DNA from: an uncultured Planktomarina sp.
GTDB lineage: Bacteria > Pseudomonadota > Alphaproteobacteria > Rhodobacterales > Rhodobacteraceae
Direction of reading: 5' to 3'
Length of the DNA stretch: 64,000 bases
Assembly (NCBI GenBank): GCA_943788425.1
Contig: CALSQF010000012.1
Coordinates: 1 to 64,000, forward strand
Below are positions 1 through 64,000 of the stretch, piece by piece. Below the pieces are notes generated by a model. The model did not search any database. It was not told the DNA's origin and was given only the letters and a program-made list of their open reading frames with translations. Numbering within the stretch: position 1 is the first letter of the stretch; every line of letters starts with the position of its first letter. The position numbers and the translations under genes were made by a program.

Positions 1-527
1 TTCTTCTAGCGGTGATCTGCTTTGCCTTCGCCGCCCGCTCCGGCGTATCTTGGAGCAAAGCGATCTGGGCCGGTTTTCTAGGCCTCCTGGTCCCCGCCGG
101 ATGGCTTGGCACAGGCTTTATATTGCAAGATGAGTTTGATCCCATTGTCATGCAATCTTTGTCATTCACGGCTCCGGCGGCAGATTTGCTCTTTTGGACC
201 GTGGCCTCCTCTGCCATTCCAGCCGGATTTGGGGTTGGATTGATCCTTGGCGTCGTGCTCGGGGCTGCAGCCTCCGCCCTCGGCAAAAAAGAATTTAACT
301 GGCAATCTTTCGAGACACCCAAACAAACCGGCCGTTATTTCTTGGGCGCGACACTCATGGGGGTGGGCGGCGTTTTGGCAGGTGGCTGTACGGTCGGAGC
401 AGGTCTGGCGGGAATCGCAAGCCTCAGTATCGCAGCGATCATTGCGCTCGCCTCAATCGCCCTCGGTGGATGGGCAATGCAAGCGCTGCTGGCCGAAAAA
501 CAGAGCGCGGCTGTTGGCGTCCATTAG
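1..527 (+). CDS. YeeE/YedE family membrane transporter (5' truncated by window edge)
   Basis: The frame is open to the left edge, so only the C-terminal ~175 residues are present. The protein is strongly hydrophobic, with about four membrane segments, and ends with a GGCTVGAG motif close to the last helices. That motif resembles the conserved Cys-containing repeat of the YeeE/YedE (sulf_transp, TsuA-like) family, which moves thiosulfate or related sulfur compounds across the inner membrane. No partner gene is visible because the upstream region lies outside the window. It is followed by a strong hairpin and then by convergent genes. The family call is fairly safe; the substrate is inferred from the family only. 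Confidence 0.8.
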   Translation, partial: LLAVICFAFAARSGVSWSKAIWAGFLGLLVPAGWLGTGFILQDEFDPIVMQSLSFTAPAADLLFWTVASSAIPAGFGVGLILGVVLGAAASALGKKEFNWQSFETPKQTGRYFLGATLMGVGGVLAGGCTVGAGLAGIASLSIAAIIALASIALGGWAMQALLAEKQSAAVGVH

Positions 528-538
528 CACATAGAATT

Positions 539-564
539 TCAAGGGCGGGCGATACCGCCCTTGA
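539..564. terminator. Hairpin between convergent genes
   Basis: A perfect 10-bp inverted repeat (TCAAGGGCGG / CCGCCCTTGA) with a 6-nt loop lies between the transporter and the convergent dehydrogenase. No long T-run follows, so it may be a weak bidirectional terminator or an mRNA 3'-end stabiliser. Confidence 0.6.
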
Positions 565-575
565 GCGCCGCGTGG

Positions 576-1445
576 TTACAACGCTTGCAAGCGTTTGAAC
601 AATGACGATGTGTCCCAACGACCGCCGCCCATTTTCTGCACGTCTTTATAGAATTGATCGACCAAAGCCGTCACGGGCAGACTCGCGCCATTCTCATCGG
701 CCGTCGCCAAGCATATTCCCAGATCCTTGCGCATCCAATCGACAGCAAAGCCGTGCTCAAAATGATCGTCCAACATCGTCTCATAGCGGTTGGACATTTG
801 CCAGCTGCCAGCGGCGCCTTGGCTAATGACTTCCACCACCGAGGCGCCATCCAGACCAGCTTTGGCGGCAAAATGTAACGCTTCCGACAGGCCTTGAACC
901 AAACCGGCAATAGCGATCTGGTTGCACATCTTGGTCATTTGCCCCGCGCCACTCTCGCCGATCCGGCGGCAAAGCTTTGAATATACGGCCATCACCGGCT
1001 CCGCCCGATCAAAATCGGCCTGATCGCCACCGCACATGATCGACAGTTGACCATTTTCAGCGCCCGCCTGGCCACCAGAAACAGGCGCATCAACAAATGC
1101 GATGCCTTTGACACGCGCTGCCTCATAGAGCTCGCGGGTGACCGCGGCAGATACTGTGGTATGGTCTACGAAAATGCTGCCTTCTGCCATGGTCGCGAAC
1201 GCGCCATCTGGTCCCAAACATACAGACCGCAAATCATCATCATTGCCCACGCAAGCCATGACCATTTCCGCACCCTGAGCGGCGGCCGCCGGGGTTGCGC
1301 CAGTTGCGCCGCCATGCTCCGACGTCCAAGCGGAGGCCTTTGCAGCAGTGCGGTTATATACAGTGACCTCATGCCCCGCGCCCGCCAAATGCCCCGCCAT
1401 AGGGTAGCCCATGACACCCAAGCCCAAGAATGTAATTTTTGTCAT
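576..1445 (-). CDS. NAD(P)-dependent beta-hydroxyacid dehydrogenase (3-hydroxyisobutyrate dehydrogenase / GarR family)
   Basis: The 289-residue protein opens with the Rossmann motif GLGVMGYPMAGHL, has the family's DAPVSGGQAGA substrate-binding segment mid-protein, and has the catalytic lysine region GQMTKMCNQ. These mark the beta-hydroxyacid dehydrogenase family, which oxidises or reduces 3-hydroxy acids such as 3-hydroxyisobutyrate or tartronate semialdehyde in the cytoplasm. I chose the ATG at 1445 because a GGAAAAGA ribosome-binding site precedes it; an in-frame ATG four codons upstream is possible. Directly upstream on the same strand sits the stump of a 2-hydroxyacid dehydrogenase. The exact substrate cannot be read from sequence. 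A second family member lies at 15181-16071. Confidence 0.87.
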   Translation of the reverse strand: MTKITFLGLGVMGYPMAGHLAGAGHEVTVYNRTAAKASAWTSEHGGATGATPAAAAQGAEMVMACVGNDDDLRSVCLGPDGAFATMAEGSIFVDHTTVSAAVTRELYEAARVKGIAFVDAPVSGGQAGAENGQLSIMCGGDQADFDRAEPVMAVYSKLCRRIGESGAGQMTKMCNQIAIAGLVQGLSEALHFAAKAGLDGASVVEVISQGAAGSWQMSNRYETMLDDHFEHGFAVDWMRKDLGICLATADENGASLPVTALVDQFYKDVQKMGGGRWDTSSLFKRLQAL

Positions 1446-1462
1446 TGTCTTTTCCATATCAG

Positions 1463-1753
1463 TTAAAGCCGATCGCCGGGCGTGTTACCGGCGAAAAAAG
1501 CATCCAAATTGTCCAAAGCGCGAAAGCCCATTGCATCGCGGGTCTGGCGCGTTGCGCTGCCAATATGAGGAAGCGTGAAAATGTTATCAAAGCGACTGAA
1601 GTCAGGGTTTCCACCCGGCTCAACTTGAAAACAATCCAAACCCGCAGCCAAAAGCTGGCCGCTCTCTAAAGCGGCCAGCAAAGCCGCCTCATCCACCAAG
1701 GCGCCGCGCGCTTTATCGGCCTCTTTGTCATCGGTGGCCTGATAACATCCGCT
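1463..1753 (-). pseudogene. C-terminal fragment of a D-isomer-specific 2-hydroxyacid dehydrogenase
   Basis: The frame reads ARGALVDEAALLAALESG, then AAGLDCFQVEP, then LPHIGSATRQTRDAMG, which is the C-terminal part of the NAD-binding domain and the tail of a 2-hydroxyacid dehydrogenase (glyoxylate/hydroxypyruvate reductase type). About 80-95 codons survive of a normal ~315. The N-terminal catalytic lobe and the GxGxxG region are missing, and an in-frame TGA closes the frame at 1754-1756. The piece is squeezed between glpK and the dehydrogenase at 576, ending 18 bp before the latter's start. It is best read as the remnant of a partly deleted gene; a translated fragment is unlikely to be active. 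Confidence 0.75.
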
Positions 1754-1779
1754 TCAGGGATAGATTGCCCCTGCAGCAT

Positions 1780-3255
1780 TTAGACCAAGGTTCGGCGCAC
1801 AGCATCTTGCCATCCTGCATATAGTCTCTCGCGATCCTGGCTGGTCATATGTGGCTCAAAGCGACAATCGCGGGCCCAGCTGTCCGCGAACCCCTGTTGG
1901 TCAGGATAAACGCCGGCGCGTGATCCGGCCAGCCATGCCGCTCCCAGAGCCGTGGTTTCCAAAACATTGGGTCGATCCACCGGCGCGCCGATAATATCGG
2001 CAAGAAACTGCATCGTCCAATCGGACGCCGTCATGCCCCCATCCACGCGCAAAACAGCCTCTCCAGGCGTGCCCATGTCATCCTGCATTGCCACCAGCAG
2101 ATCACGGGTCTGATAGCCTACGCTTTGCAGCGCCGCTTTCGCAAACTCCTTGGGACCGGAATTGCGGGTTAATCCAAAAATCGCGCCGCGACTCTCAGCA
2201 TTCCAATAGGGCGCGCCGAGCCCGGTGAACGCCGGCACCAAGTACAACGATTGATTGGGATCAGCGGCCGCGGCCATGTCTGCGGTTTCATGCGCTTCAG
2301 AAATAAGCCCCAGCCCGTCGCGTAGCCATTGCACCACCGCGCCTGCGATAAAAATCGAACCTTCCAACGCATAGGTTGGCTTGCCGTCAAATTGATAAGC
2401 GATCGTGCCAAGCAACCGGTTCTTCGATGCCACAAGAGTGTCACCGGTGTTGAGCAGCGCAAAACAGCCCGTGCCAAATGTCGATTTCAACATCCCCGGC
2501 GCGAAGCATGCCTGTCCAATGGTCGCGGCTTGTTGGTCGCCTGCCACGCCCAAAATAGGTATATCTGCGCCAAACATATCAGTGGTCCCGAACTCTGAAG
2601 CACAGTCACGCACCTCAGGCAGCATCGCCTGCGGCACCTGCAACAGCGCGCAGATCTGCGCATCCCAGCAACCGCGGCGAATGTCGTAGAGCATGGTTCG
2701 GGCCGCATTGGTCGCATCGGTGACATGGGCGCGGCCTTCGGTCAGCTTCCAAATCAAATAGCTGTCCATGGTCCCAAAGAGCAATTCACCCCGCGCCGCA
2801 CGCGCGGCCGCCCCCTCCACATTGCTCAGCAGCCAATGCAGCTTAGTGGCAGAAAAATAGGGATCCAGCAAAAGGCCGGTCTTTTGCGTGATCTCCGTCT
2901 CATGCCCTTCCGCACGCAGACGATCACAAAACGCAGACGTGCGCCGATCCTGCCAAACAATCGCCTTATGAATAGGCGCGCCGGTTTTGCGATCCCAGAT
3001 CAAGGTCGTTTCGCGCTGATTGGTGATGCCGATGGCGGCGATCTCTTTGGCTGTGCAGCCCGCTTGCGCCATCACACCGCCAACAACCGCTTGCACCGAG
3101 GCCCAAATCTCCTCTGCATCATGTTCAACCCATCCCGATTGTGGGAAATATTGTTGAAATTCTTGCTGGCACGACTGGACCGGATGCATGTCTTGATCGA
3201 AGAGAATAGCACGGCTTGAAGTGGTGCCTTGATCAATAGCCAGAATATAGGTCAT
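1780..3255 (-). CDS. glpK: Glycerol kinase
   Basis: The 491-residue protein is full length for GlpK and opens with [16 protein letters not shown], the phosphate-1 motif of the FGGY sugar kinases. Further family landmarks are [27 protein letters not shown] and the adenosine motif DGGMTASDW. It phosphorylates glycerol to glycerol-3-phosphate in the cytoplasm, feeding glycolysis or lipid synthesis. No glycerol transporter or glpD lies next to it, so it seems isolated from a glycerol regulon here. The start is supported by conservation of the N-terminal motif. High confidence. Confidence 0.97.
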
Positions 3256-3327
3256 GAAAACTCCCGCCAGTTAAGGATATTTCGAATTCAAAATGTGCCG
3301 CGACTGCTGGGGCGATGTAAAGAGGAT

Positions 3328-4038
3328 TTAACCGCGAAATCCAGTCGCCACGACGAATTTTTCTGACGAACTCGAACGTGAGGCCGGTGGTTTCATATTG
3401 ATGACTTTGGTGAATTTTTGTTTCAGCAACGCTTGCAGCTCGCCTTCTGCGCCGCCGGCCAAGACCTTGGCCACGAAAGTGCCACCGGGTGTCAGCACGT
3501 CAAAGGCAAAATAGGCCGCCGCTTCGCATAATGCGATGATGCGCAGGTGGTCCGTCTGTTTGTGACCAGAGGAGGCCGCCGCCATATCCGACATAACGAC
3601 ATCCGCGGGCCCATTGAGCCAGACTTTCACCTTGGCATCCGCATCATCCTCCATAAAATCCAACACGTGAATTTCCGCGCCGGGAATGCTTTCCACCTCT
3701 TGCAGATCCACGCCCAAAATCGTCCCGACCTTTTTGCCCTGCCGCGTGCCCAATGCATTGATACGCTTAACCGCCACTTGACACCATCCGCCCGGTGCGC
3801 AGCCTAGATCGACAACCCGCGCCCCAGGCACCAAAAACCGAAACTTATCATCAAGTTCTAGTATTTTATAGGCCGCGCGCCCACGATACCCATCCGCCTG
3901 GGCCCGCTTGACATAGGGGTCATTCAGCTGCCGCTCCAGCCAAAGCGTTGAGGACAGTTTCCGCCCCCGCGCCGTTTTCACTTTGACGCGCAGATCCCGC
4001 TGGCCGCGACCACTGTTACTACCTGGATTTTTCGCCAT
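3328..4038 (-). CDS. rlmE: 23S rRNA (uridine-2'-O-) methyltransferase RlmE
   Basis: The 236-residue protein has a basic N-terminal tail of about 30 residues, then the FtsJ fold with SAM motif DLGCAPGGW at residues 77-85. The likely catalytic residues are K58, D151 (in DVVMSDMAA) and K191 (in [10 protein letters not shown]), matching the K-D-K set of RrmJ/FtsJ. The enzyme methylates the ribose of U2552 (E. coli numbering) on the 50S subunit. It starts 6 bp after the ppx stop on the same strand, so the two genes are probably co-transcribed, a pairing common in alphaproteobacteria. Confidence 0.96.
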
Positions 4039-4044
4039 ATCGCC

Positions 4045-5160
4045 TCAGCTCTTTTGTTCACGCAAAACACCATCTGCGCTCATTTGCGCATAGAGTAAAC
4101 CCTCACGCAGGCCTCTATCGGCCACCGACAGTTTATGGGTGGGCCAGCAGCGCAGCAATGCTTGTAAAATTGCGGCTCCAGACATGATAAGCGCCTGGCG
4201 ATCCTTGCCAATGCGCGGATCATTTTGGCGCCCGACCGGACCCAAACGCAGGTAATCATGGATCACCTTGTCAATTTCGATCGAAGACATTGCCAGCCCA
4301 TCGACTTTGTTACGATCATAGCGACGCAATCCCAGGTGGCTGGCCGCAACGGTTGTCACCGTACCGCTCGTTCCGATGATTTGGAAATGCTCTATTTCAT
4401 AAGCCCGGTCATAGGGGATGAATTTTTCTAACTTTTCTTCGAATAGGAGGCTCATCAAAGCAAAACGGCCCGCGTCATTTTCCACGTCGGTGAATAAATC
4501 GCGCAGGGTCGCAACACCGAGCGGCACAGAAATCCAATCCACCACCTTGGCCCCGTATTTATTCGGACGCTCGCCCGAACGAAACCCACGGTGCATATGC
4601 ATAATCGCGCGGCTGCGCGAATTGGGTTGCACATCCGCCAGATCGATCCAAACCAACTCGGTAGATCCCCCGCCGATATCGACGACCAATAGCTGATCTG
4701 TGTCGTGAGTGACCAAAGGCGCACAGGACAGAACCGCCAGCTGCGCTTCCTCCTCCGCCTTGATAATTTCCAAAGTCAGCCCCGTTGTCTTGCGGATTTG
4801 CTGCATGAGCTTGGGGCCATTGGCCGCGCGCCGACAGGCCTCCGTGGCCACCAGACGCATCTTTTTCACGCGATATTGCCGCAATTTTTGGCTGCATACC
4901 CGCAAAGCCTGCAAGGTACGATCCATGGAGACGCGGCTTAGTCGCCCAGTTTCTTCCAAACCGTGCCCAAGCTGGACGGATTTGGAAAAGCTGTCCACAA
5001 TTTTGAATTGCGCACCATCGGGTTGCGCAATCAGCATGCGGCACGAATTTGTACCGAGATCCAAAGCCGCATAGAGCTGAGGAATCTGGGCCTGGAGGCC
5101 TGCGGCTGGCTCAACCGCATTGGTAATCGCATCCGCAGACCGAGGACGCTGTGGCGCCAT
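4045..5160 (-). CDS. ppx: Ppx/GppA family exopolyphosphatase / pppGpp phosphatase
   Basis: The 371-residue protein belongs to the ASKHA phosphatases: the first phosphate loop is DLGTNSCRM (residues 34-42) and the second DIGGGSTEL (161-169). The family hydrolyses terminal phosphates of polyphosphate or the 5' phosphate of pppGpp. It is the short form, with the catalytic domain but without a C-terminal HD extension, as is usual in Rhodobacterales. Residues 1-29 form a low-complexity leader before the domain. It is the first gene of a two-gene unit with rlmE and is divergent from the C1/folate operon at 5389. Whether it acts on polyphosphate or pppGpp is not decided by sequence. Confidence 0.92.
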   Translation of the reverse strand: MAPQRPRSADAITNAVEPAAGLQAQIPQLYAALDLGTNSCRMLIAQPDGAQFKIVDSFSKSVQLGHGLEETGRLSRVSMDRTLQALRVCSQKLRQYRVKKMRLVATEACRRAANGPKLMQQIRKTTGLTLEIIKAEEEAQLAVLSCAPLVTHDTDQLLVVDIGGGSTELVWIDLADVQPNSRSRAIMHMHRGFRSGERPNKYGAKVVDWISVPLGVATLRDLFTDVENDAGRFALMSLLFEEKLEKFIPYDRAYEIEHFQIIGTSGTVTTVAASHLGLRRYDRNKVDGLAMSSIEIDKVIHDYLRLGPVGRQNDPRIGKDRQALIMSGAAILQALLRCWPTHKLSVADRGLREGLLYAQMSADGVLREQKS

Positions 5161-5388
5161 ACTTACACGCCTTTCGAGTTTCGAGTTGCCCCCAACCTAA
5201 GCTCTTCGATGGCACCTTGCAATCGCTCATAAAGTTATTGCCAATTTTTCCGAATAATACGCCTTTTCAATGTCCAGAGGTTTTGGCAGGACAGGAAAGT
5301 CGCTCCTACCGGTTCAATTGTCGAAATTCGACCCTGTTTTTAGATCAGTTGCACCTAGTTATCCGTGACACAGATGTGAGGAATCATT

Positions 5389-5694
5389 ATGGCAGATGTA
5401 ATTGTGGTGTATTGGCGTGATATCCCGGCCCAAGTCATTGTCGGCAAAGGGCGCAAAGCGTCAAAAGTGCAATTGCCAGAGCGTTTTGAACAGGCCATTG
5501 ACCGCGCCGCCATGAAGGTCGGTGCCGAAGACACTGATGCCTATCTCGCTGAATGGCGCAAGGCCGAGCCCTATGTGGTTGATGGCGATCAGGCCGAAAT
5601 GGCGCAAGCAGAAGCCGCACGCCTCGACGCCGAATATGATCAAGAAAAAATCAAGCAGCTCATCGCCAATGATGGCTGGGCCATACAGGCCTAG
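5389..5694 (+). CDS. Small 'virulence factor' domain protein of C1/folate operons
   Basis: The 101-residue protein starts MADVIVVYWRDIPAQV and has a charged, helical C-terminal half. I recognise it as the small family called 'virulence factor' (PF13769) despite having no proven virulence role; in roseobacters it precedes a methylenetetrahydrofolate reductase and a methyltetrahydrofolate:corrinoid methyltransferase. That is the arrangement here (next start at 5731). A TGAGGA ribosome-binding site precedes the ATG. The name is a legacy label and its biochemical role is unknown; I infer an accessory role in C1 transfer only from conserved context. Confidence 0.82.
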   Translation: MADVIVVYWRDIPAQVIVGKGRKASKVQLPERFEQAIDRAAMKVGAEDTDAYLAEWRKAEPYVVDGDQAEMAQAEAARLDAEYDQEKIKQLIANDGWAIQA

Positions 5695-5730
5695 TCCCCC
5701 AAGTTGCCAGTTGAAAAGAAGGAGCGGCCC

Positions 5731-6658
5731 ATGGCCCTACTCAATTTTGGATCGAAAGACACTGCAGGTGTTGAGATCAACCCGCAAGTAGAAAGCTTTT
5801 TGAAGGATTACTCTATTGAGGTAATGCCACGCACGGCGGAGAAAATTGAAGATTTCCGCGAGCTTCTCCCGGCCGCAACGCGCGTGTACATCGCGCAGAT
5901 TGAAGGCACGCCCATTGAAGACATGGTGGCCACCGCGAAGCGTATCGCATGCGAGGGTTTTACCGTCATGCCGCATTTTCCCCGCGCGGATCATCAAAGA
6001 CGAAGCCACGCTGCGCAATTGGATCGCCATGTACCAGGGCGAAGCTGGCGTCGAACAGGCCTTGCTTCTCGCGGGCGGTGTGACGCAGCCCCACGGAGAT
6101 TACGAAAGCTCCATGCAATTGCTCGAAAGCGGAGCGTTTGGCGAAGCGGGTTTCAAGCGCCTGCATGTGGCCGGGCATCCTGAAGGCAATAAGGACATTG
6201 ATCCCGATGGATCCATGACAAATGTCGATTCGGCTCTGCGCTGGAAGCAGGCATTTTCCGACACATCCGACGCAGATATGGCCATTGCGACACAGTTTTG
6301 TTTTGAGGCTGCCCCCGTGATTGACTGGGCCGATGCTCTGGCGGAACGGGGCATCACTCTGCCGATACATATCGGCGTGGCCGGCCCGGCAAAACTGCAA
6401 ACCTTGATCAAATTTTCAATCGCCTGTGGTGTCGGCGCCTCCCTGCGGGTGCTGCAGCGGCGGGCCAAAGATTTGACCAAATTGCTTTTGCCCTTCACCC
6501 CCGATGAGTTCTTGAGCGATCTTGCGGCCTATAAAGTCGCAAATCCGGATTTTGGCATTTCACATGTCCATTTCTTCCCACTTGGCGGGATTAAAACCAA
6601 TGCCAATTGGGCCATCGAAAACGGCGGCACCTCCGCCACTCCAGCTTCTCAATCCTAA
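5731..6658 (+). pseudogene. Methylenetetrahydrofolate reductase-like protein, split by a +1 frameshift
   Basis: A good AAGGAG site precedes the ATG at 5731. The first frame runs MALLNFGSKD to FTVMPHF and then derails; from about 5983 the next frame continues ARIIKDEATLRNW, LLLAGGVTQPHGDY, GHPEGNKDID to the stop at 6658. Removing one C from the CCCC run at 5980-5983 restores a ~308-residue protein of normal MetF-fold (TIM-barrel) length, reading HFPARIIKDE across the join. The fold carries FAD and interconverts methylene- and methyl-tetrahydrofolate. Upstream and downstream partners are intact. Either a real disabling mutation or a homopolymer sequencing error is possible; conservation of the second half favours a very recent event or an error. 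Confidence 0.85.
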
Positions 6659-6670
6659 GGATTTCCAAAT

Positions 6671-7735
6671 ATGACACGCACTGTTGTAGAGTCAAAAACC
6701 AAGACAGCCATCATCGGCTTTGATGAGCCCTTCTGCGTGATTGGTGAGCGCATCAATCCAACAGGCCGCAAGATCTTAAATGCAGAGCTGGAAGCGGGAG
6801 ATTATTCTCGTGTGGAAGCCGATGCCATTGCCCAAACGGCTGCCGGTGCCACGATCTTGGACATCAACTCCGGTGCCGTCTTCTCAAACAAAATGGCCGA
6901 AGATCCACGCTATGCGGATAATAACTTTGTCGAGCCAACCTTGATGCGCGCCTTGATCGAACGAGTGCAAGCTGTGGTTGACACACCCCTGTGCATCGAC
7001 AGCTCGGTGCCAGGCGCTTTGGAAAATGGCCTGGCCGCCGCCGAAGGCCGCCCACTTCTCAACTCGGTTACAGGAGAAGAAGAGCGGATGGAAATGGTGC
7101 TGCCATTGGTGAAAAAATACAATGTGCCTGTGGTCGCCATTTCCAATGATGACACCGGCATCTCCGAAGACCCTGACGTACGCTTTGCCGTTGCAAAAAA
7201 AATCGTTGAGCGCGCCGCTGACTTTGGCATTCCGGCCCATGACATCGTTGTTGATCCGCTGGTGATGCCCGTAGGCGCAATGGGATCTGCTGGCTTGCAA
7301 GTCTTCACTCTGGTCCGGCGTTTGCGTGAGGAATTGGGTGTGAACACCACCTGCGGAGCATCGAATATCTCCTTCGGCCTGCCCAATCGTCACGGCATCA
7401 ACAATGCCTTCCTGCCGATGGCCATGGCCGCGGGCATGACCTCAGCCATCATGAATCCGGTCGCCTTGCCGGTCAATCAAACCAAGATTGCCGAAAAGAA
7501 AGCCGAGATTGCCGCGGCGGGCATCATCTTGCCAGAGGGTATAGATGATGAAACTTTCGTCACCCTCTTTGGCATGGGATCCATGTCGAGCAAACCCGGC
7601 AAAGAAATGGAAGCCATCCGGGCCGCCAATTTCTTGATGGATTGCGACCCAAGCGGGGCCGCTTGGATCAATTTCAACAAAATTCCTGGCAGTCATGCGG
7701 GTGGTCGCGGTGGCCGCAAGCGCCGTCGGGGTTAA
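6671..7735 (+). CDS. Methyltetrahydrofolate:corrinoid methyltransferase (pterin-binding family)
   Basis: The 354-residue protein has the pterin-binding TIM-barrel signature: VIGERINPTGR near the N terminus, ATILDINSGAV, then CIDSSVPGALE and the loop NSVTGEEERM. The family (AcsE/MeTr-like, related to the MetH folate domain) moves methyl groups between methyl-tetrahydrofolate and a cob(I)amide carried by a separate corrinoid protein. The C terminus is an unusual basic tail, GGRGGRKRRRG. It follows the MetF-like gene by 12 bp, so methyl groups delivered to folate could be oxidised to methylene-folate. No corrinoid protein, MttB-like methyltransferase or RamA-like activase is present in this window, unlike many roseobacter versions of this cluster. 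Confidence 0.9.
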   Translation: MTRTVVESKTKTAIIGFDEPFCVIGERINPTGRKILNAELEAGDYSRVEADAIAQTAAGATILDINSGAVFSNKMAEDPRYADNNFVEPTLMRALIERVQAVVDTPLCIDSSVPGALENGLAAAEGRPLLNSVTGEEERMEMVLPLVKKYNVPVVAISNDDTGISEDPDVRFAVAKKIVERAADFGIPAHDIVVDPLVMPVGAMGSAGLQVFTLVRRLREELGVNTTCGASNISFGLPNRHGINNAFLPMAMAAGMTSAIMNPVALPVNQTKIAEKKAEIAAAGIILPEGIDDETFVTLFGMGSMSSKPGKEMEAIRAANFLMDCDPSGAAWINFNKIPGSHAGGRGGRKRRRG

Positions 7736-7750
7736 GGCTGCAACATCCCT

Positions 7751-7769
7751 GCCCGGCCTTTGGCCGGGC
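7751..7769. terminator. Hairpin between convergent C1 operon and aldolase gene
   Basis: A perfect 8-bp GC-only stem (GCCCGGCC / GGCCGGGC) with a TTT loop lies 16 bp after the methyltransferase stop and 9 bp before the end of the convergent aldolase. No T-run follows, so it may work as a bidirectional 3'-end hairpin. Confidence 0.6.
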
Positions 7770-7777
7770 AGCGCCCC

Positions 7778-8548
7778 TTAAAGCTGGCGCGCTTGGGCGA
7801 CATTTTGCGCCAGCGCCGATTGCAACGTCACCACATCAGCGGCAACCCCAAGAAAACACCCGCCCTGTGCGATAAAGCGCTGCTGATCTTCTGGATCGAA
7901 ACAAATCGTGCCGGCGCAGAGCCCCGCCGCTTTGATATCCTTCATCCCCTGCGCGATAACCTCCAAGACCTCCGGGTGGTTCAAGTCACCCAAATGCCCC
8001 ATATCCGCGCTTAAATCCGCCGGGCCTATAAAGATGCAGTCAATGCCTGGCACTTGGGCGATTTGCGCAATATTGGCCATAGCGGCGCGCGTTTCGACCT
8101 GCACCATGACGCAAATCTGATCATTGGCTGTTTTGGCGTAATCTGGAATGGCATTGTAGCCACTGGCCCGCGCCAGGGCATAGCCCACCCCGCGCCGCCC
8201 CTCGGGTGCATATTTACAGGCCTCCACCACTTGCTGCGCTTGCTCTGCGGTTTCCACCATAGGCACCAATACGCTTTGCGCCCCTATATCCAAAACCTGT
8301 TTTAAAATCCAATCTTCGCCCTGCGGCACACGCACCACAGCACTGGCCCCGCGCCCTTCCAATGCGCGCAGTTGCGCCGCCATCAAAGGCAAGTCATTCG
8401 GCCCATGTTCCCCATCAATCAAACACCAATCATAGCCGGCCGCCCCAGCCATCTCCGCCACCGCCGGATTGCACAGGCCCAGCCAAATGCCAATTTGCAA
8501 CTCTCGGCGCGCGAGGGCGGCTTTCAATTTGTTTTTGGGTGCAGGCAT
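7778..8548 (-). CDS. HpcH/HpaI family class II aldolase
   Basis: The 256-residue protein carries the family hallmarks: CLIDGEHGPND (D45, E47 and the general acid/base H48), VMVQVETRAA with a metal-binding glutamate, and FIGPADLSADMGH with the metal-binding aspartate. Members cleave 4-hydroxy-2-oxo acids such as 4-hydroxy-2-oxoheptanedioate or 2-keto-3-deoxy-rhamnonate into pyruvate plus an aldehyde, using a divalent metal. It stands alone between convergent and divergent neighbours. A role with the sugar-acid genes at 16309-19737 is possible, since KDR-type aldolases belong to this family, but physical distance gives no support. Confidence 0.88.
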   Translation of the reverse strand: MPAPKNKLKAALARRELQIGIWLGLCNPAVAEMAGAAGYDWCLIDGEHGPNDLPLMAAQLRALEGRGASAVVRVPQGEDWILKQVLDIGAQSVLVPMVETAEQAQQVVEACKYAPEGRRGVGYALARASGYNAIPDYAKTANDQICVMVQVETRAAMANIAQIAQVPGIDCIFIGPADLSADMGHLGDLNHPEVLEVIAQGMKDIKAAGLCAGTICFDPEDQQRFIAQGGCFLGVAADVVTLQSALAQNVAQARQL

Positions 8549-8745
8549 GATCTGATCCTTTAATTACAGAACTAAAAGCATCTCTACGATTGCCGAAAAA
8601 GGCAAGCGCTGAGTTGTTATGCGGGCAAAATCCGCTCCTCCTGATTTTGGCTCGCTTTACCAACTATCGGGCCTAACGCCCTTGCACGGATTGGGCGAAA
8701 TAAAGTATGCAGCTGCCTGAGTGGTATGGAAGTTGGAAAAAGAAC

Positions 8746-9705
8746 ATGGGACAGCATTATTTGGTCGCAGACGTGGGCGGCACCAATACCCGCGTAGCTC
8801 TGGCCAATGATGGAAAGCTGCAAACCCAAACAATTCACCGCTACCGCAACACGGACCAATCCGGCGTTGTCGAAATTTTGCAAAAATATCTTGCTGAGCA
8901 GGCCCCAGAGGCGCGGCCTGACGCCGTCTGTATTGATGTAGCCGGGCCTGTCGGCACTGACGAGGGTCAATTGACCAATCTCGATTGGACGGTCACCAGT
9001 GCTGAGCTCTGCGCTGCCACAGGCGCGACATTTGGCGCCATCCTGAACGATATGCAGGCCCAAGGCATGGCCTTGTCGCATCTACCCAGCACCGCCTTTC
9101 ACAGCATTTTGAAAGGCACAGCCCAGAGTGGCAACCGCATGGTTGTCAATATTGGCACCGGGTTCAATTCGGCGGTGGTCTTGGGCGAAGGGCCAAAACT
9201 CACCGTGCCGGGAAGTGAAACAGGTCATGTCAATTTACCCGTGCCGAGCCCTAAGATCTATGAGCTGCATCAATTCCTAACCGAACGCTTCGGGTTCGCC
9301 TCGGCCGAAGAAGTGCTCTCCGGCCGCGGGCTTGGGCATATTTACGGCTTTCTTGCCGGGCTTGATCCGCGCCAGCCCTTCCCCAGCTCCCACCATATCA
9401 TGTCTAATTTGCAAAGCGATCCACATGCGCGCAAATCGGTTGATATCATGCTGGAGGTTTTGGGCTGCGTCTGTGGCAACCTCGCCCTGACACATTTGCC
9501 CTTTGGTGGCATTTACCTTGTCGGCGGCATGGCGCAGGTCTTAGCAGACTATTATCACGACAGCGCATTTCACCGCGCCTTTGTCGCCAAAGGAAGATTT
9601 GCGGAATTTATGGACCAATTCTCCGTACATTTGGTGCAAGACGATCACGCGCCCCTTGTCGGATGCATTGCACATCTGCAACATCACGGGCATGACAAGC
9701 TCTGA
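8746..9705 (+). CDS. glk: Glucokinase (Glk family)
   Basis: The 319-residue protein has the ATP-binding motif LVADVGGTNTRVAL at residues 6-19, followed by CIDVAGPVG, the catalytic-Asp loop GAILNDMQA and the phosphate-2 motif NIGTGFNSAVV. It matches the PF02685 bacterial glucokinases rather than ROK kinases, since no CXCGXXGC zinc motif is seen. It phosphorylates glucose for the Entner-Doudoroff or glycolytic route. The ATG at 8746 has a GGAAAAAGA site; an upstream in-frame ATG at 8707 would add a non-conserved leader. The gene overlaps the next by 14 bp, implying translational coupling to a DNA glycosylase. Confidence 0.93.
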   Translation: MGQHYLVADVGGTNTRVALANDGKLQTQTIHRYRNTDQSGVVEILQKYLAEQAPEARPDAVCIDVAGPVGTDEGQLTNLDWTVTSAELCAATGATFGAILNDMQAQGMALSHLPSTAFHSILKGTAQSGNRMVVNIGTGFNSAVVLGEGPKLTVPGSETGHVNLPVPSPKIYELHQFLTERFGFASAEEVLSGRGLGHIYGFLAGLDPRQPFPSSHHIMSNLQSDPHARKSVDIMLEVLGCVCGNLALTHLPFGGIYLVGGMAQVLADYYHDSAFHRAFVAKGRFAEFMDQFSVHLVQDDHAPLVGCIAHLQHHGHDKL

Positions 9706-10885
9706 CATTCTTCCAAACGCCCAGGTCCGCCAGCACTTCTTAGACCGTCACCAGCTGCGAAAACCACCGCTCGGCACGCGGCTGGATCAGACCTTGCGTG
9801 CGCTGAATTTTGTGCAGGTCGACAGCATCAACACCCTTGCCCGGGCACATGATTTGATTCTTTGGTCGCGGCAACAAAGCTATCGCCCGCCCGCATTGCG
9901 CAAGATGGTAGATCATAGCCGAGAGGCGTTTGAAGCTTGGACTCATGATGCCTCGATCTTGCCGATTGCAGCCTTTCCCCATTGGCGCCACAAATTCATC
10001 CGCGACGCAGAGCAGGTTCAAAAGCGATGGAAAGCCTGGCACCGTGGGGATTTTTTGGCGCAGACCGAAACAGTCTTAGAACAGATCGCCCGGCATGGAC
10101 CCTTAGGATCGGGGGAAGTCGGCGCGAATGAACAGCGCGGGACCGGTGGTTGGTGGGATTGGCACCCCTCGAAAACTGCCCTCGAATATCTGTGGCGCAC
10201 GGGCCGCATCACCGTGAGCCGGCGCGAGGGGGTTCGCAAGCTCTATGATTTGACGGAAAATGTCATTCCACAAGACATACGCAACGCCCATCCCTCGCTT
10301 GATGAAAGTCGAGATTGGGCCTGCCAAGGGGCACTGCGCGCCCTGGGATTTGCCACTGCGAAAGAAGTGAGTGATTTTTATGACTTTGTGACCGTTGCCG
10401 AGGCCCGGGCCTGGATCACGCGCGGGCTTAAATCGGGCGCACTGCGCGAAATCAAGACCGAAGCCGCCAACGGCCAACTGCGCGACCGGGTAGTGTTCAC
10501 GCAAGACTGGCCCAGCCTACAAGAGCCTTTGGCCACCTCCAACCGCCTGCGCATTCTCAGCCCGTTCGATCCAGCGCTGCGCAATCGTGCACGCGCGGAA
10601 GAGATTTTTAGCTTTTCCTATCGCATCGAGGTTTTCGTTCGAGCTGCGCAACGCCAATATGGGTATTATGTCTTTCCAATATTAGAAGGCAGCGCCCTTA
10701 TTTCCCGCATAGAGATCAAGGCCAATAGAAAGAAAAATGCAATTGAAATTATAGGTTTTTGGCCTGAAGCTGATGTGAAATTCAGTCCCGCGCGCATAGA
10801 AAGGCTCATGGCAGAGCTCAAACGCATCTGCCTGCTGGCTGACTGCCGCGACATCTCTGGCCTGGAGGTTTTGCGGAGTATTTAA
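9692..10885 (+). CDS. YcaQ/AlkX-type winged-helix DNA glycosylase
   Basis: The 397-residue protein belongs to the HTH_42 (YcaQ/AlkZ) family. Residues 39-46 read NFVQVDSI, so the catalytic Q-Phi-D motif of the AlkX/YcaQ subgroup falls at Q42-V43-D44; the AlkZ subgroup would have Q-Phi-Q. A GGWWDWHPSKTALEYLWRTG segment matches the winged-helix region, and LRILSPFDPALRNR is a typical late motif. The family removes bulky N-alkyl purines and unhooks interstrand cross-links. The start ATG at 9692 lies inside glk in another frame. It is convergent with the reductive dehalogenase gene, 14 bp away. Confidence 0.9.
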   Translation: MTSSDILPNAQVRQHFLDRHQLRKPPLGTRLDQTLRALNFVQVDSINTLARAHDLILWSRQQSYRPPALRKMVDHSREAFEAWTHDASILPIAAFPHWRHKFIRDAEQVQKRWKAWHRGDFLAQTETVLEQIARHGPLGSGEVGANEQRGTGGWWDWHPSKTALEYLWRTGRITVSRREGVRKLYDLTENVIPQDIRNAHPSLDESRDWACQGALRALGFATAKEVSDFYDFVTVAEARAWITRGLKSGALREIKTEAANGQLRDRVVFTQDWPSLQEPLATSNRLRILSPFDPALRNRARAEEIFSFSYRIEVFVRAAQRQYGYYVFPILEGSALISRIEIKANRKKNAIEIIGFWPEADVKFSPARIERLMAELKRICLLADCRDISGLEVLRSI

Positions 10886-10899
10886 GGCAAAAATTTCGG

Positions 10900-13800
10900 T
10901 CAAATATCCAGCTTCAGCACCCCGCCCGCCTCGGCTGCTCGGCTTTGGCACAGGATGACAGTGGTTTCGCGCTGCGCCGCCGAGAGCACAAAGTCACGGT
11001 GCTCCACCTCACCGGATAGCACCGTGCATTTGCACACACCGCAGAGCCCGTCCGCACATTTCACATCCACCGGTATCCCTGCGGCGATCAGCGCATCACT
11101 GGCCGATTGCGTGGCAGTGACTGGAATTTTTTGCCCATTCGCCCGCTCAATCTCAAAGGGATGGTTTTCCCACTCCGGCAGCTCCGGCACGGTAAAGAAC
11201 TCAGCATGCAGCGCCGCATCCGGGTAACCAATAGAGCGGGCATGGTTTAAAATGGCGCTCATATAAGCATCTGGCCCACATACATAAATATGCGTCCCGG
11301 CTTCATAGGTCGGCACTTCTCTGGCAATATCAAGGCGCGTGCCCTGATCGGAGTAATGCCGGCTGACCCGATCGGCCCAAGCCAAACCGTCAAATGCGCC
11401 ATCAAAGGCAGCCTTTGGCTTTTGACTGGCTGAATACATCAGACGAAACCGTCCCCCTTTGCGATGAAGCTCATGGGCAAAGGCCAGCATCGGCGTCACA
11501 CCGATACCGCCGCCAAAGAGTAAGGACAGCTTGGCCGAAGGTTCCAATTCAAAATGATTGATAGGTTTGGAAACAAAAACACGCCGGCCGGGCTCAAAAA
11601 TTCGGTGCATCAATTGCGAGCCACCCCGCCCCTCGGGCTCCTGCAGCACTGCGATTTCATAACAGCTGCGATCGGCAGGATCGCCGCACATGGAATATTG
11701 CCGCAAAAATTCGGGCGCGACAACAATGTCCAAATGCGCCCCCGCCGTCCATCGGGGCAAATCCGCGCCATCCATCGCCACAAGCCTATATTTCTTAACC
11801 GCACCCGGCCAATCTTCCACCTCAGCGACAGACATTTGAATGACCGGCGCTTCGTTATCGTTTTGGTAAAGATGCAAGTGATCTCGCGCACCTGTGGCAG
11901 ATTTTTCTTGATAGACCTCTGCTGTGATCATGGCTTGATAGGCCTCAATTCCAGCTTCGCGGTCCATCAGGGCCGGATATGGGAACGGATGGGGTGCCAA
12001 GGGCGCGGGATACACCGCCAAAGTCTGGTCTTCGTACTTCAAATCCAAATCTTTTTGCAAAGATCGAGCATTGATCGGATGGGCTGTGGGGCGATATCCC
12101 CCCTCCTCGGTCAATTCCAAATCCCACCACCATTTTTTGACCGGGTTCAGCTCGCCATGACCGGCCATATCATCCATTTTTGCCAAAACTGGCGCCATCT
12201 GTGGCACGTTCATTGCCGCCCAGCGGAAAGGCGCTTCGGCAAACAACCCCTCAAGGTTCCAAGGGCAGGTTTTCATGCAGCGTCCACACATAGCGCCGCC
12301 CGGGGTGCTGATGCGATAGCTGGCACATTTTTGACTGTCAGATTTCCAAATTTCATAGCCGTTGAACATTAATTTTGGCCCAGCCGTGATTGCCCCTGAG
12401 GGACATTCACGCGCGCATTTATTGCAGCTTTGGCAAAAGCGCTGCAGGCCAAAATCTATCGGCTTGTCATGGGACAGCGGCAGGCTCGTGGTCACCACAC
12501 CCGATTTCAAACGTGGACCCAGAAAGGGGTTAAGGATCACCTCGCCGATACGGCTGACCTCCCCCAAACCAGAGAGCAAAAGCAAGGGCGGTTGCAACAC
12601 CTCACCATCCAACACCGTATGCGCCTTCGCCATATAGCCCAAGTTTCGGATATGTTGCGCAATGATGCCGCCCAAAAGGGAAAACCGCAGATAGGCCCGC
12701 ATGGATTGCGCCACGGAGATCCAATCGTCACCCGAAGCGCCTTCCATCGTTTCAAACCCTTGATCAACAATCATGCTGATGGCCTGATCATGGGGCGGCA
12801 GGATGGGCGCGCCGCGGGCGTCATGGGAATACCACGACCATTCGGGGCAGCGCGACAGGCCGGTGGCATCAATGCCCAGAAAATAACTGGCCCCTTTGAT
12901 GTTATCGGCTGCCACCTCGGGCGCAATCTGTTGCGCATGGGCGGCCGGCTCCCCGTCCTGCAAAAGCACAAAGGCACCGAGCAACCGGCGTTGCGCAGAG
13001 CTGGGCGCAGCCTTGCGCGCGTAGTGACCCGCCGTGGCGCCCTTTTGCAGCGCCGGTCCCATATCGCCAAATTGCGCGCGGGCGAACATATCCGTGCGTT
13101 TGGGCACCCGTGCCACATTCGGCTCATCAATATAGGTCGTGGGGGTCTCAACGCGCTTTAGGGTTTCAAACGGATGGGCACCCTGGGCGTATTCTCGCCG
13201 CGCATAGGGATCATGAGAGCGGCGGCTCGCGCCGCCATGGCGGCCCAAAGTCCAATCCAGCCCCATAAGGGCGGATTGGGGTTGATCAGCGGCCAAAGGC
13301 AAATCCGTTGCCAGCGCCATATCGGTGGTGACGGCAGCCAAACCAAATCTTTGACCCAACCAAGGATGGGTGATTTCATCACCCGCCACCTGCGCCAAGC
13401 CAGCCTTCACCGCCAAGCGGGCCAAGTCCACATCACAGGTGGTGGCCGAATGCGCCCGCGCACTGTACCCCAAAATTCGAATATAATTGGCCAAAACCGT
13501 GGCGGTTTCTGTCCCCAGAACGGCCGCGCGTTCGGCCTGCGCGTCTTGCACCCAATCGCAGCCGATCTCCCCACGTCTCGGATCCCGCCGATAGGCCACC
13601 AAAAAGACCAAAGCATATGTATGGTGATCCATTGGCTGGGGCTTGGCCGTCATGCTTTCTCTCAAATCCGCCATGATCATATCAATGCCAGCGGCCAAAG
13701 TCTTGGTTTGGCGGGTTTGCAGAGCATGGGACAGGCGATCAATTTGCGGATTGCGCCGCGCAGCTGCCAACCTGTCCATCTGGCCCAAAGGCGCTATGCC

Positions 13801-14100
13801 AACCATGGAGATATCATTAAAATAAGCGAAGGATTTGAGGTGACGGGAGCGCTCTTGCAGGTCCTCGGGAATTTCCGAGGGCGCTTGATTTTGCGGGCCA
13901 TCGCGCACCGCATCCATCATGGCTTGAAATTCCGCCATCGCGGGCACCAAGCTGGCACTGCCTGCGGGCCGCTGAAAGGACAGATCCGGCGATGGGGCAA
14001 GCCCATCAAGATCGGGCATATGCGCGCTACGTTTCAAAATTTCCGTAGGAAAGCGCCCCATATGCACTGGGCGATTGCGATCTGAAAACAGCTTAGCCAT
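10900..14100 (-). CDS. Self-sufficient (non-respiratory) reductive dehalogenase fused to flavin/2Fe-2S reductase
   Basis: The 1066-residue protein has, in order: a degenerate first dehalogenase-like half (about 90-280); a second, corrinoid-domain half (about 400-550); two 4Fe-4S ferredoxin motifs (C556, C559, C562, C566-P; C592, C605, C608, C612-P); a phthalate-oxygenase-reductase-type unit with RQYSMCGDP (800-808) for flavin and GGGIGVTP (863-870) for nicotinamide; and a C-terminal plant-type 2Fe-2S domain (C1015, C1020, C1023, C1051). This is the layout of catabolic reductive dehalogenases such as BhbA, which use cobalamin and NAD(P)H to remove halogen from haloaromatics. There is no Tat signal and no membrane anchor gene, so it should be cytosolic. 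It overlaps the upstream xdhC by 8 bp. The substrate is unknown. Confidence 0.93.
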   Translation of the reverse strand: MAKLFSDRNRPVHMGRFPTEILKRSAHMPDLDGLAPSPDLSFQRPAGSASLVPAMAEFQAMMDAVRDGPQNQAPSEIPEDLQERSRHLKSFAYFNDISMVGIAPLGQMDRLAAARRNPQIDRLSHALQTRQTKTLAAGIDMIMADLRESMTAKPQPMDHHTYALVFLVAYRRDPRRGEIGCDWVQDAQAERAAVLGTETATVLANYIRILGYSARAHSATTCDVDLARLAVKAGLAQVAGDEITHPWLGQRFGLAAVTTDMALATDLPLAADQPQSALMGLDWTLGRHGGASRRSHDPYARREYAQGAHPFETLKRVETPTTYIDEPNVARVPKRTDMFARAQFGDMGPALQKGATAGHYARKAAPSSAQRRLLGAFVLLQDGEPAAHAQQIAPEVAADNIKGASYFLGIDATGLSRCPEWSWYSHDARGAPILPPHDQAISMIVDQGFETMEGASGDDWISVAQSMRAYLRFSLLGGIIAQHIRNLGYMAKAHTVLDGEVLQPPLLLLSGLGEVSRIGEVILNPFLGPRLKSGVVTTSLPLSHDKPIDFGLQRFCQSCNKCARECPSGAITAGPKLMFNGYEIWKSDSQKCASYRISTPGGAMCGRCMKTCPWNLEGLFAEAPFRWAAMNVPQMAPVLAKMDDMAGHGELNPVKKWWWDLELTEEGGYRPTAHPINARSLQKDLDLKYEDQTLAVYPAPLAPHPFPYPALMDREAGIEAYQAMITAEVYQEKSATGARDHLHLYQNDNEAPVIQMSVAEVEDWPGAVKKYRLVAMDGADLPRWTAGAHLDIVVAPEFLRQYSMCGDPADRSCYEIAVLQEPEGRGGSQLMHRIFEPGRRVFVSKPINHFELEPSAKLSLLFGGGIGVTPMLAFAHELHRKGGRFRLMYSASQKPKAAFDGAFDGLAWADRVSRHYSDQGTRLDIAREVPTYEAGTHIYVCGPDAYMSAILNHARSIGYPDAALHAEFFTVPELPEWENHPFEIERANGQKIPVTATQSASDALIAAGIPVDVKCADGLCGVCKCTVLSGEVEHRDFVLSAAQRETTVILCQSRAAEAGGVLKLDI

Positions 14101-15100
14101 GGGCGCGTCCTCTAAGTTTTGCTGTCATTGCCGCCAAAATGGACAGGGCAATCTCTGCCGGTGTGCGGCTGCCGATGTCGAGCCCCACCGGCCCTTGAAT
14201 TCGGGCAAACTGCGCCGCGCTCACCCCCAGCTCCAGCATGGACTGGCGACGCTTGGCATGGGTCCGGGTGGATCCCAATGCCCCGATATAGAATGCATCG
14301 CTTGCAACCGCGTGTTGCAACGCGGGCGTGTCCATTTTGGGATCATGCGTCAGAGTCACAAACGCTGTGCGCCCATCGAGCACCAGTCTGGCCAAAGCCT
14401 CCTCTGGCCAGTCGACAATCACCTCATGCCCATCAAAACGGGCCGGGCTTGCGAAACTGTCGCGTGGATCAATGATGGTCACGAGATAGCCCGCCATCTG
14501 CGCCATTGGGGCCAAATATTGCGCAATATGCACCGCGCCAATGATCACCAAGCGCAGGGGCACGGTTTGGACATAGGTGAAGACATCCCCCGCAAGCCCG
14601 CCACCTGACTCAAAAACGGTAAGGTCGGTTTGCGCCAAAATCAATTCGCGCTGCCAGCTGGACAAGTCCAACCTCACTGCAATGGGCTGTCGGGCAGATT
14701 GCGCTTCAACAAGACGCTCCAGCATGGCCGTATCCACACCCTGACCCTGCCCCACGGGCTCGACCACCAGTTCAATCTCACCGCCACAGGCCAGCCCGAT
14801 CGCGAAAGCATCCGCATCCGCAACCCCGTAGCGCAGGCGTCGACACTGCCCCGCCTCCAATGCCTCCAGCGCCTCCAAGACCACCGCGCCTTCAACGCAG
14901 CCGCCTGAAACAGACCCGTGAAAGCTGCCATCTGCGCAAATCAACATCTGAGCGCCAACGGGCCGAGGCGCAGATCCCCATGTGGCCATAACCGTCGCCA
15001 GCGCCACAGGCTGTCCCTGCCGGTGCAGCCGCAAGGCCATTGCTGTCATCTCTTCTGCGACTGCCATTTCAACGGCCCCATTGTTTTCCAAATAGCACAT
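14093..15100 (-). CDS. XdhC/CoxI family protein
   Basis: The 335-residue protein combines an N-terminal XdhC-CoxI domain (ALATVMATWGSAPRPVG, then SGGCVEGAVV) with a C-terminal Rossmann domain (LVIIGAVHIAQYLAPMA, and FVTLTHDPKMD near the end). XdhC proteins bind molybdenum cofactor and help insert or sulfurate it in xanthine dehydrogenase-type enzymes. No molybdenum hydroxylase lies in this window. Instead the gene overlaps the reductive dehalogenase by 8 bp, so both are probably translated together. An alternative start (ATG at 15067) would drop 11 residues. Its partner here is either distant or not a molybdoenzyme; that is open. Confidence 0.88.
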   Translation of the reverse strand: MCYLENNGAVEMAVAEEMTAMALRLHRQGQPVALATVMATWGSAPRPVGAQMLICADGSFHGSVSGGCVEGAVVLEALEALEAGQCRRLRYGVADADAFAIGLACGGEIELVVEPVGQGQGVDTAMLERLVEAQSARQPIAVRLDLSSWQRELILAQTDLTVFESGGGLAGDVFTYVQTVPLRLVIIGAVHIAQYLAPMAQMAGYLVTIIDPRDSFASPARFDGHEVIVDWPEEALARLVLDGRTAFVTLTHDPKMDTPALQHAVASDAFYIGALGSTRTHAKRRQSMLELGVSAAQFARIQGPVGLDIGSRTPAEIALSILAAMTAKLRGRAHG

Positions 15101-15180
15101 AAGTTGCCAAGGCAGACTACGGGCAATCGCAGCGGCCTGTCCAGCTGCGCCTCACATCTTCTGCGGTCTTGCCCAGCGCA

Positions 15181-16071
15181 TCACTCTGCAGCTAAGCCAT
15201 TGCGGGCCAAGAGCTCAAGATAGAGCGCCGCATGATCCAGTCCTGCACCATCCATCTCGTAAACTAAGTGATCAAAACGGTCGCGGGTATTTTGCAAAGT
15301 GGGCAAGCTAAGCCCAAAATTTTCTGCCTCGGCCAAAGCATTGTTGAGGTCTTTAAGCTGCAAGGCGCAGAGGCCACCGGGGGTGAAATCCATTGTCGTC
15401 ATACGTGCACCGTGCAATTGCAAAATCGTGCTGTCAGCAAATCCGCCTTTTAAAGCCGCGCGCACAGCTGCAGGATCAGCGCCGCCTTTTTGCAGCATCA
15501 ACATCGCTTCCGCCACAGCCCCAATGGTGATTCCAACGATGGCTTGATTGGCCAATTTTGCCAATTGCCCCGCGCCAATCGGCCCAACATGCACCGGTCG
15601 CCCCATGGCGCTCAGCGCGGGCGCAACAGTCTCGAAGTTCTCTGGCGCGCCACCGGCCATAATCGCCAGACTGGCCTCCTCGGCGCCCTTGGTCCCCCCG
15701 GACACCGGCGCATCCACATAAGACACACCGAGCTGCGCCAAATCGTCAGCTGCGGCCCGGGCCTCTTCAGGTTTGATTGATCCCATCTCTACCCAGACAG
15801 TGCCAGGCCGGACGGCTTCGCGCAGCGCCGGGTCAGATTGCACCAACACCCCGGTCGGCCCATCTGACAGCATGGAGATGATGATATCTGCCTCAGCGAC
15901 CGCAGCGGCCGCATGGTCCGCCACAACAGCTCCAAAGGCGCTCAACGCCATGGCCTTCGCAGCCGTACGGTTCCAGATCCGTGTCGAAAACCCTGCTTGG
16001 CACAGGTTCCGCGCCATAGGCGCACCCATAAGCCCTGTTCCCAAGACTGCGATCTTCTGATGGTTTGACAT
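15181..16071 (-). CDS. NAD(P)-dependent beta-hydroxyacid dehydrogenase
   Basis: The 296-residue protein starts MSNHQKIAVLGTGLMGAPM, giving the dinucleotide motif near residue 10; further signatures are DAPVSGGTKGAEEASL and the catalytic lysine segment GAGQLAKLANQ. It belongs to the same family as the enzyme at 576-1445 but is clearly a different paralogue. I chose the ATG at 16071 because the Rossmann motif starts 8 residues in; the upstream open frame is not conserved in character. It heads a minus-strand group with xdhC (80 bp away) and the reductive dehalogenase, and is divergent from the SDR gene at 16309 across 237 bp. A small hydroxyacid or semialdehyde is the probable substrate. Confidence 0.88.
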   Translation of the reverse strand: MSNHQKIAVLGTGLMGAPMARNLCQAGFSTRIWNRTAAKAMALSAFGAVVADHAAAAVAEADIIISMLSDGPTGVLVQSDPALREAVRPGTVWVEMGSIKPEEARAAADDLAQLGVSYVDAPVSGGTKGAEEASLAIMAGGAPENFETVAPALSAMGRPVHVGPIGAGQLAKLANQAIVGITIGAVAEAMLMLQKGGADPAAVRAALKGGFADSTILQLHGARMTTMDFTPGGLCALQLKDLNNALAEAENFGLSLPTLQNTRDRFDHLVYEMDGAGLDHAALYLELLARNGLAAE

Positions 16072-16308
16072 AACTTGACCCTTTGTAAGCAATGCGGGCC
16101 AGCCGCCCTTGGCGCATTTGTGCGGCTGGTTTTGGCAAATTGCAACAGCATAAGTCACCTCAGAGGTTCAGGCAGCCCCCCATGCCGCCCAGCCTATGGC
16201 AACAAAGCGCCATGGCTATAAAATTACAGATTTGTTCCAAAACCTTATTGCCTAATGGCGGAGAGCCATGCACATTCACCATCTCAAAATACAAGACAGG
16301 AGGTCCAA

Positions 16309-17049
16309 ATGGGACGACTTTCAGGAAAACGCGCTTTGGTAACCGCCGCAGGACAAGGCATTGGCAGAGCCACCGCTTTGGCCATGGCCGCTGAAGGCGC
16401 CAAAGTCTTTGCCACAGACATAAATCCTGAGACTTTGGCTGAGGTGCAAAGTGCCAGCACCGGGCAAATGGAAACCTATGTGCTCGACGTGCTTGACGCG
16501 ACCTCAACCCGTGAGGGCATCGACCGCGCGCAGCCAGATATTTTGTTTAATGGCGCGGGGTTTGTGCATCACGGGACCATAAGCAATGCCACGGAAGATG
16601 AATGGGAGTTTGCATTCAACCTCAATGTCCGCTCGATGATGCGCACCATCCAAGCTGCGCTACCGGGCATGCTGGAACGTGGTGGCGGCTCGATTATCAA
16701 TATGTCCTCTGCCTGTTCCTCTATTATTGGCGCTCCCAATCGCTTTATCTACGGCACAACCAAAGCGGCCGTGATCGGCCTGACCAAATCCGTGGCCATT
16801 GATTACATCAAACAGGGGATTCGCTGTAATGCAATTTGTCCCGGCACAGTTGAAAGCCCCTCTCTACATGACCGCCTGCGGTCCACTGGAGATGAGGTGC
16901 AAGCCATGCAAGACTTTGTCGCCCGCCAACCCATGGGCCGCATTGGCACAGCCGAAGAAATAGCAGCCCTTGCAGTTTACCTAGGATCGGATGAAAGTGC
17001 CTTCACGACCGCCACAACACAGGTCATTGATGGCGGCTGGTCAAACTAA
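16309..17049 (+). CDS. Short-chain dehydrogenase, likely 2-keto-3-deoxy-sugar-acid 4-dehydrogenase
   Basis: The 246-residue classical SDR has cofactor loop AAGQGIGRA (residues 13-21), D37 in FATDINP suggesting NAD preference, NGAG at 81-84, serines at 133-134 and the catalytic Y148-GTT-K152. Overall it resembles the BDH2/LRA5-like group, including 2-keto-3-deoxy-L-rhamnonate or L-fuconate 4-dehydrogenases. The next two genes, an IlvD/Edd dehydratase and an FAH hydrolase, supply the steps before and after that reaction, which supports the call. A strong AGGAGG site precedes the ATG. The sugar (rhamnose, fucose or another) cannot be assigned from sequence. Confidence 0.85.
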
Positions 17050-17090
17050 TCACTGGCGACCAAAACTTTAACTTAACGAGGACGATCCGC

Positions 17091-18878
17091 GTGTCAGATA
17101 TCAAACCGAAATTGCGATCCCAACAGTGGTTCAACAATCCCGACAATCAAGAGATGACAGCGCTCTATCTCGAACGCTATCTCAACTACGGTCTGACACG
17201 CCACGAGCTGCAATCGGGCAAGCCTATCATTGGCATTGCCCAGACCGGCAGCGACCTTAGCCCCTGCAATCGCCACCATATTGAACTGTCCAAACGGGTG
17301 CGTGATGGGGTCATTGCCGCCGGCGGCACGGTGATTGAAATTCCAGTGCATCCCATTCAGGAAACCGGCAAACGCCCAACGGCCATGTTGGACAGAAACC
17401 TGGCCTATCTGTCTTTGGTGGAAACCCTATTTGGTTATCCGATTGATGGGGTTGTGCTGAATATCGGCTGTGACAAAACCACCCCGGCTTTGTTGATGGC
17501 GGCCGCGACCGTCAATATTCCTGCCATTGCCCTATCCGTTGGCCCAATGCTCAACGGGTGGTTCGGCGGCAAGCGCACTGGCTCCGGCACGATCGTCTGG
17601 AAGGCCCGCGAGATGCAGGCCGCAGGTGAAATCGATGATGACGGCTTTATGGATATGGTGGCCTCCTCAACGCCTTCTGTTGGCTATTGCAACTCCATGG
17701 GCACCGCCACGACGATGAACTCCCTGGCCGAGGGGCTTGGTATGCAATTGCCCGGCTCTGCCGCCATCCCAGCGCCCTATCGAGAGCGCGGGCAGATCAG
17801 CTATGAAACCGGGCTGCGGATTGTCGATATGGTGCATGAAGATCTGCGACCTGACCGCATCATGACCCGCGAAGCCTTTGAGAACGCCATCGTGATCAAT
17901 TCAGCCATCGGCGGCTCTACCAATGCGCCAATTCACCTAAACGGCATTGCCAAACATCTTGGTGTGGCCTTGAACAATGATGATTGGCAAAAGCTCGGCC
18001 ATAAGGTGCCGCTTTTGGTCAACCTGCAACCAGCGGGCGAATATCTTGGCGAAGATTACCACCGGGCCGGTGGCGTGCCGGCGGTGGTCGGCGAATTGCT
18101 CGCCGCAGGGCTGCTGCCGCACCCGAATATCCTAACTGCCAATGGCAAAACCATTGCTGAGAATTGCCAAGATTGCCGCAGCACCAATACCAATGTGATC
18201 AAGCAGGTCACAGCGCCACTGGTTGATGCTGCCGGCTTTATCAATCTGAAAGGCAATCTGTTCGACAGCGCGATCATGAAAACTTCAGTGATCTCACAAG
18301 AGTTTCGCAGACGCTACCTGTCTGATCCGGCCAACCCAAATTGCTTTGACGGGCGTGCCATCGTCTTCGACGGGCCGGAAGACTTCCACCGTGGCATTGA
18401 TGATCCAAGCCTTAACATCGATGAGACCTGCGTCTTAATCATGCGCGGCGCCGGACCAATTGGCTATCCCGGCGGGGCGGAGGTCGTAAATATGCGCCCG
18501 CCGTCCTATCTTTTGACCAAGGGCATCACCTCTCTGCCCTGTTTGGGCGATGGGCGGCAATCGGGCACCTCTGGATCACCTTCAATCCTAAACGCCTCAC
18601 CGGAAGCGGCGGATGGTGGCGGCTTGGGTCTGGTGCAAACTGGCGATATGATCCGTATTAATCTGAATGCATGCACCGCCGATATGCTGGTTGAACCGGC
18701 CGAGCTTGAGCGCCGCAGGGCCGCTCTTGGCACGCGTCCCTTCACCCCTGACAGCCAAACCCCTTGGCAAGAATTGTTCCGCGAAAAAGTCAGACCCTTC
18801 TCAGAAGGCATGACTCTAGACGGGGCGCATGAATATCAAGACATCGCGCGCAAACATATGCCGCGTGACAACCACTAG
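17091..18878 (+). CDS. IlvD/Edd family sugar-acid dehydratase (L-arabinonate / xylonate type)
   Basis: The 595-residue protein starts at a GTG with an ACGAGGA site. Three cysteines, C59 (SPCN), C127 (IGCDK) and C200 (GYCNSMG), are placed like the 2Fe-2S ligands of L-arabinonate dehydratases, and a GTSGSPS motif (492-498) holds the likely catalytic serine region. These features point to the sugar-acid subgroup rather than the amino-acid enzyme dihydroxy-acid dehydratase. It would convert an aldonic acid to its 2-keto-3-deoxy acid. It lies 41 bp after the SDR and 10 bp before the FAH hydrolase, so the three form one operon. Confidence 0.88.
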
Positions 18879-18888
18879 GAGTTTTTTT

Positions 18889-19737
18889 ATGAAATTAGTC
18901 CGCTATGGCGACATTGGCGCAGAGCGCCCCGGTTTGATCGATCGCGAAGGCATGCTGCGCGACCTTTCAGATCATGTGACAGATATCAACGGAAGCGTGC
19001 TCGGCGATGCGGCCTTGGCCCGCCTACGGGCGCTGGATCCAAGCGCCTTGCCTGCGGTTACCGGGTCACCGCGCCTAGGCCCAGTTGTGGGCGATATCGG
19101 CAAGTTTCTCTGCATCGGTTTGAATTATTCCGACCACGCGGCAGAAACCGGAGCCGCCATCCCTGAACATCCCATTTTGTTTTTCAAAGCCAATTCCGCC
19201 ATCGTCGGCGCCAATGATGATGTGGTAATGCCCCGCGGCTCGACCCATACCGATTGGGAAGTAGAACTTGGCGTGGTAATTGGCACAGCGGCAAAATATG
19301 TCAGCGAAGACGAGGCTTTGAACCATGTGGCCGGCTATTGCATCGTGAACGATGTGTCAGAGCGGCACTTTCAAACGCAGCTGACCGGGCAATGGACCAA
19401 GGGCAAAAGCTGTGACACCTTCGGCCCCACCGGCCCCTATCTCGTCACGCGCGATGAAATTGCCAATCCGCAGGCTCTCAACATGTCACTGGATGTGAAC
19501 GGCAAACGCATGCAAACCGGCAATACGGCGACCATGATCTTCACGGTCGCGCAAATTATCAGCCACCTGTCTCACCTCATGACGCTCCACCCCGGAGATG
19601 TCATCACCACCGGAACCCCTCCGGGCGTGGGGATGGGCATGAAACCGGAGCCGGTCTACCTCAAGCCCGGCGATGTGATGGAGCTTGAAATCTCTGGCCT
19701 GGGCAAGCAGCGCCAAACCGTGCGCCAAGACGCATAA
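18889..19737 (+). CDS. Fumarylacetoacetate hydrolase family protein, likely diketo-acid hydrolase
   Basis: The 282-residue protein has the FAH fold signature FLCIGLNYSDHAAETG (73-88) and the metal ligands E124 and E126 (in TDWEVELG) and D155 (in VNDVSER). The late motif VITTGTPPGVGMGMKP is also typical. Family members cleave C-C bonds of diketo acids with Mg2+. In non-phosphorylative rhamnose and fucose routes, a close relative hydrolyses 2,4-diketo-3-deoxy acids to pyruvate and lactate; the neighbouring SDR and dehydratase fit that scheme. An AGGAG site at 18877-18881 fixes the ATG. The alternative is acylpyruvase activity, common in this family. Confidence 0.9.
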   Translation: MKLVRYGDIGAERPGLIDREGMLRDLSDHVTDINGSVLGDAALARLRALDPSALPAVTGSPRLGPVVGDIGKFLCIGLNYSDHAAETGAAIPEHPILFFKANSAIVGANDDVVMPRGSTHTDWEVELGVVIGTAAKYVSEDEALNHVAGYCIVNDVSERHFQTQLTGQWTKGKSCDTFGPTGPYLVTRDEIANPQALNMSLDVNGKRMQTGNTATMIFTVAQIISHLSHLMTLHPGDVITTGTPPGVGMGMKPEPVYLKPGDVMELEISGLGKQRQTVRQDA

Positions 19738-19743
19738 AACACG

Positions 19744-19773
19744 CCCCACCTGTGAGGCCGCTCATGGGTGGGG
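19744..19773 (+). terminator. Hairpin after the sugar-acid operon
   Basis: A 7-bp GC-rich stem (CCCCACC / GGTGGGG) spans a 16-nt loop just after the FAH gene. No T-run follows, so termination here is plausible but weakly supported. Confidence 0.4.
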
Positions 19774-19802
19774 AGATCCAAATGTGACCCCTCTGCCCTC
19801 CC

Positions 19803-20128
19803 ATGACTGCCATTTCCACCATACGCAATCTTGGACCGGCCATGGAAGCCCAGTTAAATGCGGCCAGTATCCCGACCGCGGAGGCCTTACAGGCCTGCGG
19901 CGCAGATGAGGCCTACCGCCGATTGCTCCGCTCCGGCGCGCGGCCGCATTTCATCGCCTATTATGTGCTGCATATGCCGCTTCAAAGCCGCCCATGGAAC
20001 GATTGCAAAGGTGCGGAAAAGCTTCCCTGCGCGGAAATTTCGACGCGCTGGTCGCCGAGCACCGGGGCCTCAACGAACACGGCATTGAAAAAATCCTAGA
20101 TCGCATCGGCACAGGCCCGCGGCGATAA
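19803..20128 (+). pseudogene. TfoX C-terminal-domain protein, split by a -1 frameshift
   Basis: The frame from 19803 reads ISTIRNLGPAMEAQLNAA, then SGARPHFIAYYVLHMPLQSR and PWNDCKGAEK, the helical C-terminal domain of TfoX/Sxy. It then loses sense after GAEK (about 20020). The frame one base back continues LRGNFDALVAEH, GLNEHGIEKILDRIG to a TAA at 20126. Restoring one G in the AAAAG(G)CTT context gives a ~108-residue, domain-only protein. The family name comes from competence regulators, but stand-alone C-terminal domains have no proven role. It is either a pseudogene or a sequencing error. Confidence 0.75.
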
Positions 20129-20156
20129 AAAAGGCCACACCCCGAAGGATGCAGCC
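20127..20156 (-). terminator. Rho-independent terminator of ndk
   Basis: Read on the minus strand, a 10-bp stem (GGCTGCATCC / GGGTGTGGCC, with three G-U pairs) closes on a TTCG tetraloop and is followed by six Ts. It lies 22 bp beyond the ndk stop and overlaps the end of the convergent TfoX-like gene. Confidence 0.8.
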
Positions 20157-20177
20157 CTGAAACCCGAGGGGTTTTAG

Positions 20178-20606
20178 TTAGCCAACCAGTTCAAGACCCG
20201 AAAAGAAATAGGCAATCTCTTGTGCGGCAGTCTCGGGCGCATCTGAACCATGCACGGAGTTTTCACCAACGGATTCAGCAAATTCTGCGCGGATGGTGCC
20301 GGGGGCGGCATCTGCGGGATTGGTTGCGCCCATGACTTCACGGTTCTTGGCAATGGCGGCTTCGCCTTCCAAAACCTGCGCTACGATCGGAGCGGAGGCC
20401 ATAAATTCGCACAGCTCACCGTAAAACGGGCGCTCTTTATGCACCGCATAGAATTCACCGGCCTGAGCCATGGTCAAGTGAATACGTTTTTGCGCCACAA
20501 TGCGCAGGCCAGCCTCTTCAAATTTGGCATTGATCTTGCCAGTAAGGTTACGGCGGGTTGCATCGGGTTTGATGATTGAGAATGTGCGTTCCAGAGCCAT
20601 GTTCAA
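20178..20606 (-). CDS. ndk: Nucleoside diphosphate kinase
   Basis: The 142-residue protein starts [19 protein letters not shown], with the conserved KPD near residue 14, and contains the active-site histidine in the motif [12 protein letters not shown]. Length and motifs are standard. It transfers the gamma-phosphate between nucleoside triphosphates and diphosphates through a phosphohistidine, balancing nucleotide pools in the cytosol. An alternative start two codons in (MALERTFS) is equally good. A tetraloop terminator follows directly. High confidence. Confidence 0.97.
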
Positions 20607-20762
20607 GGGCCTTTCTGTTGCGGATTGATATTGACCGGCGCGTTAGCATGCGGCGGAGAGATTGGAAAGCCTTGATTGCGCCGCAGGCAGCCGCGGCGGG
20701 GCAAGATTGCGCAGGCCGCCGCTCTGGGCTATCAAGGGGCATATTTAGACAAGTTTATTTAA

Positions 20763-22564
20763 ATGCCGTTAAAAGATTACGACAAACCCGCTGAAAAAGC
20801 ATTGATCGCATTCTGCCGCGCGGGGCTAGGTCTGCAAATCAGTAACGTACGACCAACAAAGGGCAATGACGAAAACACCATCCGCGCCGGGTTGATCCGG
20901 GAGCTGTTGCTGGGCACCGAAGATTGCAAACTCCCGGCCCAAGGGCTGCACATTTGGGGCGCATGGATCGATGAACATCTGTCCCTTACAGGCGAGGCCG
21001 TGCCGGTGCCGCTGGGGCTGCTCAACTGCACCCTGAAAAAAGATGTAATTCTGCAGGATTGCACCCTGTCCGGGCTCTATCTGACCGGCACGCGGCTGCC
21101 GGCAATGCTTGCCCAACGACTGCGGTGCAGCAGCAGCCTGCATCTGAGGGATGGATTTGAAGCAAGTGGCCCAGTCGATCTGGGCGGCGCGAAGATTGCC
21201 GGGGATCTGGACTGTAACGGCGATAAGTTTTTGGCAAAAGATGTGGCGCTGCGCTTTGACACCATAACAGTCGGGGCCAGTATGCTTTTGCGTAACGATT
21301 TTGAGGCCAAAGGAAAGGTTGATCGCAGCGGCGCGAATATCACCGGGCAGCTGGATTGTGCGCGCAGCAAATTTACAACAAAACCTGTGGCGCTGCACTG
21401 TGACACCATAACCGTCGGGGCCAATGTGTGTTTGTCAGACGGATTTGCGGTCCAAGGAGAAGTTAATCTGGCCGGCGCGAAGATTGGCGGGCAGCTGGCC
21501 TGTAGGGATGGCAAGTTTTGGGCCGAACCTGAGGCGCTGACATGTTATGCTACCACAGTCGGGGTCGATGCGGTTTTGTCAGGCGGATTTGAGGCCCGAG
21601 GCAAGGTCAAATTAACCCGAGCAGAGATTGCTGGGAATTTGGATATGTCCGGCGCCAAACTCGCCAAAGGGTTAATTGCCTCTGGGATGCGGGTGCGGGA
21701 CGGGTTTTTCTGGCGGGGTGTACAGGGGGACGGGATCACAGTTGAATTGATCGACGTCCAGGTTGGCACCCTCATGATCCGTCGGGGTCGTGGGATCCTG
21801 TGAAGAAACTGTGCCTGTCCTCTTTTCGCTATGACCGCATTGACAGCGACATGGATGTGCAAGAGCGCCTGGACTGGCTGGCCAAACATGGCGATACTGT
21901 CAGCCGCTTAACCCCGGCGCCCTATGTACAGCTGGCCAATGTCTTGCGCCAGCAGGGGTTTGCTAGGGAAGCCGCTCAGGTATTGATCCTGCGCGAAGAC
22001 AAGCAGCGCGCGGTCGAATGGGACGCAGCGATCACCGGCATGGACGGCACGTTGCGGCGAGAATGGGCGGGCTATGCTCACGTGTTTCTGCATTTCTTAA
22101 GCTGGGTTTTCAAATGGATATTCGGATATGGTCACCAGCCCACGCGGGTCTTGCCCTGGATCGCCATAATCTTTGCGGTCACCTTCTGCTTTGCCGAGCA
22201 AACCCACCGCCGCGGGCAATTCGCACCGACCTCCGCTGTCGTGCTCAAGTCGCCAGAATGGCTGCGCAGCTTCCCAAACACGCCCCTCCCAGCCGACTCG
22301 CCGCTCTGGCGTGCGCAATTGGATGCTTGGGTCAAGACCGAACCCGGGCGCGACTATGAAAGCTTTAGCGCATGGCTCTATGCGCTGGATCTGTTTATCC
22401 CGCTGGATGCTTTGGGGCAGTAGAAAAATTGGGCCCCCTCGGCATCCCGCAGCGCATGGGGGAAATGGGGTCACTGGCTGCGCTGGCTGGTGCAAATGGC
22501 CGGCTGGGTGATTACGGCCATGGGCGCGGCGGTGGTTGCCGGGTTGATCGGTCGGCGGGATTGA
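20763..22564 (+). pseudogene. Beta-helix/pentapeptide-like repeat membrane protein, broken by a frameshift and an in-frame stop
   Basis: The first frame (20763-21803) encodes a repeat-rich domain whose units read like VDLGGAKIAGDLDC and VNLAGAKIGGQLAC. It stops just after a -1 shift near 21775: adding one G (ATG-GAT) joins it to the frame reading SGSWDPVKKLCLSSFRYDRI. That frame continues through MDVQERLDWL and a membrane segment near WVFKWIFGYG to TAG at 22421-22423. Beyond the TAG the same frame stays coding-like (HWLRWLVQMAGWVITAMGAA) to a TGA at 22562. So there are two lesions in one gene. The repeats resemble proteins loosely annotated as pentapeptide-like or 'membrane-associated oxidoreductase'; I assign no function. 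Confidence 0.75.
21174..21605 (+). repeat. Three tandem 144-bp (48-codon) repeats
   Basis: Units at 21174-21317, 21318-21461 and 21462-21605 have exactly equal length and in-frame similarity, each beginning V-D/N-x-x-x-A-x-I-x-G-x-L-x-C and containing TVGA/TVGV in the middle. A partial fourth unit follows from 21606. They form the repeat domain of the broken gene around them. Confidence 0.85.
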
Positions 22565-22595
22565 CCTTTGCTGCGCTTCGCGTCATGGGAGGGCC

Positions 22596-24437
22596 ATGCT
22601 GAAAATCCAAGACATCACCTATGCCGTCGATGGCCGCCGCTTGTTTGAGGGCGCCAGTGCGACCATTCCCACCGGCCATAAAGTGGGCTTTGTCGGCCCC
22701 AATGGCACCGGAAAAACCACGCTTTTTCGCATTATCCGCGGGGAATTGGCACTGGAAAGCGGCTCTATTGAACTACCGCGTCGGGCCAAGATTGGCGGCG
22801 TGGCGCAAGAGGCCCCGGCCAATGACCTGTCGCTGCTCGATACGGTCTTGGCCGCAGATGTCGAGCGGGCGGCGCTTTTGGCCGATACCAGCGAAGATCC
22901 CAACAGAATAGCCGAGGTGCAAACCCGTCTGACCGATATTGATGCCTGGTCCGCCGAAGGGCGCGCCTCTGCCATTCTCAAAGGATTGGGCTTTGATGAA
23001 GCCGCGCAAAAACGCCCCTGCGCTGATTTTTCGGGCGGTTGGCGCATGCGGGTGGCCCTGGCGGCGGTTTTGTTTTCCGCGCCAGATCTTTTGCTGCTGG
23101 ATGAGCCGACCAACTATCTCGATCTTGAGGGCACCATCTGGCTCGAGGCCTTTCTGGCGCGCTATCCGCATACTGTGGTGGTGATCAGCCACGACCGCGA
23201 CCTGCTCAATCGCGCGGTGGGCGGGATCTTGCATCTCGAGAACAAGCAATTGACCTTCTACCAAGGCAATTACGACACATTTGCCAAAACCCGCGCCGCG
23301 AAACGCGCCGTGCAAGCGGCTGCCGCGAAAAAGCAATCGGCGCAGCGCGAACATTTGCAAAGTTTTGTCGATCGCTTCAAAGCCAAGGCCTCCAAAGCCA
23401 AACAAGCGCAATCGCGCGTGAAAGCGCTCGAGCGGATGGAGCTTATCACGCCGCCTGAGGAAGTGGCAAAGCGGGTCTTCACCTTCCCGCAGCCCGAAGA
23501 GCTTTCACCGCCAATTGTTGCCATTGAGAATGGGGCCGTGGGCTATGGCGGCCCAGATATTCTGTCTCAGCTGGAGCTACGGATTGATCAAGACGATCGT
23601 ATCGCGCTTCTGGGCAAGAATGGTGAGGGGAAATCCACCCTTTCGAAATTGATCTCCGGTCGGCTCAAGACCTCTGCTGGGCGGTTAGTAACCCACAATA
23701 AATTGCGCATTGGCTATTTCGCACAGCATCAGGTCGATGAGCTGAAACTGGACGAAACACCGCTGCAACATCTGCAATCGGAACGCCCCGATCACAGCCC
23801 GGCCCGCCTGCGCGCCATGCTCTCAGGCTTTGGCCTGGGGCCCGATCAGGTCGATACCGTGGTTGCGCGCTTGTCAGGTGGGCAAAAGGCGCGCCTGTCG
23901 CTCTTACTGGCCACATTGGATGCGCCGCATATGCTGATTTTGGATGAGCCAACAAACCATCTGGATATCGAAAGCCGCGAGGCATTGGTGCAAGCGCTGA
24001 CAACATATTCTGGCGCGGTGATCTTGGTCAGCCATGACATGCATCTTCTATCGCTCGTCGCCGACCGATTGTGGTTGGTCTCAAGCGGGCGGGTCACACC
24101 TTTTGACCAAGATCTTTCGGCCTATCGCGATTTTCTTCTCGGCGGCGCGGCGCCTAAGAAATCCTCTGAAAAGCCGAAAGTCAAAAAGCCTGGACGCGAG
24201 CATCGGATTGCGGCGCGCAGCGAGCTAAAGCGCGCCGAGGAGCGTATCGAGAAAATCACTGTGATGCATGAAAAGTTACAAGAAAAGCTCGCAGATCCAA
24301 AGCTCTATGAAGATCACAATGCCACCGACCTTGCGGTTTGGCAAAAAAAGTTTCATGAAGTTGAAACGGCCCTATTGCGGGCCGAAAAGCTATGGCTGAG
24401 CGCCAGTGAAACTTTAGAGAAATTAGACAATGGTTAA
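22596..24437 (+). CDS. ABC-F family ATPase
   Basis: The 613-residue protein has two ABC domains and no membrane segment. Walker A motifs are GPNGTGKTT (about 34-42) and GKNGEGKST, the signatures are FSGGWRMR and LSGGQKAR, and the Walker B motifs are LLLLDEPTNYLD and MLILDEPTNHLD. A long basic linker rich in A and K joins them, and the C terminus is a coiled-coil extension as in Uup-type members. ABC-F proteins act on ribosomes or nucleic acids instead of transport. The start ATG has a GGAGGG-type site. It overlaps marC by 8 bp. Confidence 0.94.
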   Translation: MLKIQDITYAVDGRRLFEGASATIPTGHKVGFVGPNGTGKTTLFRIIRGELALESGSIELPRRAKIGGVAQEAPANDLSLLDTVLAADVERAALLADTSEDPNRIAEVQTRLTDIDAWSAEGRASAILKGLGFDEAAQKRPCADFSGGWRMRVALAAVLFSAPDLLLLDEPTNYLDLEGTIWLEAFLARYPHTVVVISHDRDLLNRAVGGILHLENKQLTFYQGNYDTFAKTRAAKRAVQAAAAKKQSAQREHLQSFVDRFKAKASKAKQAQSRVKALERMELITPPEEVAKRVFTFPQPEELSPPIVAIENGAVGYGGPDILSQLELRIDQDDRIALLGKNGEGKSTLSKLISGRLKTSAGRLVTHNKLRIGYFAQHQVDELKLDETPLQHLQSERPDHSPARLRAMLSGFGLGPDQVDTVVARLSGGQKARLSLLLATLDAPHMLILDEPTNHLDIESREALVQALTTYSGAVILVSHDMHLLSLVADRLWLVSSGRVTPFDQDLSAYRDFLLGGAAPKKSSEKPKVKKPGREHRIAARSELKRAEERIEKITVMHEKLQEKLADPKLYEDHNATDLAVWQKKFHEVETALLRAEKLWLSASETLEKLDNG

Positions 24438-25071
24438 TATGATTGAGACCCTGCCGCTGATTTGGGCCTTTGCGACGTTATTCGTCGTGATGGATCCCAT
24501 CGGTTTGGCACCGATATTCGTGGCCCTGACTCAAGGTATCGAGCCAACAAAGCGCAAGGCGATTGGGCTGCGAGCCTGTGTGATCGCCTTTGTTATTCTG
24601 GCGCTCTTTGGCTTTTTTGGCGATGCGGTATTGGGCTTTGCAGGCATCTCTATGCCAGCCTTTCAAATTGCCGGGGGAGCCCTATTGTTCTTAACCGCAA
24701 TGGAAATGCTATTTGAGCTGCGCGCCAAGCGGCGCAGCACCAAAGGAGATGAGCTGGACGATGATGACCGCGATCCATCAGTCTTTCCCCTGGCCACGCC
24801 CTTGATTGCCGGGCCCGGGGCGATTGCGTCGATCATTTTGTTGATCAATGAGGCACAGGGCAATCTTTTGCAGCAAATAAGCGTGATCGTTGTGATGGGC
24901 GCGGTGGTCCTCGCGACCTTTGTCCTCTTCATGCTCGCAGGATTTATGGAGCGCGCTTTGGGGCAAACAGGAATTTTGGTGGTCAGCCGGGTCTTGGGCA
25001 TGCTATTGGCGGCGCTGGCGGTGCAATTTATCTTAAACGGATTGCTGGGCTTTAGCGCGACCTTTGGCTAA
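24430..25071 (+). CDS. MarC family integral membrane protein
   Basis: The 213-residue protein has six predicted membrane segments and the family's VVMDPIGLAPIFVALT start and PLATPLIAGPGAIAS motif in the middle. MarC (UPF0056) proteins sit in the inner membrane; despite the name, no clear role in multiple antibiotic resistance is established. The start overlaps the end of the ABC-F gene by 8 bp and the next gene starts 29 bp later, giving a three-gene unit. Family call firm, function unknown. Confidence 0.93.
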   Translation: MVNMIETLPLIWAFATLFVVMDPIGLAPIFVALTQGIEPTKRKAIGLRACVIAFVILALFGFFGDAVLGFAGISMPAFQIAGGALLFLTAMEMLFELRAKRRSTKGDELDDDDRDPSVFPLATPLIAGPGAIASIILLINEAQGNLLQQISVIVVMGAVVLATFVLFMLAGFMERALGQTGILVVSRVLGMLLAALAVQFILNGLLGFSATFG

Positions 25072-25100
25072 GGGCTCGCGCGCGCGATCTGGAGGCGGAC

Positions 25101-25685
25101 ATGAGCGGCGAGTCACTTGCAAGTCTTGGATATTTAGCCCTGCTGCTGGTGGCTTTGGGCGGCGCCTATTTGGCGAGCCACCGCCAATCGGTCGGCAAAT
25201 CGCTGCAAATGGCTCTTGTCTGGGGGATGATTTTCCTGGGCTGCATGGCCGTTTACGGGCTCTGGGGCGATATCAGTCGTGATTATGGCCGCAACAGCTT
25301 GCCCATCACCCAGCAGGACGGCACCATTGCCCTGCCCCGTGCGCCCGATGGGCATTACTATGTGACAGCTGAGGTGAACGGTGCTGCAATTGATTTTCTG
25401 GTCGATACCGGGGCCAGTGATATCGTCTTATCGCGCGCAGATGCCGCCCGCATTGGGTTTGATTTGGAGAAACTGGCGTTTTTGGGCAGTGCGCGCACGG
25501 CAAATGGCATTGTGCCCATCGCCTATAGCCGCCTCAAAACCATTCAGCTTGGTCCCTATTTGGACCAAGGAGTCTCGGTCGCAATCAATGGCGGAGAGAT
25601 GGAAAAGAGCCTGTTGGGTATGAGCTACCTGGGGCTTTTCGGGCGCATTGAAATTGCCCAGGATCAACTGATCCTGCGCCGCTGA
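25101..25685 (+). CDS. Membrane-anchored retropepsin-like (clan AA) aspartic protease
   Basis: The 194-residue protein has two N-terminal membrane segments (about residues 8-26 and 37-56) followed by a single aspartic protease domain with active-site motif DTGAS at 102-106, preceded by HYYVTAEVNGA and later SLLGMSYLG. It matches the TIGR02281 clan AA family common in alphaproteobacteria, whose catalytic domain probably dimerises and faces the periplasm. Substrates are not known. It is the last gene of the ABC-F/marC unit and is convergent with holC. Confidence 0.9.
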   Translation: MSGESLASLGYLALLLVALGGAYLASHRQSVGKSLQMALVWGMIFLGCMAVYGLWGDISRDYGRNSLPITQQDGTIALPRAPDGHYYVTAEVNGAAIDFLVDTGASDIVLSRADAARIGFDLEKLAFLGSARTANGIVPIAYSRLKTIQLGPYLDQGVSVAINGGEMEKSLLGMSYLGLFGRIEIAQDQLILRR

Positions 25686-25717
25686 ACCAGCTTACTTAGA
25701 GATGTTTTGGCCGGCCG

Positions 25718-26188
25718 CTAGGCCGTGCTGGCGGCTTTTTCCGCCTGAAGTTCCCAATTGCCTTGGGCTTGGCTCCAATATTTCGCCGCGAGCCCTGCCT
25801 CTGTTAGGGACCTCCATTGCGACCGCGCCGTTTGCATGTGCAGCCCATTGTCATCTTGAAACAGGATACACACGCGCTTGCTGGCTAAGACCTCATCGGC
25901 GGTAACGGCGCTGCCACCGACACAAATCAAACAGTCGTGCTGTGCCTTATGCCCCTCCAGCGCAAGCAGTACAGGTTGATCGGCCTCCTGGGCTGCGCCG
26001 GCGAGCCCATGGGTCAGGAACTCTTCAGCGGGGCCTTGCCACAGTGCATCGTCGAGCTGACGAATCTCTGCCTCCTCGCGGCCACGGATCAACACCCGCC
26101 AGCCATTGGCGAGACATTTGCCCAAAAGTGGGCGCAGGGCCTGATCGACCCTCTGGCGCGTGAGATGGTAAAAGTAGACCTCACTCAC
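25718..26188 (-). CDS. holC: DNA polymerase III subunit chi
   Basis: The 156-residue protein starts VSEVYFYHLTRQRVDQAL from a GTG at 26188, which overlaps the pepA stop by 8 bp (GTGAGTGA); longer in-frame starts would lie fully inside pepA. Later motifs such as LLGKCLANGWRVLIRG and the LCF-like RVCILFQDDN fit HolC. Chi links the clamp loader to single-strand-binding protein at the replication fork. The pepA-holC pairing is standard in Rhodobacterales. Confidence 0.92.
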   Translation of the reverse strand: MSEVYFYHLTRQRVDQALRPLLGKCLANGWRVLIRGREEAEIRQLDDALWQGPAEEFLTHGLAGAAQEADQPVLLALEGHKAQHDCLICVGGSAVTADEVLASKRVCILFQDDNGLHMQTARSQWRSLTEAGLAAKYWSQAQGNWELQAEKAASTA

Positions 26189-27671
26189 CCAGCGCGCCCT
26201 CGCCCTTATTCTCGTAATGATCCGCAATCAAACGGTTTAGGGCCCGCACACCCCATCCGGTCGCGCCTTTGGGCGCATAGGCACTTTCTGAGGCAATAGA
26301 GGCGACGCCAGCGATATCCAGATGCGCCCAAGGCATGTCGTCTTTCACAAACCGCTGCAAAAACTGCGCGGCTGTGATCGAGCCGGCTGCCCGGGTGCCC
26401 ACATTTTTCATATCAGCAATGCGCGACTTGAGCATTTTGTCATAGGCCGGCGCCAAAGGCATACGCCAAGCGCCTTCGCCTTCGGCCTTCGCCGCAGTAA
26501 TAAAATCCTGAGACAATTTGTCATTATTGGAAAATACACCGGCCATTTCATGGCCCAAACCGATGATGATCGCGCCGGTCAAAGTTGCCAGGTTGATCAT
26601 GCCACTGGGCGCAAAACGTTCTTGCGTGTACCAAAGAATATCGGCCAGAACCAAACGCCCTTCAGCATCCGTATTGATGACTTCGACCGTGTCGCCTTTC
26701 ATGGATGTGATAACATCGCCGGGGCGCACAGCATTGCCAGAGGGCATATTCTCCACCAGCCCTACAACGCCGACCACATTGGCCTTAGCCCCGCGCTGCG
26801 CCAAGGCTTTCATCACCCCCGCAACAACGCCTGCGCCGCCCATATCCATAGTCATATCTTCCATGCCGCCCGCCGGCTTCAAGGAGATGCCGCCGGTGTC
26901 AAAGACAACCCCCTTGCCGACCAGGGCAAATGGTACCTCGCCGCCGCCGCCGTTCCAGTGCATGACCACAACCTTGGAGGGGCTGTCAGATCCCTGGCCC
27001 ACACACAAAAGAGTGCGCATACCAAGTTTTTCCAGCTCCGCTTCCTCCAACACGTCCACCTTGATCCCCAAATCGCTTAAAGCCGCAAGCTGCTCGGCAA
27101 AATGGCTCGTTGTCAGCACATTGGCCGGCGCATTGGTCAGGTCACGGGTGAAAAACACCCCTTCCAACACCGCCAATTTTGCCTCAATCTCAGCCTTCTG
27201 TTCCAGCGCATCTGCCCCCATCACCTCCACATCAAAGGGAGTTGGTGTCGCATCGCTTTTTTGATCCAAATAGTCATAATTGCGCAGCGCCATGCCTTCG
27301 ATTAAATCGCTGATCCGCTTGAACTTGCTGAACGCGATGACGAAGCGCTCCGTGACGCTGGCCTTGGCGAGCGCCACGCCGCAGCTGCGGGCCTCAGCTT
27401 GGGTGGAATTGCGGTTGATTTTAGCCACGCTCACCGCACAGGCCATCAAGCCAGCCGGATAAGAAAGCGTCATAACTTTACCGCCCCCCAAGTCTTGAAA
27501 CGCTTTGGAGTCTAAAAATCGTGCCAACGCGCCCTTGGTTGCCTTATTGATCCGCCGCCCCACCACATCCATGCGGCCGTCTTCTTGAACCAAAAGCACG
27601 ATTTGCCCCTCATAGTCCTGCAAGCGATCTAATTCCAACTCAGAGATGGTAAACTTTGGCAGCGGTGTCAT
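26181..27671 (-). CDS. pepA: Leucyl aminopeptidase (M17, cytosol aminopeptidase)
   Basis: The 496-residue protein contains the M17 landmarks: GKGVVFDTGGISLKPAGGMEDMTMDMGGAG with metal and substrate residues, and the signature NTDAEGRLVL. An N-terminal macro-like domain occupies about the first 170 residues. It removes N-terminal residues from peptides using two metal ions, as a hexamer in the cytoplasm. The ATG at 27671 has a good AAAGGA site; the longer frame upstream looks non-coding. It is divergent from lptF, as in E. coli (pepA and lptFG), with 122 bp between them. Confidence 0.96.
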   Translation of the reverse strand: MTPLPKFTISELELDRLQDYEGQIVLLVQEDGRMDVVGRRINKATKGALARFLDSKAFQDLGGGKVMTLSYPAGLMACAVSVAKINRNSTQAEARSCGVALAKASVTERFVIAFSKFKRISDLIEGMALRNYDYLDQKSDATPTPFDVEVMGADALEQKAEIEAKLAVLEGVFFTRDLTNAPANVLTTSHFAEQLAALSDLGIKVDVLEEAELEKLGMRTLLCVGQGSDSPSKVVVMHWNGGGGEVPFALVGKGVVFDTGGISLKPAGGMEDMTMDMGGAGVVAGVMKALAQRGAKANVVGVVGLVENMPSGNAVRPGDVITSMKGDTVEVINTDAEGRLVLADILWYTQERFAPSGMINLATLTGAIIIGLGHEMAGVFSNNDKLSQDFITAAKAEGEGAWRMPLAPAYDKMLKSRIADMKNVGTRAAGSITAAQFLQRFVKDDMPWAHLDIAGVASIASESAYAPKGATGWGVRALNRLIADHYENKGEGALGE

Positions 27672-27793
27672 GGGCGTTCCTTTAAAAAAATTATGGGCGA
27701 AGCCTAGCTTGTCGCATTGATTTTGACCAGATTCATGTTTCTGTTCTGTGCAATTTCCTTTAGCAGTAAACACAAGATCACTGCGGAGGCCAT

Positions 27794-28912
27794 ATGGGGC
27801 GGATCAACACATATATTCTAAAGCAATTGCTCACAATGTTTGGGTTTTTTGCATTGGTATTGGTGTTGATTTATTGGATCAACCGCGCAGTGCGCTTATT
27901 TGATCGGCTGATTGCCGATGGTCAATCAGCATTGGTCTTTTTGGAGTTCACCTCCCTCACCCTGCCTTGGATGATATTTGCAATCGCCCCAATCGCCGGA
28001 TTTGCTGCGGTGATCTATGTGGTCCATCGCCTGGTGACAGACCGCGAGTTGGTGGTTATGCAGACCGCGGGTCTGTCGGTGGCGCAGATTGCCAAACCCG
28101 TCTGGGGCTTTGCGGTGAGCCTTGCGGTCTTAACCCTCGTGCTCAGCAGCATCCTGGTGCCGATTAGCCAAGCGCAACTGCATCTAAGGCAGATGGAAGT
28201 TGCTGAAAACCTCACCGCAAGGCTGTTGACCGAGGGCAAGTTCCTAACACCGAGTGCCACCATTACCTTTTACCTACGCCATATCACCGCGGAAGGTCAG
28301 CTCGAAGGCGTTTTCCTCAATGATGCCTCCAGCCCCGGCAAAAATATCACATACTCAGCGGCCAAAGCCTTTTTGGTGCGTTCAGAGGTTGGGCCGCGCT
28401 TGGTGTTGATTGACGGTGTGATCCAGAACCTCGATCTGAGCAGCGAAAAACTCGCGGTCACCCAGTTTAATGATTTCGTCATAAATATTGGTCAAATCGT
28501 CAGCCCAGGCGGCACAGCCCCCAAGGGCGCAGAGCATTTCACCAGCCTGGAGCTGATCCAAAAACTCGTGAGCGCGCCGGATATGACGCAAAGCGCCCGC
28601 TTTGACATGCTCTATACGCTGCATCAGCGATTGGCAGGACCGTTATTGTCAATATGCCTGGTGCTGATTGGTTTTGCGGTGATGGTCACGGCCCGTTACA
28701 GCCGCTTTGGCCACTGGCGTCCAATCTTGATGGCGGTTATATATCTGATTTTGATTAAATTTATTGAAGGTCTTTGTTTAGACTACAGCCGCCAAAATCA
28801 CGCGGCGCTTTGGGTTTTATACCTGCCCTCTCTCTTTGGCGCGGTGCTGTCTTACAGCATCATCTTCAAGGCCGATCAAATATGGGTCTCGCAAAAGGTG
28901 CCGGGCGTATGA
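27794..28912 (+). CDS. lptF: LPS export permease LptF
   Basis: The 372-residue protein has the LptF/LptG (YjgP/YjgQ) layout: two membrane helices at the N terminus, a third near residues 95-120, a periplasmic beta-jellyroll domain, then three C-terminal helices. Motifs DRELVVMQTAG and the late RYSRFGHW are typical of the F subunit. With LptG and the LptB ATPase it extracts LPS from the inner membrane. The ATG has a GGAGG site. It overlaps lptG by four bases (ATGA). First gene of the outer-membrane biogenesis operon. Confidence 0.95.
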   Translation: MGRINTYILKQLLTMFGFFALVLVLIYWINRAVRLFDRLIADGQSALVFLEFTSLTLPWMIFAIAPIAGFAAVIYVVHRLVTDRELVVMQTAGLSVAQIAKPVWGFAVSLAVLTLVLSSILVPISQAQLHLRQMEVAENLTARLLTEGKFLTPSATITFYLRHITAEGQLEGVFLNDASSPGKNITYSAAKAFLVRSEVGPRLVLIDGVIQNLDLSSEKLAVTQFNDFVINIGQIVSPGGTAPKGAEHFTSLELIQKLVSAPDMTQSARFDMLYTLHQRLAGPLLSICLVLIGFAVMVTARYSRFGHWRPILMAVIYLILIKFIEGLCLDYSRQNHAALWVLYLPSLFGAVLSYSIIFKADQIWVSQKVPGV

Positions 28913-30006
28913 TTTTGCATTTGTATTTCGCCCGCCGCTTTGCCGTAGCATTTGCCTATGTTTTGGGTGGGTTCTTGGTATTGGTCGTCTTATTGGATTT
29001 CATCGAACAATTGCGCCGATTTCGCGGAATGGAGATCACGCTCAGCCAAAAAACGCATTTGGTGGTGCTCAATGTGCCGGCCACGCTCTACCAAATGCTC
29101 CCATTAGTCACAGTGCTCTGCTCGATCATGTTGTTTTTGAACCTGGCGCGCAGCAGTGAATTGGTGGTGACGCGGGCCGCTGGGCGTTCTGCCTTGCGCG
29201 CCCTATATGGTCCGATCCTCACATCACTGCTTATCGGGCTTATTGCGGTCGCCATTATCAACCCAATCGTCGCCGGTACACAAAAAAAATATGAGCAGCT
29301 TTTGTCGAGTTTTTTTTCATCAAGGGTAAGCGCCGTCTCCGTTTCAAGCACCGGGCTTTGGTTGCGCCAAGGCGACGACCAGGCGCAAACGGTCATCCAT
29401 GCCAAGCGCAGCAATTTGGATGGCACACGCTTGTTTGACGTGGCGCTTTACGAATTCGACCTGAGCGGCCAGGCCACACGTCGTATTGCAGCCACAACGG
29501 CGACTTTAGGAGACGGGTTTTGGAACCTTATTAATGCGAAAGAATGGCAACTGGAACTTAGGGGCAATCCAGAGGCTGAGGCAGATACAAAAAGACAGTA
29601 TAAAATTCCAACCGAATTGACCAAAGATCATATTCAGGACAGCTTTGGCAGCCCATCTTCAATACCGATCTGGCAATTGCCCGCCTTCATCAACCAGCTC
29701 GAAAAAGCTGGCTTTTCCGCCAGGCGCCATCGGGTTTGGTTTCATATGGAGATGGCACTGCCGTTATTTCTCGCCTCGGTCGTCATGATCGGTGCTGGGT
29801 TTACGATGCGACACGGCCGGCAAAGTCGGACGGGCATACGCGTGCTTATGACCCTGCTGTTTGGCTTTGGTCTGTATTTTCTGCGCAATTTCGCCCAAAT
29901 TCTCGGTGAAAATGGCCAATTGCCAGAAATTTGGGCGGCATGGATACCGCCCATTGCCGCCATTGGCTTGTCCCTGGCGTTTCTTTTGCACACAGAGGAC
30001 GGTTAG
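28909..30006 (+). CDS. lptG: LPS export permease LptG
   Basis: The 365-residue protein begins MILHLYFARRFAVAFAYVLGGF and has the same six-helix plus jellyroll layout as LptF, with SELVVTRAAGRSA after helix 2. It pairs with LptF to form the LPS-extracting transporter. The ATG overlaps the lptF stop and is directly followed by lptD, so production of the three parts of the export path is coupled. A longer in-frame reading from 28774 lies inside lptF and is not the gene. Confidence 0.95.
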   Translation: MILHLYFARRFAVAFAYVLGGFLVLVVLLDFIEQLRRFRGMEITLSQKTHLVVLNVPATLYQMLPLVTVLCSIMLFLNLARSSELVVTRAAGRSALRALYGPILTSLLIGLIAVAIINPIVAGTQKKYEQLLSSFFSSRVSAVSVSSTGLWLRQGDDQAQTVIHAKRSNLDGTRLFDVALYEFDLSGQATRRIAATTATLGDGFWNLINAKEWQLELRGNPEAEADTKRQYKIPTELTKDHIQDSFGSPSSIPIWQLPAFINQLEKAGFSARRHRVWFHMEMALPLFLASVVMIGAGFTMRHGRQSRTGIRVLMTLLFGFGLYFLRNFAQILGENGQLPEIWAAWIPPIAAIGLSLAFLLHTEDG

Positions 30007-32142
30007 ATGAGATGGCTTCTTCTTACAGTCCTATGGTTGACTGGAGCGCCGGCACTTTGGGCACAGGACGCGGCCCATTTGATTGCCGACCGCATTGAAA
30101 TTTCACCCGAAGGCACCCTGCGTGCCAGCGGGTCCGTGACTGTGTGGCATGGCGGCGTTCAGATCACCGCCCGGACCATCACCTATAATAGCCGCGAGGG
30201 ACGCTTGTCGCTGTCAGGTCCCATCAAGCTGCAAGACGGCAGCGGAACAGTCATATTGGCCGATCAAGCCGATCTGTCCTCCGATCTCTCGGCGGGGATC
30301 ATCACCAGTGCCCGGATCATCCTAAGCCAGCAAGTGCAAATTGCAGCGGCGCAGATTTCCCGCGTGACTGCAACCTATAGTCAAGCCTCGCATGTCTCTG
30401 CGACCTCTTGTTTTGTCTGCGCCGGTCAGACGCCACTTTGGCAAATCCGTGCCAAGCGTATCGTACATGACAGCGCAGAAAAGCAAATTTATTTTGATCA
30501 GGCACAATTGCGGATAATGGACGTGCCCGTGTTTTTCTTTCCCTATTTGCGGCTGCCCGACCCCAGCTTGAAGCGCGCCACCGGGTTTTTGGTTCCAGAA
30601 CTGACCACCTCTACGACTTTAGGGACCGCAATTCGCGTGCCATATTTCATTGAAATCGGCGATCATCGCGACCTCACTCTTTCGCCAATGGTGTCTTCGC
30701 GCACCAAGACCCTGGGCCTGAGATATCGCCAAGCCTTTCACACAGGGACCATCGCGCTTGAGGGCGCTTATTCGCGCGACACGCTTCTTGCGGGCCAGGA
30801 TCGCGGTTATATCTTCGGCACGGCCAATTTTGCCTTAGACACTGGCTATGCATTCAGCGGACAGCTGCAAAGCACCAATGATCCGGCCTATTTATTTGAA
30901 TATGACGTCAAAGAAATTGATAGGTTGGAAAACAAAGTCACGCTTGTGCGCACCCAAAAAAGCCGCAACATAGAGCTGCGGTTTTCCAACTATCATTCCT
31001 TGCGTGACAGCGAGAGCAATGCCACCCAACCAACTTTAGTCACCGAAGCCATCACACAATATCGAAATTATCCCAATGATTTAGGAGGTGTTTTTGATCT
31101 GAAAGCCAGCCTATTGACCAGCTACCGCTCCTCCACATCCCCGGTTGACGGACCAGACAGGGGCGATGAGGTTGACGGCTATGACACGCTGCGCCTGTCA
31201 TCGCTGGCCAAATATCACCGCGATTGGGTGCTGCCCAAGGGGTTAGTTGTAGATGTCGCCACTGAGCTGGAAGCATCCCATTACCTTGTGCGCCAGCACC
31301 AAGATATCGCACCTGTCGTCACCCGGATCAGCAGCGGCGGCGCACTTGGCCTGCGCTGGCCCCTCGCCCGGAGGTTTGCCGGTGGTGCCGTGCAGCGGCT
31401 CGAACAGCGCATCCAATTGGCCGGGGTGATCGCGGATTCGGATACTATTCCCAATCAGGACAGCACTCAGGTCGAGTTTGACGAGGGTAATCTGTTCCGC
31501 TTCAATCGCGCGCCAGGATTCGATCTGATTGAAACTGGCCTTCGCCTAAATATCGGGCTGGCGGGCGGCATTGAGTATCCAAATCAAACCAAGATTGGCT
31601 GGGAGATTGGCCGAATCTATCGAACAGACAGCACCAACAGTTTTACCAAGACCTCGGGCCTAAGCGGCCACGTGAGCGATTGGCTGCTCGCCGCCCAAGT
31701 CCAAACCTCCCATGGCATGGAATTGGTTGCGCGCAGCTTGCTAGAAGATTTCGGTCGGCTCAAAAAATCTGAAATCCGTGCCAGTTGGCACACGGGCAAT
31801 CATCGGCTGGACACAACCTATGTTGGATTAACCGCCGATGAGGCGGAAAATCGCCAGGTGGCGTTAAGCTCGCTTGCATTGAAATGGAACTACCAATTTT
31901 TGCCCGATTGGCTCTCGACCTCGGAATTTCAATTTGACACCTCAGTCGGTGAGGCGTCCAAATTCGAATTCGGGTTAGAATATGAAAATGAATGCGTTAT
32001 CTTGGATTTTTCGGCCTCGCGTCGGTTTGCAACATCCACCACGTTGACAGATAAAACTGAATTTGGTCTGAGTGTAGAACTGGCTGGATTTTCTACTGGC
32101 GTCAGAAACATAAAGAAAAGCCGTCAATGCGGCGAATCGTAA
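30007..32142 (+). CDS. lptD: LPS-assembly outer membrane protein LptD
   Basis: The 711-residue protein has a signal peptide (MRWLLLTVLWLTGAPALWAQ), an OstA-type periplasmic domain in the first ~180 residues, and a C-terminal LptD beta-barrel. Two cysteines in SCFVCAGQTP are followed later by single cysteines near the C terminus, compatible with disulfides. It inserts LPS into the outer leaflet with LptE (not seen here). It starts directly after the lptG stop and is followed by the periplasmic chaperone gene surA, the usual order. Confidence 0.95.
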   Translation: MRWLLLTVLWLTGAPALWAQDAAHLIADRIEISPEGTLRASGSVTVWHGGVQITARTITYNSREGRLSLSGPIKLQDGSGTVILADQADLSSDLSAGIITSARIILSQQVQIAAAQISRVTATYSQASHVSATSCFVCAGQTPLWQIRAKRIVHDSAEKQIYFDQAQLRIMDVPVFFFPYLRLPDPSLKRATGFLVPELTTSTTLGTAIRVPYFIEIGDHRDLTLSPMVSSRTKTLGLRYRQAFHTGTIALEGAYSRDTLLAGQDRGYIFGTANFALDTGYAFSGQLQSTNDPAYLFEYDVKEIDRLENKVTLVRTQKSRNIELRFSNYHSLRDSESNATQPTLVTEAITQYRNYPNDLGGVFDLKASLLTSYRSSTSPVDGPDRGDEVDGYDTLRLSSLAKYHRDWVLPKGLVVDVATELEASHYLVRQHQDIAPVVTRISSGGALGLRWPLARRFAGGAVQRLEQRIQLAGVIADSDTIPNQDSTQVEFDEGNLFRFNRAPGFDLIETGLRLNIGLAGGIEYPNQTKIGWEIGRIYRTDSTNSFTKTSGLSGHVSDWLLAAQVQTSHGMELVARSLLEDFGRLKKSEIRASWHTGNHRLDTTYVGLTADEAENRQVALSSLALKWNYQFLPDWLSTSEFQFDTSVGEASKFEFGLEYENECVILDFSASRRFATSTTLTDKTEFGLSVELAGFSTGVRNIKKSRQCGES

Positions 32143-32154
32143 ATGAGGTTTGAA

Positions 32155-33353
32155 ATGATCAAGATCACCCGGCGCATCGGTCTAGCAGCTCTTGTTTTGA
32201 TCGGCTCGCTCCAAAGCGCCTCTCAGGCGCAAGGGCTGTTTGATCCGGTGATTTCCGTAAACAGGGCCGCTATCACAGCCTATGAGTTAGAGCAACGCGA
32301 GCTGTTTTTGGAAATTTTACAGCGCTCCTCTGGTATGGCGCAGCGCGCGCGCGACAGTTTGATTGAAGATCGTTTGAAAATGGCCGCCGCTGATCGGGCT
32401 GGAATTAAGCTCAGCGGTGCACAGCTGCTTAGTGCCATGGAAGATTTTGCCGCCAATGCCAATCTCGACCTCGATCAATTGCTCGAAACCCTGGCGCAAA
32501 GCGGCGTTGATGAGCAAACTTACCGCGATTTCATCATGGTTGGTGTGACCTGGCGCGAACTTATTCGCGCCCGCTTTGCGGCCCGCAGCGCACCAAGTGA
32601 AACAGAAATTGACCGGGCACTTGCCTCTGCTGGGGCTCAGGGCGGGGTCAAAGTGCTCTTGACTGAAATTGTTTTACCAGCCGGCTCTGCGGAAGATCTG
32701 AACATCGCACGTCAAACTGTGGAACGCTTAGGGCGCATCAGTTCAACCGCTGAATTCTCTGAACAAGCCCGCCTACTCTCGGTTGCGCAATCGCGCGTGA
32801 ATGGTGGTCGGCTGGAATGGGCCAATCTGAGCGACCTGCCCGATGGTCTGCGTCCTATTATTTCCGGTTTGCGCCCAGGTCAGATCACCAACCCGCTTGA
32901 GGTGCCAAATGCCGTCGTATTGTTTCAACTGCGTGATGTGGCAGAGACCACATCGCAATCGCCAAAGATTTCCACCATTGAATACGCGCATTAAAGGGAC
33001 CGGCGGATGCTGTGAAAGCCGCCACGCAGATGGCCGATACCTGTGATGATTTTTACGGCGCGGCCAAAGACGATCCATCGCTCACCTTGACAATTCGATC
33101 TGAAAGCCCCAATCGAATGTCCCAAGCCTTATCTCTGCGGCTGATGGGGCTGGATAAGAATGAATTTGATGACATGCCGGCAGCGGCAGGGGATCATCCT
33201 GAAATTGTCATGCTCTGCGCGCGGGTCTATGCAGCGCTAGAAGATGTTTCGATGGGACAAGTTGCAGATAACCTGCGCTCTGCTCGTATCTCAAGCCTGG
33301 CCGACGGCTTTCTCGCCGAGCTGCGCGCCAGCGCAGATGTCGTCTATCATTAA
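32155..33353 (+). pseudogene. surA: SurA-like periplasmic chaperone / peptidylprolyl isomerase, split by a -1 frameshift
   Basis: The first frame has a signal peptide (MIKITRRIGLAALVLIGSLQSASQAQG), a SurA N-domain (VISVNRAAITAYELEQRE) and a parvulin-like region (KVLLTEIVLPAGSAEDL to RDVAET). It ends at TAA 32992 just after ISTIEYAH. The next frame continues without break as LKGPADAVKAATQMADTCDDFYG and on to ADVVYH at 33353, the usual C-terminal part including the TCDD motif. Restoring one G (TACGCGGCATTA) gives a ~400-residue protein of normal length. SurA folds outer-membrane proteins such as LptD. A GAGG site supports the ATG at 32155. Real loss would be surprising; a consensus error is a live option. 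Confidence 0.85.
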
Positions 33354-33445
33354 CGCCCGACTGCGGTGATGGTTTTACAAAGTTTCAAATCCAGAAGAAT
33401 TGGCTCCTGGCGCTTTGAAATTTGATTTTTGGTACAGGTGCTTTG

Positions 33446-34435
33446 GTGATTACAGATAAGACCATACGCGCGCCCCTTGCCGTCCCCTGCGGCGATCCCG
33501 CTGGCATTGGGCTTGAAATATTTAGAACTGCGCAGAAAGAGATTGGCACAGAGATCCCTATGGTCCTTTTTGGCGATCAGCGGCATTTGCCGCGGGACGT
33601 TCCATTCACGCTGTTTCAGCCCAATACGGCACCGCCACCCCCAGATCACATTTGGCTGCATCAAATCGATTTCGCCCAACCCGCGCATCCTGGCCTCCCA
33701 GATCCGCGCAATGCAGTCGGGGTCATCGCGGCCATTGAAAAGGCAGTACGGCTCACCCAGGCCGGACAGATGGCCGGTCTATGCACTGCGCCCATTCATA
33801 AGGCGATTTTGCAAGACGGGGCTGGATTTCAGTTTCCCGGACATACGGAATTTCTGGCGCATCTCTGCGATGTTCAGCAGGTTGTGATGATGCTGACTTG
33901 CCCGACGCTTTCGGTCGTACCGCTCACCATTCATATCCCGATCAGCGATGTGCCTCAGGCGATCACCAAAGAGTTGTTTCACAGCACCGCTCACATCCTG
34001 CATGAGGCCCTGCGCCATGATTTTGGCATCGCAGCACCGCGCATCAGCGTCGCCGGGCTCAATCCACATGCCAGCGAAGGCGGTAAGATTGGCCAGGAGG
34101 ATATTGACCAAATCACCCCCTGGGTGGCTGAGCTGCAAAACGCCGGGCTGGCCATCACCGGACCCCATTCCGCAGATACGCTATTTCACCCAAAAGCGCG
34201 CGCCAGCTATGACGCAGCTCTGTGCATGTACCATGATCAAGCCTTGATCCCAATTAAGACCTTGGATTTTTCCGGCGGCGTGAATGTCACCTTGGGGCTG
34301 CCCATCGTGCGGACCTCTCCCGACCATGGCACCGCCTTTGATATTGCCGGTAAAGGCCTTGCGGACGCCTCCTCAATGGTTCAAGCCATACGCTGTGCAG
34401 ATCGCATGATAAGGGCGCGCCAGAATGCAAATTGA
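33446..34435 (+). CDS. pdxA: 4-hydroxythreonine-4-phosphate dehydrogenase
   Basis: The 329-residue protein starts (GTG at 33446) [22 protein letters not shown] and has the PdxA landmarks [18 protein letters not shown] with a metal histidine, [13 protein letters not shown] and [11 protein letters not shown]. It oxidises 4-phosphohydroxythreonine in pyridoxal phosphate synthesis. An upstream TTG start (33422) would add eight residues without a better binding site. It overlaps rsmA by 11 bp. The surA-pdxA-rsmA order is conserved in proteobacteria. Confidence 0.95.
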
Positions 34436-35261
34436 CGATCTTCCACCACTGCGCGACGTGATTGCCTCCCATGGATTGGAAGCAAAAAAATCTTTGGGAC
34501 AGAACTTTCTACTGGATCTCAACATTACATCAAAAATTGCCAGGCTGGCCGGAGATATAAGTGGCCATGATGTCTTAGAAGTGGGGCCCGGACCGGGCGG
34601 TTTGACGCGCGGGCTTTTGGCTGCTGGCGCGCGCCGGGTCGTGGCCTTGGAGAAAGATCCGCGCTGCATGGGGGCTCTGGCCCAGATTGCTGCGGCCTAT
34701 CCGGGCCGTTTGGATGTGTTCAACGCCGATGCTTTGGATTTTGACATCCGCGGCCAACTCACCGGACCGGTCCGCGTGGTGGCCAACTTGCCCTATAACG
34801 TGGGCACCGAGCTTTTGGTCCGCTGGCTGACACCGAAAGACTGGCCAGCATTTTGGAGCAGTTTGACTTTGATGTTTCAAAAAGAGGTGGCTGAGCGGAT
34901 TATCGCAAAGCCAGGCACAAAGGCCTATGGGCGCCTTGGTATTTTGGCGCAATGGAAGAGCAGTCCCTCTGTGGTCATGGAACTGCCACCTGAAGCCTTT
35001 ACCCCGCCACCGAAAGTCCATTCGGCCGTCGTGCATCTCGAAGCCTTGGCAGAACCACGATTTCCAGCGCCAGCGGGGCTTTTGTCGTCCACAGTGGCTA
35101 TGGCGTTCAATCAACGCCGCAAGATGCTCCGTTCGAGCCTGAAGTCTGCCGCTCCAGATATTGAAACCGCACTGCGAGATGCGGGACTCGAGCCCACCGC
35201 GCGGGCCGAAGAAATATCTCTTGAAGGATTCTGCGCCTTGGCGCGCCGACTGGCGAAATAA
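34425..35261 (+). CDS. rsmA: 16S rRNA dimethyladenosine transferase
   Basis: The 278-residue protein has [12 protein letters not shown] at the N terminus, the SAM motif [16 protein letters not shown] and the catalytic [11 protein letters not shown], all signatures of KsgA/RsmA. It dimethylates two adjacent adenines near the 3' end of 16S rRNA (A1518/A1519 in E. coli) during small-subunit maturation. It is the last gene of the lpt operon and is followed by a copy of the dispersed hairpin repeat and the convergent DUF4167 gene. Confidence 0.96.
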
Positions 35262-35300
35262 ATCTAAAAAACACCCGATCAAACAAAGGCTGAGGGTTAA

Positions 35301-35363
35301 GACCTCTACATAATCCAACCAACAATCCATAACATTTTGCCCGATGGCAACACCGGGCTGCGC
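35301..35363. repeat. Dispersed ~63-bp intergenic repeat, copy 1
   Basis: This stretch aligns without gaps to 61011-61073 and with one gap to 39593-39656. The conserved core is CCATAACATTTTGCCCGATG followed by GCAACACCGGGCTGCGC. GCCCGAT and ACCGGGC form an imperfect 7-bp stem. It lies between the convergent rsmA and DUF4167 genes. Confidence 0.75.
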
Positions 35364-35401
35364 GCGGGGCTGAGACCTATTGAGAGCCAAAGAGTCCTGA
35401 T

Positions 35402-36004
35402 TTAATCTTCTAAAACAGGCGCAGGCGTGGCGGCAGCGTCAGCCTCCGGTGCCGGGTCACTGACCGGTTTGGCGGGCCGACGGCGCACACGCGGTTTGGC
35501 AGGCTCGGCACTGTTGCTCGGCTCTCTCGGTGGAGTTTGCGCCAAATCGGCCGGGTTCAAAGGTGCTAAATCCGGCTGCGGCGCATCTGAAAAATCAGCC
35601 ACGTCCAAGGCTGAGGGCATTTTGGCATGTTCATCATCGCCGCTATTGCGCCGCGGTTCCGCGCGATCGCTGCGTTCACCCCGTTCCTGATCCCGCTGAG
35701 CTTGTTTCTCACGATTCTCACGATCTTGCTGATCCCGGCGCGCCTCGATTTCTCGCTGAGCATCTGCCAAGAGCCGCATGTAATGTTCAGCGTGCTGCTG
35801 GAAGTTTTCAGCTGCCACACGGTCACCTGACAATTGTGCATCACGGGTGAGCAGTTGGTATTTTTCAATAATTTGCTGCGGCGTGCCACGAACTTTGCCT
35901 TCGGGCCCTGAACTATCAAACACGCGGTTCATGATGTTCGCGCCGGAGCGATTATGATTATTACGATTATTCTTCGAGCGAGGGCGCGTTTTTGAAGATC
36001 TCAT
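35402..36004 (-). CDS. DUF4167 domain protein
   Basis: The 200-residue protein has a basic, asparagine-rich N terminus (MRSSKTRPRSKNNRNNHNRS) followed by the DUF4167 core GTPQQIIEKYQLLTRDAQLSGDRVAAENFQQHAEHY. The rest is low-complexity, charged (QRDQERGERSDRAEPRR) and ends in a proline/alanine-rich acidic tail. The family is restricted mainly to alphaproteobacteria; the charged composition suggests nucleic-acid binding, but this is inference. The ATG at 36004 is preferred over an upstream one because the basic core starts there. It lies downstream of prfA-prmC, the common context. Confidence 0.9.
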   Translation of the reverse strand: MRSSKTRPRSKNNRNNHNRSGANIMNRVFDSSGPEGKVRGTPQQIIEKYQLLTRDAQLSGDRVAAENFQQHAEHYMRLLADAQREIEARRDQQDRENREKQAQRDQERGERSDRAEPRRNSGDDEHAKMPSALDVADFSDAPQPDLAPLNPADLAQTPPREPSNSAEPAKPRVRRRPAKPVSDPAPEADAAATPAPVLED

Positions 36005-36161
36005 GTTTTGAAAAAGCCTATTTGGCGACGGACCGATTAAGTAATAACTGCAATTGGTCATGATTGAGTTTCATGTCGTACATGCCTGCGCATGGTCTCG
36101 ACGCTTTTTACAAAACATGTTTGGCCCAAATCAGCAAGCAAAAAATCGTTATTTGTTCCGA

Positions 36162-37013
36162 TTATTCCATTTTTTCCACCCGAGCCTGGCAAGAGACAAC
36201 ACGCGGTCTGTGGTCCAAATCTTCCAAAATGGCGATGTCGCGGTAGCCTTCTTTGCGCAGTATCTGAGCCACCGCAGCCCCTTGGTCATAGCCAATTTCA
36301 AACAGCAACCGGCCCTCTGGCGCTAAAAACCCATGCGCTTGATGGGCAATTGTCGCGTAATGGCTCAACCCATCTATATTGTCGGTCAGCGCAGATATGG
36401 GCTCGTGATGCACTTCCGGTGATAGGCCTTTCAGTGCAGCCGGGTGAATATAGGGCGGATTGGAGACAATAAGATCAAATTGCTCGGCGGAAAGCTCCTG
36501 ACACCAGTCAGATCGGCAAAACCTAAGGCGATCGGTTAAGCGCAAATTTTCAGCGTTGCGGCGCGCCACCTCAAGCGCCTGTGCCGATTGATCCACGGCC
36601 AGTCCGCGCGCCGATGAATTTTCAGCCAAGAGCGACAGAATGATACAGCCCGACCCTGTCCCAAGATCCAGGACATTTTCAAACGGGGCCGATAGCGCGC
36701 GCGCCACCAGCTCTTCGGTTTCCGGTCGCGGATCCAAAACATCGGGGGTGACGATAAAACGATGTTCATAGAAGTCGCGGTAGCACAAAATATGCGACAT
36801 CGGCACACGCGCCACCCGAGACCTCAGAGCAGCCTCTAGCTTGGCAGATTGTTCGACATTAAGCGTTTCTTCGAGCCGCATAGAGACTTGCAGCGGGTCT
36901 AAACCCACCACAAAGGCCAATAAAATGCGCGCCTCGCGTCGAAACTCCTTAATACCGGCGCCCGAAAGCCTTTGCCCGGCATGTGTCAAGGCCGTCTGGA
37001 AACTTTGGCTCAT
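36162..37013 (-). CDS. prmC: Release factor glutamine methyltransferase
   Basis: The 283-residue protein has an N-terminal helical domain, the SAM loop [16 protein letters not shown] and the catalytic NPPY ([13 protein letters not shown]). It methylates the glutamine of the GGQ motif in peptide release factors RF1 and RF2. Its start overlaps the prfA stop by 4 bp, so enzyme and substrate are translationally coupled. High confidence. Confidence 0.96.
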
Positions 37014-38059
37014 CCGTTCATTTCCGCCAGCAAGGCCGCTTGCGCCTCTGAGGTCAACGCATCAATGATTTCGTCCAAATCACCCTGTAAGATTTGCTCA
37101 AGCCGGTAGAGCGTGAGACCGATGCGATGATCGGTCATCCGACCCTGTGGGAAATTATAGGTACGGATCCGTTCTGAGCGATCGCCAGATCCTACTTGCG
37201 ATTTGCGGTTGGCAGAGCGCTCCCCATCCACCCGCTCGCGTTCCAGATCATAGAGCCGGGTTTTGAGAACCTGCATGGCAATTTCGCGGTTGCGATGCTG
37301 TGATTTTTCAGCGCTGACCACAATCAATCCGGTGGGCAAATGGGTGATGCGCACCGCGGAATCGGTGGTGTTCACATGCTGCCCCCCGGCCCCGCTGGCT
37401 CGCATGGTATCAATGCGAATATCGTTTGGATCAATGTGAATATCCACATCCTCCGCTTCAGGCAATACCGCCACTGTGGCCGCTGAGGTGTGAACGCGCC
37501 CGCCGCTTTCTGTGCTAGGCACGCGCTGCACCCGATGCACGCCGCTTTCATACTTCAGCTTGGCAAAAACCCCTTCACCTTTGATATGGGCGACAAACTC
37601 TTTCACACCGCCCAGCTCTGTGGCTTGATGTTCAATAACATCAAAACCCCAGCCTTTGGCCTCAACATAGCGCTGATACATGCGGATCAAATCGGCGGCA
37701 AAAAGCGCAGCTTCATCACCGCCTGTTCCAGGACGAATTTCCAAAATCGCCGGACGCGCATCTGCCTCATCTTTCGGCAAAAGCGTCAGCTGCAAATCAT
37801 GCTCGGCCTTGGGCAATGCCGCGCGGAGCACGGGCAGCTCTTCTGCCGCCAGCTCGCGCATATCTGGATCATCCATCATCATTTCCGCATCAGATATATC
37901 GCGCAGCAAAGTCTGATAGGCCCGCACTTCTTCGACCACTGGCCGTAAATCAGAATATTCCTTGGCCAATTTGGCAATATCGCCGGCACCTTCTCCCATT
38001 TGAGCTTCGATGAACTCAAACCTTTGGATGATTTGCTGTAATGTATCTTCTGCTATCAT
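37010..38059 (-). CDS. prfA: Peptide chain release factor 1
   Basis: The 349-residue protein carries the peptidyl-tRNA hydrolysis motif GGQ within [18 protein letters not shown] and the preceding [16 protein letters not shown] segment. It recognises UAA and UAG stop codons. Length is standard. It is cotranscribed with prmC (4-bp overlap) on the minus strand; a 60-bp gap separates it from the DUF1499 gene, which lies upstream on the same strand. Confidence 0.97.
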
Positions 38060-38119
38060 GCCTTCAGCTCGCCTATGTCGCCTGCGGCGTCAAGAGGGGC
38101 CGAAGCGTTGCAGGCGATT

Positions 38120-38506
38120 TTAACGGGCAATCCAGGCCTCAATCCGTTTTTTATTGCTGCCCCAGTCAAATCCGCCGAAACTAGAGTGACCACGCAGATG
38201 CGTGCCATTCTCATCGCGCCACAGCTCGGCAATGTCTTTAAAACCCCAGACGCGGGATCGCAGGAGCACTTTGAGCCGAGGTTCCAACGTCAGTATCTCG
38301 TGGCGCGGATTGGCCAAAATGCGGCTTTTGATCTGCGCAAAATCGAGATCATCACGGCGTAAATACAAGCCGCTGAGATGCGTTTGCACGCTTTTCCCGG
38401 CCGCCATAGGCCCGCCCGGCCAGTCGGAATGCACAATCGGCCAGAAGCGTGCCACAACTTGCAAGCCAGCAAAAAGCGCCAGCGCCACCACCAGAATTTT
38501 TATCAA
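38120..38506 (-). CDS. DUF1499 family protein
   Basis: The 128-residue protein has an N-terminal hydrophobic segment (MIKILVVALALFAGLQVVA), likely a membrane anchor or signal, and the DUF1499 pattern of short beta segments ending in WRDENGTHLRGHSSFGGFDWGSNKKRIEAWI. The gene lies 11 bp from the agmatinase-like gene on the same strand and may share its transcript. No function is established for the family. Confidence 0.85.
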   Translation of the reverse strand: MIKILVVALALFAGLQVVARFWPIVHSDWPGGPMAAGKSVQTHLSGLYLRRDDLDFAQIKSRILANPRHEILTLEPRLKVLLRSRVWGFKDIAELWRDENGTHLRGHSSFGGFDWGSNKKRIEAWIAR

Positions 38507-38517
38507 AAGTTAGCCCC

Positions 38518-39465
38518 TCAACGATAAGCAACACCGGGCAGGATGCTCAAGATTTCAAACATCAAATTCGCCGCCGTTAGGGCCGTGTTGCCCGAAGTGT
38601 CATACATAGGGCTCACTTCAACCATATCAAACCCAACGATATTCAATCCACGTAGGGCGCGGATCAGTTCCATAGCCTGCGGCGTGGTCAGCCCGCCAAT
38701 CTCTGGCGTGCCGGTGCCCGGGGCATAGGCCGGATCTAGGCTGTCGATATCATAGGTCAGATAACAGGGGTGATCCCCGATGGCTTGGCGAATCTCTTGG
38801 CCCAGGGGGGTCAGAGATTTGTGCCAAATTTCTGGCGCCGTGATCATATTGAAGCCCCAATCGGCGGCCTCGGAAAAATCTTCAGCCGTATAGCCGGTGC
38901 CGCGCAAGCCTATTTGATAGACCAACTCCGGCACAAGCAGCCCTTCCTCAAAAGCGCGGCGGAATACCGTCCCATGGGTTTCACGCTCTCCAAACATCTC
39001 ATCGTTCACATCCGCATGTGCGTCGACATGCACCAAGGCCACAGGCCCGTGCTTTTTGCCAATCGAACGCAGGATCGGCAGGGTTAAAGAATGATCCCCG
39101 CCCAGCGTAGCCGGCACCACAGGGTAGTCGTGCAAACCGTCGTAGGTCCTCTCAATAATGCTCAAACTCTCAGCCAGGCTAAAGGTATTGATTGCAACAT
39201 CGCCCATATCTGCCACTTGCAGGCTGTCAAAAGGTGCCGCGCCTGTCTGTAAGTTATACGGCCGGATCATCGCGCTTTCTTGGCGAATTTGCTTGGGGCC
39301 AAACCGCGTACCGGACCGCCAAGAGGTGCCAATATCCATGGGGATGCCCAGCACAACGACATCCAATCCCTCTGGACTTTGTGCCTCTGGCAGGCGCATA
39401 AAGGTTTGCTGCCCGGCAAAACGGGCCAAATCATTGCCGGAAATTGGTTGGTTGGGCATGCGCAT
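38518..39465 (-). CDS. speB: Ureohydrolase (agmatinase / guanidino-acid hydrolase family), copy 1
   Basis: The 315-residue protein has the arginase-fold manganese ligands in GGDHSL, DAHADVND and DIDSLDPAYAPGTGTPE, and GIPMDIGTSWRSGTRFGP near the start. Such enzymes hydrolyse a guanidino group to urea and an amine. Agmatinase is the usual label, but guanidinobutyrase and guanidinopropionase look alike, so speB is tentative. The ATG at 39465 has an AAAGGA site. A second ureohydrolase and an M20 amidohydrolase lie just upstream on the same strand. Confidence 0.85.
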   Translation of the reverse strand: MRMPNQPISGNDLARFAGQQTFMRLPEAQSPEGLDVVVLGIPMDIGTSWRSGTRFGPKQIRQESAMIRPYNLQTGAAPFDSLQVADMGDVAINTFSLAESLSIIERTYDGLHDYPVVPATLGGDHSLTLPILRSIGKKHGPVALVHVDAHADVNDEMFGERETHGTVFRRAFEEGLLVPELVYQIGLRGTGYTAEDFSEAADWGFNMITAPEIWHKSLTPLGQEIRQAIGDHPCYLTYDIDSLDPAYAPGTGTPEIGGLTTPQAMELIRALRGLNIVGFDMVEVSPMYDTSGNTALTAANLMFEILSILPGVAYR

Positions 39466-39592
39466 ATCCTTTGTCTTTGCCCAGAGTTTGCGGGGGATGC
39501 CGCGCTGTGGCAATGGAAAACTTAGCCACTGAGCTTGAAGACTGGGGAAATTTAGAGATCACAGGCGCCCTATGGGCGGCGAAACTGATACA

Positions 39593-39656
39593 GAGCTCTG
39601 CATGGCCCCGGCCGCCACGCCATAAGGTTTTGCCCGGTGGCAAGACCGGGCTGCGC
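39593..39656. repeat. Dispersed ~63-bp intergenic repeat, copy 2
   Basis: This copy has the best hairpin: GCCCGGT-GGCAAG-ACCGGGC is a perfect 7-bp stem. Upstream GAGCTCTGCATG matches GACCTCTGCATG of copy 3. It sits in the 276-bp gap between the two ureohydrolase genes, where no coding sequence is recognisable. Confidence 0.75.
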
Positions 39657-39741
39657 CTTCTCATCTTATGTTGACCTGCCGTTTTGCAGCGGCCTTTGCA
39701 ACTGTTCTAGGACACAAGCCCATAGACAGGTTTGATAGGGC

Positions 39742-40713
39742 TTAAGCGCGGCCTGCGCGCAGGTTCCAACAGTAAAGGCACATCAACTCCATACCCACAT
39801 GCGCCCCCGCAATCGCCGTGGCGCCGGTGGTATCAAAGGGTGGTGAGACTTCAACCACATCGCCACCTTTCATATTGATCCCGCGCAAGCCGCGCAAAAT
39901 GGCAGCGGCCTGCGCCGACGACAGGCCGCCCCACACCGGCGTGCCCGTGCCCGGTGCGAAAGCCGGGTCAAGGCAATCAATATCAAAGGTCAGATAGGTT
40001 GGGTGATCGCCAACAATCTGCTTTATCTGCGCCACACTGGCCGCCCAGCCCTGCTCATGCACGCGCGGCGCATCAATGACATGCACCCCAGCGTCGTAAT
40101 CATTCTGGGTGCGAATGCCGATTTGAACCGAGCGTTTCACATCCACGATCCCCTCTTTCACAGCCTTATAAAACATCGTGCCGTGATCCACTCGAGCCGG
40201 ATCATCATCTGGCCAAGTGTCGGAATGGGCATCAAACTGGATCAAAGCCAGGGGGCCAAATTTTTCCGCATAGGCCCGCAGAATTGGAAAGGTGATGTAA
40301 TGATCCCCGCCAAGGGTCAAAGTGCCTGGCCCTTTTGCAAGAATGCCGGAAATATGCGCCTTGAGAGCTGCTGGAAAGGCGGGGATATTGGCGTAATCGA
40401 AGGCCAGATCTCCATAATCACATATGTTATACTCCGCCAAGGGGTTGATATCCCAGCCATAGGGCGGATCACAGGGCTGCAAGCTGCTCGCCTCCCGGAT
40501 TGCCCGCGGACCCAGCCTTGTGCCGGGGCGGTTGGTCACCGCCTGATCAAACGGCACGCCCGTGACCGCAAGATCTACGCCCGCCAGATCTTTTGAATAG
40601 CGACGACGCATAAAAGATAAGGCACCACCGAAGGCATTTTCAAAAGACATGCCTTTGTAGCCCTCGCCCGTAATCGCATTATCCACGTCATTTGCTGCGT
40701 CTTTCAGTGCCAT
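39742..40713 (-). CDS. Ureohydrolase (agmatinase / guanidino-acid hydrolase family), copy 2
   Basis: The 323-residue protein shares the same ligand motifs (LGGDHYITFP, DAHSDTWPDDDPA, DIDCLDPAFAPGTGTP) but is clearly diverged from copy 1. DAHSDT and GGDHYIT resemble the 3-guanidinopropionase/guanidinobutyrase-like branch as much as agmatinase. It begins directly after the M20 amidohydrolase stop (adjacent bases), so the two are cotranslated. The true substrate is undecided. It ends 276 bp before copy 1, with a hairpin repeat between them. Confidence 0.87.
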   Translation of the reverse strand: MALKDAANDVDNAITGEGYKGMSFENAFGGALSFMRRRYSKDLAGVDLAVTGVPFDQAVTNRPGTRLGPRAIREASSLQPCDPPYGWDINPLAEYNICDYGDLAFDYANIPAFPAALKAHISGILAKGPGTLTLGGDHYITFPILRAYAEKFGPLALIQFDAHSDTWPDDDPARVDHGTMFYKAVKEGIVDVKRSVQIGIRTQNDYDAGVHVIDAPRVHEQGWAASVAQIKQIVGDHPTYLTFDIDCLDPAFAPGTGTPVWGGLSSAQAAAILRGLRGINMKGGDVVEVSPPFDTTGATAIAGAHVGMELMCLYCWNLRAGRA

Positions 40714-41880
40714 TTATTGCTCCAAAGGTTGCGCGCGTTCTACCAAACGCGCAAAAAATGAGGCCCCGACCGGGGATACTTCATCATTGAAATCAAAGGC
40801 CGCATTGTGCCAAGCGGCCCCCTCTCCCTGCCCCAAAAACAAATAACACCCCGGCCTTTTTTCCAGTAGATAGGAAAAATCCTCCGCCCCCATCTCGCGA
40901 GTCCGGTCTGTCTCAAGAAGAGCCGTCCCGCAAACCTCTTCGGCCACCTGGCTGGCAAAGGCAGTGTGTTCGGGCATATTGACCGTGGCGGGATAGCCGC
41001 GGCTATAGGTGCATGTCACATCGACCGCAAAGGCCGCCGCGTGACCTGCGCAAATTTCACGCATCCGCCGCTCGACCATATCCTGCACCGGACGGGCAAA
41101 ACTGCGCACCGTGCCACCGATGAAGGCGCTGTCATTGATGACATTATCTATTGTGCCTGCGTGAATTTGCGTCACGCTCACCACCAAATCCTCGACCGCA
41201 TTGTGATTGCGGCTCACGATGGTTTGAAACGCCTGGGTAATCGACACAGCGGCCGGAATGGCATCAACGGCCAAATGCGGCATGGCCCCATGACCGCCCT
41301 GCCCGGTAATCTGCACTTCAAATGTGTCCACCGCTGCCATGATCGGACCGGGCGTCGTGCTCAACTGCCCAACTGGGGCATCTGGCTCGCAATGCAGCGC
41401 GTAGACACTGTCAATTGCAAAACGCTCAATAAGCCCCTCTTGCACCATAACCTCACCGCCGCCGCCATTCTCCTCGGCCGGCTGAAAGATCAAGGCCACA
41501 GTGCCGGCAAAATTACGCGTTTCCGCCAAATAGCGCGCCGCGCCCAGCAACATGGTGGTATGCCCGTCATGGCCACAGGCATGCATCTTGCCTGGAACCT
41601 GACTGGCATAAGCCACCCCGGTTGCCTCCTCAATTGGCAGCGCATCCATATCGGCGCGCAGGCCAATCACTGGGCCGGGGGCGCGGCCATGTATCAAAGC
41701 CACGAGCCCAGATTGCGCAATGCCACTGTGAATTTCGGTGATGCCAAACTCTTGCAAACGCTCCACCACGAATGCGGCGGTTTCATGGCAGTCAAACCCA
41801 AGCTCTGGATTTTGATGCAAATGACGTCGCCAGGCTTTCATGTCCTCAGCAAATTCAGCGATACGGTTGACGATTGGCAT
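40714..41880 (-). CDS. M20 family amidohydrolase (hippurate hydrolase-like)
   Basis: The 388-residue protein has the M20 metal-binding motifs ADMDALPI and MHACGHDGHTTML, then PAEENGGGGEVM, and a central dimerisation domain (GGHGAMPHLAVDAI). The family removes acyl groups from N-acyl amino acids, hippurate or related amides. An AAGGAG site supports the ATG at 41880. It is directly followed by the second ureohydrolase, suggesting a route in which a guanidino compound is deacylated and then hydrolysed; this is inference from adjacency. It is divergent from mazG. Confidence 0.9.
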   Translation of the reverse strand: MPIVNRIAEFAEDMKAWRRHLHQNPELGFDCHETAAFVVERLQEFGITEIHSGIAQSGLVALIHGRAPGPVIGLRADMDALPIEEATGVAYASQVPGKMHACGHDGHTTMLLGAARYLAETRNFAGTVALIFQPAEENGGGGEVMVQEGLIERFAIDSVYALHCEPDAPVGQLSTTPGPIMAAVDTFEVQITGQGGHGAMPHLAVDAIPAAVSITQAFQTIVSRNHNAVEDLVVSVTQIHAGTIDNVINDSAFIGGTVRSFARPVQDMVERRMREICAGHAAAFAVDVTCTYSRGYPATVNMPEHTAFASQVAEEVCGTALLETDRTREMGAEDFSYLLEKRPGCYLFLGQGEGAAWHNAAFDFNDEVSPVGASFFARLVERAQPLEQ

Positions 41881-41929
41881 GGGCTGGCTCCTTATGGGCC
41901 AAGAAAAGCGGAATTGAGGGAGCAAGGCA

Positions 41930-42742
41930 ATGGAGAATAATGATCTGCTACACGCAAAAAATGGGGGTATTGAACGTCTGCTTTATATCATGCGTCGCCT
42001 GCGCGACCCTGACACGGGCTGCCCTTGGGATATTGAGCAAAGTTTCAGCTCCATTGCCCCCTATACGATCGAAGAGGCCTATGAGGTCGCCGATGCCATT
42101 GCGCGCGGAGATATGGCCGATTTGAAAGGAGAGCTGGGCGATCTGCTGCTGCAAACGGTCTATCACACCGCTATTGGAGAGGAGGAGGGACTTTTCACCT
42201 TTCACACGGTCGCCGATGCGATCAGCGATAAAATGGTTGCCCGTCATCCGCATGTATTTGGCGATCAGTCGCGCGATAAAACCGCAGAGCAGCAGACCAT
42301 AGACTGGGAAACCATCAAGGCCGCAGAACGCGCTCGAGCCGATCAAACCCGAACTTTGGACGGGGTTGCTCTGGGTTTGCCCGCATTGACGCGGGCGGTC
42401 AAATTGCAAAAGCGCGCGGCGCGGGTCGGCTTTGATTGGCCAGATATCGAGCAGGTGCTCGACAAGATACGCGAAGAAATTGATGAGCTTACGGCGGCCG
42501 AGAGCGCCGCGCATCGCCATGAGGAATTTGGTGACGTAATGTTCGTTATGGCCAATTTAGCTCGGCATTTGAACATTGATCCAGAGCAGGCTTTGCGAGA
42601 TGCAAATCAAAAATTTACGCTCAGATTCAATTGTATTGAAGATAAACTTCAACAAGAGGGCCGGACGCCTTCACAGTCGGATCTCGCCGAGATGGACGCG
42701 CTTTGGAACGCGGTGAAACAGGAGGAGCCAAAACCTTATTAA
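41930..42742 (+). CDS. mazG: Nucleoside triphosphate pyrophosphohydrolase MazG
   Basis: The 270-residue protein has two MazG domains: CPWDIEQSFSSIAPYTIEEAYEVADAI with the acidic EExxE-type cluster in the first, and a second from about residue 160 with EEIDELTAAES and EEFGDVMFVMANLARHL. The length is typical of the E. coli-type enzyme. It hydrolyses non-canonical and canonical NTPs to NMP plus pyrophosphate. It is divergent from the amidohydrolase gene. Confidence 0.95.
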   Translation: MENNDLLHAKNGGIERLLYIMRRLRDPDTGCPWDIEQSFSSIAPYTIEEAYEVADAIARGDMADLKGELGDLLLQTVYHTAIGEEEGLFTFHTVADAISDKMVARHPHVFGDQSRDKTAEQQTIDWETIKAAERARADQTRTLDGVALGLPALTRAVKLQKRAARVGFDWPDIEQVLDKIREEIDELTAAESAAHRHEEFGDVMFVMANLARHLNIDPEQALRDANQKFTLRFNCIEDKLQQEGRTPSQSDLAEMDALWNAVKQEEPKPY

Positions 42743-42747
42743 AATAA

Positions 42748-42783
42748 TCAGGTATTGACCTGACAAAAATACTCGGATATAAG
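42748..42783 (+). promoter_or_regulatory. Promoter with overlapping palindromic operator before the iron-binding protein gene
   Basis: TTGACC (42755-42760) and TATAAG (42778-42783) are separated by 17 bp, a good sigma-70-type pair. The perfect palindrome TCAGGT-ATTG-ACCTGA (42748-42763) covers the -35 box, the expected place for a repressor. Iron control is inferred only from the downstream gene; the site does not match the usual RirA or Irr box as I know them. Confidence 0.55.
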
Positions 42784-42808
42784 CTCCCCAGCAACCTTGG
42801 AGAAAGCT

Positions 42809-43819
42809 ATGCCTAATTTTCACGTCACCACCCTTGCCCTTTGCGCGTTTGCCATTGCCACCCCACTGGCCGCAAAGGAGGTCAATGTCTATTCCTACCG
42901 AGAACCCGCCTTGATCAAACCTTTGATGGATGGCTTTACCGAAAAGACCGGAATTGCGGTCAATGTTGCCTTTCTAAAGAAAGGTATGATTGAGCGTTTG
43001 CGGGCTGAGGGCAAACGCTCGCCCGCGGATTTGGTGTTCACCACTGATATTTCACGGCTTCATAACGTGGTCTCTGCCGGGCTTACGCAGCCGGTGATTG
43101 ATGCCAGCCTGACAGAAAATATCCCAGCAGCATATCGCGATCCCGAAAATCAATGGTTTGGCCTGACCACACGGGCCCGGATCATCTATGCCTCAAAAGA
43201 GCGGGTCACCAAAGGCGAGGTTACCAGCTATGAAGAGCTTGCAGATCCGAAATGGCAGGGACGTATTTGCACGCGCTCCGGCACACATTCTTATATGCTC
43301 GCCCTTACCGCCGCCTATTTGCATCACCATGGTGAAGCTCAGACATTGACTTGGCTCAAAGCGGTGAAAGCCAATCTGGCCCGCAAACCGCAGGGCAACG
43401 ACCGGGCGCAAGTCAAAGCGATATGGGCGGGGGAATGTGATATTTCCATTGGAAACACATATTATATGGGCAAAATGCTCGCCGATCCCGAACAGCAAGC
43501 CTGGGCCGGCAGCGTTTCAATTGAATTTCCAGTGTTTGAAGGCGCGGGCACGCATGTGAATGTATCTGGCATGGCAATGACCAAATCTGCGCCCAATCGG
43601 GACGAGGCACTGGCCCTGATGACCTATCTTGCCTCACCGGCCGCGCAAGAGATTTACTCGTCCGACAATTACGAATACCCGATCGCACCGGGCACCCAAG
43701 CCGATCCTTTGGTGCAAAGCTGGGGCAGCTTTAAGGCTGATCCGGTCAACCTCACCACCATCGCCAAACTCCGCTCAGAGGCGCTGCGCCTCACCGAATT
43801 GGCAAATTTTGACGGCTAG
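42809..43819 (+). CDS. fbpA: Fe(3+) ABC transporter periplasmic binding protein
   Basis: The 336-residue protein has a signal peptide (NFHVTTLALCAFAIATPLAAK) and then VNVYSYREPALIKPLM, typical of FbpA/FutA ferric-binding proteins. The adjacent tyrosines in GNTYYMGKML are the classic iron ligands. It would deliver ferric iron to an ABC importer, but no permease or ATPase gene follows; a hairpin ends the unit instead. The ATG at 42809 has a GGAGAAAG site. Gene symbol by family resemblance. Confidence 0.9.
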   Translation: MPNFHVTTLALCAFAIATPLAAKEVNVYSYREPALIKPLMDGFTEKTGIAVNVAFLKKGMIERLRAEGKRSPADLVFTTDISRLHNVVSAGLTQPVIDASLTENIPAAYRDPENQWFGLTTRARIIYASKERVTKGEVTSYEELADPKWQGRICTRSGTHSYMLALTAAYLHHHGEAQTLTWLKAVKANLARKPQGNDRAQVKAIWAGECDISIGNTYYMGKMLADPEQQAWAGSVSIEFPVFEGAGTHVNVSGMAMTKSAPNRDEALALMTYLASPAAQEIYSSDNYEYPIAPGTQADPLVQSWGSFKADPVNLTTIAKLRSEALRLTELANFDG

Positions 43820-43826
43820 GCATGAA

Positions 43827-43856
43827 AAAGGCGCGGGGCATCTGCACCGCGCCTTT
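43827..43856. terminator. Hairpin between fbpA and the cyclophilin gene
   Basis: A perfect 10-bp stem (AAAGGCGCGG / CCGCGCCTTT) closes a 10-nt loop 8 bp after the fbpA stop. The A-run before and the TTT within give a bidirectional terminator shape for convergent genes. Confidence 0.7.
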
Positions 43857-43892
43857 GGCCGTTGACGGCCAGGAGGTCTAAAACACCCCTCA

Positions 43893-44441
43893 TTAATCCA
43901 CCGCAGTCACCCGATGCATCACATCAGGCTGGCCGGTAATCGCTCCCGATTGCGGATGCCCGCGTTTCAAGCGATCCACCACATCCATCCCCGAGGTCAC
44001 ACGACCGACAACCGTATATTGCCCATTGAGGAAATAGCCCGGCTCGAACATGATGAAAAACTGGCTATTGGCGCTATTTGGGTTTTGCGAGCGGGCCATG
44101 CCGACCACGCCGCGGTCAAAGGGCACGTCAGAAAATTCTGCTAGGATATTGCCCAGGTCTGACCCGCCCATGCCAGCGCGCGACATATCTTCGGGATTTT
44201 TTCCAAAGCGTACATCACCGGTCTGCGCCATAAAGCCCTCAATGACCCGATGAAACACCACCCCATCATAAGCGCCCTGCTCTGCCAGTGCCAAAATCTG
44301 CGCTGAATGCAACGGCGCCACATCCTCGAGCAGATCAATTTGAACCGTGCCAGTCACAGTCTCGCCAAGGACCTCAATTTCAAGACCACCGGCCAAAGCA
44401 GGCCCGGCGATACATGCAAAAACTGCGGCGAGCCTAAGCAT
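43893..44441 (-). CDS. Secreted cyclophilin-type peptidylprolyl isomerase
   Basis: The 182-residue protein starts with a signal peptide ([19 protein letters not shown]) followed by a cyclophilin domain with [16 protein letters not shown] and NSQFFIMFEP. It is predicted to work in the periplasm on prolyl bonds of folding proteins. Its start overlaps the stop of a cytosolic paralogue by 8 bp, so both are made from one message. Confidence 0.93.
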   Translation of the reverse strand: MLRLAAVFACIAGPALAGGLEIEVLGETVTGTVQIDLLEDVAPLHSAQILALAEQGAYDGVVFHRVIEGFMAQTGDVRFGKNPEDMSRAGMGGSDLGNILAEFSDVPFDRGVVGMARSQNPNSANSQFFIMFEPGYFLNGQYTVVGRVTSGMDVVDRLKRGHPQSGAITGQPDVMHRVTAVD

Positions 44442-44946
44442 CGGCAGCCACCTTCATAGAAATCATGCGATCTGGATTGGGCGCCGGTTCACCGCGGGTG
44501 ATGGCATCCACATGTTCCATACCAGAGGTTACGCGGCCATAGACTGTGTACTGACCGTTCAGAAAGTGATTGTCAGAAAAGTTGATGAAGAATTGGCTGT
44601 TGGCCGAATCTGGGTTTTGTGACCGAGCCGCACCGATGGTGCCGCGGTCATGGGGCAGTTTGGAGAACTCAGCCTGGAGATTTGGCAGTTTCGACCCGCC
44701 AGTGCCGGCCGCGCGCAGGTTGAAGTTATCTTCCATATTGCCGTGCTCCACATCGCCGGTTTGCGCCATAAAGCCATCAATTACGCGGTGAAACGCCACA
44801 TTATCGTATTGCCCGGTCCGCACCAAATCTTTCATCCGCTCACAATGTAGCGGCGCCACATCTGGCAAAAGCTCGATGGTGACTGTCCCATCTTTCAATT
44901 CCATCAAGATTGTATTTTCGAGGTCTTTGGTCTGCGTATCGGCCAT
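44434..44946 (-). CDS. Cytosolic cyclophilin-type peptidylprolyl isomerase
   Basis: The 170-residue protein lacks a signal peptide and holds the cyclophilin motifs [28 protein letters not shown] and [15 protein letters not shown]. It is the upstream member of the pair with the secreted version at 43893. It catalyses cis-trans isomerisation of prolyl bonds. It is divergent from pgk. Confidence 0.94.
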
Positions 44947-45066
44947 TGGGGCGCTCCTTTTGATTTGGTCGGCAACCTAATGAAAATTCCAGCGAAGGAA
45001 AAGACCCAACCGGTTGACCTTCGCCCGATATCGGGTGTTAACAGAGCCTCAGTTAAGGAGACCGAG

Positions 45067-46245
45067 ATGAGCTGGAAAACTTTGGATCACATGCAACTCC
45101 TGGGCAAGCGCGTGCTCACCCGTGTTGACATCAATGTGCCAGTCGAAAATGGCCGCGTCACTGATACCACGCGGATTGATCGGATCGTGCCCACGGTGCA
45201 GCATATTTTGAAATCCGGTGGGACGCCCATCCTCATTGCCCATTTCGGGCGGCCAAAAGGACGGGCCGTAGATGAGCTCTCCTTAAAAGTCACCGTGCCG
45301 GCCCTTGAGCGGGCCCTGGGAGTTGCGGTGAAATTCACCAGCCTAGATCAGGCGCGCGAGACCATCGCTTTTGCCAAAAACCAAGTGGTTTTGATCGAGA
45401 ATATTCGATTCGAACCGGGCGAAGAGCCCAATGATCCGCAATTGGCTCAACGCTTGGCAGATCTGGGAGATATTTATTGCAATGATGCCTTCTCCGCCGC
45501 CCATCGCGCCCATGCCTCGACCGAAGCTCTGGCCCGGTTGCGGCCAGCCTGTGCCGGCAGGTTGATGGCAGAAGAACTCAAGGCGCTTGAGGCAGCATTG
45601 GGCAGGCCCGAACGCCCGGTAGTGGCAGTCGTTGGTGGTGCTAAGGTCTCCTCAAAATTGGATCTGTTAAGCAATTTGGTGGGGCAAGTAGATCACCTCG
45701 TCATTGGTGGCGGCATGGCGAATACGTTTCTGGCCGCGCAGGGATATGCAGTGGGCAAAAGCCTCTGCGAGCATGATCTGGCCGAGACGGCACGGCGCAT
45801 TTTAGAGCGGGCGCAAACCACGGGTTGCGAGATTATTTTACCCTCGGATATCGTTGTTGCCCGAGAATTTTCTGCCCATGCACCGCATCAAACTGTCGAT
45901 GCCCAGGCCTGTCCAGAGGATGCAATGATCCTGGATGCCGGGGCTGAAACTGTCGCGCGCATTGGCGCATGTTTGGCCGGTGCCCGCACTTTGATTTGGA
46001 ATGGACCACTCGGCGCTTTTGAACTGCAGCCCTTTGACCGCGCCACCAATGCCGCAGCGCAATCAGCCGCAACCCTGACCAAAATGGGCAAGCTGATCTC
46101 GGTGGCCGGAGGTGGCGATACGGTGGCTGCGCTCAACCAAGCCGGCGCGGCCGATGGCTTTAGCTATATCTCCACCGCGGGCGGTGCATTTTTGGAATGG
46201 ATGGAGGGCAAAGATTTGCCGGGCGTCGCTGCGCTGACCGCCTAA
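45067..46245 (+). CDS. pgk: Phosphoglycerate kinase
   Basis: The 392-residue protein starts [25 protein letters not shown], the standard N terminus, and has SHFGRP-like AHFGRPKG, the nucleotide-binding [12 protein letters not shown] and the late [11 protein letters not shown]. It makes ATP from 1,3-bisphosphoglycerate in glycolysis or runs in reverse in gluconeogenesis. The ATG is preceded by AAGGAG. It is followed at 46355 by a class I aldolase, giving a small central-carbon cluster. Confidence 0.97.
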
Positions 46246-46354
46246 GATCGTCAAGCGCGCCCTAATTTCAGACCGTTAGCGCCACCAATATTGAAGCTTT
46301 GCGCCAAGCCGCCTAAACCGTTTTCATAGCTTCAACTTTGAGTCGGTAGTCAGC

Positions 46355-47248
46355 ATGTCACATCAAGAACAACGAGACTTAATTCAGGCCGGCCAAGGCT
46401 TTATTGCCGCTTTGGATCAAAGCGGTGGGTCGACCCCCAAAGCTCTGGCTGCCTATGGGGTTGATGCGAAAGCCTTCTCCAGTGATGCAGAAATGTTTGA
46501 TATGATCCACGCGATGCGCAGCCGGATTGTGCGCTCTTCTGACTTCACAGGCAGCAAAGTGGTCGGCGCGATTCTCTTCGAAGATACGATGGATCGGGAT
46601 TTCGATGGGCAACCGGCGCCGCAATATTTGTGGCAGCAACGTGGCGTTGTGCCATTTTTGAAGGTCGACAAGGGCCTGCAAGACACAGCCGAAGACGTGC
46701 AATTGCTCAAACCGATGCCGGATCTGGACAGTGTTTTGCAGCGCGCCGCAGCATTGGGCATTTTTGGCACAAAGATGCGCTCTGTTATTCATGGTGCCAA
46801 CCGCGAGGGCATCTCGCAAATTGTTGCGGAGCAATTTGAGATTGGCGCGCAGATCATCGCCCAGGGTCTGACACCTATTCTGGAGCCAGAAATTTCAATC
46901 ACAATTGCGGATAAGCCAGACGCAGAAAATATTTTGCGCGATACGCTCTTGAGCCATCTCGATGCTCTGCCCGCCGATCAAACGGTGATGCTCAAACTCA
47001 CACTGCCCGAAACGGCCAATCTTTACAGCAGCCTTTGCCAACACCCGCGCGTTCTGTCGGTTGTCGCGCTGTCAGGTGGCTATAGCCGCGCAGAGGCCAA
47101 TGCGCGCCTGTCCAAAAACAGCAAGATGATTGCCAGCTTCTCCCGCGCCCTCACCGAAGGGCTATCTGCAGACCAAACAGATGCGGAGTTTGATCGAACC
47201 CTGGGGCAAACCATAGATGAGATCTACCGCGCCTCAATCGCAGGATAA
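46355..47248 (+). CDS. fba: Fructose-bisphosphate aldolase, class I
   Basis: The 297-residue protein reads GFIAALDQSGGSTPKALAAYGV at the start, the class I (Schiff-base) signature, with ILFEDTMD and LKLTLPE further on; class II metal-binding motifs are absent. It interconverts fructose-1,6-bisphosphate with two triose phosphates. It lies 109 bp after pgk on the same strand and before ftsB. Class I aldolases are usual in roseobacters. Confidence 0.94.
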   Translation: MSHQEQRDLIQAGQGFIAALDQSGGSTPKALAAYGVDAKAFSSDAEMFDMIHAMRSRIVRSSDFTGSKVVGAILFEDTMDRDFDGQPAPQYLWQQRGVVPFLKVDKGLQDTAEDVQLLKPMPDLDSVLQRAAALGIFGTKMRSVIHGANREGISQIVAEQFEIGAQIIAQGLTPILEPEISITIADKPDAENILRDTLLSHLDALPADQTVMLKLTLPETANLYSSLCQHPRVLSVVALSGGYSRAEANARLSKNSKMIASFSRALTEGLSADQTDAEFDRTLGQTIDEIYRASIAG

Positions 47249-47336
47249 AATTTAAAAGAAAAACGAATCAGGGGATTCACAAGGATCGCCTGACGTGTCA
47301 TACTGCTTAAAAGCCCGTGAGAGGCATAGGCAATAC

Positions 47337-47636
47337 ATGAGACAGCGCAGCATCCCTTCAGTTGGCCCTCTGGCCGTGACATTTGTGTCGCTGACATTGG
47401 CCGCCTATTTCATATTTTCCGCCATTCAAGGCGATTACGGCATTTTGCGCCGCGCAGCCTACCAAGCAGAAGCCGATGAGTTGCAGCAAAAATTGAGCAC
47501 AGTGCAACGTTCAATTTCTCAACTGGAAAACAAAACTCTGCGCCTGTCAGATCACTATTTAGATCTTGATCTCTTGGACCAACAGGCTCGTGATGTTCTA
47601 GGCTTCATTCGCCCCGATGAAATCGTCATCCAGTAA
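47337..47636 (+). CDS. FtsB/DivIC septum formation protein
   Basis: The 99-residue protein has a short cytoplasmic tail, one membrane helix (AVTFVSLTLAAYFIFSA) and a periplasmic coiled coil rich in E, L and Q (ADELQQKLSTVQRSISQLEN), ending in a short globular part with ARDVLGF. This is the FtsB/DivIC layout; the protein links FtsL and FtsQ at the division site. The ATG at 47337 is chosen because the helix would otherwise carry a long unusual leader. The position before pdhA is typical of alphaproteobacteria. Confidence 0.88.
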   Translation: MRQRSIPSVGPLAVTFVSLTLAAYFIFSAIQGDYGILRRAAYQAEADELQQKLSTVQRSISQLENKTLRLSDHYLDLDLLDQQARDVLGFIRPDEIVIQ

Positions 47637-47705
47637 ATCAATCTAATTACCTCAATTAATTATATAAAATAAATTGTTCACATTGGCAATCAACCTGTGA
47701 TAAAG

Positions 47706-47727
47706 AATAGTTTAACGCTAAACTATT
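47706..47727 (+). promoter_or_regulatory. Palindromic operator candidate before pdhA
   Basis: Perfect 9-bp arms AATAGTTTA and TAAACTATT flank ACGC, with CG at the exact centre, 15 bp before the pdhA ATG in a very AT-rich leader. A central CG in an A/T palindrome resembles LacI-family operators. It could also fold in the mRNA just before the ribosome-binding site. Which protein binds it is unknown. Confidence 0.55.
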
Positions 47728-47741
47728 TTTACGAGGTCCCG

Positions 47742-48740
47742 ATGGCGGCTAAAAAAACAAGCAAGACAAATGTCTCGAAGGACGATTTGCTGCATTACTA
47801 CCGCGAAATGCTGCTGATCCGGCGATTTGAAGAGAAGGCCGGCCAGCTCTATGGCATGGGTTTGATTGGTGGCTTTTGTCATCTCTACATCGGTCAAGAA
47901 GCAGTTGTGGTGGGACTCGAAGCGGCAGCAGAGGAAGGCGACAAGCGCGTGACATCCTACCGCGATCACGGCCATATGCTGGCCTGTGGCATGGAAGCCA
48001 ACGGCGTTATGGCCGAGCTGACCGGTCGCAGCGGCGGATATTCCAAAGGCAAAGGCGGCTCGATGCATATGTTCTCGAAAGAGAAGCATTTCTACGGCGG
48101 TCACGGCATTGTGGGAGCGCAGGTGCCCATCGGTGCAGGCCTGGCATTTGCCGATAAATATCTCGGCAATGGCCGGGTAACCTTTGCATATTTCGGAGAT
48201 GGCGCAGCCAATCAGGGCCAGGTTTACGAAACGTTCAACATGGCAGCGCTTTGGGATCTTCCAGTGGTTTTTGTGATTGAAAACAACCAATACGCCATGG
48301 GCACATCACAGCAACGCTCCACTTCATCCGCAGAAATCTACGAACGTGGCCGCGCCTTTGGCATTCCGGGCGAAGCGATTGATGGCATGGATGTTTTGGC
48401 GGTAAAAGCCGCTGGCGAGACGGCCGTTGCGCATTGCCGCTCTGGCAAGGGCCCCTATATACTTGAGATCAAAACCTACCGCTACCGCGGCCACTCAATG
48501 TCCGATCCCGCCAAATACCGGACACGCGAAGAGGTCCAGAAAATTCGTGAAGAAAAAGACGCCATTGAACATGTGCGCGATCTGCTCCTGACCAGTAAAC
48601 ATTGCAGCGAAGAGGATCTCAAGGCGATCGATAAGGACATCAAAGCCGTGGTCAACGAAAGCGCGGAATTTGCAAAACAAAGCCCAGAACCGGCTTTGGA
48701 TGAACTTTGGACAGATATTTATGCACAGGCGGAGGCTTAA
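47742..48740 (+). CDS. pdhA: Pyruvate dehydrogenase E1 component, alpha subunit
   Basis: The 332-residue protein has the thiamine diphosphate motif GDGAANQGQVYETFNMAALW...ENNQ and the phosphorylation-loop-like RYRGHSMSDPAKYRTREE. It starts at ATG 47742 after an ACGAGG site; the upstream in-frame leader is unlikely. With PdhB it decarboxylates pyruvate and loads acetyl groups on E2. It heads the pdhA-pdhB-pdhC operon. Confidence 0.97.
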   Translation: MAAKKTSKTNVSKDDLLHYYREMLLIRRFEEKAGQLYGMGLIGGFCHLYIGQEAVVVGLEAAAEEGDKRVTSYRDHGHMLACGMEANGVMAELTGRSGGYSKGKGGSMHMFSKEKHFYGGHGIVGAQVPIGAGLAFADKYLGNGRVTFAYFGDGAANQGQVYETFNMAALWDLPVVFVIENNQYAMGTSQQRSTSSAEIYERGRAFGIPGEAIDGMDVLAVKAAGETAVAHCRSGKGPYILEIKTYRYRGHSMSDPAKYRTREEVQKIREEKDAIEHVRDLLLTSKHCSEEDLKAIDKDIKAVVNESAEFAKQSPEPALDELWTDIYAQAEA

Positions 48741-48743
48741 CCC

Positions 48744-50117
48744 ATGGCGATTGAAATTTTGATGCCCGCACTGTCCCCTACAATGGAAGAAGGCACCCTG
48801 GCCAAATGGCTGGTTGCTGAAGGTGATAAGGTCAGTTCAGGCGATATCCTGGCTGAAATTGAAACCGACAAAGCAACAATGGAATTCGAAGCGGTTGATG
48901 AGGGAGTAATTGGCAAACTGTTGATTGCGGAAGGAACGGCCAATGTGGCTGTCAACTCTGCCATTGCCGTTTTGCTTGACGAGGGCGAGAGCCTATCTGA
49001 TGCCGCCTCCCCGGCCCAGACGGCCGCCCCAGCAGCCAGCGCTGCTGCGCAAACGCCGGCAGCGCCAACCAGCGCATCTGCGCAAGCCCCCGTTGCTGTG
49101 CAGGTCGTCGAACATGATGTGCCGGCCGGCACGTCATTTAAAAGCCTGACCGTGCGCGAAGCCATTCGCGAAGCCATGTCCGAGGAGATGCGCTCTGATG
49201 AGACGGTCTACCTCATGGGTGAAGAGGTGGCAGAATATCAAGGCGCTTATAAGATCTCGCAAGGTATGCTCGATGAGTTCGGATCCAAACGCGTGATTGA
49301 TACGCCAATTACCGAGCATGGGTTTGCCGGCATTGCTGTCGGTGCCGCCTTTGGTGGGCTAAAGCCTGTTGTCGAATTTATGACCTTCAACTTCGCCATG
49401 CAGGCGATGGATCATATCATCAACTCTGCGGCCAAAACCCTCTATATGTCCGGTGGTCAGATGGGCGCGCCGATGGTATTCCGTGGCCCCAATGGGGCAG
49501 CGGCCCGCGTCGGAGCGCAGCATAGCCAAGACTATGCGGCCTGGTATGCCCATATCCCTGGGCTGAAAGTCGTGATGCCATATTCGGCAGATGATGCCAA
49601 AGGTCTGCTCAAATCAGCCATTCGCGATCCCAACCCGGTGATCTTTTTGGAGAATGAAATTCTCTATGGCCAGAGCTTCCAAGTCCCAGACTTGCCCGAT
49701 TACACCGTGCCTCTTGGCAAGGCGCGCATCTGGCGCGAGGGCAATGACATCACATTGGTCAGCTTCGGCATTGGGATGAAATATGCGCTGGAAGCCGCAG
49801 ATCAACTGGCTGAGATGGGCGTCAGTGCGGAAGTTATTGACCTACGCTGTTTACGTCCTTTGGACACCGCCACGGTGGTGAACTCTGTGAAAAAGACCAA
49901 TCGCTGCGTCACCATCGAAGAAGGGTTCCCGGTCTGCTCTATTGGCAGCCATATCTCCTCTGTTCTGATGCAGGAGGCTTTTGATTATCTCGATGCCCCC
50001 GTTATAACCTGCACAGGCAAAGACGTTCCCATGCCCTATGCGGCCAATCTTGAGAAACTTGCCCTGGTCACCACGGATGAAGTGATGACGGCGGCCAAAT
50101 CTGTCCTCTACCGTTAA
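48744..50117 (+). CDS. pdhB: Pyruvate dehydrogenase E1 component, beta subunit with N-terminal lipoyl domain
   Basis: The 457-residue protein begins with a lipoyl domain whose modified lysine is K43 ([10 protein letters not shown]), then an Ala/Pro-rich linker (about 95-130), then the E1-beta transketolase domain ([14 protein letters not shown] ... [16 protein letters not shown]). A lipoyl domain on E1-beta is characteristic of alphaproteobacterial complexes. It starts 3 bp after pdhA. The lipoyl segment is nearly the same as that of PdhC, suggesting duplication or gene conversion. Confidence 0.97.
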
Positions 50118-50127
50118 GGAGCGCCCC

Positions 50128-51444
50128 ATGGCACTTGAAATTCTTATGCCGGCCCTATCGCCCACGATGGAAGAGGGAACCCTGGCCAAATGGTTGGTTG
50201 CTGAAGGGGATCGGGTTCAATCTGGCGATCTTTTGGCTGAAATTGAAACCGACAAAGCGACAATGGAGTTTGAAGCCGTTGATGAGGGCGTCATCGGCAA
50301 ACTCTTGGTGGCCGAAGGCACTGCGAATGTGAAGGTCAATTCGGCCATCGCCATTTTGCTCGAAGAGGGTGATGCGGCGGATGCAACCGCCTCGCCGCCA
50401 GCTCAAAGTACCGCAGCCGCTGCTCCTGTGGCCGCAGAGGAGAGCACAGCTCATGCGCCAGCTCCAAGCGCGCCACCCAGTGCCGCGCCTGCCGCCATGA
50501 GCTCGAATGACGGCACACGCATTTTCGCCTCCCCCCTGGCGCGGCGCATTGCTGCCGATCAAGGGTTGGATCTGACGCAGATCAGCGGATCTGGGCCCAA
50601 AGGGCGAATTGTCAAAGCCGATGTGAGTGGCGTCCCTGCCGCAGCCGCAGCCTCCTCTGCCGCCGCAGCGCCCCTCGCCGGCGCTCCCGGCCCCGCAGCC
50701 TCACTGCCCAGCTCCGCAAGTGCCGCCAGCGTGGAGGCACTTTATCAGGGTCGCAGCTATAAAACCGTATCTTTGGATGGGATGCGCAGGGTGATTGCCG
50801 ACCGGTTGACCGAAGCCAAGCAAACCGTCCCGCATTTCTACCTCCGCCGTGACATTCAGCTCGACAATCTGCTCAAGCTGCGCAGTGAGGTGAACGCGGG
50901 GCTTGCAGCTCGAGGTGTGAAGCTCTCGGTGAATGATTTTATCATCAAAGCCTGCGCCATGGCGCTGCAAAGCGTTCCGGCGGCCAATGCAGTTTGGGCC
51001 GGTGACCGCGTTTTGCAGATGGAAGCGTCAGATATCTCTGTCGCCGTTGCCATTCAGGGGGGATTGTTCACTCCGGTCCTGCTGGACGCTGACAGCAAAT
51101 CTTTGTCAAAATTAGCGGTTGAGATGAAAGATCTCGCCGCCCGCGCCCGCAGCCGCAAATTGGCGCCCCATGAATATCAGGGTGGCAGTTTCTCGATCTC
51201 AAATCTCGGCATGATGGGCATTGATAACTTTGATGCGGTGATCAACCCGCCGCAAGGGGCCATTCTCGCGGTCGGAGCTGGCAAAAAACGCCCAGTTGTG
51301 GACGCAGATGGCACGCTGAGCGTGGCAACTGTCATGTCCGTGACCATGTCCGTGGATCACCGGGTGATTGACGGGGCTTTAGGCGCCGAATTGCTCGATG
51401 CGATTGTTCACAATCTGGAGCATCCCCTGTCTATGCTGGCGTAA
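50128..51444 (+). CDS. pdhC: Pyruvate dehydrogenase E2 component (dihydrolipoamide acetyltransferase)
   Basis: The 438-residue protein has one lipoyl domain (K43), an Ala-rich linker, a peripheral-subunit-binding domain ([18 protein letters not shown]), a second linker and the catalytic acetyltransferase domain ending with [14 protein letters not shown] (catalytic His and Asp). It carries acetyl groups to CoA and forms the core of the complex. E3 (lpd) is not next to it, so it is encoded elsewhere. A terminator follows. Confidence 0.97.
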
Positions 51445-51463
51445 GCGCTGGCTCATAATCACC

Positions 51464-51502
51464 AAAAAACCCGGCCCAGCCAATGCTGCGTCGGGTTTTT
51501 TT
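51464..51502. terminator. Terminator between convergent pdhC and cysE
   Basis: AAAAAACCCG and CGGGTTTTTT form a 10-bp stem around an 18-nt loop; A- and T-runs on either side make it work in both directions. Confidence 0.8.
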
Positions 51503-51527
51503 ATGACACTGCGTGCCCTTGGGCCGC

Positions 51528-52325
51528 TCAACCTAGGAGTTGATCCATGGTGATGGAAGGTTGCTCACAACCAGCCTCTCCGACAATCTTTGCAGGAACC
51601 CCAGCAACTGTTTTGCAAGGCGGCACCTCATGGAGCACCACAGAGCCAGCGGCAATCCGGCTGCAATGGCCAACTTTGATATTGCCCAAAACCTTTGCCC
51701 CCGCCCCAATCAAAACACCATTGCCGATCTTTGGGTGACGTTCATCATCTTGCTTGCCCGTGCCGCCCAAAGTTACCGAGTGCAGCATTGATACATTATC
51801 TCCCACCACAGCCGTCTCACCGATCACGATCGAATGCGCGTGATCAATCATAAGCCCGCGTCCGATAACGGCTGCGGGATGAATATCAATGCCAAAGACT
51901 TCTGAAATTCGAGATTGGAAAAAATACGCCAGATCTTTGCGCCCGTCGCACCAGAGGGCATGGCCAACGCGATAGGCTTGAATAGCTTGGAAGCCCTTGA
52001 AAAACAACAAAGGCTGAGTCAAATTATGGCAGGCTGGATCACGTTCACGTACCGCCATGAGATCGGCGCGCGAATAGGCCCCCAGACCCTCAGATTGGAT
52101 GGTGTGATCAGCAATTTCGCGCAGCATTTGCTCTGGCATTTCTGCTGACGCCAGCTTCAGCGCAATACGGTAGGACAGGGCTTGCTCCAAGCTGCTGTGA
52201 TGCAGAATGCTGGAATGGATCATAGCGCCTAAGAGCGGCTCCTGCGCCAATGCGCTTTGCGCTTGCCGCAGCATTTTATCCCAAACCGGGTCTATGGTCT
52301 CCAATTGCGCTGCTGTTTGTGCCAT
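51528..52325 (-). CDS. cysE: Serine O-acetyltransferase
   Basis: The 265-residue protein has an N-terminal helical domain and C-terminal left-handed beta-helix repeats (GIDIHPAAVIGRGLMIDHAHSIVIGETAVVG, HPKIGNGVLIGAGAKVLGNI), with the catalytic histidine in DHAHS. It acetylates serine with acetyl-CoA, the first step to cysteine. An AGAGGA-type site precedes the ATG. Upstream (to 52798) there is no intact gene, only the phage-like remnant. Confidence 0.95.
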   Translation of the reverse strand: MAQTAAQLETIDPVWDKMLRQAQSALAQEPLLGAMIHSSILHHSSLEQALSYRIALKLASAEMPEQMLREIADHTIQSEGLGAYSRADLMAVRERDPACHNLTQPLLFFKGFQAIQAYRVGHALWCDGRKDLAYFFQSRISEVFGIDIHPAAVIGRGLMIDHAHSIVIGETAVVGDNVSMLHSVTLGGTGKQDDERHPKIGNGVLIGAGAKVLGNIKVGHCSRIAAGSVVLHEVPPCKTVAGVPAKIVGEAGCEQPSITMDQLLG

Positions 52326-52530
52326 GGGTCAATCCTCTGGTAGGGCTTTGTTTCCCATTACATAGGCAGATTACCAAACTTATCAACCTATCTGCCCAGA
52401 TGTTTCACCTGACACAGGCGACCGGGGCCACTCGGAATTCTTGAAAAGACCTCGGCATCACCCGAGCCGCCCAGGCAGCCTCTGCCTTCCCTGCGTGCTG
52501 ACCTGGCATGTTTTAGAGATCTTTGAGGCA

Positions 52531-52692
52531 TTAAGCAGTGAACCGAAATTTGCGAAACAAGCCAGGACCAAAACTTTCAGAAAGCTGCGCCACTTGCAGC
52601 TCTAACACGCCATGCGCGCCATCGGCGGAGCGCATCGCAGCGCTGTAGCGCCATTGGGCTTGACTGACCTCTTCTTGGCGCAACAGCTGGGC
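52531..52692 (-). pseudogene. Remnant resembling the 3' end of a gene transfer agent host-specificity/tail gene
   Basis: The minus-strand frame reads CGAQLLRQEEVSQAQWRYS, AAMRSADGAHGVLELQ and VAQLSESFGPGLFRKF, ending at a TAA (52531). From memory this matches the C terminus of the large host-specificity protein at the end of Rhodobacterales gene transfer agent clusters (pattern YSAAM..DG..-VAQLS..FGPG-F). Only about 50 codons survive. The rest of the 473-bp gap (52326-52798) holds no gene I recognise. If correct, it is a deletion scar of a gene transfer agent cluster between cysE and mltG. Confidence 0.55.
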
Positions 52693-52798
52693 ACCGCATC
52701 GCGGCATCCGTGCTTTACAGTGGTATGCGAGGAGTTTGGCCCAAAGGTGTAAAACCTTTAAAACCTTTGCGAGCGGTCACATTGACAAAGCCTTACGG

Positions 52799-53944
52799 CT
52801 ATCGGGATGCTTCAATTTTGCGCCAAGCGGCAACATTGCGATTGTGCTCTTTGAGAGTCACCGCAAAGGCATGGCCACCGGTACCGTCGGCTACGAAAAA
52901 TATAAAATCCGTCTCGGCCGGTTTCAGCGCCGCTTGCAAGCTGGCCAAGCCCGGATTGGCAATAGGCGTTGGCGGCAGACCACGGTTTACATAGGTGTTC
53001 CAAGGGGTGTCTTTGCGCAGTTCGCTTTTGCGCAGACCCCGGCCCAAGGGTCCCTTGCCCAGGGTCACCCCATAAATAACAGTGGGATCCGTTTGCAGCG
53101 GCATGCCCTTTTCCAATCTATTGGCAAAAACCGAGGCCACTGTGAAACGTTCATCGGCCACACCAGTCTCTTTTTCTATGATGGACGCTAAGATCAGCAG
53201 CTCCTCCATCGTCTCAACGGGTGTGATATCACGGCGCTGCGCCCAAACCTCTGCCAGGCGGCGCTCTTGCGCCTGCAGCATCCGCGCGAGCAGGTCTTGG
53301 CGCAGATCGCCAGCTTTGATCTCGTAGCTGTCCGGTGCCAAGGTGCCCTCTGCGGGGATCTGTGCTATATCACCCGTCAAAATGTCGATGGCTTTGAGGG
53401 CTTCGACCACTTGCCAACTGGTTGTGCCCTCTGCGATTGCAAGCCGAATGCGCGTATCGCCTTGGTCAATCACCCGGAGATAGGCCTCCGGTGCTGTGTC
53501 CTCAGCGGGGGTAAAACGCGCAACTTCCGCATAGCTATTCAACACTGGATCCAATTCCCGCACCAAAACCGTGCTGCGTGTGACCCCCACGCGATAGACC
53601 ACCTCCGTGCCACAGGTATTGCGGCCACTGGTAGTGATTTGGTCTGCAATTTCCGCCATAGACGCGCCCGCCGGGATCAAGAAACTACCAGCTTTGAGGC
53701 GGCCAGATCTATCGGTATAATCGGCTCCGATATTGAACAATTCTTTGCTTCGAACCGCGCCCTTATCCCGCAAATAAACGGAAATTTTCTGCATCGAGCT
53801 GCCGGGCTCGACTTTGAGGCAAATGGCCTCTGTCAAGGGGCCAGTTTTGTAATACTCCGCTTTGAGAAGCGTCATGACCCCGCCAATCAGGAAGAGACCG
53901 ATAACAATCAAGGTTATTGCATTGGACGCAATATTTCGCCACAT
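52799..53944 (-). CDS. mltG: Endolytic murein transglycosylase MltG
   Basis: The 381-residue protein has one N-terminal membrane helix (ASNAITLIVIGLFLIGGVM), a LysM-like/YceG domain and the catalytic glutamate in ILASIIEKETGV, followed by QTDPTVIYG and the late DFIFFVADGTGGHAF. It cuts nascent peptidoglycan strands and limits glycan length. Its ATG at 53944 comes one base after the fabF stop. The fabF-mltG order is widespread. Older names include YceG and 'aminodeoxychorismate lyase', the latter wrong for this protein. Confidence 0.94.
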   Translation of the reverse strand: MWRNIASNAITLIVIGLFLIGGVMTLLKAEYYKTGPLTEAICLKVEPGSSMQKISVYLRDKGAVRSKELFNIGADYTDRSGRLKAGSFLIPAGASMAEIADQITTSGRNTCGTEVVYRVGVTRSTVLVRELDPVLNSYAEVARFTPAEDTAPEAYLRVIDQGDTRIRLAIAEGTTSWQVVEALKAIDILTGDIAQIPAEGTLAPDSYEIKAGDLRQDLLARMLQAQERRLAEVWAQRRDITPVETMEELLILASIIEKETGVADERFTVASVFANRLEKGMPLQTDPTVIYGVTLGKGPLGRGLRKSELRKDTPWNTYVNRGLPPTPIANPGLASLQAALKPAETDFIFFVADGTGGHAFAVTLKEHNRNVAAWRKIEASR

Positions 53945-53945
53945 A

Positions 53946-55205
53946 TTATGCAAATTTCCCGAAAATGACGCTGGCATTTGTGCCGCCAAAACCGAAAGAA
54001 TTGGACAGAGCAACATTGATTTGGCGTTCTACCTTGGCATTTGGTGCCAGATCAATCGGTGTCTCCACCGCAGGGTTGTCCAGATTGATGGTCGGAGGGG
54101 CAACTTGATCGCGAATGGCCAGAATGCTGAAGATCGCCTCAATTGCGCCCGCCGCGCCCAGCAAATGGCCGGTGGATGATTTGGTGGATGACATGGTCAC
54201 ACCAGAGGCTGCATCGCCCAATAAACGCTCCACCGCGCTCAGTTCAATGGTATCGGCCATCGTCGATGTGCCATGCGCATTGATATAATCAATCGCCTGG
54301 GGCTCGAGGCCCGCATTTTTCAGGGCCGCTCGCATAGACCGCTCGCCGCCCTCACCGGTTTCGGATGGGGCGGTGATATGATAGGCGTCACCAGACATGC
54401 CATAGCCTAAAACCTCTGCGTAAATTTTCGCACCGCGCGCTTTGGCATGCTCCAGCTCTTCAAGGACAACCACACCGGCCCCCTCACCCATCACAAAGCC
54501 ATCTCTGTCCGCATCATAGGGGCGGCTGGCCTTTGTTGGGTCCGTTTCTGACTTAGTCGACAGAGCTTTGCAGGCATTAAATCCAGCGATACCAATCTCA
54601 CAGATTGAGCTTTCAGCGCCGCCTGCCACCATAACATCCGCATCACCAAACATGATCAAACGGCTGGCATCGCCAATGGCATGTGCACCGGTCGAGCAGG
54701 CCGTTACAACCGCATGATTCGGCCCCTTAAATCCATATTTGATGCTCACCTGTCCCGAGACCAGATTGATCAATGCCCCTGGAATAAAGAATGGCGAAAC
54801 CCGCCGCGGACCTTTTTTGTCAATCAACAAAGCCGTATCTGCAATGGTTTGCAAACCGCCTATACCGGATCCGATCATCACGCCGGTACGGACACGATCC
54901 GTATCTGCCTGAGGCATCCATCCACTGTCCTGCACAGCTTGCTGGGCGGCGGCCATTCCGAAAAGAATGAAATCGTCAATTTTTCGCCGTTCTTTGGGCT
55001 CCAAATACGCATTGCCATTAAAGGTGCCATTCGTGCCATCGCCCAGTGGCACTTCGCAGGCGTATTTCGTAACCACATTCCTGGTATCAAATTTCTCAAT
55101 CATCCCTGCACCGGAGGCTCCTGCGAGCAAACGCTCCCAGGTCGCTTCAACCCCATCCGCCAAAGGCGATACCATTCCAAGCCCAGTTACCACGACACGA
55201 CGCAT
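53946..55205 (-). CDS. fabF: 3-oxoacyl-[acyl-carrier-protein] synthase II
   Basis: The 419-residue protein starts MRRVVVTGLGMVSPL after a GGAGATC site. The Cys-His-His triad lies in VTACSTGAHA, INAHGTSTMADT and STKSSTGHLLGAAG. It condenses malonyl-ACP with the growing acyl chain. It follows acpP on the same strand and is one base from mltG. Confidence 0.96.
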   Translation of the reverse strand: MRRVVVTGLGMVSPLADGVEATWERLLAGASGAGMIEKFDTRNVVTKYACEVPLGDGTNGTFNGNAYLEPKERRKIDDFILFGMAAAQQAVQDSGWMPQADTDRVRTGVMIGSGIGGLQTIADTALLIDKKGPRRVSPFFIPGALINLVSGQVSIKYGFKGPNHAVVTACSTGAHAIGDASRLIMFGDADVMVAGGAESSICEIGIAGFNACKALSTKSETDPTKASRPYDADRDGFVMGEGAGVVVLEELEHAKARGAKIYAEVLGYGMSGDAYHITAPSETGEGGERSMRAALKNAGLEPQAIDYINAHGTSTMADTIELSAVERLLGDAASGVTMSSTKSSTGHLLGAAGAIEAIFSILAIRDQVAPPTINLDNPAVETPIDLAPNAKVERQINVALSNSFGFGGTNASVIFGKFA

Positions 55206-55297
55206 CTTGATCTCCAATTTTGATCTCGGGTCAATTATGATCTAAACCTGTCCATAGGTCAGCCCCCAATTTTGGAATAATTACCGGGGGTACAAAT

Positions 55298-55323
55298 GAA
55301 AACGGCACCCAAAGAGGATGCCG
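55298..55323 (-). terminator. Terminator after acpP
   Basis: On the minus strand CGGCATCC and GGGTGCCG pair (one G-U) around TCTTT, followed by TTTTC. This would uncouple abundant acpP message from fabF. Confidence 0.7.
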
Positions 55324-55347
55324 CAATCGAAATTCAAGGTGCTGAAA

Positions 55348-55581
55348 TTAAACGGCTTCAGAGATATGCTTGACAGCGTCACCGAATGTTTGGATTGTTT
55401 CCGCAGCATCATCGGGAATTTCAATTCCAAACTCTTCTTCGAAAGCCATAACCAGTTCAACTGTGTCCAGGCTATCTGCGCCGAGGTCATCGATGAAAGA
55501 AGCATTATCAACAACTTTATCTTCCTCAACACCCAGGTGTTCTACAACAATTTTTTTAACACGGTCAGCGACTTCGCTCAT
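55348..55581 (-). CDS. acpP: Acyl carrier protein
   Basis: The 77-residue acidic protein has the phosphopantetheine site DSL with S37 in [10 protein letters not shown]. It carries acyl chains in fatty acid and lipid A synthesis. It lies between fabG and fabF with its own terminator, the standard arrangement. High confidence. Confidence 0.98.
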
Positions 55582-55800
55582 ATCTCAGATCCTTATTCAT
55601 TCCGGGGCTTGCGCCCGTTGTTCTCCGCACAACTTGCGGTCTTGATGTGCTTCAACATCGAAGCGGTAGATCCCCGGTTTGCCACAGGGGGCCGATGTGA
55701 ACACGAAAAGGTGCAAATCACGTCGTTGCGCCGGCTATAGCACAGGATGGCCGGGGGGCAAATGTTTTGTCACCGGCAATTCGAAATCGGCAAAAAACCT

Positions 55801-56538
55801 CTAAACCATGGCCATACCGCCGTTGACATGTAACGTGGCCCCCGTCGTATAGCCCGCTTCATCACTTGCCAAATAAAGGGCCGCGGCCGCAATTTCGCCC
55901 GAACTGCCCATTCGGCCAGCCGGCACTTGAGATAAAATTCCCGCTTTTTGATCTTCTGTCAATTTATCGGTCATCGCGGTGGTGATAAAACCGGGCGCTA
56001 TGCAATTGACAGTGATGCCCCGCGTGGCCACCTCATAGGCCAATGATTTCGACATGGCTACAACGCCGGCTTTAGAGGCGGCATAATTGGCCTGCCCTGG
56101 ATTGCCTGTCGATCCAACGATGGATGATACATTGATGATCCGGCCCCAGCGGGCTTTCATCATGCCGCGCATCACGCCTTTACACAGGCGCATGGTGCTG
56201 GTCAGATTGATGTCGAGAACCGACGTCCATTCGTCATCCGACATGCGCATGAAGAGGTTGTCGCGGGTCACGCCGGCGTTATTGACCAAAATTTCTACGC
56301 TGCCCATGGCGTCAACAGCCTGTTTGGGCAGAGCCATCACCGCCTCGGCATCCGAAAGGTTGCACGGCAAGACATGTGAGCGCGACCCCAACTCATCTGC
56401 TAAAGCCTGTAGCGGTTCCACGCGAGTCCCCGAGAGGGCCACGCTCGCCCCTGCCGCATGCAGCGCCTTTGCAATTTCCCCGCCAATGCCGCCGGAGGCT
56501 CCGGTGATCAAAGCGTTTTTTCCATCCAAACGAAACAT
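55801..56538 (-). CDS. fabG: 3-oxoacyl-[acyl-carrier-protein] reductase
   Basis: The 245-residue SDR has cofactor loop TGASGGIG (12-19), NNAG (86-89), S138/S139 and the catalytic Y152-AAS-K156. It reduces 3-oxoacyl-ACP with NADPH. The surroundings (fabD upstream, acpP and fabF downstream) confirm the role. It starts 57 bp after fabD. Confidence 0.96.
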   Translation of the reverse strand: MFRLDGKNALITGASGGIGGEIAKALHAAGASVALSGTRVEPLQALADELGSRSHVLPCNLSDAEAVMALPKQAVDAMGSVEILVNNAGVTRDNLFMRMSDDEWTSVLDINLTSTMRLCKGVMRGMMKARWGRIINVSSIVGSTGNPGQANYAASKAGVVAMSKSLAYEVATRGITVNCIAPGFITTAMTDKLTEDQKAGILSQVPAGRMGSSGEIAAAALYLASDEAGYTTGATLHVNGGMAMV

Positions 56539-56595
56539 GTGATTCTCCTAAATTCGTCATTATTTCCAACCGGTGCACTGACCAAAATGTGATCC

Positions 56596-57534
56596 CTAGG
56601 CGCCGGCAGCACCTTGCAGCTTGGCGATATCCTCGGGGCTCCCAATCGCCTGGCACGCAATCGCCTGGTCGATGCGGCGGATCATGCCTGACAAAGCTTT
56701 ACCTGCGCCAACTTCCCAAACCTCTGTCACACCCTCAGCAGCCAAATAAGACATAGATTCGCGCCAGCGCACCGAGCCGGTGACCTGCTCCACCAAAAGC
56801 GAACGGATCAATTCTGGATCTGAGACGGCGCTGGCCCGTACATTGGCGACCACAGGCACTGACGGCGCGCTGATCTCGACCTCTGCCAAGGCGTGCGCCA
56901 TACGGTCCGCGGCTGGCTGCATCAAAGCGCAGTGGAAGGGCGCGCTCACAGGCAAAAGCACAGCGCGTTTTGCACCGGCCTCCTTGGCCAGATCCACAGC
57001 GCGCTCAACAGCCGCTTTATGACCTGAAACCACAACCTGTCCTGGATCATTGTCATTGGCCGCCTGGCACACCTCGCCCTGAGCTGCCGCTGCCGCCACG
57101 GCAGTGACGGCGGTGAAATCCAACCCCAAGATTGCTGCCATGGCACCGATGCCAACCGGCACAGCCTCCTGCATGGCTGAGCCACGAATGCGCAATAAAC
57201 GGGCCGTATCGGCAATGGTCATCGCCCCTGCCGCCGCCAGAGCGGAATATTCACCGAGCGAATGCCCCGCCAAGAAAGAGGCAGTTTCAAGTCCTAGCCC
57301 TTCCGCCTGCAGAGCCCTCAAAGCAGCCAAAGACGTCGCCATCAAAGCGGGCTGCGCATTGGCTGTGAGGGTCAATGTTTCAATTTCCCCATCCCAAATC
57401 AGACCCGATAGATCCCGTCCCAAGGCGTCATCGACTTCTTCAAACACCGCTTTTGCCGCCGGGTAGCTGGCCGCTAGATCTTGGCCCATGCCGATGGTCT
57501 GAGCCCCTTGACCTGGAAAAACAAATGCTCGCAT
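56596..57534 (-). CDS. fabD: Malonyl-CoA:ACP transacylase
   Basis: The 312-residue protein has the N-terminal FPGQGAQTIGMG, the nucleophile S92 in AGHSLGEYSAL and the catalytic His in SAPFHCALM. It loads malonyl groups on ACP. It is the first gene of the fabD-fabG-acpP-fabF-mltG group, divergent from rpsF across 284 bp; that gap contains no gene I recognise. Confidence 0.96.
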   Translation of the reverse strand: MRAFVFPGQGAQTIGMGQDLAASYPAAKAVFEEVDDALGRDLSGLIWDGEIETLTLTANAQPALMATSLAALRALQAEGLGLETASFLAGHSLGEYSALAAAGAMTIADTARLLRIRGSAMQEAVPVGIGAMAAILGLDFTAVTAVAAAAAQGEVCQAANDNDPGQVVVSGHKAAVERAVDLAKEAGAKRAVLLPVSAPFHCALMQPAADRMAHALAEVEISAPSVPVVANVRASAVSDPELIRSLLVEQVTGSVRWRESMSYLAAEGVTEVWEVGAGKALSGMIRRIDQAIACQAIGSPEDIAKLQGAAGA

Positions 57535-57818
57535 TTTGATCCTCTTTCAAAACTTCGGATTTTCTTGGCATATCCCCTGTCACGTTGCACCGCAATGGTT
57601 TACCGAAGCCACGCTGCGACTGCTCCCGGCCAGGGACCACGCGGGCGCATTGAAAATCGTTTTTAAAACCACGAACATGCGCCATAAACCTTGCACCTTT
57701 TCCCCAGCTGTGGCAAAGGCAGCCATCCGCAGGCAAACCTTCTCCCGTGTGGCCTCTCGTGATCAGACTGCGGTCTTAACTCTGATCTTTGAAGCGCACC
57801 TAAAAAACAGGAAAGCAC

Positions 57819-58184
57819 ATGTCATTTTATGAGCATGTCTTCATTATGCGTCAGGACCTGTCGAACACACAGGCCGAAGCATTGATCGAAGAATTTTCCA
57901 ATGTTCTGAGCGCAAACGGCGGGTCCGTTGTTGAGCAGGAATATTGGGGCGTCAAAACCATGGCGTATAAAGTCAACAAAAACCGCAAGGGCCACTATGC
58001 CTTTTTGAAAACAGATGCGCCTTCAGCAGCTGTTGCCGAAATGGAACGCCTGATGGCATTGCATGAAGATGTCATGCGCACATTGACCATCCGCGTGAAA
58101 GGCCACGAAGAAGGCCCCTCCGTTCAAATGCAAAAACGTGACGACCGTGGTGATCGCGGTGAACGTCGCGAACGCCGGTCTTAA
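57819..58184 (+). CDS. rpsF: 30S ribosomal protein S6
   Basis: The 121-residue protein starts MSFYEHVFIMRQDLS and carries the S6 core (EYWGVKTMAYKVNKNRKGHYAFL). A basic C-terminal tail (DDRGDRGERRERRS) follows. It binds the central 16S domain with S18. First gene of the rpsF-rpsR-rplI operon; a CAGGAAAG site precedes the ATG. Confidence 0.97.
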   Translation: MSFYEHVFIMRQDLSNTQAEALIEEFSNVLSANGGSVVEQEYWGVKTMAYKVNKNRKGHYAFLKTDAPSAAVAEMERLMALHEDVMRTLTIRVKGHEEGPSVQMQKRDDRGDRGERRERRS

Positions 58185-58197
58185 GGAGCGCTAAGTC

Positions 58198-58425
58198 ATG
58201 GGAACAAAACCATTTTTCCGCCGCCGGAAGGTCTGCCCTTTCTCCGGTGATAATGCCCCGAAAATCGATTACAAAGACACACGTCTTTTGCAGCGTTACA
58301 TCTCTGAGCGTGGCAAAATAGTGCCGTCCCGTATCACCGCAGTCTCCGCAAAGAAACAACGTGAGCTGGCTCGCGCCATCAAACGTGCACGTTTCTTGGC
58401 CCTGCTGCCCTACGCTGTGAAATAA
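58198..58425 (+). CDS. rpsR: 30S ribosomal protein S18
   Basis: The 75-residue basic protein reads [23 protein letters not shown] and ends [16 protein letters not shown], the standard S18 pattern. It dimerises with S6 on the 30S platform. It lies 13 bp after rpsF with an AAGGAGCG site. Confidence 0.97.
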
Positions 58426-58437
58426 GGAGCCAAGCAC

Positions 58438-59067
58438 ATGCAAGTTATCCTTATGGAACGTGTGGCCAAATTGGGCCAAATGGGCGATGTCGTGAATGTA
58501 AAGCAGGGCTTTGCCCGCAACTTCCTGATCCCAACAGGTAAAGCCATGCGCGCCTCAGCTGCCAATATCGCAGCATTCGAAGCGCAAAAAGCACAGCTCG
58601 AAGCGCGCAACCTGGAAACCAAAGCGGATGCAGAAGCCTTGGCTGCCAAGCTTGACGGTCAGCAATTTATTGTGATTCGGTCAGCCTCTGACGCCGGTTC
58701 GCTTTACGGCTCTGTTACCATCCGCGATGCGGCCGAAGCGGCCGCTGAGGCCGGATTCAGCCTGGACAAAAAGCAGGTTGTTTTGATGGCGCCAATCAAA
58801 GATCTGGGCATCCACAATGTCGCCGTGCGACTGCACCCTGAAGTTGACGTCAAAATTGAACTGAACGTAGCCCGTTCGGTTGAAGAGGCGGAGCTGCAAG
58901 CGGCAGGGAAATCCATCCAAGATCTCGCGGCAGAAGAAGAGGCAGCAGCTGAGTTCGAAATTCAAGAATTATTTGACGATATCGGCGCTGCCGGCATGGA
59001 TGACTTTGGCGATGGCGATGCGCCAAAGGACTCCGCGGGTGACGTATCGGATGACGAAGAGGCTTAA
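58438..59067 (+). CDS. rplI: 50S ribosomal protein L9
   Basis: The 209-residue protein starts [32 protein letters not shown], the L9 N-domain, with a long connecting helix and C-domain. It is longer than E. coli L9 (149) because of an acidic C-terminal tail ([16 protein letters not shown] onward), as in other Rhodobacterales. It binds 23S rRNA near the L1 stalk. A terminator follows. Confidence 0.96.
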
Positions 59068-59097
59068 AGCCCCTACTATGTCAAGTCGAAACATTTA

Positions 59098-59130
59098 AAC
59101 GCCGCTCTGTCTCAGGGCGGCGTTTTATTT
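59098..59130 (+). terminator. Terminator of the rpsF-rpsR-rplI operon
   Basis: AACGCCGC and GCGGCGTT form a perfect 8-bp stem around 11 nt, followed by TTTTATTT, 31 bp after rplI. Confidence 0.85.
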
Positions 59131-59193
59131 GGCGCAAGGCCGCAACTGCCATGGGGCATGCAAAGCCCAGCCCATTACCAGAGCCCAACCCAT

Positions 59194-59223
59194 AAAAAAA
59201 GCCATCCTTCAAACAAGGATGGC
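59194..59223 (-). terminator. Terminator for tig (minus strand)
   Basis: On the minus strand GCCATCCTT and AAGGATGGC pair perfectly (9 bp) and are followed by seven Ts. It lies about 90 bp past the tig stop and is convergent with the rplI terminator. Confidence 0.8.
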
Positions 59224-59271
59224 ATGATGAACCTATAAGAAACTTGGGCCGGGTAGCCTGGAGCTAAACCG

Positions 59272-59306
59272 CGCCCGCATCCCAATTCAAAAAGGAGATG
59301 CGGGCG
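59272..59306 (-). terminator. Strong hairpin just after tig
   Basis: CGCCCGCATC and GATGCGGGCG form a perfect 10-bp stem 8 bp beyond the tig stop. No T-run follows, so it may protect the 3' end while the T-tailed hairpin at 59194 terminates. Confidence 0.6.
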
Positions 59307-59314
59307 AAGTCAAT

Positions 59315-60646
59315 TTATTCTTCGTCCATTGCTTCCACGACTTTTTGAAGCTCATCTTTAGAAACTTCTTTGTCGGACACTGTGGCCAATTCAAAGACAT
59401 AATTAACAACTTTATCTTCGAACAAAGGTGCCCGCACTTGCTGCTGCATCTGTGGATTTTGTTGAACAAATTCAAAAAATTCGCGCTCTTGACCTGGATA
59501 TTGACGGGCTTGATCCATCATCGCCTGTGTCATTTCCGCGTCGGTGACTACGATTTCAGCTTTTTGGCCCAACTCAGCTAAAAGAAGGCCCAAGCGCACA
59601 CGGCGTTCAGCCAGTGTATTGTGATCATTTGTTGGTTCGATTTCAGGATGATCGTGGCCCTGCACATCAGGGTTTTCGTCATGCCAAAGTTGATGAGCGA
59701 TTTGCCCCGCTTCGGCTTTTACCAAAGATGGGGGCAGCTCGAATTTCACCATCTTATCCAATGCATCAAGTAAGTGACGCTTTTGAACAGCGCGGGCTGC
59801 GCCAGCATATTCGGCCTCTAAACGCTCTGTGATCTGACCTTTCAAGGCAGCCAAATCTTCTGCACCAAACTTAGTGGCCAGCTCATCATTGATCTCAGCC
59901 GCCTTCGGCGCTTTGACAGCTTTAATTTTGCATTCAAAAACAGCGTCTTTGCCGGCCAGGTTTTCAGCGCCATATTCCTCAGGGAATGTGACCTTCACCT
60001 CAACGTCTTCGCCAAGTTTTACGCCGACCAGCTGTGCTTCAAAGCCGGGAATGAAAGAATTAGATCCCAAAACCAGCGGGTAATCTTCCGCAGCGCCGCC
60101 CTCAAAGGCTTTGCCATCGACTTTACCAAGAAAATCAATGGTCACTTGGTCGCCATCTTTCGCCTTCGTACCTTTCTTGCGATCTTCGAAATCCTGTGCA
60201 GTCTCCGCCAAATTTTTAAGGGCTTCTACAACAGAGGCTTCATCAGCCTTGGCAATCATTTTTTCCAGTTTGATTTTCTTAAGATCAACCTCAGGAATGC
60301 TCGGCAACGCTTCGTAGGACATCTCAACATGGATGTCCTCGCCCTCTTTCCAATCCTCGTTGGTCATCTTGACCGCAGGCTGCATCGCGGGACGATCGCC
60401 GCTGTCTTCAAAATGCTTGGACATGGCGCCATCAATGCTCTCTTGCATCGCTTCACCCATCAAACGCTGACCATATTGCTTTTTCAACAATGCCATCGGG
60501 ACTTTGCCCTTTCGAAAGCCCTTCATTTCAATTTCGGGCCGCGCTTCAACGAGTTTTTCGTCAACCTTTGCGCTCAACTCATCTGCTGTCACTACAATAT
60601 TGTAACCGCGCTTCAAGCCTTCGTTCAGGGTCTCGGTGACCTGCAT
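59315..60646 (-). CDS. tig: Trigger factor
   Basis: The 443-residue protein has an N-terminal ribosome-binding domain ([17 protein letters not shown]), a central FKBP-type isomerase domain ([20 protein letters not shown], later [11 protein letters not shown]) and a helical C-domain. It folds nascent chains at the exit tunnel. The ATG at 60646 has an AAAGGGA site; a longer reading would run into the tRNA-Leu gene. High confidence. Confidence 0.96.
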
Positions 60647-60667
60647 AGTACATCCCTTTTCAAACCA

Positions 60668-60752
60668 TGGTGCGGGTAGAGGGACTTGAACCCCCACGCC
60701 TTGCGGCGCTAGAACCTAAATCTAGTGCGTCTACCAATTTCGCCATACCCGC
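60668..60752 (-). tRNA. tRNA-Leu (anticodon UAG)
   Basis: The minus strand folds as a class II tRNA: acceptor GCGGGT / ACCCGC, anticodon stem CTAGA / TCTAG with loop TTTAGGT (anticodon TAG), a variable arm, T loop TTCAAGT and a genome-encoded CCA end (60668-60670). It is 85 nt long and reads CUA codons. It lies just upstream of tig. Confidence 0.95.
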
Positions 60753-61010
60753 AAACTATGTGGCAGCCCCGAAGAGCCGCCATATTCCGGAGCTCTCTAA
60801 CAAAGCTCGCCCGAGGATGCGAGTGGAAAATGACAGTTTTGGGACGAATTTTACTTATGACAAAAATTACAGTTGGGGCTGAACCATTTAAATCAGAAAT
60901 CAGGTGTCATGGGAGCTAGAAAAGAGAGGCGGCTGGATTATTATCAACATGGTCGCTTCCTTGCCGGATCTACAGCAGAATGCGAAACTAAGAAATATTG
61001 TGGAAAGCAA

Positions 61011-61073
61011 GACCTCTGCATGACTCGGCTGCCAAGCCATAACACTTTGCCCGATGGCAATAACCGGCTGCGC
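61011..61073. repeat. Dispersed ~63-bp intergenic repeat, copy 3
   Basis: This copy is gap-free against copy 1 over 63 bp; it shares GACCTCTGCATG with copy 2 (GAGCTCTGCATG) and the core GCCATAACACTTTGCCCGAT. The distal arm (AACCGGC) is degraded, so the hairpin is weaker than in copy 2. Confidence 0.75.
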
Positions 61074-61278
61074 CTGCTCGCCGCCCAAAGCCGCAGCACT
61101 CATATCGTATTGAGCAGGCGCTTTAACCTCAATGACCCTTTGGCCCAGCAATTTATTCTAAAGCGATGGAGCAAAGTTACTCTAAGATAGTGAAATAGGT
61201 CAGCGCTTTACAGTATTTCTCAGCGCGCTTCAGGATTGAGCGCCATAGTATAGCTGTTTCATGAGGCACGATTCATTT

Positions 61279-61297
61279 ATGTGCAATAAATGTACAT
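61279..61297 (+). promoter_or_regulatory. Inverted repeat upstream of glnB, possible NtrC-type site
   Basis: ATGTGCA-ATAAA-TGTACAT has 7-bp arms with one mismatch, 127 bp before the glnB ATG, in an AT-rich leader. The TGCA-type half-sites recall NtrC boxes, which would suit nitrogen control of glnBA, but the match is partial. Confidence 0.35.
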
Positions 61298-61387
61298 TTT
61301 GATTAATTTATAGGCAGTTTTTGCGATACCTGCGGCATTCCACCTCGATCCTAACAAAGAGTAATTGCCGGGCAAGACAAAAAGTGA

Positions 61388-61762
<375 letters not shown>

Positions 61763-61788
61763 CAACGCCTCTGAAGGAGAGACAATCC

Positions 61789-63192
61789 ATGAGCCAAGCT
61801 CTTTTATCGAAGATCGCCGATGAAGGCATCGAATATGTGGACATTCGCTTCACGGATCCGCGCGGAAAACTGCAGCACGTCACCGTGTGCGCTGACCAAG
61901 TCGATCAAGACTTTTTGGAAGAAGGCTTTATGTTCGACGGCTCGTCGATCGCCGGCTGGAAATCCATTGAAGAATCCGACATGAAATTGATGCCGGACGT
62001 CGACACCGCCTATGTCGACCCATTCTACGCGGAGAAAACCATCTGCATTCACTGCACCGTGGTGGAGCCGGACACCGGCGAAAGCTATGCGCGTGACCCG
62101 CGCGGATGCGCGCAGCGCGCGGAAGCCTATCTGATCTCTTCGGGCATTGGCGATGTGGCCTATATGGGTCCAGAAGCGGAATTTTTCCTGTTTGATGATG
62201 TTAGGTTTGAAAATAAAATCAATAAAGTATCATATGAAGTTGATGCAGTTGATGCATCGTGGAACACAGACAGTGACTATGAAGTTGGCAACATGGGCCA
62301 CCGTCCCGGCATCAAAGGCGGCTATTTCCCCGTGAACCCCATTGATGACGCGCAAGACATCCGCAGCGAAATGCTATCAACGATGAAGCGGATGGGCATG
62401 AAAGTTGACAAGCATCATCACGAAGTCGCGAGTTGCCAACATGAACTGGGCCTGATCTTCGGATCTTTGACCCACCAGGCCGATGAGCTGCAAAAATATA
62501 AATACGTCATTCACAATGTCGCCCACGCCTATGGCAAATCAGCGACTTTCATGCCCAAACCCATCGCAGGTGACAACGGCACCGGCATGCATGTGAACAT
62601 GTCCATCTGGAAAGATGGCAAGCCTGTGTTTGCGGGCGACAAATATGCCGATCTTTCGGATGAGGCGCTGTATTTCATCGGTGGCATTTTGCGGCACGCA
62701 AAAGCTTTGAACGCCTTCACCAACCCATCGACCAACAGCTACAAGCGCCTGATCCCTGGCTTTGAAGCCCCTGTTCTACGCGCCTATTCTGCACGAAACC
62801 GGTCTGGCTGCGTTCGGATCCCATGGGCCGAGTCGCCAAAAGCCAAGCGCGTTGAAGCGCGCTTCCCAGATCCGGCCGCAAACCCCTATCTGTGCTTTGC
62901 CGCTTTGCTGATGGCAGGGCTTGATGGCATCAAAAATAAAATTCACCCCGGTGAAGCATCTGACAAGGATCTCTATGACCTGCCGCCAGAAGAGCTGGCC
63001 GATATCCCAACTGTTTGTGGCTCCCTGCGCGAAGCGCTGGACGCGCTGCAAGCGAACATGGGCTTCTTGACCGCCGGCGGTGTGTTCACAGAGGATCAAA
63101 TCGCAGGGTATATTGACCTTAAAATGGAAGAGGTTCTTCACTACGAGCACACACCTCACCCCGTTGAATTTGGCATGTATTACAGCTGTTAA
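61789..63192 (+). CDS. glnA: Glutamine synthetase, type I
   Basis: The 467-residue protein has [19 protein letters not shown] near the start, [12 protein letters not shown], the ATP-binding [16 protein letters not shown] and the adenylylation-loop tyrosine in [13 protein letters not shown]. It makes glutamine from glutamate, ammonia and ATP. A GGAG site precedes the ATG. The adenylylation site is intact, so control by GlnE is likely. A terminator follows. Confidence 0.97.
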
Positions 63193-63214
63193 ATGCGTTT
63201 CATAGCTAACAAAC

Positions 63215-63246
63215 AAAAAAGGCGTCCAAATTTGGGCGCCTTTTTT
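63215..63246. terminator. Bidirectional terminator after glnA
   Basis: GGCGTCCAAA and TTTGGGCGCC pair along 10 bp (one G-U) with A6 before and T6 after. It serves glnA and the convergent N-demethylase gene, which ends at 63258. Confidence 0.85.
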
Positions 63247-63257
63247 GCCTGCGCAGC

Positions 63258-64000
63258 TCAAGTGCCGGACTGGGCCGGTTTTTTGATCAAATATGTATGA
63301 ATTGAAAACAAGACCGCGCAAGTTCGCGGCAGACGTACAAGAGCTTGATGCTCAGAGCGAATATACGCGCCACGGCCATAATCCTCATCTCCACTGCGCG
63401 GATCGGTTTCGCTGCGTGGTTGAAACAAATCAGGTCGCACATACTCCAGCACATTGAACCGCCACATGGGGCGTCCAGCTCTTATCCCATCAAACAAGCG
63501 CTGCACCCGCTTGGCCACATCCGCGTCATATTCCTCCACCGGCCGATGTACTGCACTTAATGGGCGACCTATTTTTTCGCGCAAAGTCCAGCTGGCCGGG
63601 AAACACATCACGGCCGCGGTCAAGACATGCTCGCCGCCACGCTTTTCGTGTAGGCAAAGGTCTTCTTGCACCAAACGCGCCGCGTTGAGAAGCGGATCGC
63701 CAGCCAGCGGCACGCGCACCCCATCTGGGCGCTGCACCATCGTTGCTTCGACGCGATATGAGGGACGGCGGCGCAATTGCGCTAAGATTTCATCCAAGAC
63801 CTCCTGTTTTGCCTCAGCAGAGGCGCCGGCGTCGGTAAATACATTGTCTGGAGAATCCTGCAAAAGCCGGTCCCGCTCGGCCAGTTGCGCCGCATAAGCC
63901 TCATCTTCAATCAGCCAACCATCCTCCGCCAGAGGCAACATTCCCGGTAATTTCTTATGTTCCGACACATCATAGGGAATCTTTTTTTGTAAAATTTCTG
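63258..64000 (-). CDS. Heme-dependent oxidative N-demethylase (DUF3445), 5' truncated by window edge
   Basis: The frame continues through the right edge (reading ILQKKIPYDVSEHKKLPGML), so the start is outside the window; at least 247 residues are seen. DUF3445 features include LPGMLPLAEDGWLIEDE, LCLHEKRGGEHVLTAAVMCFPASWTL and the C-terminal RSEHQALVRLPRTCAVLFSIHTY. Known members use heme and a PAS-like fold to demethylate secondary amines such as dimethylamine. The GTG at 63968 is only an internal Val. It is convergent with glnA; ammonium from methylated amines would feed glutamine synthetase, but adjacency alone does not show a link. Confidence 0.88.
   Translation of the reverse strand, partial: EILQKKIPYDVSEHKKLPGMLPLAEDGWLIEDEAYAAQLAERDRLLQDSPDNVFTDAGASAEAKQEVLDEILAQLRRRPSYRVEATMVQRPDGVRVPLAGDPLLNAARLVQEDLCLHEKRGGEHVLTAAVMCFPASWTLREKIGRPLSAVHRPVEEYDADVAKRVQRLFDGIRAGRPMWRFNVLEYVRPDLFQPRSETDPRSGDEDYGRGAYIRSEHQALVRLPRTCAVLFSIHTYLIKKPAQSGT

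Follow-up and report, generated by a model that had tools for sequence, protein, structure and literature searches.

Does the 1066-residue protein encoded at positions 10900 to 14100 of this DNA dehalogenate and, if so, which compounds would it act on? The window, that is, the whole stretch of 64,000 nucleotides analysed here, comes from an uncultured Planktomarina sp., and a first-pass annotation had read this chain as a cytosolic, self-sufficient reductive dehalogenase with a substrate that is not known. According to our analysis, the protein very probably belongs to the BhbA/JtRdhA type of catabolic reductive dehalogenase, a cytosolic and self-sufficient enzyme, and its likely substrates are bromo- or iodo-substituted 4-hydroxybenzoate-like compounds or simple phenols. 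The gene and its parts are as follows.

10900..14100, minus strand: fused rdh gene, an ATG-initiated open reading frame of 1066 aa with an RdhA part and a phthalate-dioxygenase-reductase module
13630..13767, minus strand: insert, residues 112-157, from the alignment with NpRdhA, BhbA and three other fusions
11920..13623, minus strand: RdhA core, the NpRdhA-aligned part (residues 160-727), with Y470, K532 and R596 as catalytic residues
12265..12435, minus strand: two 4Fe-4S cluster motifs, residues 556-612, from PF12838, PF13484 and the cysteine positions
11191..11844, minus strand: flavin/NAD(P)H reductase domain, residues ~753-970, matching 2pia and the P450-PDR fusions 6kbh and 6laa
10936..11136, minus strand: plant-type 2Fe-2S ferredoxin domain, residues 989-1055 (PF00111, 36.8 bits, cutoff 21)

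The window protein is an intact RdhA-reductase fusion, and the match is far beyond chance. It passes the NCBIfam reductive dehalogenase model TIGR02486 with 200.4 bits (cutoff 160.35), close to the 203.3 bits of BhbA, which was used as a control. In a phmmer search of solved structures, NpRdhA (4ras) was the top match (E 4.6e-149, residues 3-111 and 159-743), while the C-terminal third matched 2pia, a phthalate dioxygenase reductase (E 6.2e-45), as well as P450-reductase fusions. The cysteines are arranged as C556-X2-C559-X2-C562-X3-C566, C592-X12-C605-X2-C608-X3-C612 and C1015-X4-C1020-X2-C1023-X27-C1051, patterns that we take to be two 4Fe-4S motifs and one 2Fe-2S motif; the eight 4Fe-4S cysteines are invariant in a 38-row alignment of relatives. 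RQYS at 800, GGGIGVTP at 863 and CGP at 941 are presumably the flavin and nicotinamide motifs. Thus, the corrinoid-type core, the two 4Fe-4S clusters (C556-C566 and C592-C612), the flavin/nicotinamide reductase and the C-terminal 2Fe-2S ferredoxin described in the first-pass annotation are all borne out. The same applies to its claims that a Tat signal and an rdhB anchor are lacking: no Tat motif was seen by eye, with no RR pair N-terminal of residue 115, and the genes adjacent to rdh are an AlkZ-like gene and xdhC, not rdhB. PF13486, which had been suggested as a test, would have misled. Even with E values up to 1 allowed, it hit neither the window protein nor BhbA, a known debrominase; because BhbA fails too, the model misses this subfamily and its silence does not exclude RdhA membership.

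Fold comparison gave the same picture. An AlphaFold2 model built from 34 rows served to compare folds but not to judge the shape of the pocket; it is of moderate confidence (mean pLDDT 68.5, pTM 0.58), with pLDDT below 50 in the Fe-S stretch 550-620 and in parts of the corrinoid-binding stretch. Foldseek against the PDB placed NpRdhA chains at ranks 1-14 (best E 5.4e-46), followed by P450-PDR fusions, 7ylr and 2pia.

The window protein is a member of the established BhbA/JtRdhA enzyme class, which is common in its relatives. JtRdhA (WP_104007082), from the marine Jhaorihella thermophila, has the same fusion order, no Tat signal and the catalytic Y/K/R, and it is an assayed enzyme. According to PMC10463259, JtRdhA turns over ortho-bromo and iodo phenols with NADPH, with and without air, the chlorinated analogues tested act only as inhibitors with no turnover, and the authors call it the sole fusion of its kind studied in detail. 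The same paper gives its identity to NpRdhA as ~39%, against 42.7% over the core for the window protein, describes a fusion-specific insert, and lists a Ruegeria pomeroyi RdhA in a tree legend. The 46-residue insert of the window protein (112-157), which is not in NpRdhA and is found in BhbA and the three other fusions aligned, probably matches that of JtRdhA. BhbA (Comamonas sp. 7D-2 plasmid pBHB, WP_015585978.1; 1071 aa) has the domain order and the catalytic residues of the window protein; its gene has ligA nearby, and the plasmid is typed as conjugative. NpRdhA from Nitratireductor pacificus (PDB 4ras, 6zxu, 6zxx) shares the RdhA core and the catalytic Y/K/R but has neither the fused reductase module nor the insert.

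A scan of genome contigs returned at least 593 stretches, with 587 confirmed relatives, and from these we took the best 80 as loci (L001-L080). Among these best 80 of at least 587 relatives, the nearest is Rhodobacteraceae bacterium IMCC1909 (98%), and Planktomarina or Rhodobacteraceae MAGs come next (92-93%). Three further members of the Planktomarina group follow at 76-81%, and many Rhodobacterales, some Hyphomicrobiales and one MAG labelled Granulosicoccaceae at 61-66%. In a plasmid collection, eight records match 80% or more of the query at a single site. To estimate frequency in the family, two candidates per genome were scored in 296 evenly drawn genomes (at least 90% completeness requested, the window's own genome included). 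A full-length copy (match of at least 990 residues) is present in at least 119 of them, and at least a large fused stretch in at least 122; copies in two genomes look broken or split (G237, two pieces with one internal stop; G090, two pieces). The phylogeny with BhbA and NpRdhA that had been suggested places the window protein in a six-row Planktomarina-type clade (100/100) inside a marine fusion group, and BhbA and the Nitratireductor plasmid copy in a separate clade. A very distant outgroup was left out of this tree, where NpRdhA is a very long branch and the root is unsure. Over the core, identity to the window protein is 42.7% for NpRdhA (562 positions), 54.3% for Nitratireductor OM-1, 55.0% for BhbA, 59.4% for Aminobacter and 72.5% for the fused copy of Roseobacter sp. 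MED193 (L056).

We infer the chemistry, the electron path and the substrate class from the characterised relatives. S422, M423, Y426, K488 and R552 of NpRdhA align with S466, M467, Y470, K532 and R596 of the window protein, and this set is identical in all 46 sequences aligned for the tree, namely NpRdhA and 45 fusions. In NpRdhA, according to PMC7565698, Y426 is the proposed proton donor and the substrate hydroxyl is contacted by S422, K488 and R552. By analogy, the flavin of the reductase module would be reduced by NAD(P)H and would hand on electrons one at a time, first to the C-terminal 2Fe-2S cluster, then to the two 4Fe-4S clusters and finally to cobalamin, bound base-off in the core's second half. 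The substrate, a phenol with an ortho halogen, would be placed so that the halogen lies above the cobalt while S466, K532 and R596 hold the phenolate; Y470 would then donate a proton, and the halide and the dehalogenated phenol would be released. The earlier statement that the substrate is not known stands only in part: because JtRdhA debrominates and de-iodinates ortho-halophenols (PMC10463259), the substrate class is not wholly unknown. Likely substrates would be brominated (and iodinated) 4-hydroxybenzoate-like compounds or simple bromophenols of marine origin, and the window protein is probably an NAD(P)H-driven, oxygen-tolerant debrominase.

Further information about the substrate was sought in the pocket. 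The NpRdhA positions 290, 291, 307, 310, 311, 419 and 452, chosen as lining the active site or its entrance, correspond to M338, F339, A355, Y360, A361, V463 and V496, the alignment being loose around NpRdhA 307-311 and the window residues there least certain. In 43 rows of the marine clade (the window, 33 loci, eight family genomes and Aminobacter), A355, Y360 and V496 occur without exception and V463 in 40 (C in two, A in one); at position 338, M (36 rows) predominates over F (four) and L (three). BhbA and Nitratireductor OM-1 carry F, F, S, S, V, S and A at the seven positions, so that BhbA has S, S, S and A against A355, Y360, V463 and V496 of the window protein. The residues facing the second bromine in NpRdhA also differ in the alignment, a point against our main reading. 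The marine clade thus appears to have its own conserved pocket residues, unlike those of BhbA and NpRdhA, and JtRdhA may share them, which would lessen the novelty.

These differences from NpRdhA and BhbA at several positions could also mean that an enzyme of the same class has a chlorinated aromatic or a non-phenolic organohalide as its natural substrate, and NpRdhA is reported to act on chlorinated compounds where JtRdhA does not (PMC10463259). We consider this unlikely, as the phenolate-binding S/K/R set is conserved and JtRdhA turned over bromo and iodo substrates only. A brominated or iodinated phenol is our preferred substrate, and its product may enter the PobA reaction and then protocatechuate 4,5-cleavage. 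In the host genome (2.54 Mb, 93% complete), CobN, PobA and LigA each score above cutoff, all on contigs other than that of rdh, and PcaH of the 3,4-cleavage route had no match. PobA and LigA without PcaH fit a route from 4-hydroxybenzoate through protocatechuate to 4,5-cleavage, comparable to the lig genes near BhbA on pBHB.

The same genome holds another RdhA.

L082:1489-2727 (contig C3), minus strand: second, short unfused RdhA of 412 aa (TIGR02486, 177.7 bits)

This protein scores 27.8 bits against PF13486, and in the alignment it has R and W in place of K488 and R552 of NpRdhA. The Fe-S motifs of this short RdhA, CDICTKCADACP and CAICMRVCP, are identical to the ones that PMC13101508 gives for Ros_A3X954, a debrominase of Roseobacter sp. 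MED193. Like the window protein, Ros_A3X954 is a roseobacter catabolic RdhA with no Tat signal, but it is short and unfused, and its printed motifs resemble the second RdhA of the host and not the window protein. According to the same paper, the short RdhA of Roseobacter sp. MED193, a strain that also has the fused copy mentioned above, has been assayed, and bhbA homologues are widespread in the Roseobacter clade. Within the limited literature collection searched, Planktomarina (including Planktomarina temperata) occurred together with dehalogenase in reference-list mentions only.

The neighbourhood of rdh raises a different question, whether the gene upstream belongs to the dehalogenase.

14093..15100, minus strand: XdhC/CoxF-type gene (xdhC) upstream of rdh (PF13478, PF02625)

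This xdhC overlaps the rdh start by 8 bases, and the AlkZ-like gene lies 14 bases from rdh. xdhC directly precedes rdh in five of the seven Planktomarina-type loci (L001-L007), the other two (L003, L007) beginning inside rdh and holding no upstream sequence, and also in the same-genus genome G040, where it was recognised by its sequence start and place. Such an arrangement could suggest a functional unit in which the XdhC-type protein matures or serves the dehalogenase. We regard this as very improbable, since xdhC ends the cox set of both L004 and L005 (pgdh, coxG, coxS, coxL, coxM, coxD, coxE, xdhC, rdh), the cox names being assigned by similarity and by the gene order usual in cox operons. 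The genes pgdh, xdhC and rdh directly follow one another in the window, with no cox genes between them, and coxS-L-M-D-E and a flanking gene of L005 have close matches on another contig of the window's genome (coxL 93% identical, motif AYRGAGR); coxG of L005 had no match in the stretches of that genome searched. Moreover, full-length RdhA is present in the 73 loci L008-L080, where xdhC had no match at E 1e-15 (in some of these loci the contig breaks off near rdh). A cox operon with no xdhC beside it lies at L133:5688-12433; its coxL is 93% identical to that of L005 and has the motif AYRGAGR, which we take to be a form-II signature. The CoxL model TIGR02416 was not passed by the window's genome (best 652.8 bits, cutoff 991.15), which also has two XdhC-like genes that are more distant. 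To explain all this most simply, the cox operon would have changed place within the Planktomarina group, in either direction, while the maturation gene xdhC stayed beside rdh. Its product would then serve the relocated Mo enzyme in trans, and xdhC is probably a remnant of the relocated operon with no part in dehalogenation. We judge it most likely to be a stranded gene and not to act together with rdh.

No conserved rdh operon was found across the family: the largest neighbour cluster comprised 10 of the 80 loci, 53 of which reach at least 8 kb on both sides of rdh. Among the nine neighbours scanned in the window, neither a dehalogenation partner nor a ring-cleavage gene was recognised; they include an HpaI-type aldolase and an FAH hydrolase with HpaG-type matches, all below the curated Hpa cutoffs. 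Like the lack of a conserved operon, this counts against the proposed role. No cobalamin riboswitch reached the gathering threshold near rdh, a tRNA being the only Rfam match in the window. On plasmids, the Aminobacter copy has TRAP transporter and MarR genes annotated beside it, and that of Nitratireductor sp. OM-1 has pobA and a gene for an extradiol dioxygenase nearby, which, like ligA near BhbA, speaks for our main reading.

Some other genes of these regions deserve mention. A gene resembling methyltetrahydrofolate:corrinoid methyltransferases lies at 6671-7735, within ~5 kb of rdh; such a gene is found downstream of rdh in five Planktomarina-type loci and, in other arrangements, upstream of it in L017, L021, L045, L048 and L069 (Marivita and other bins). 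Three Ruegeria loci (L030, L040, L043) have a CoxS-like 2Fe-2S gene ~1 kb after rdh, near 14000-14700, a second rdh neighbourhood with a Mo-hydroxylase gene. A metF-like gene at 5695-6658 of the window changes frame near 5978-5982 and so falls into two parts, through either a sequencing error or a real break; it is a single frame in the same-genus G040 (L132) and intact in relatives. Finally, 16255-19737 is a probable sugar-acid cluster with an SDR, an IlvD/EDD dehydratase (PRK13017, 998.8 bits) and an FAH hydrolase near the 2,4-didehydro-3-deoxy-L-rhamnonate hydrolase model (430.7 bits, cutoff 500).

The last alternative, a QueG-like or other corrinoid reductase with no dehalogenation, draws on a weak TIGR00276 match and on QueG and RdhA forming one class of cobalamin enzymes (PMC10463259), and we reject it as extremely unlikely because the match amounts to 23.8 bits with a cutoff of 200, against the score above cutoff for the reductive dehalogenase model, and because NpRdhA is the best solved match by both sequence and fold; the better fit to epoxyqueuosine reductase that had been named as a possible refutation was not found.

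In summary, our results point to a probable debrominase whose value lies in ecology and substrate range and not in mechanism, because the enzyme class is already established. The new details are small: an apparently stranded xdhC and the pocket residues that seem proper to the marine clade. Planktomarina is abundant in seawater, and a debrominase in an apparently pelagic roseobacter lineage with CobN would tie B12 supply to seawater organobromine turnover. It is tempting to propose, though only tentatively, that the marine pocket is tuned to one natural marine organobromine. On this reading, aerobic B12-dependent debromination would be a routine process of the surface ocean, with copies carried by at least 119 of 296 sampled family genomes and by a Planktomarina-type pelagic roseobacter.
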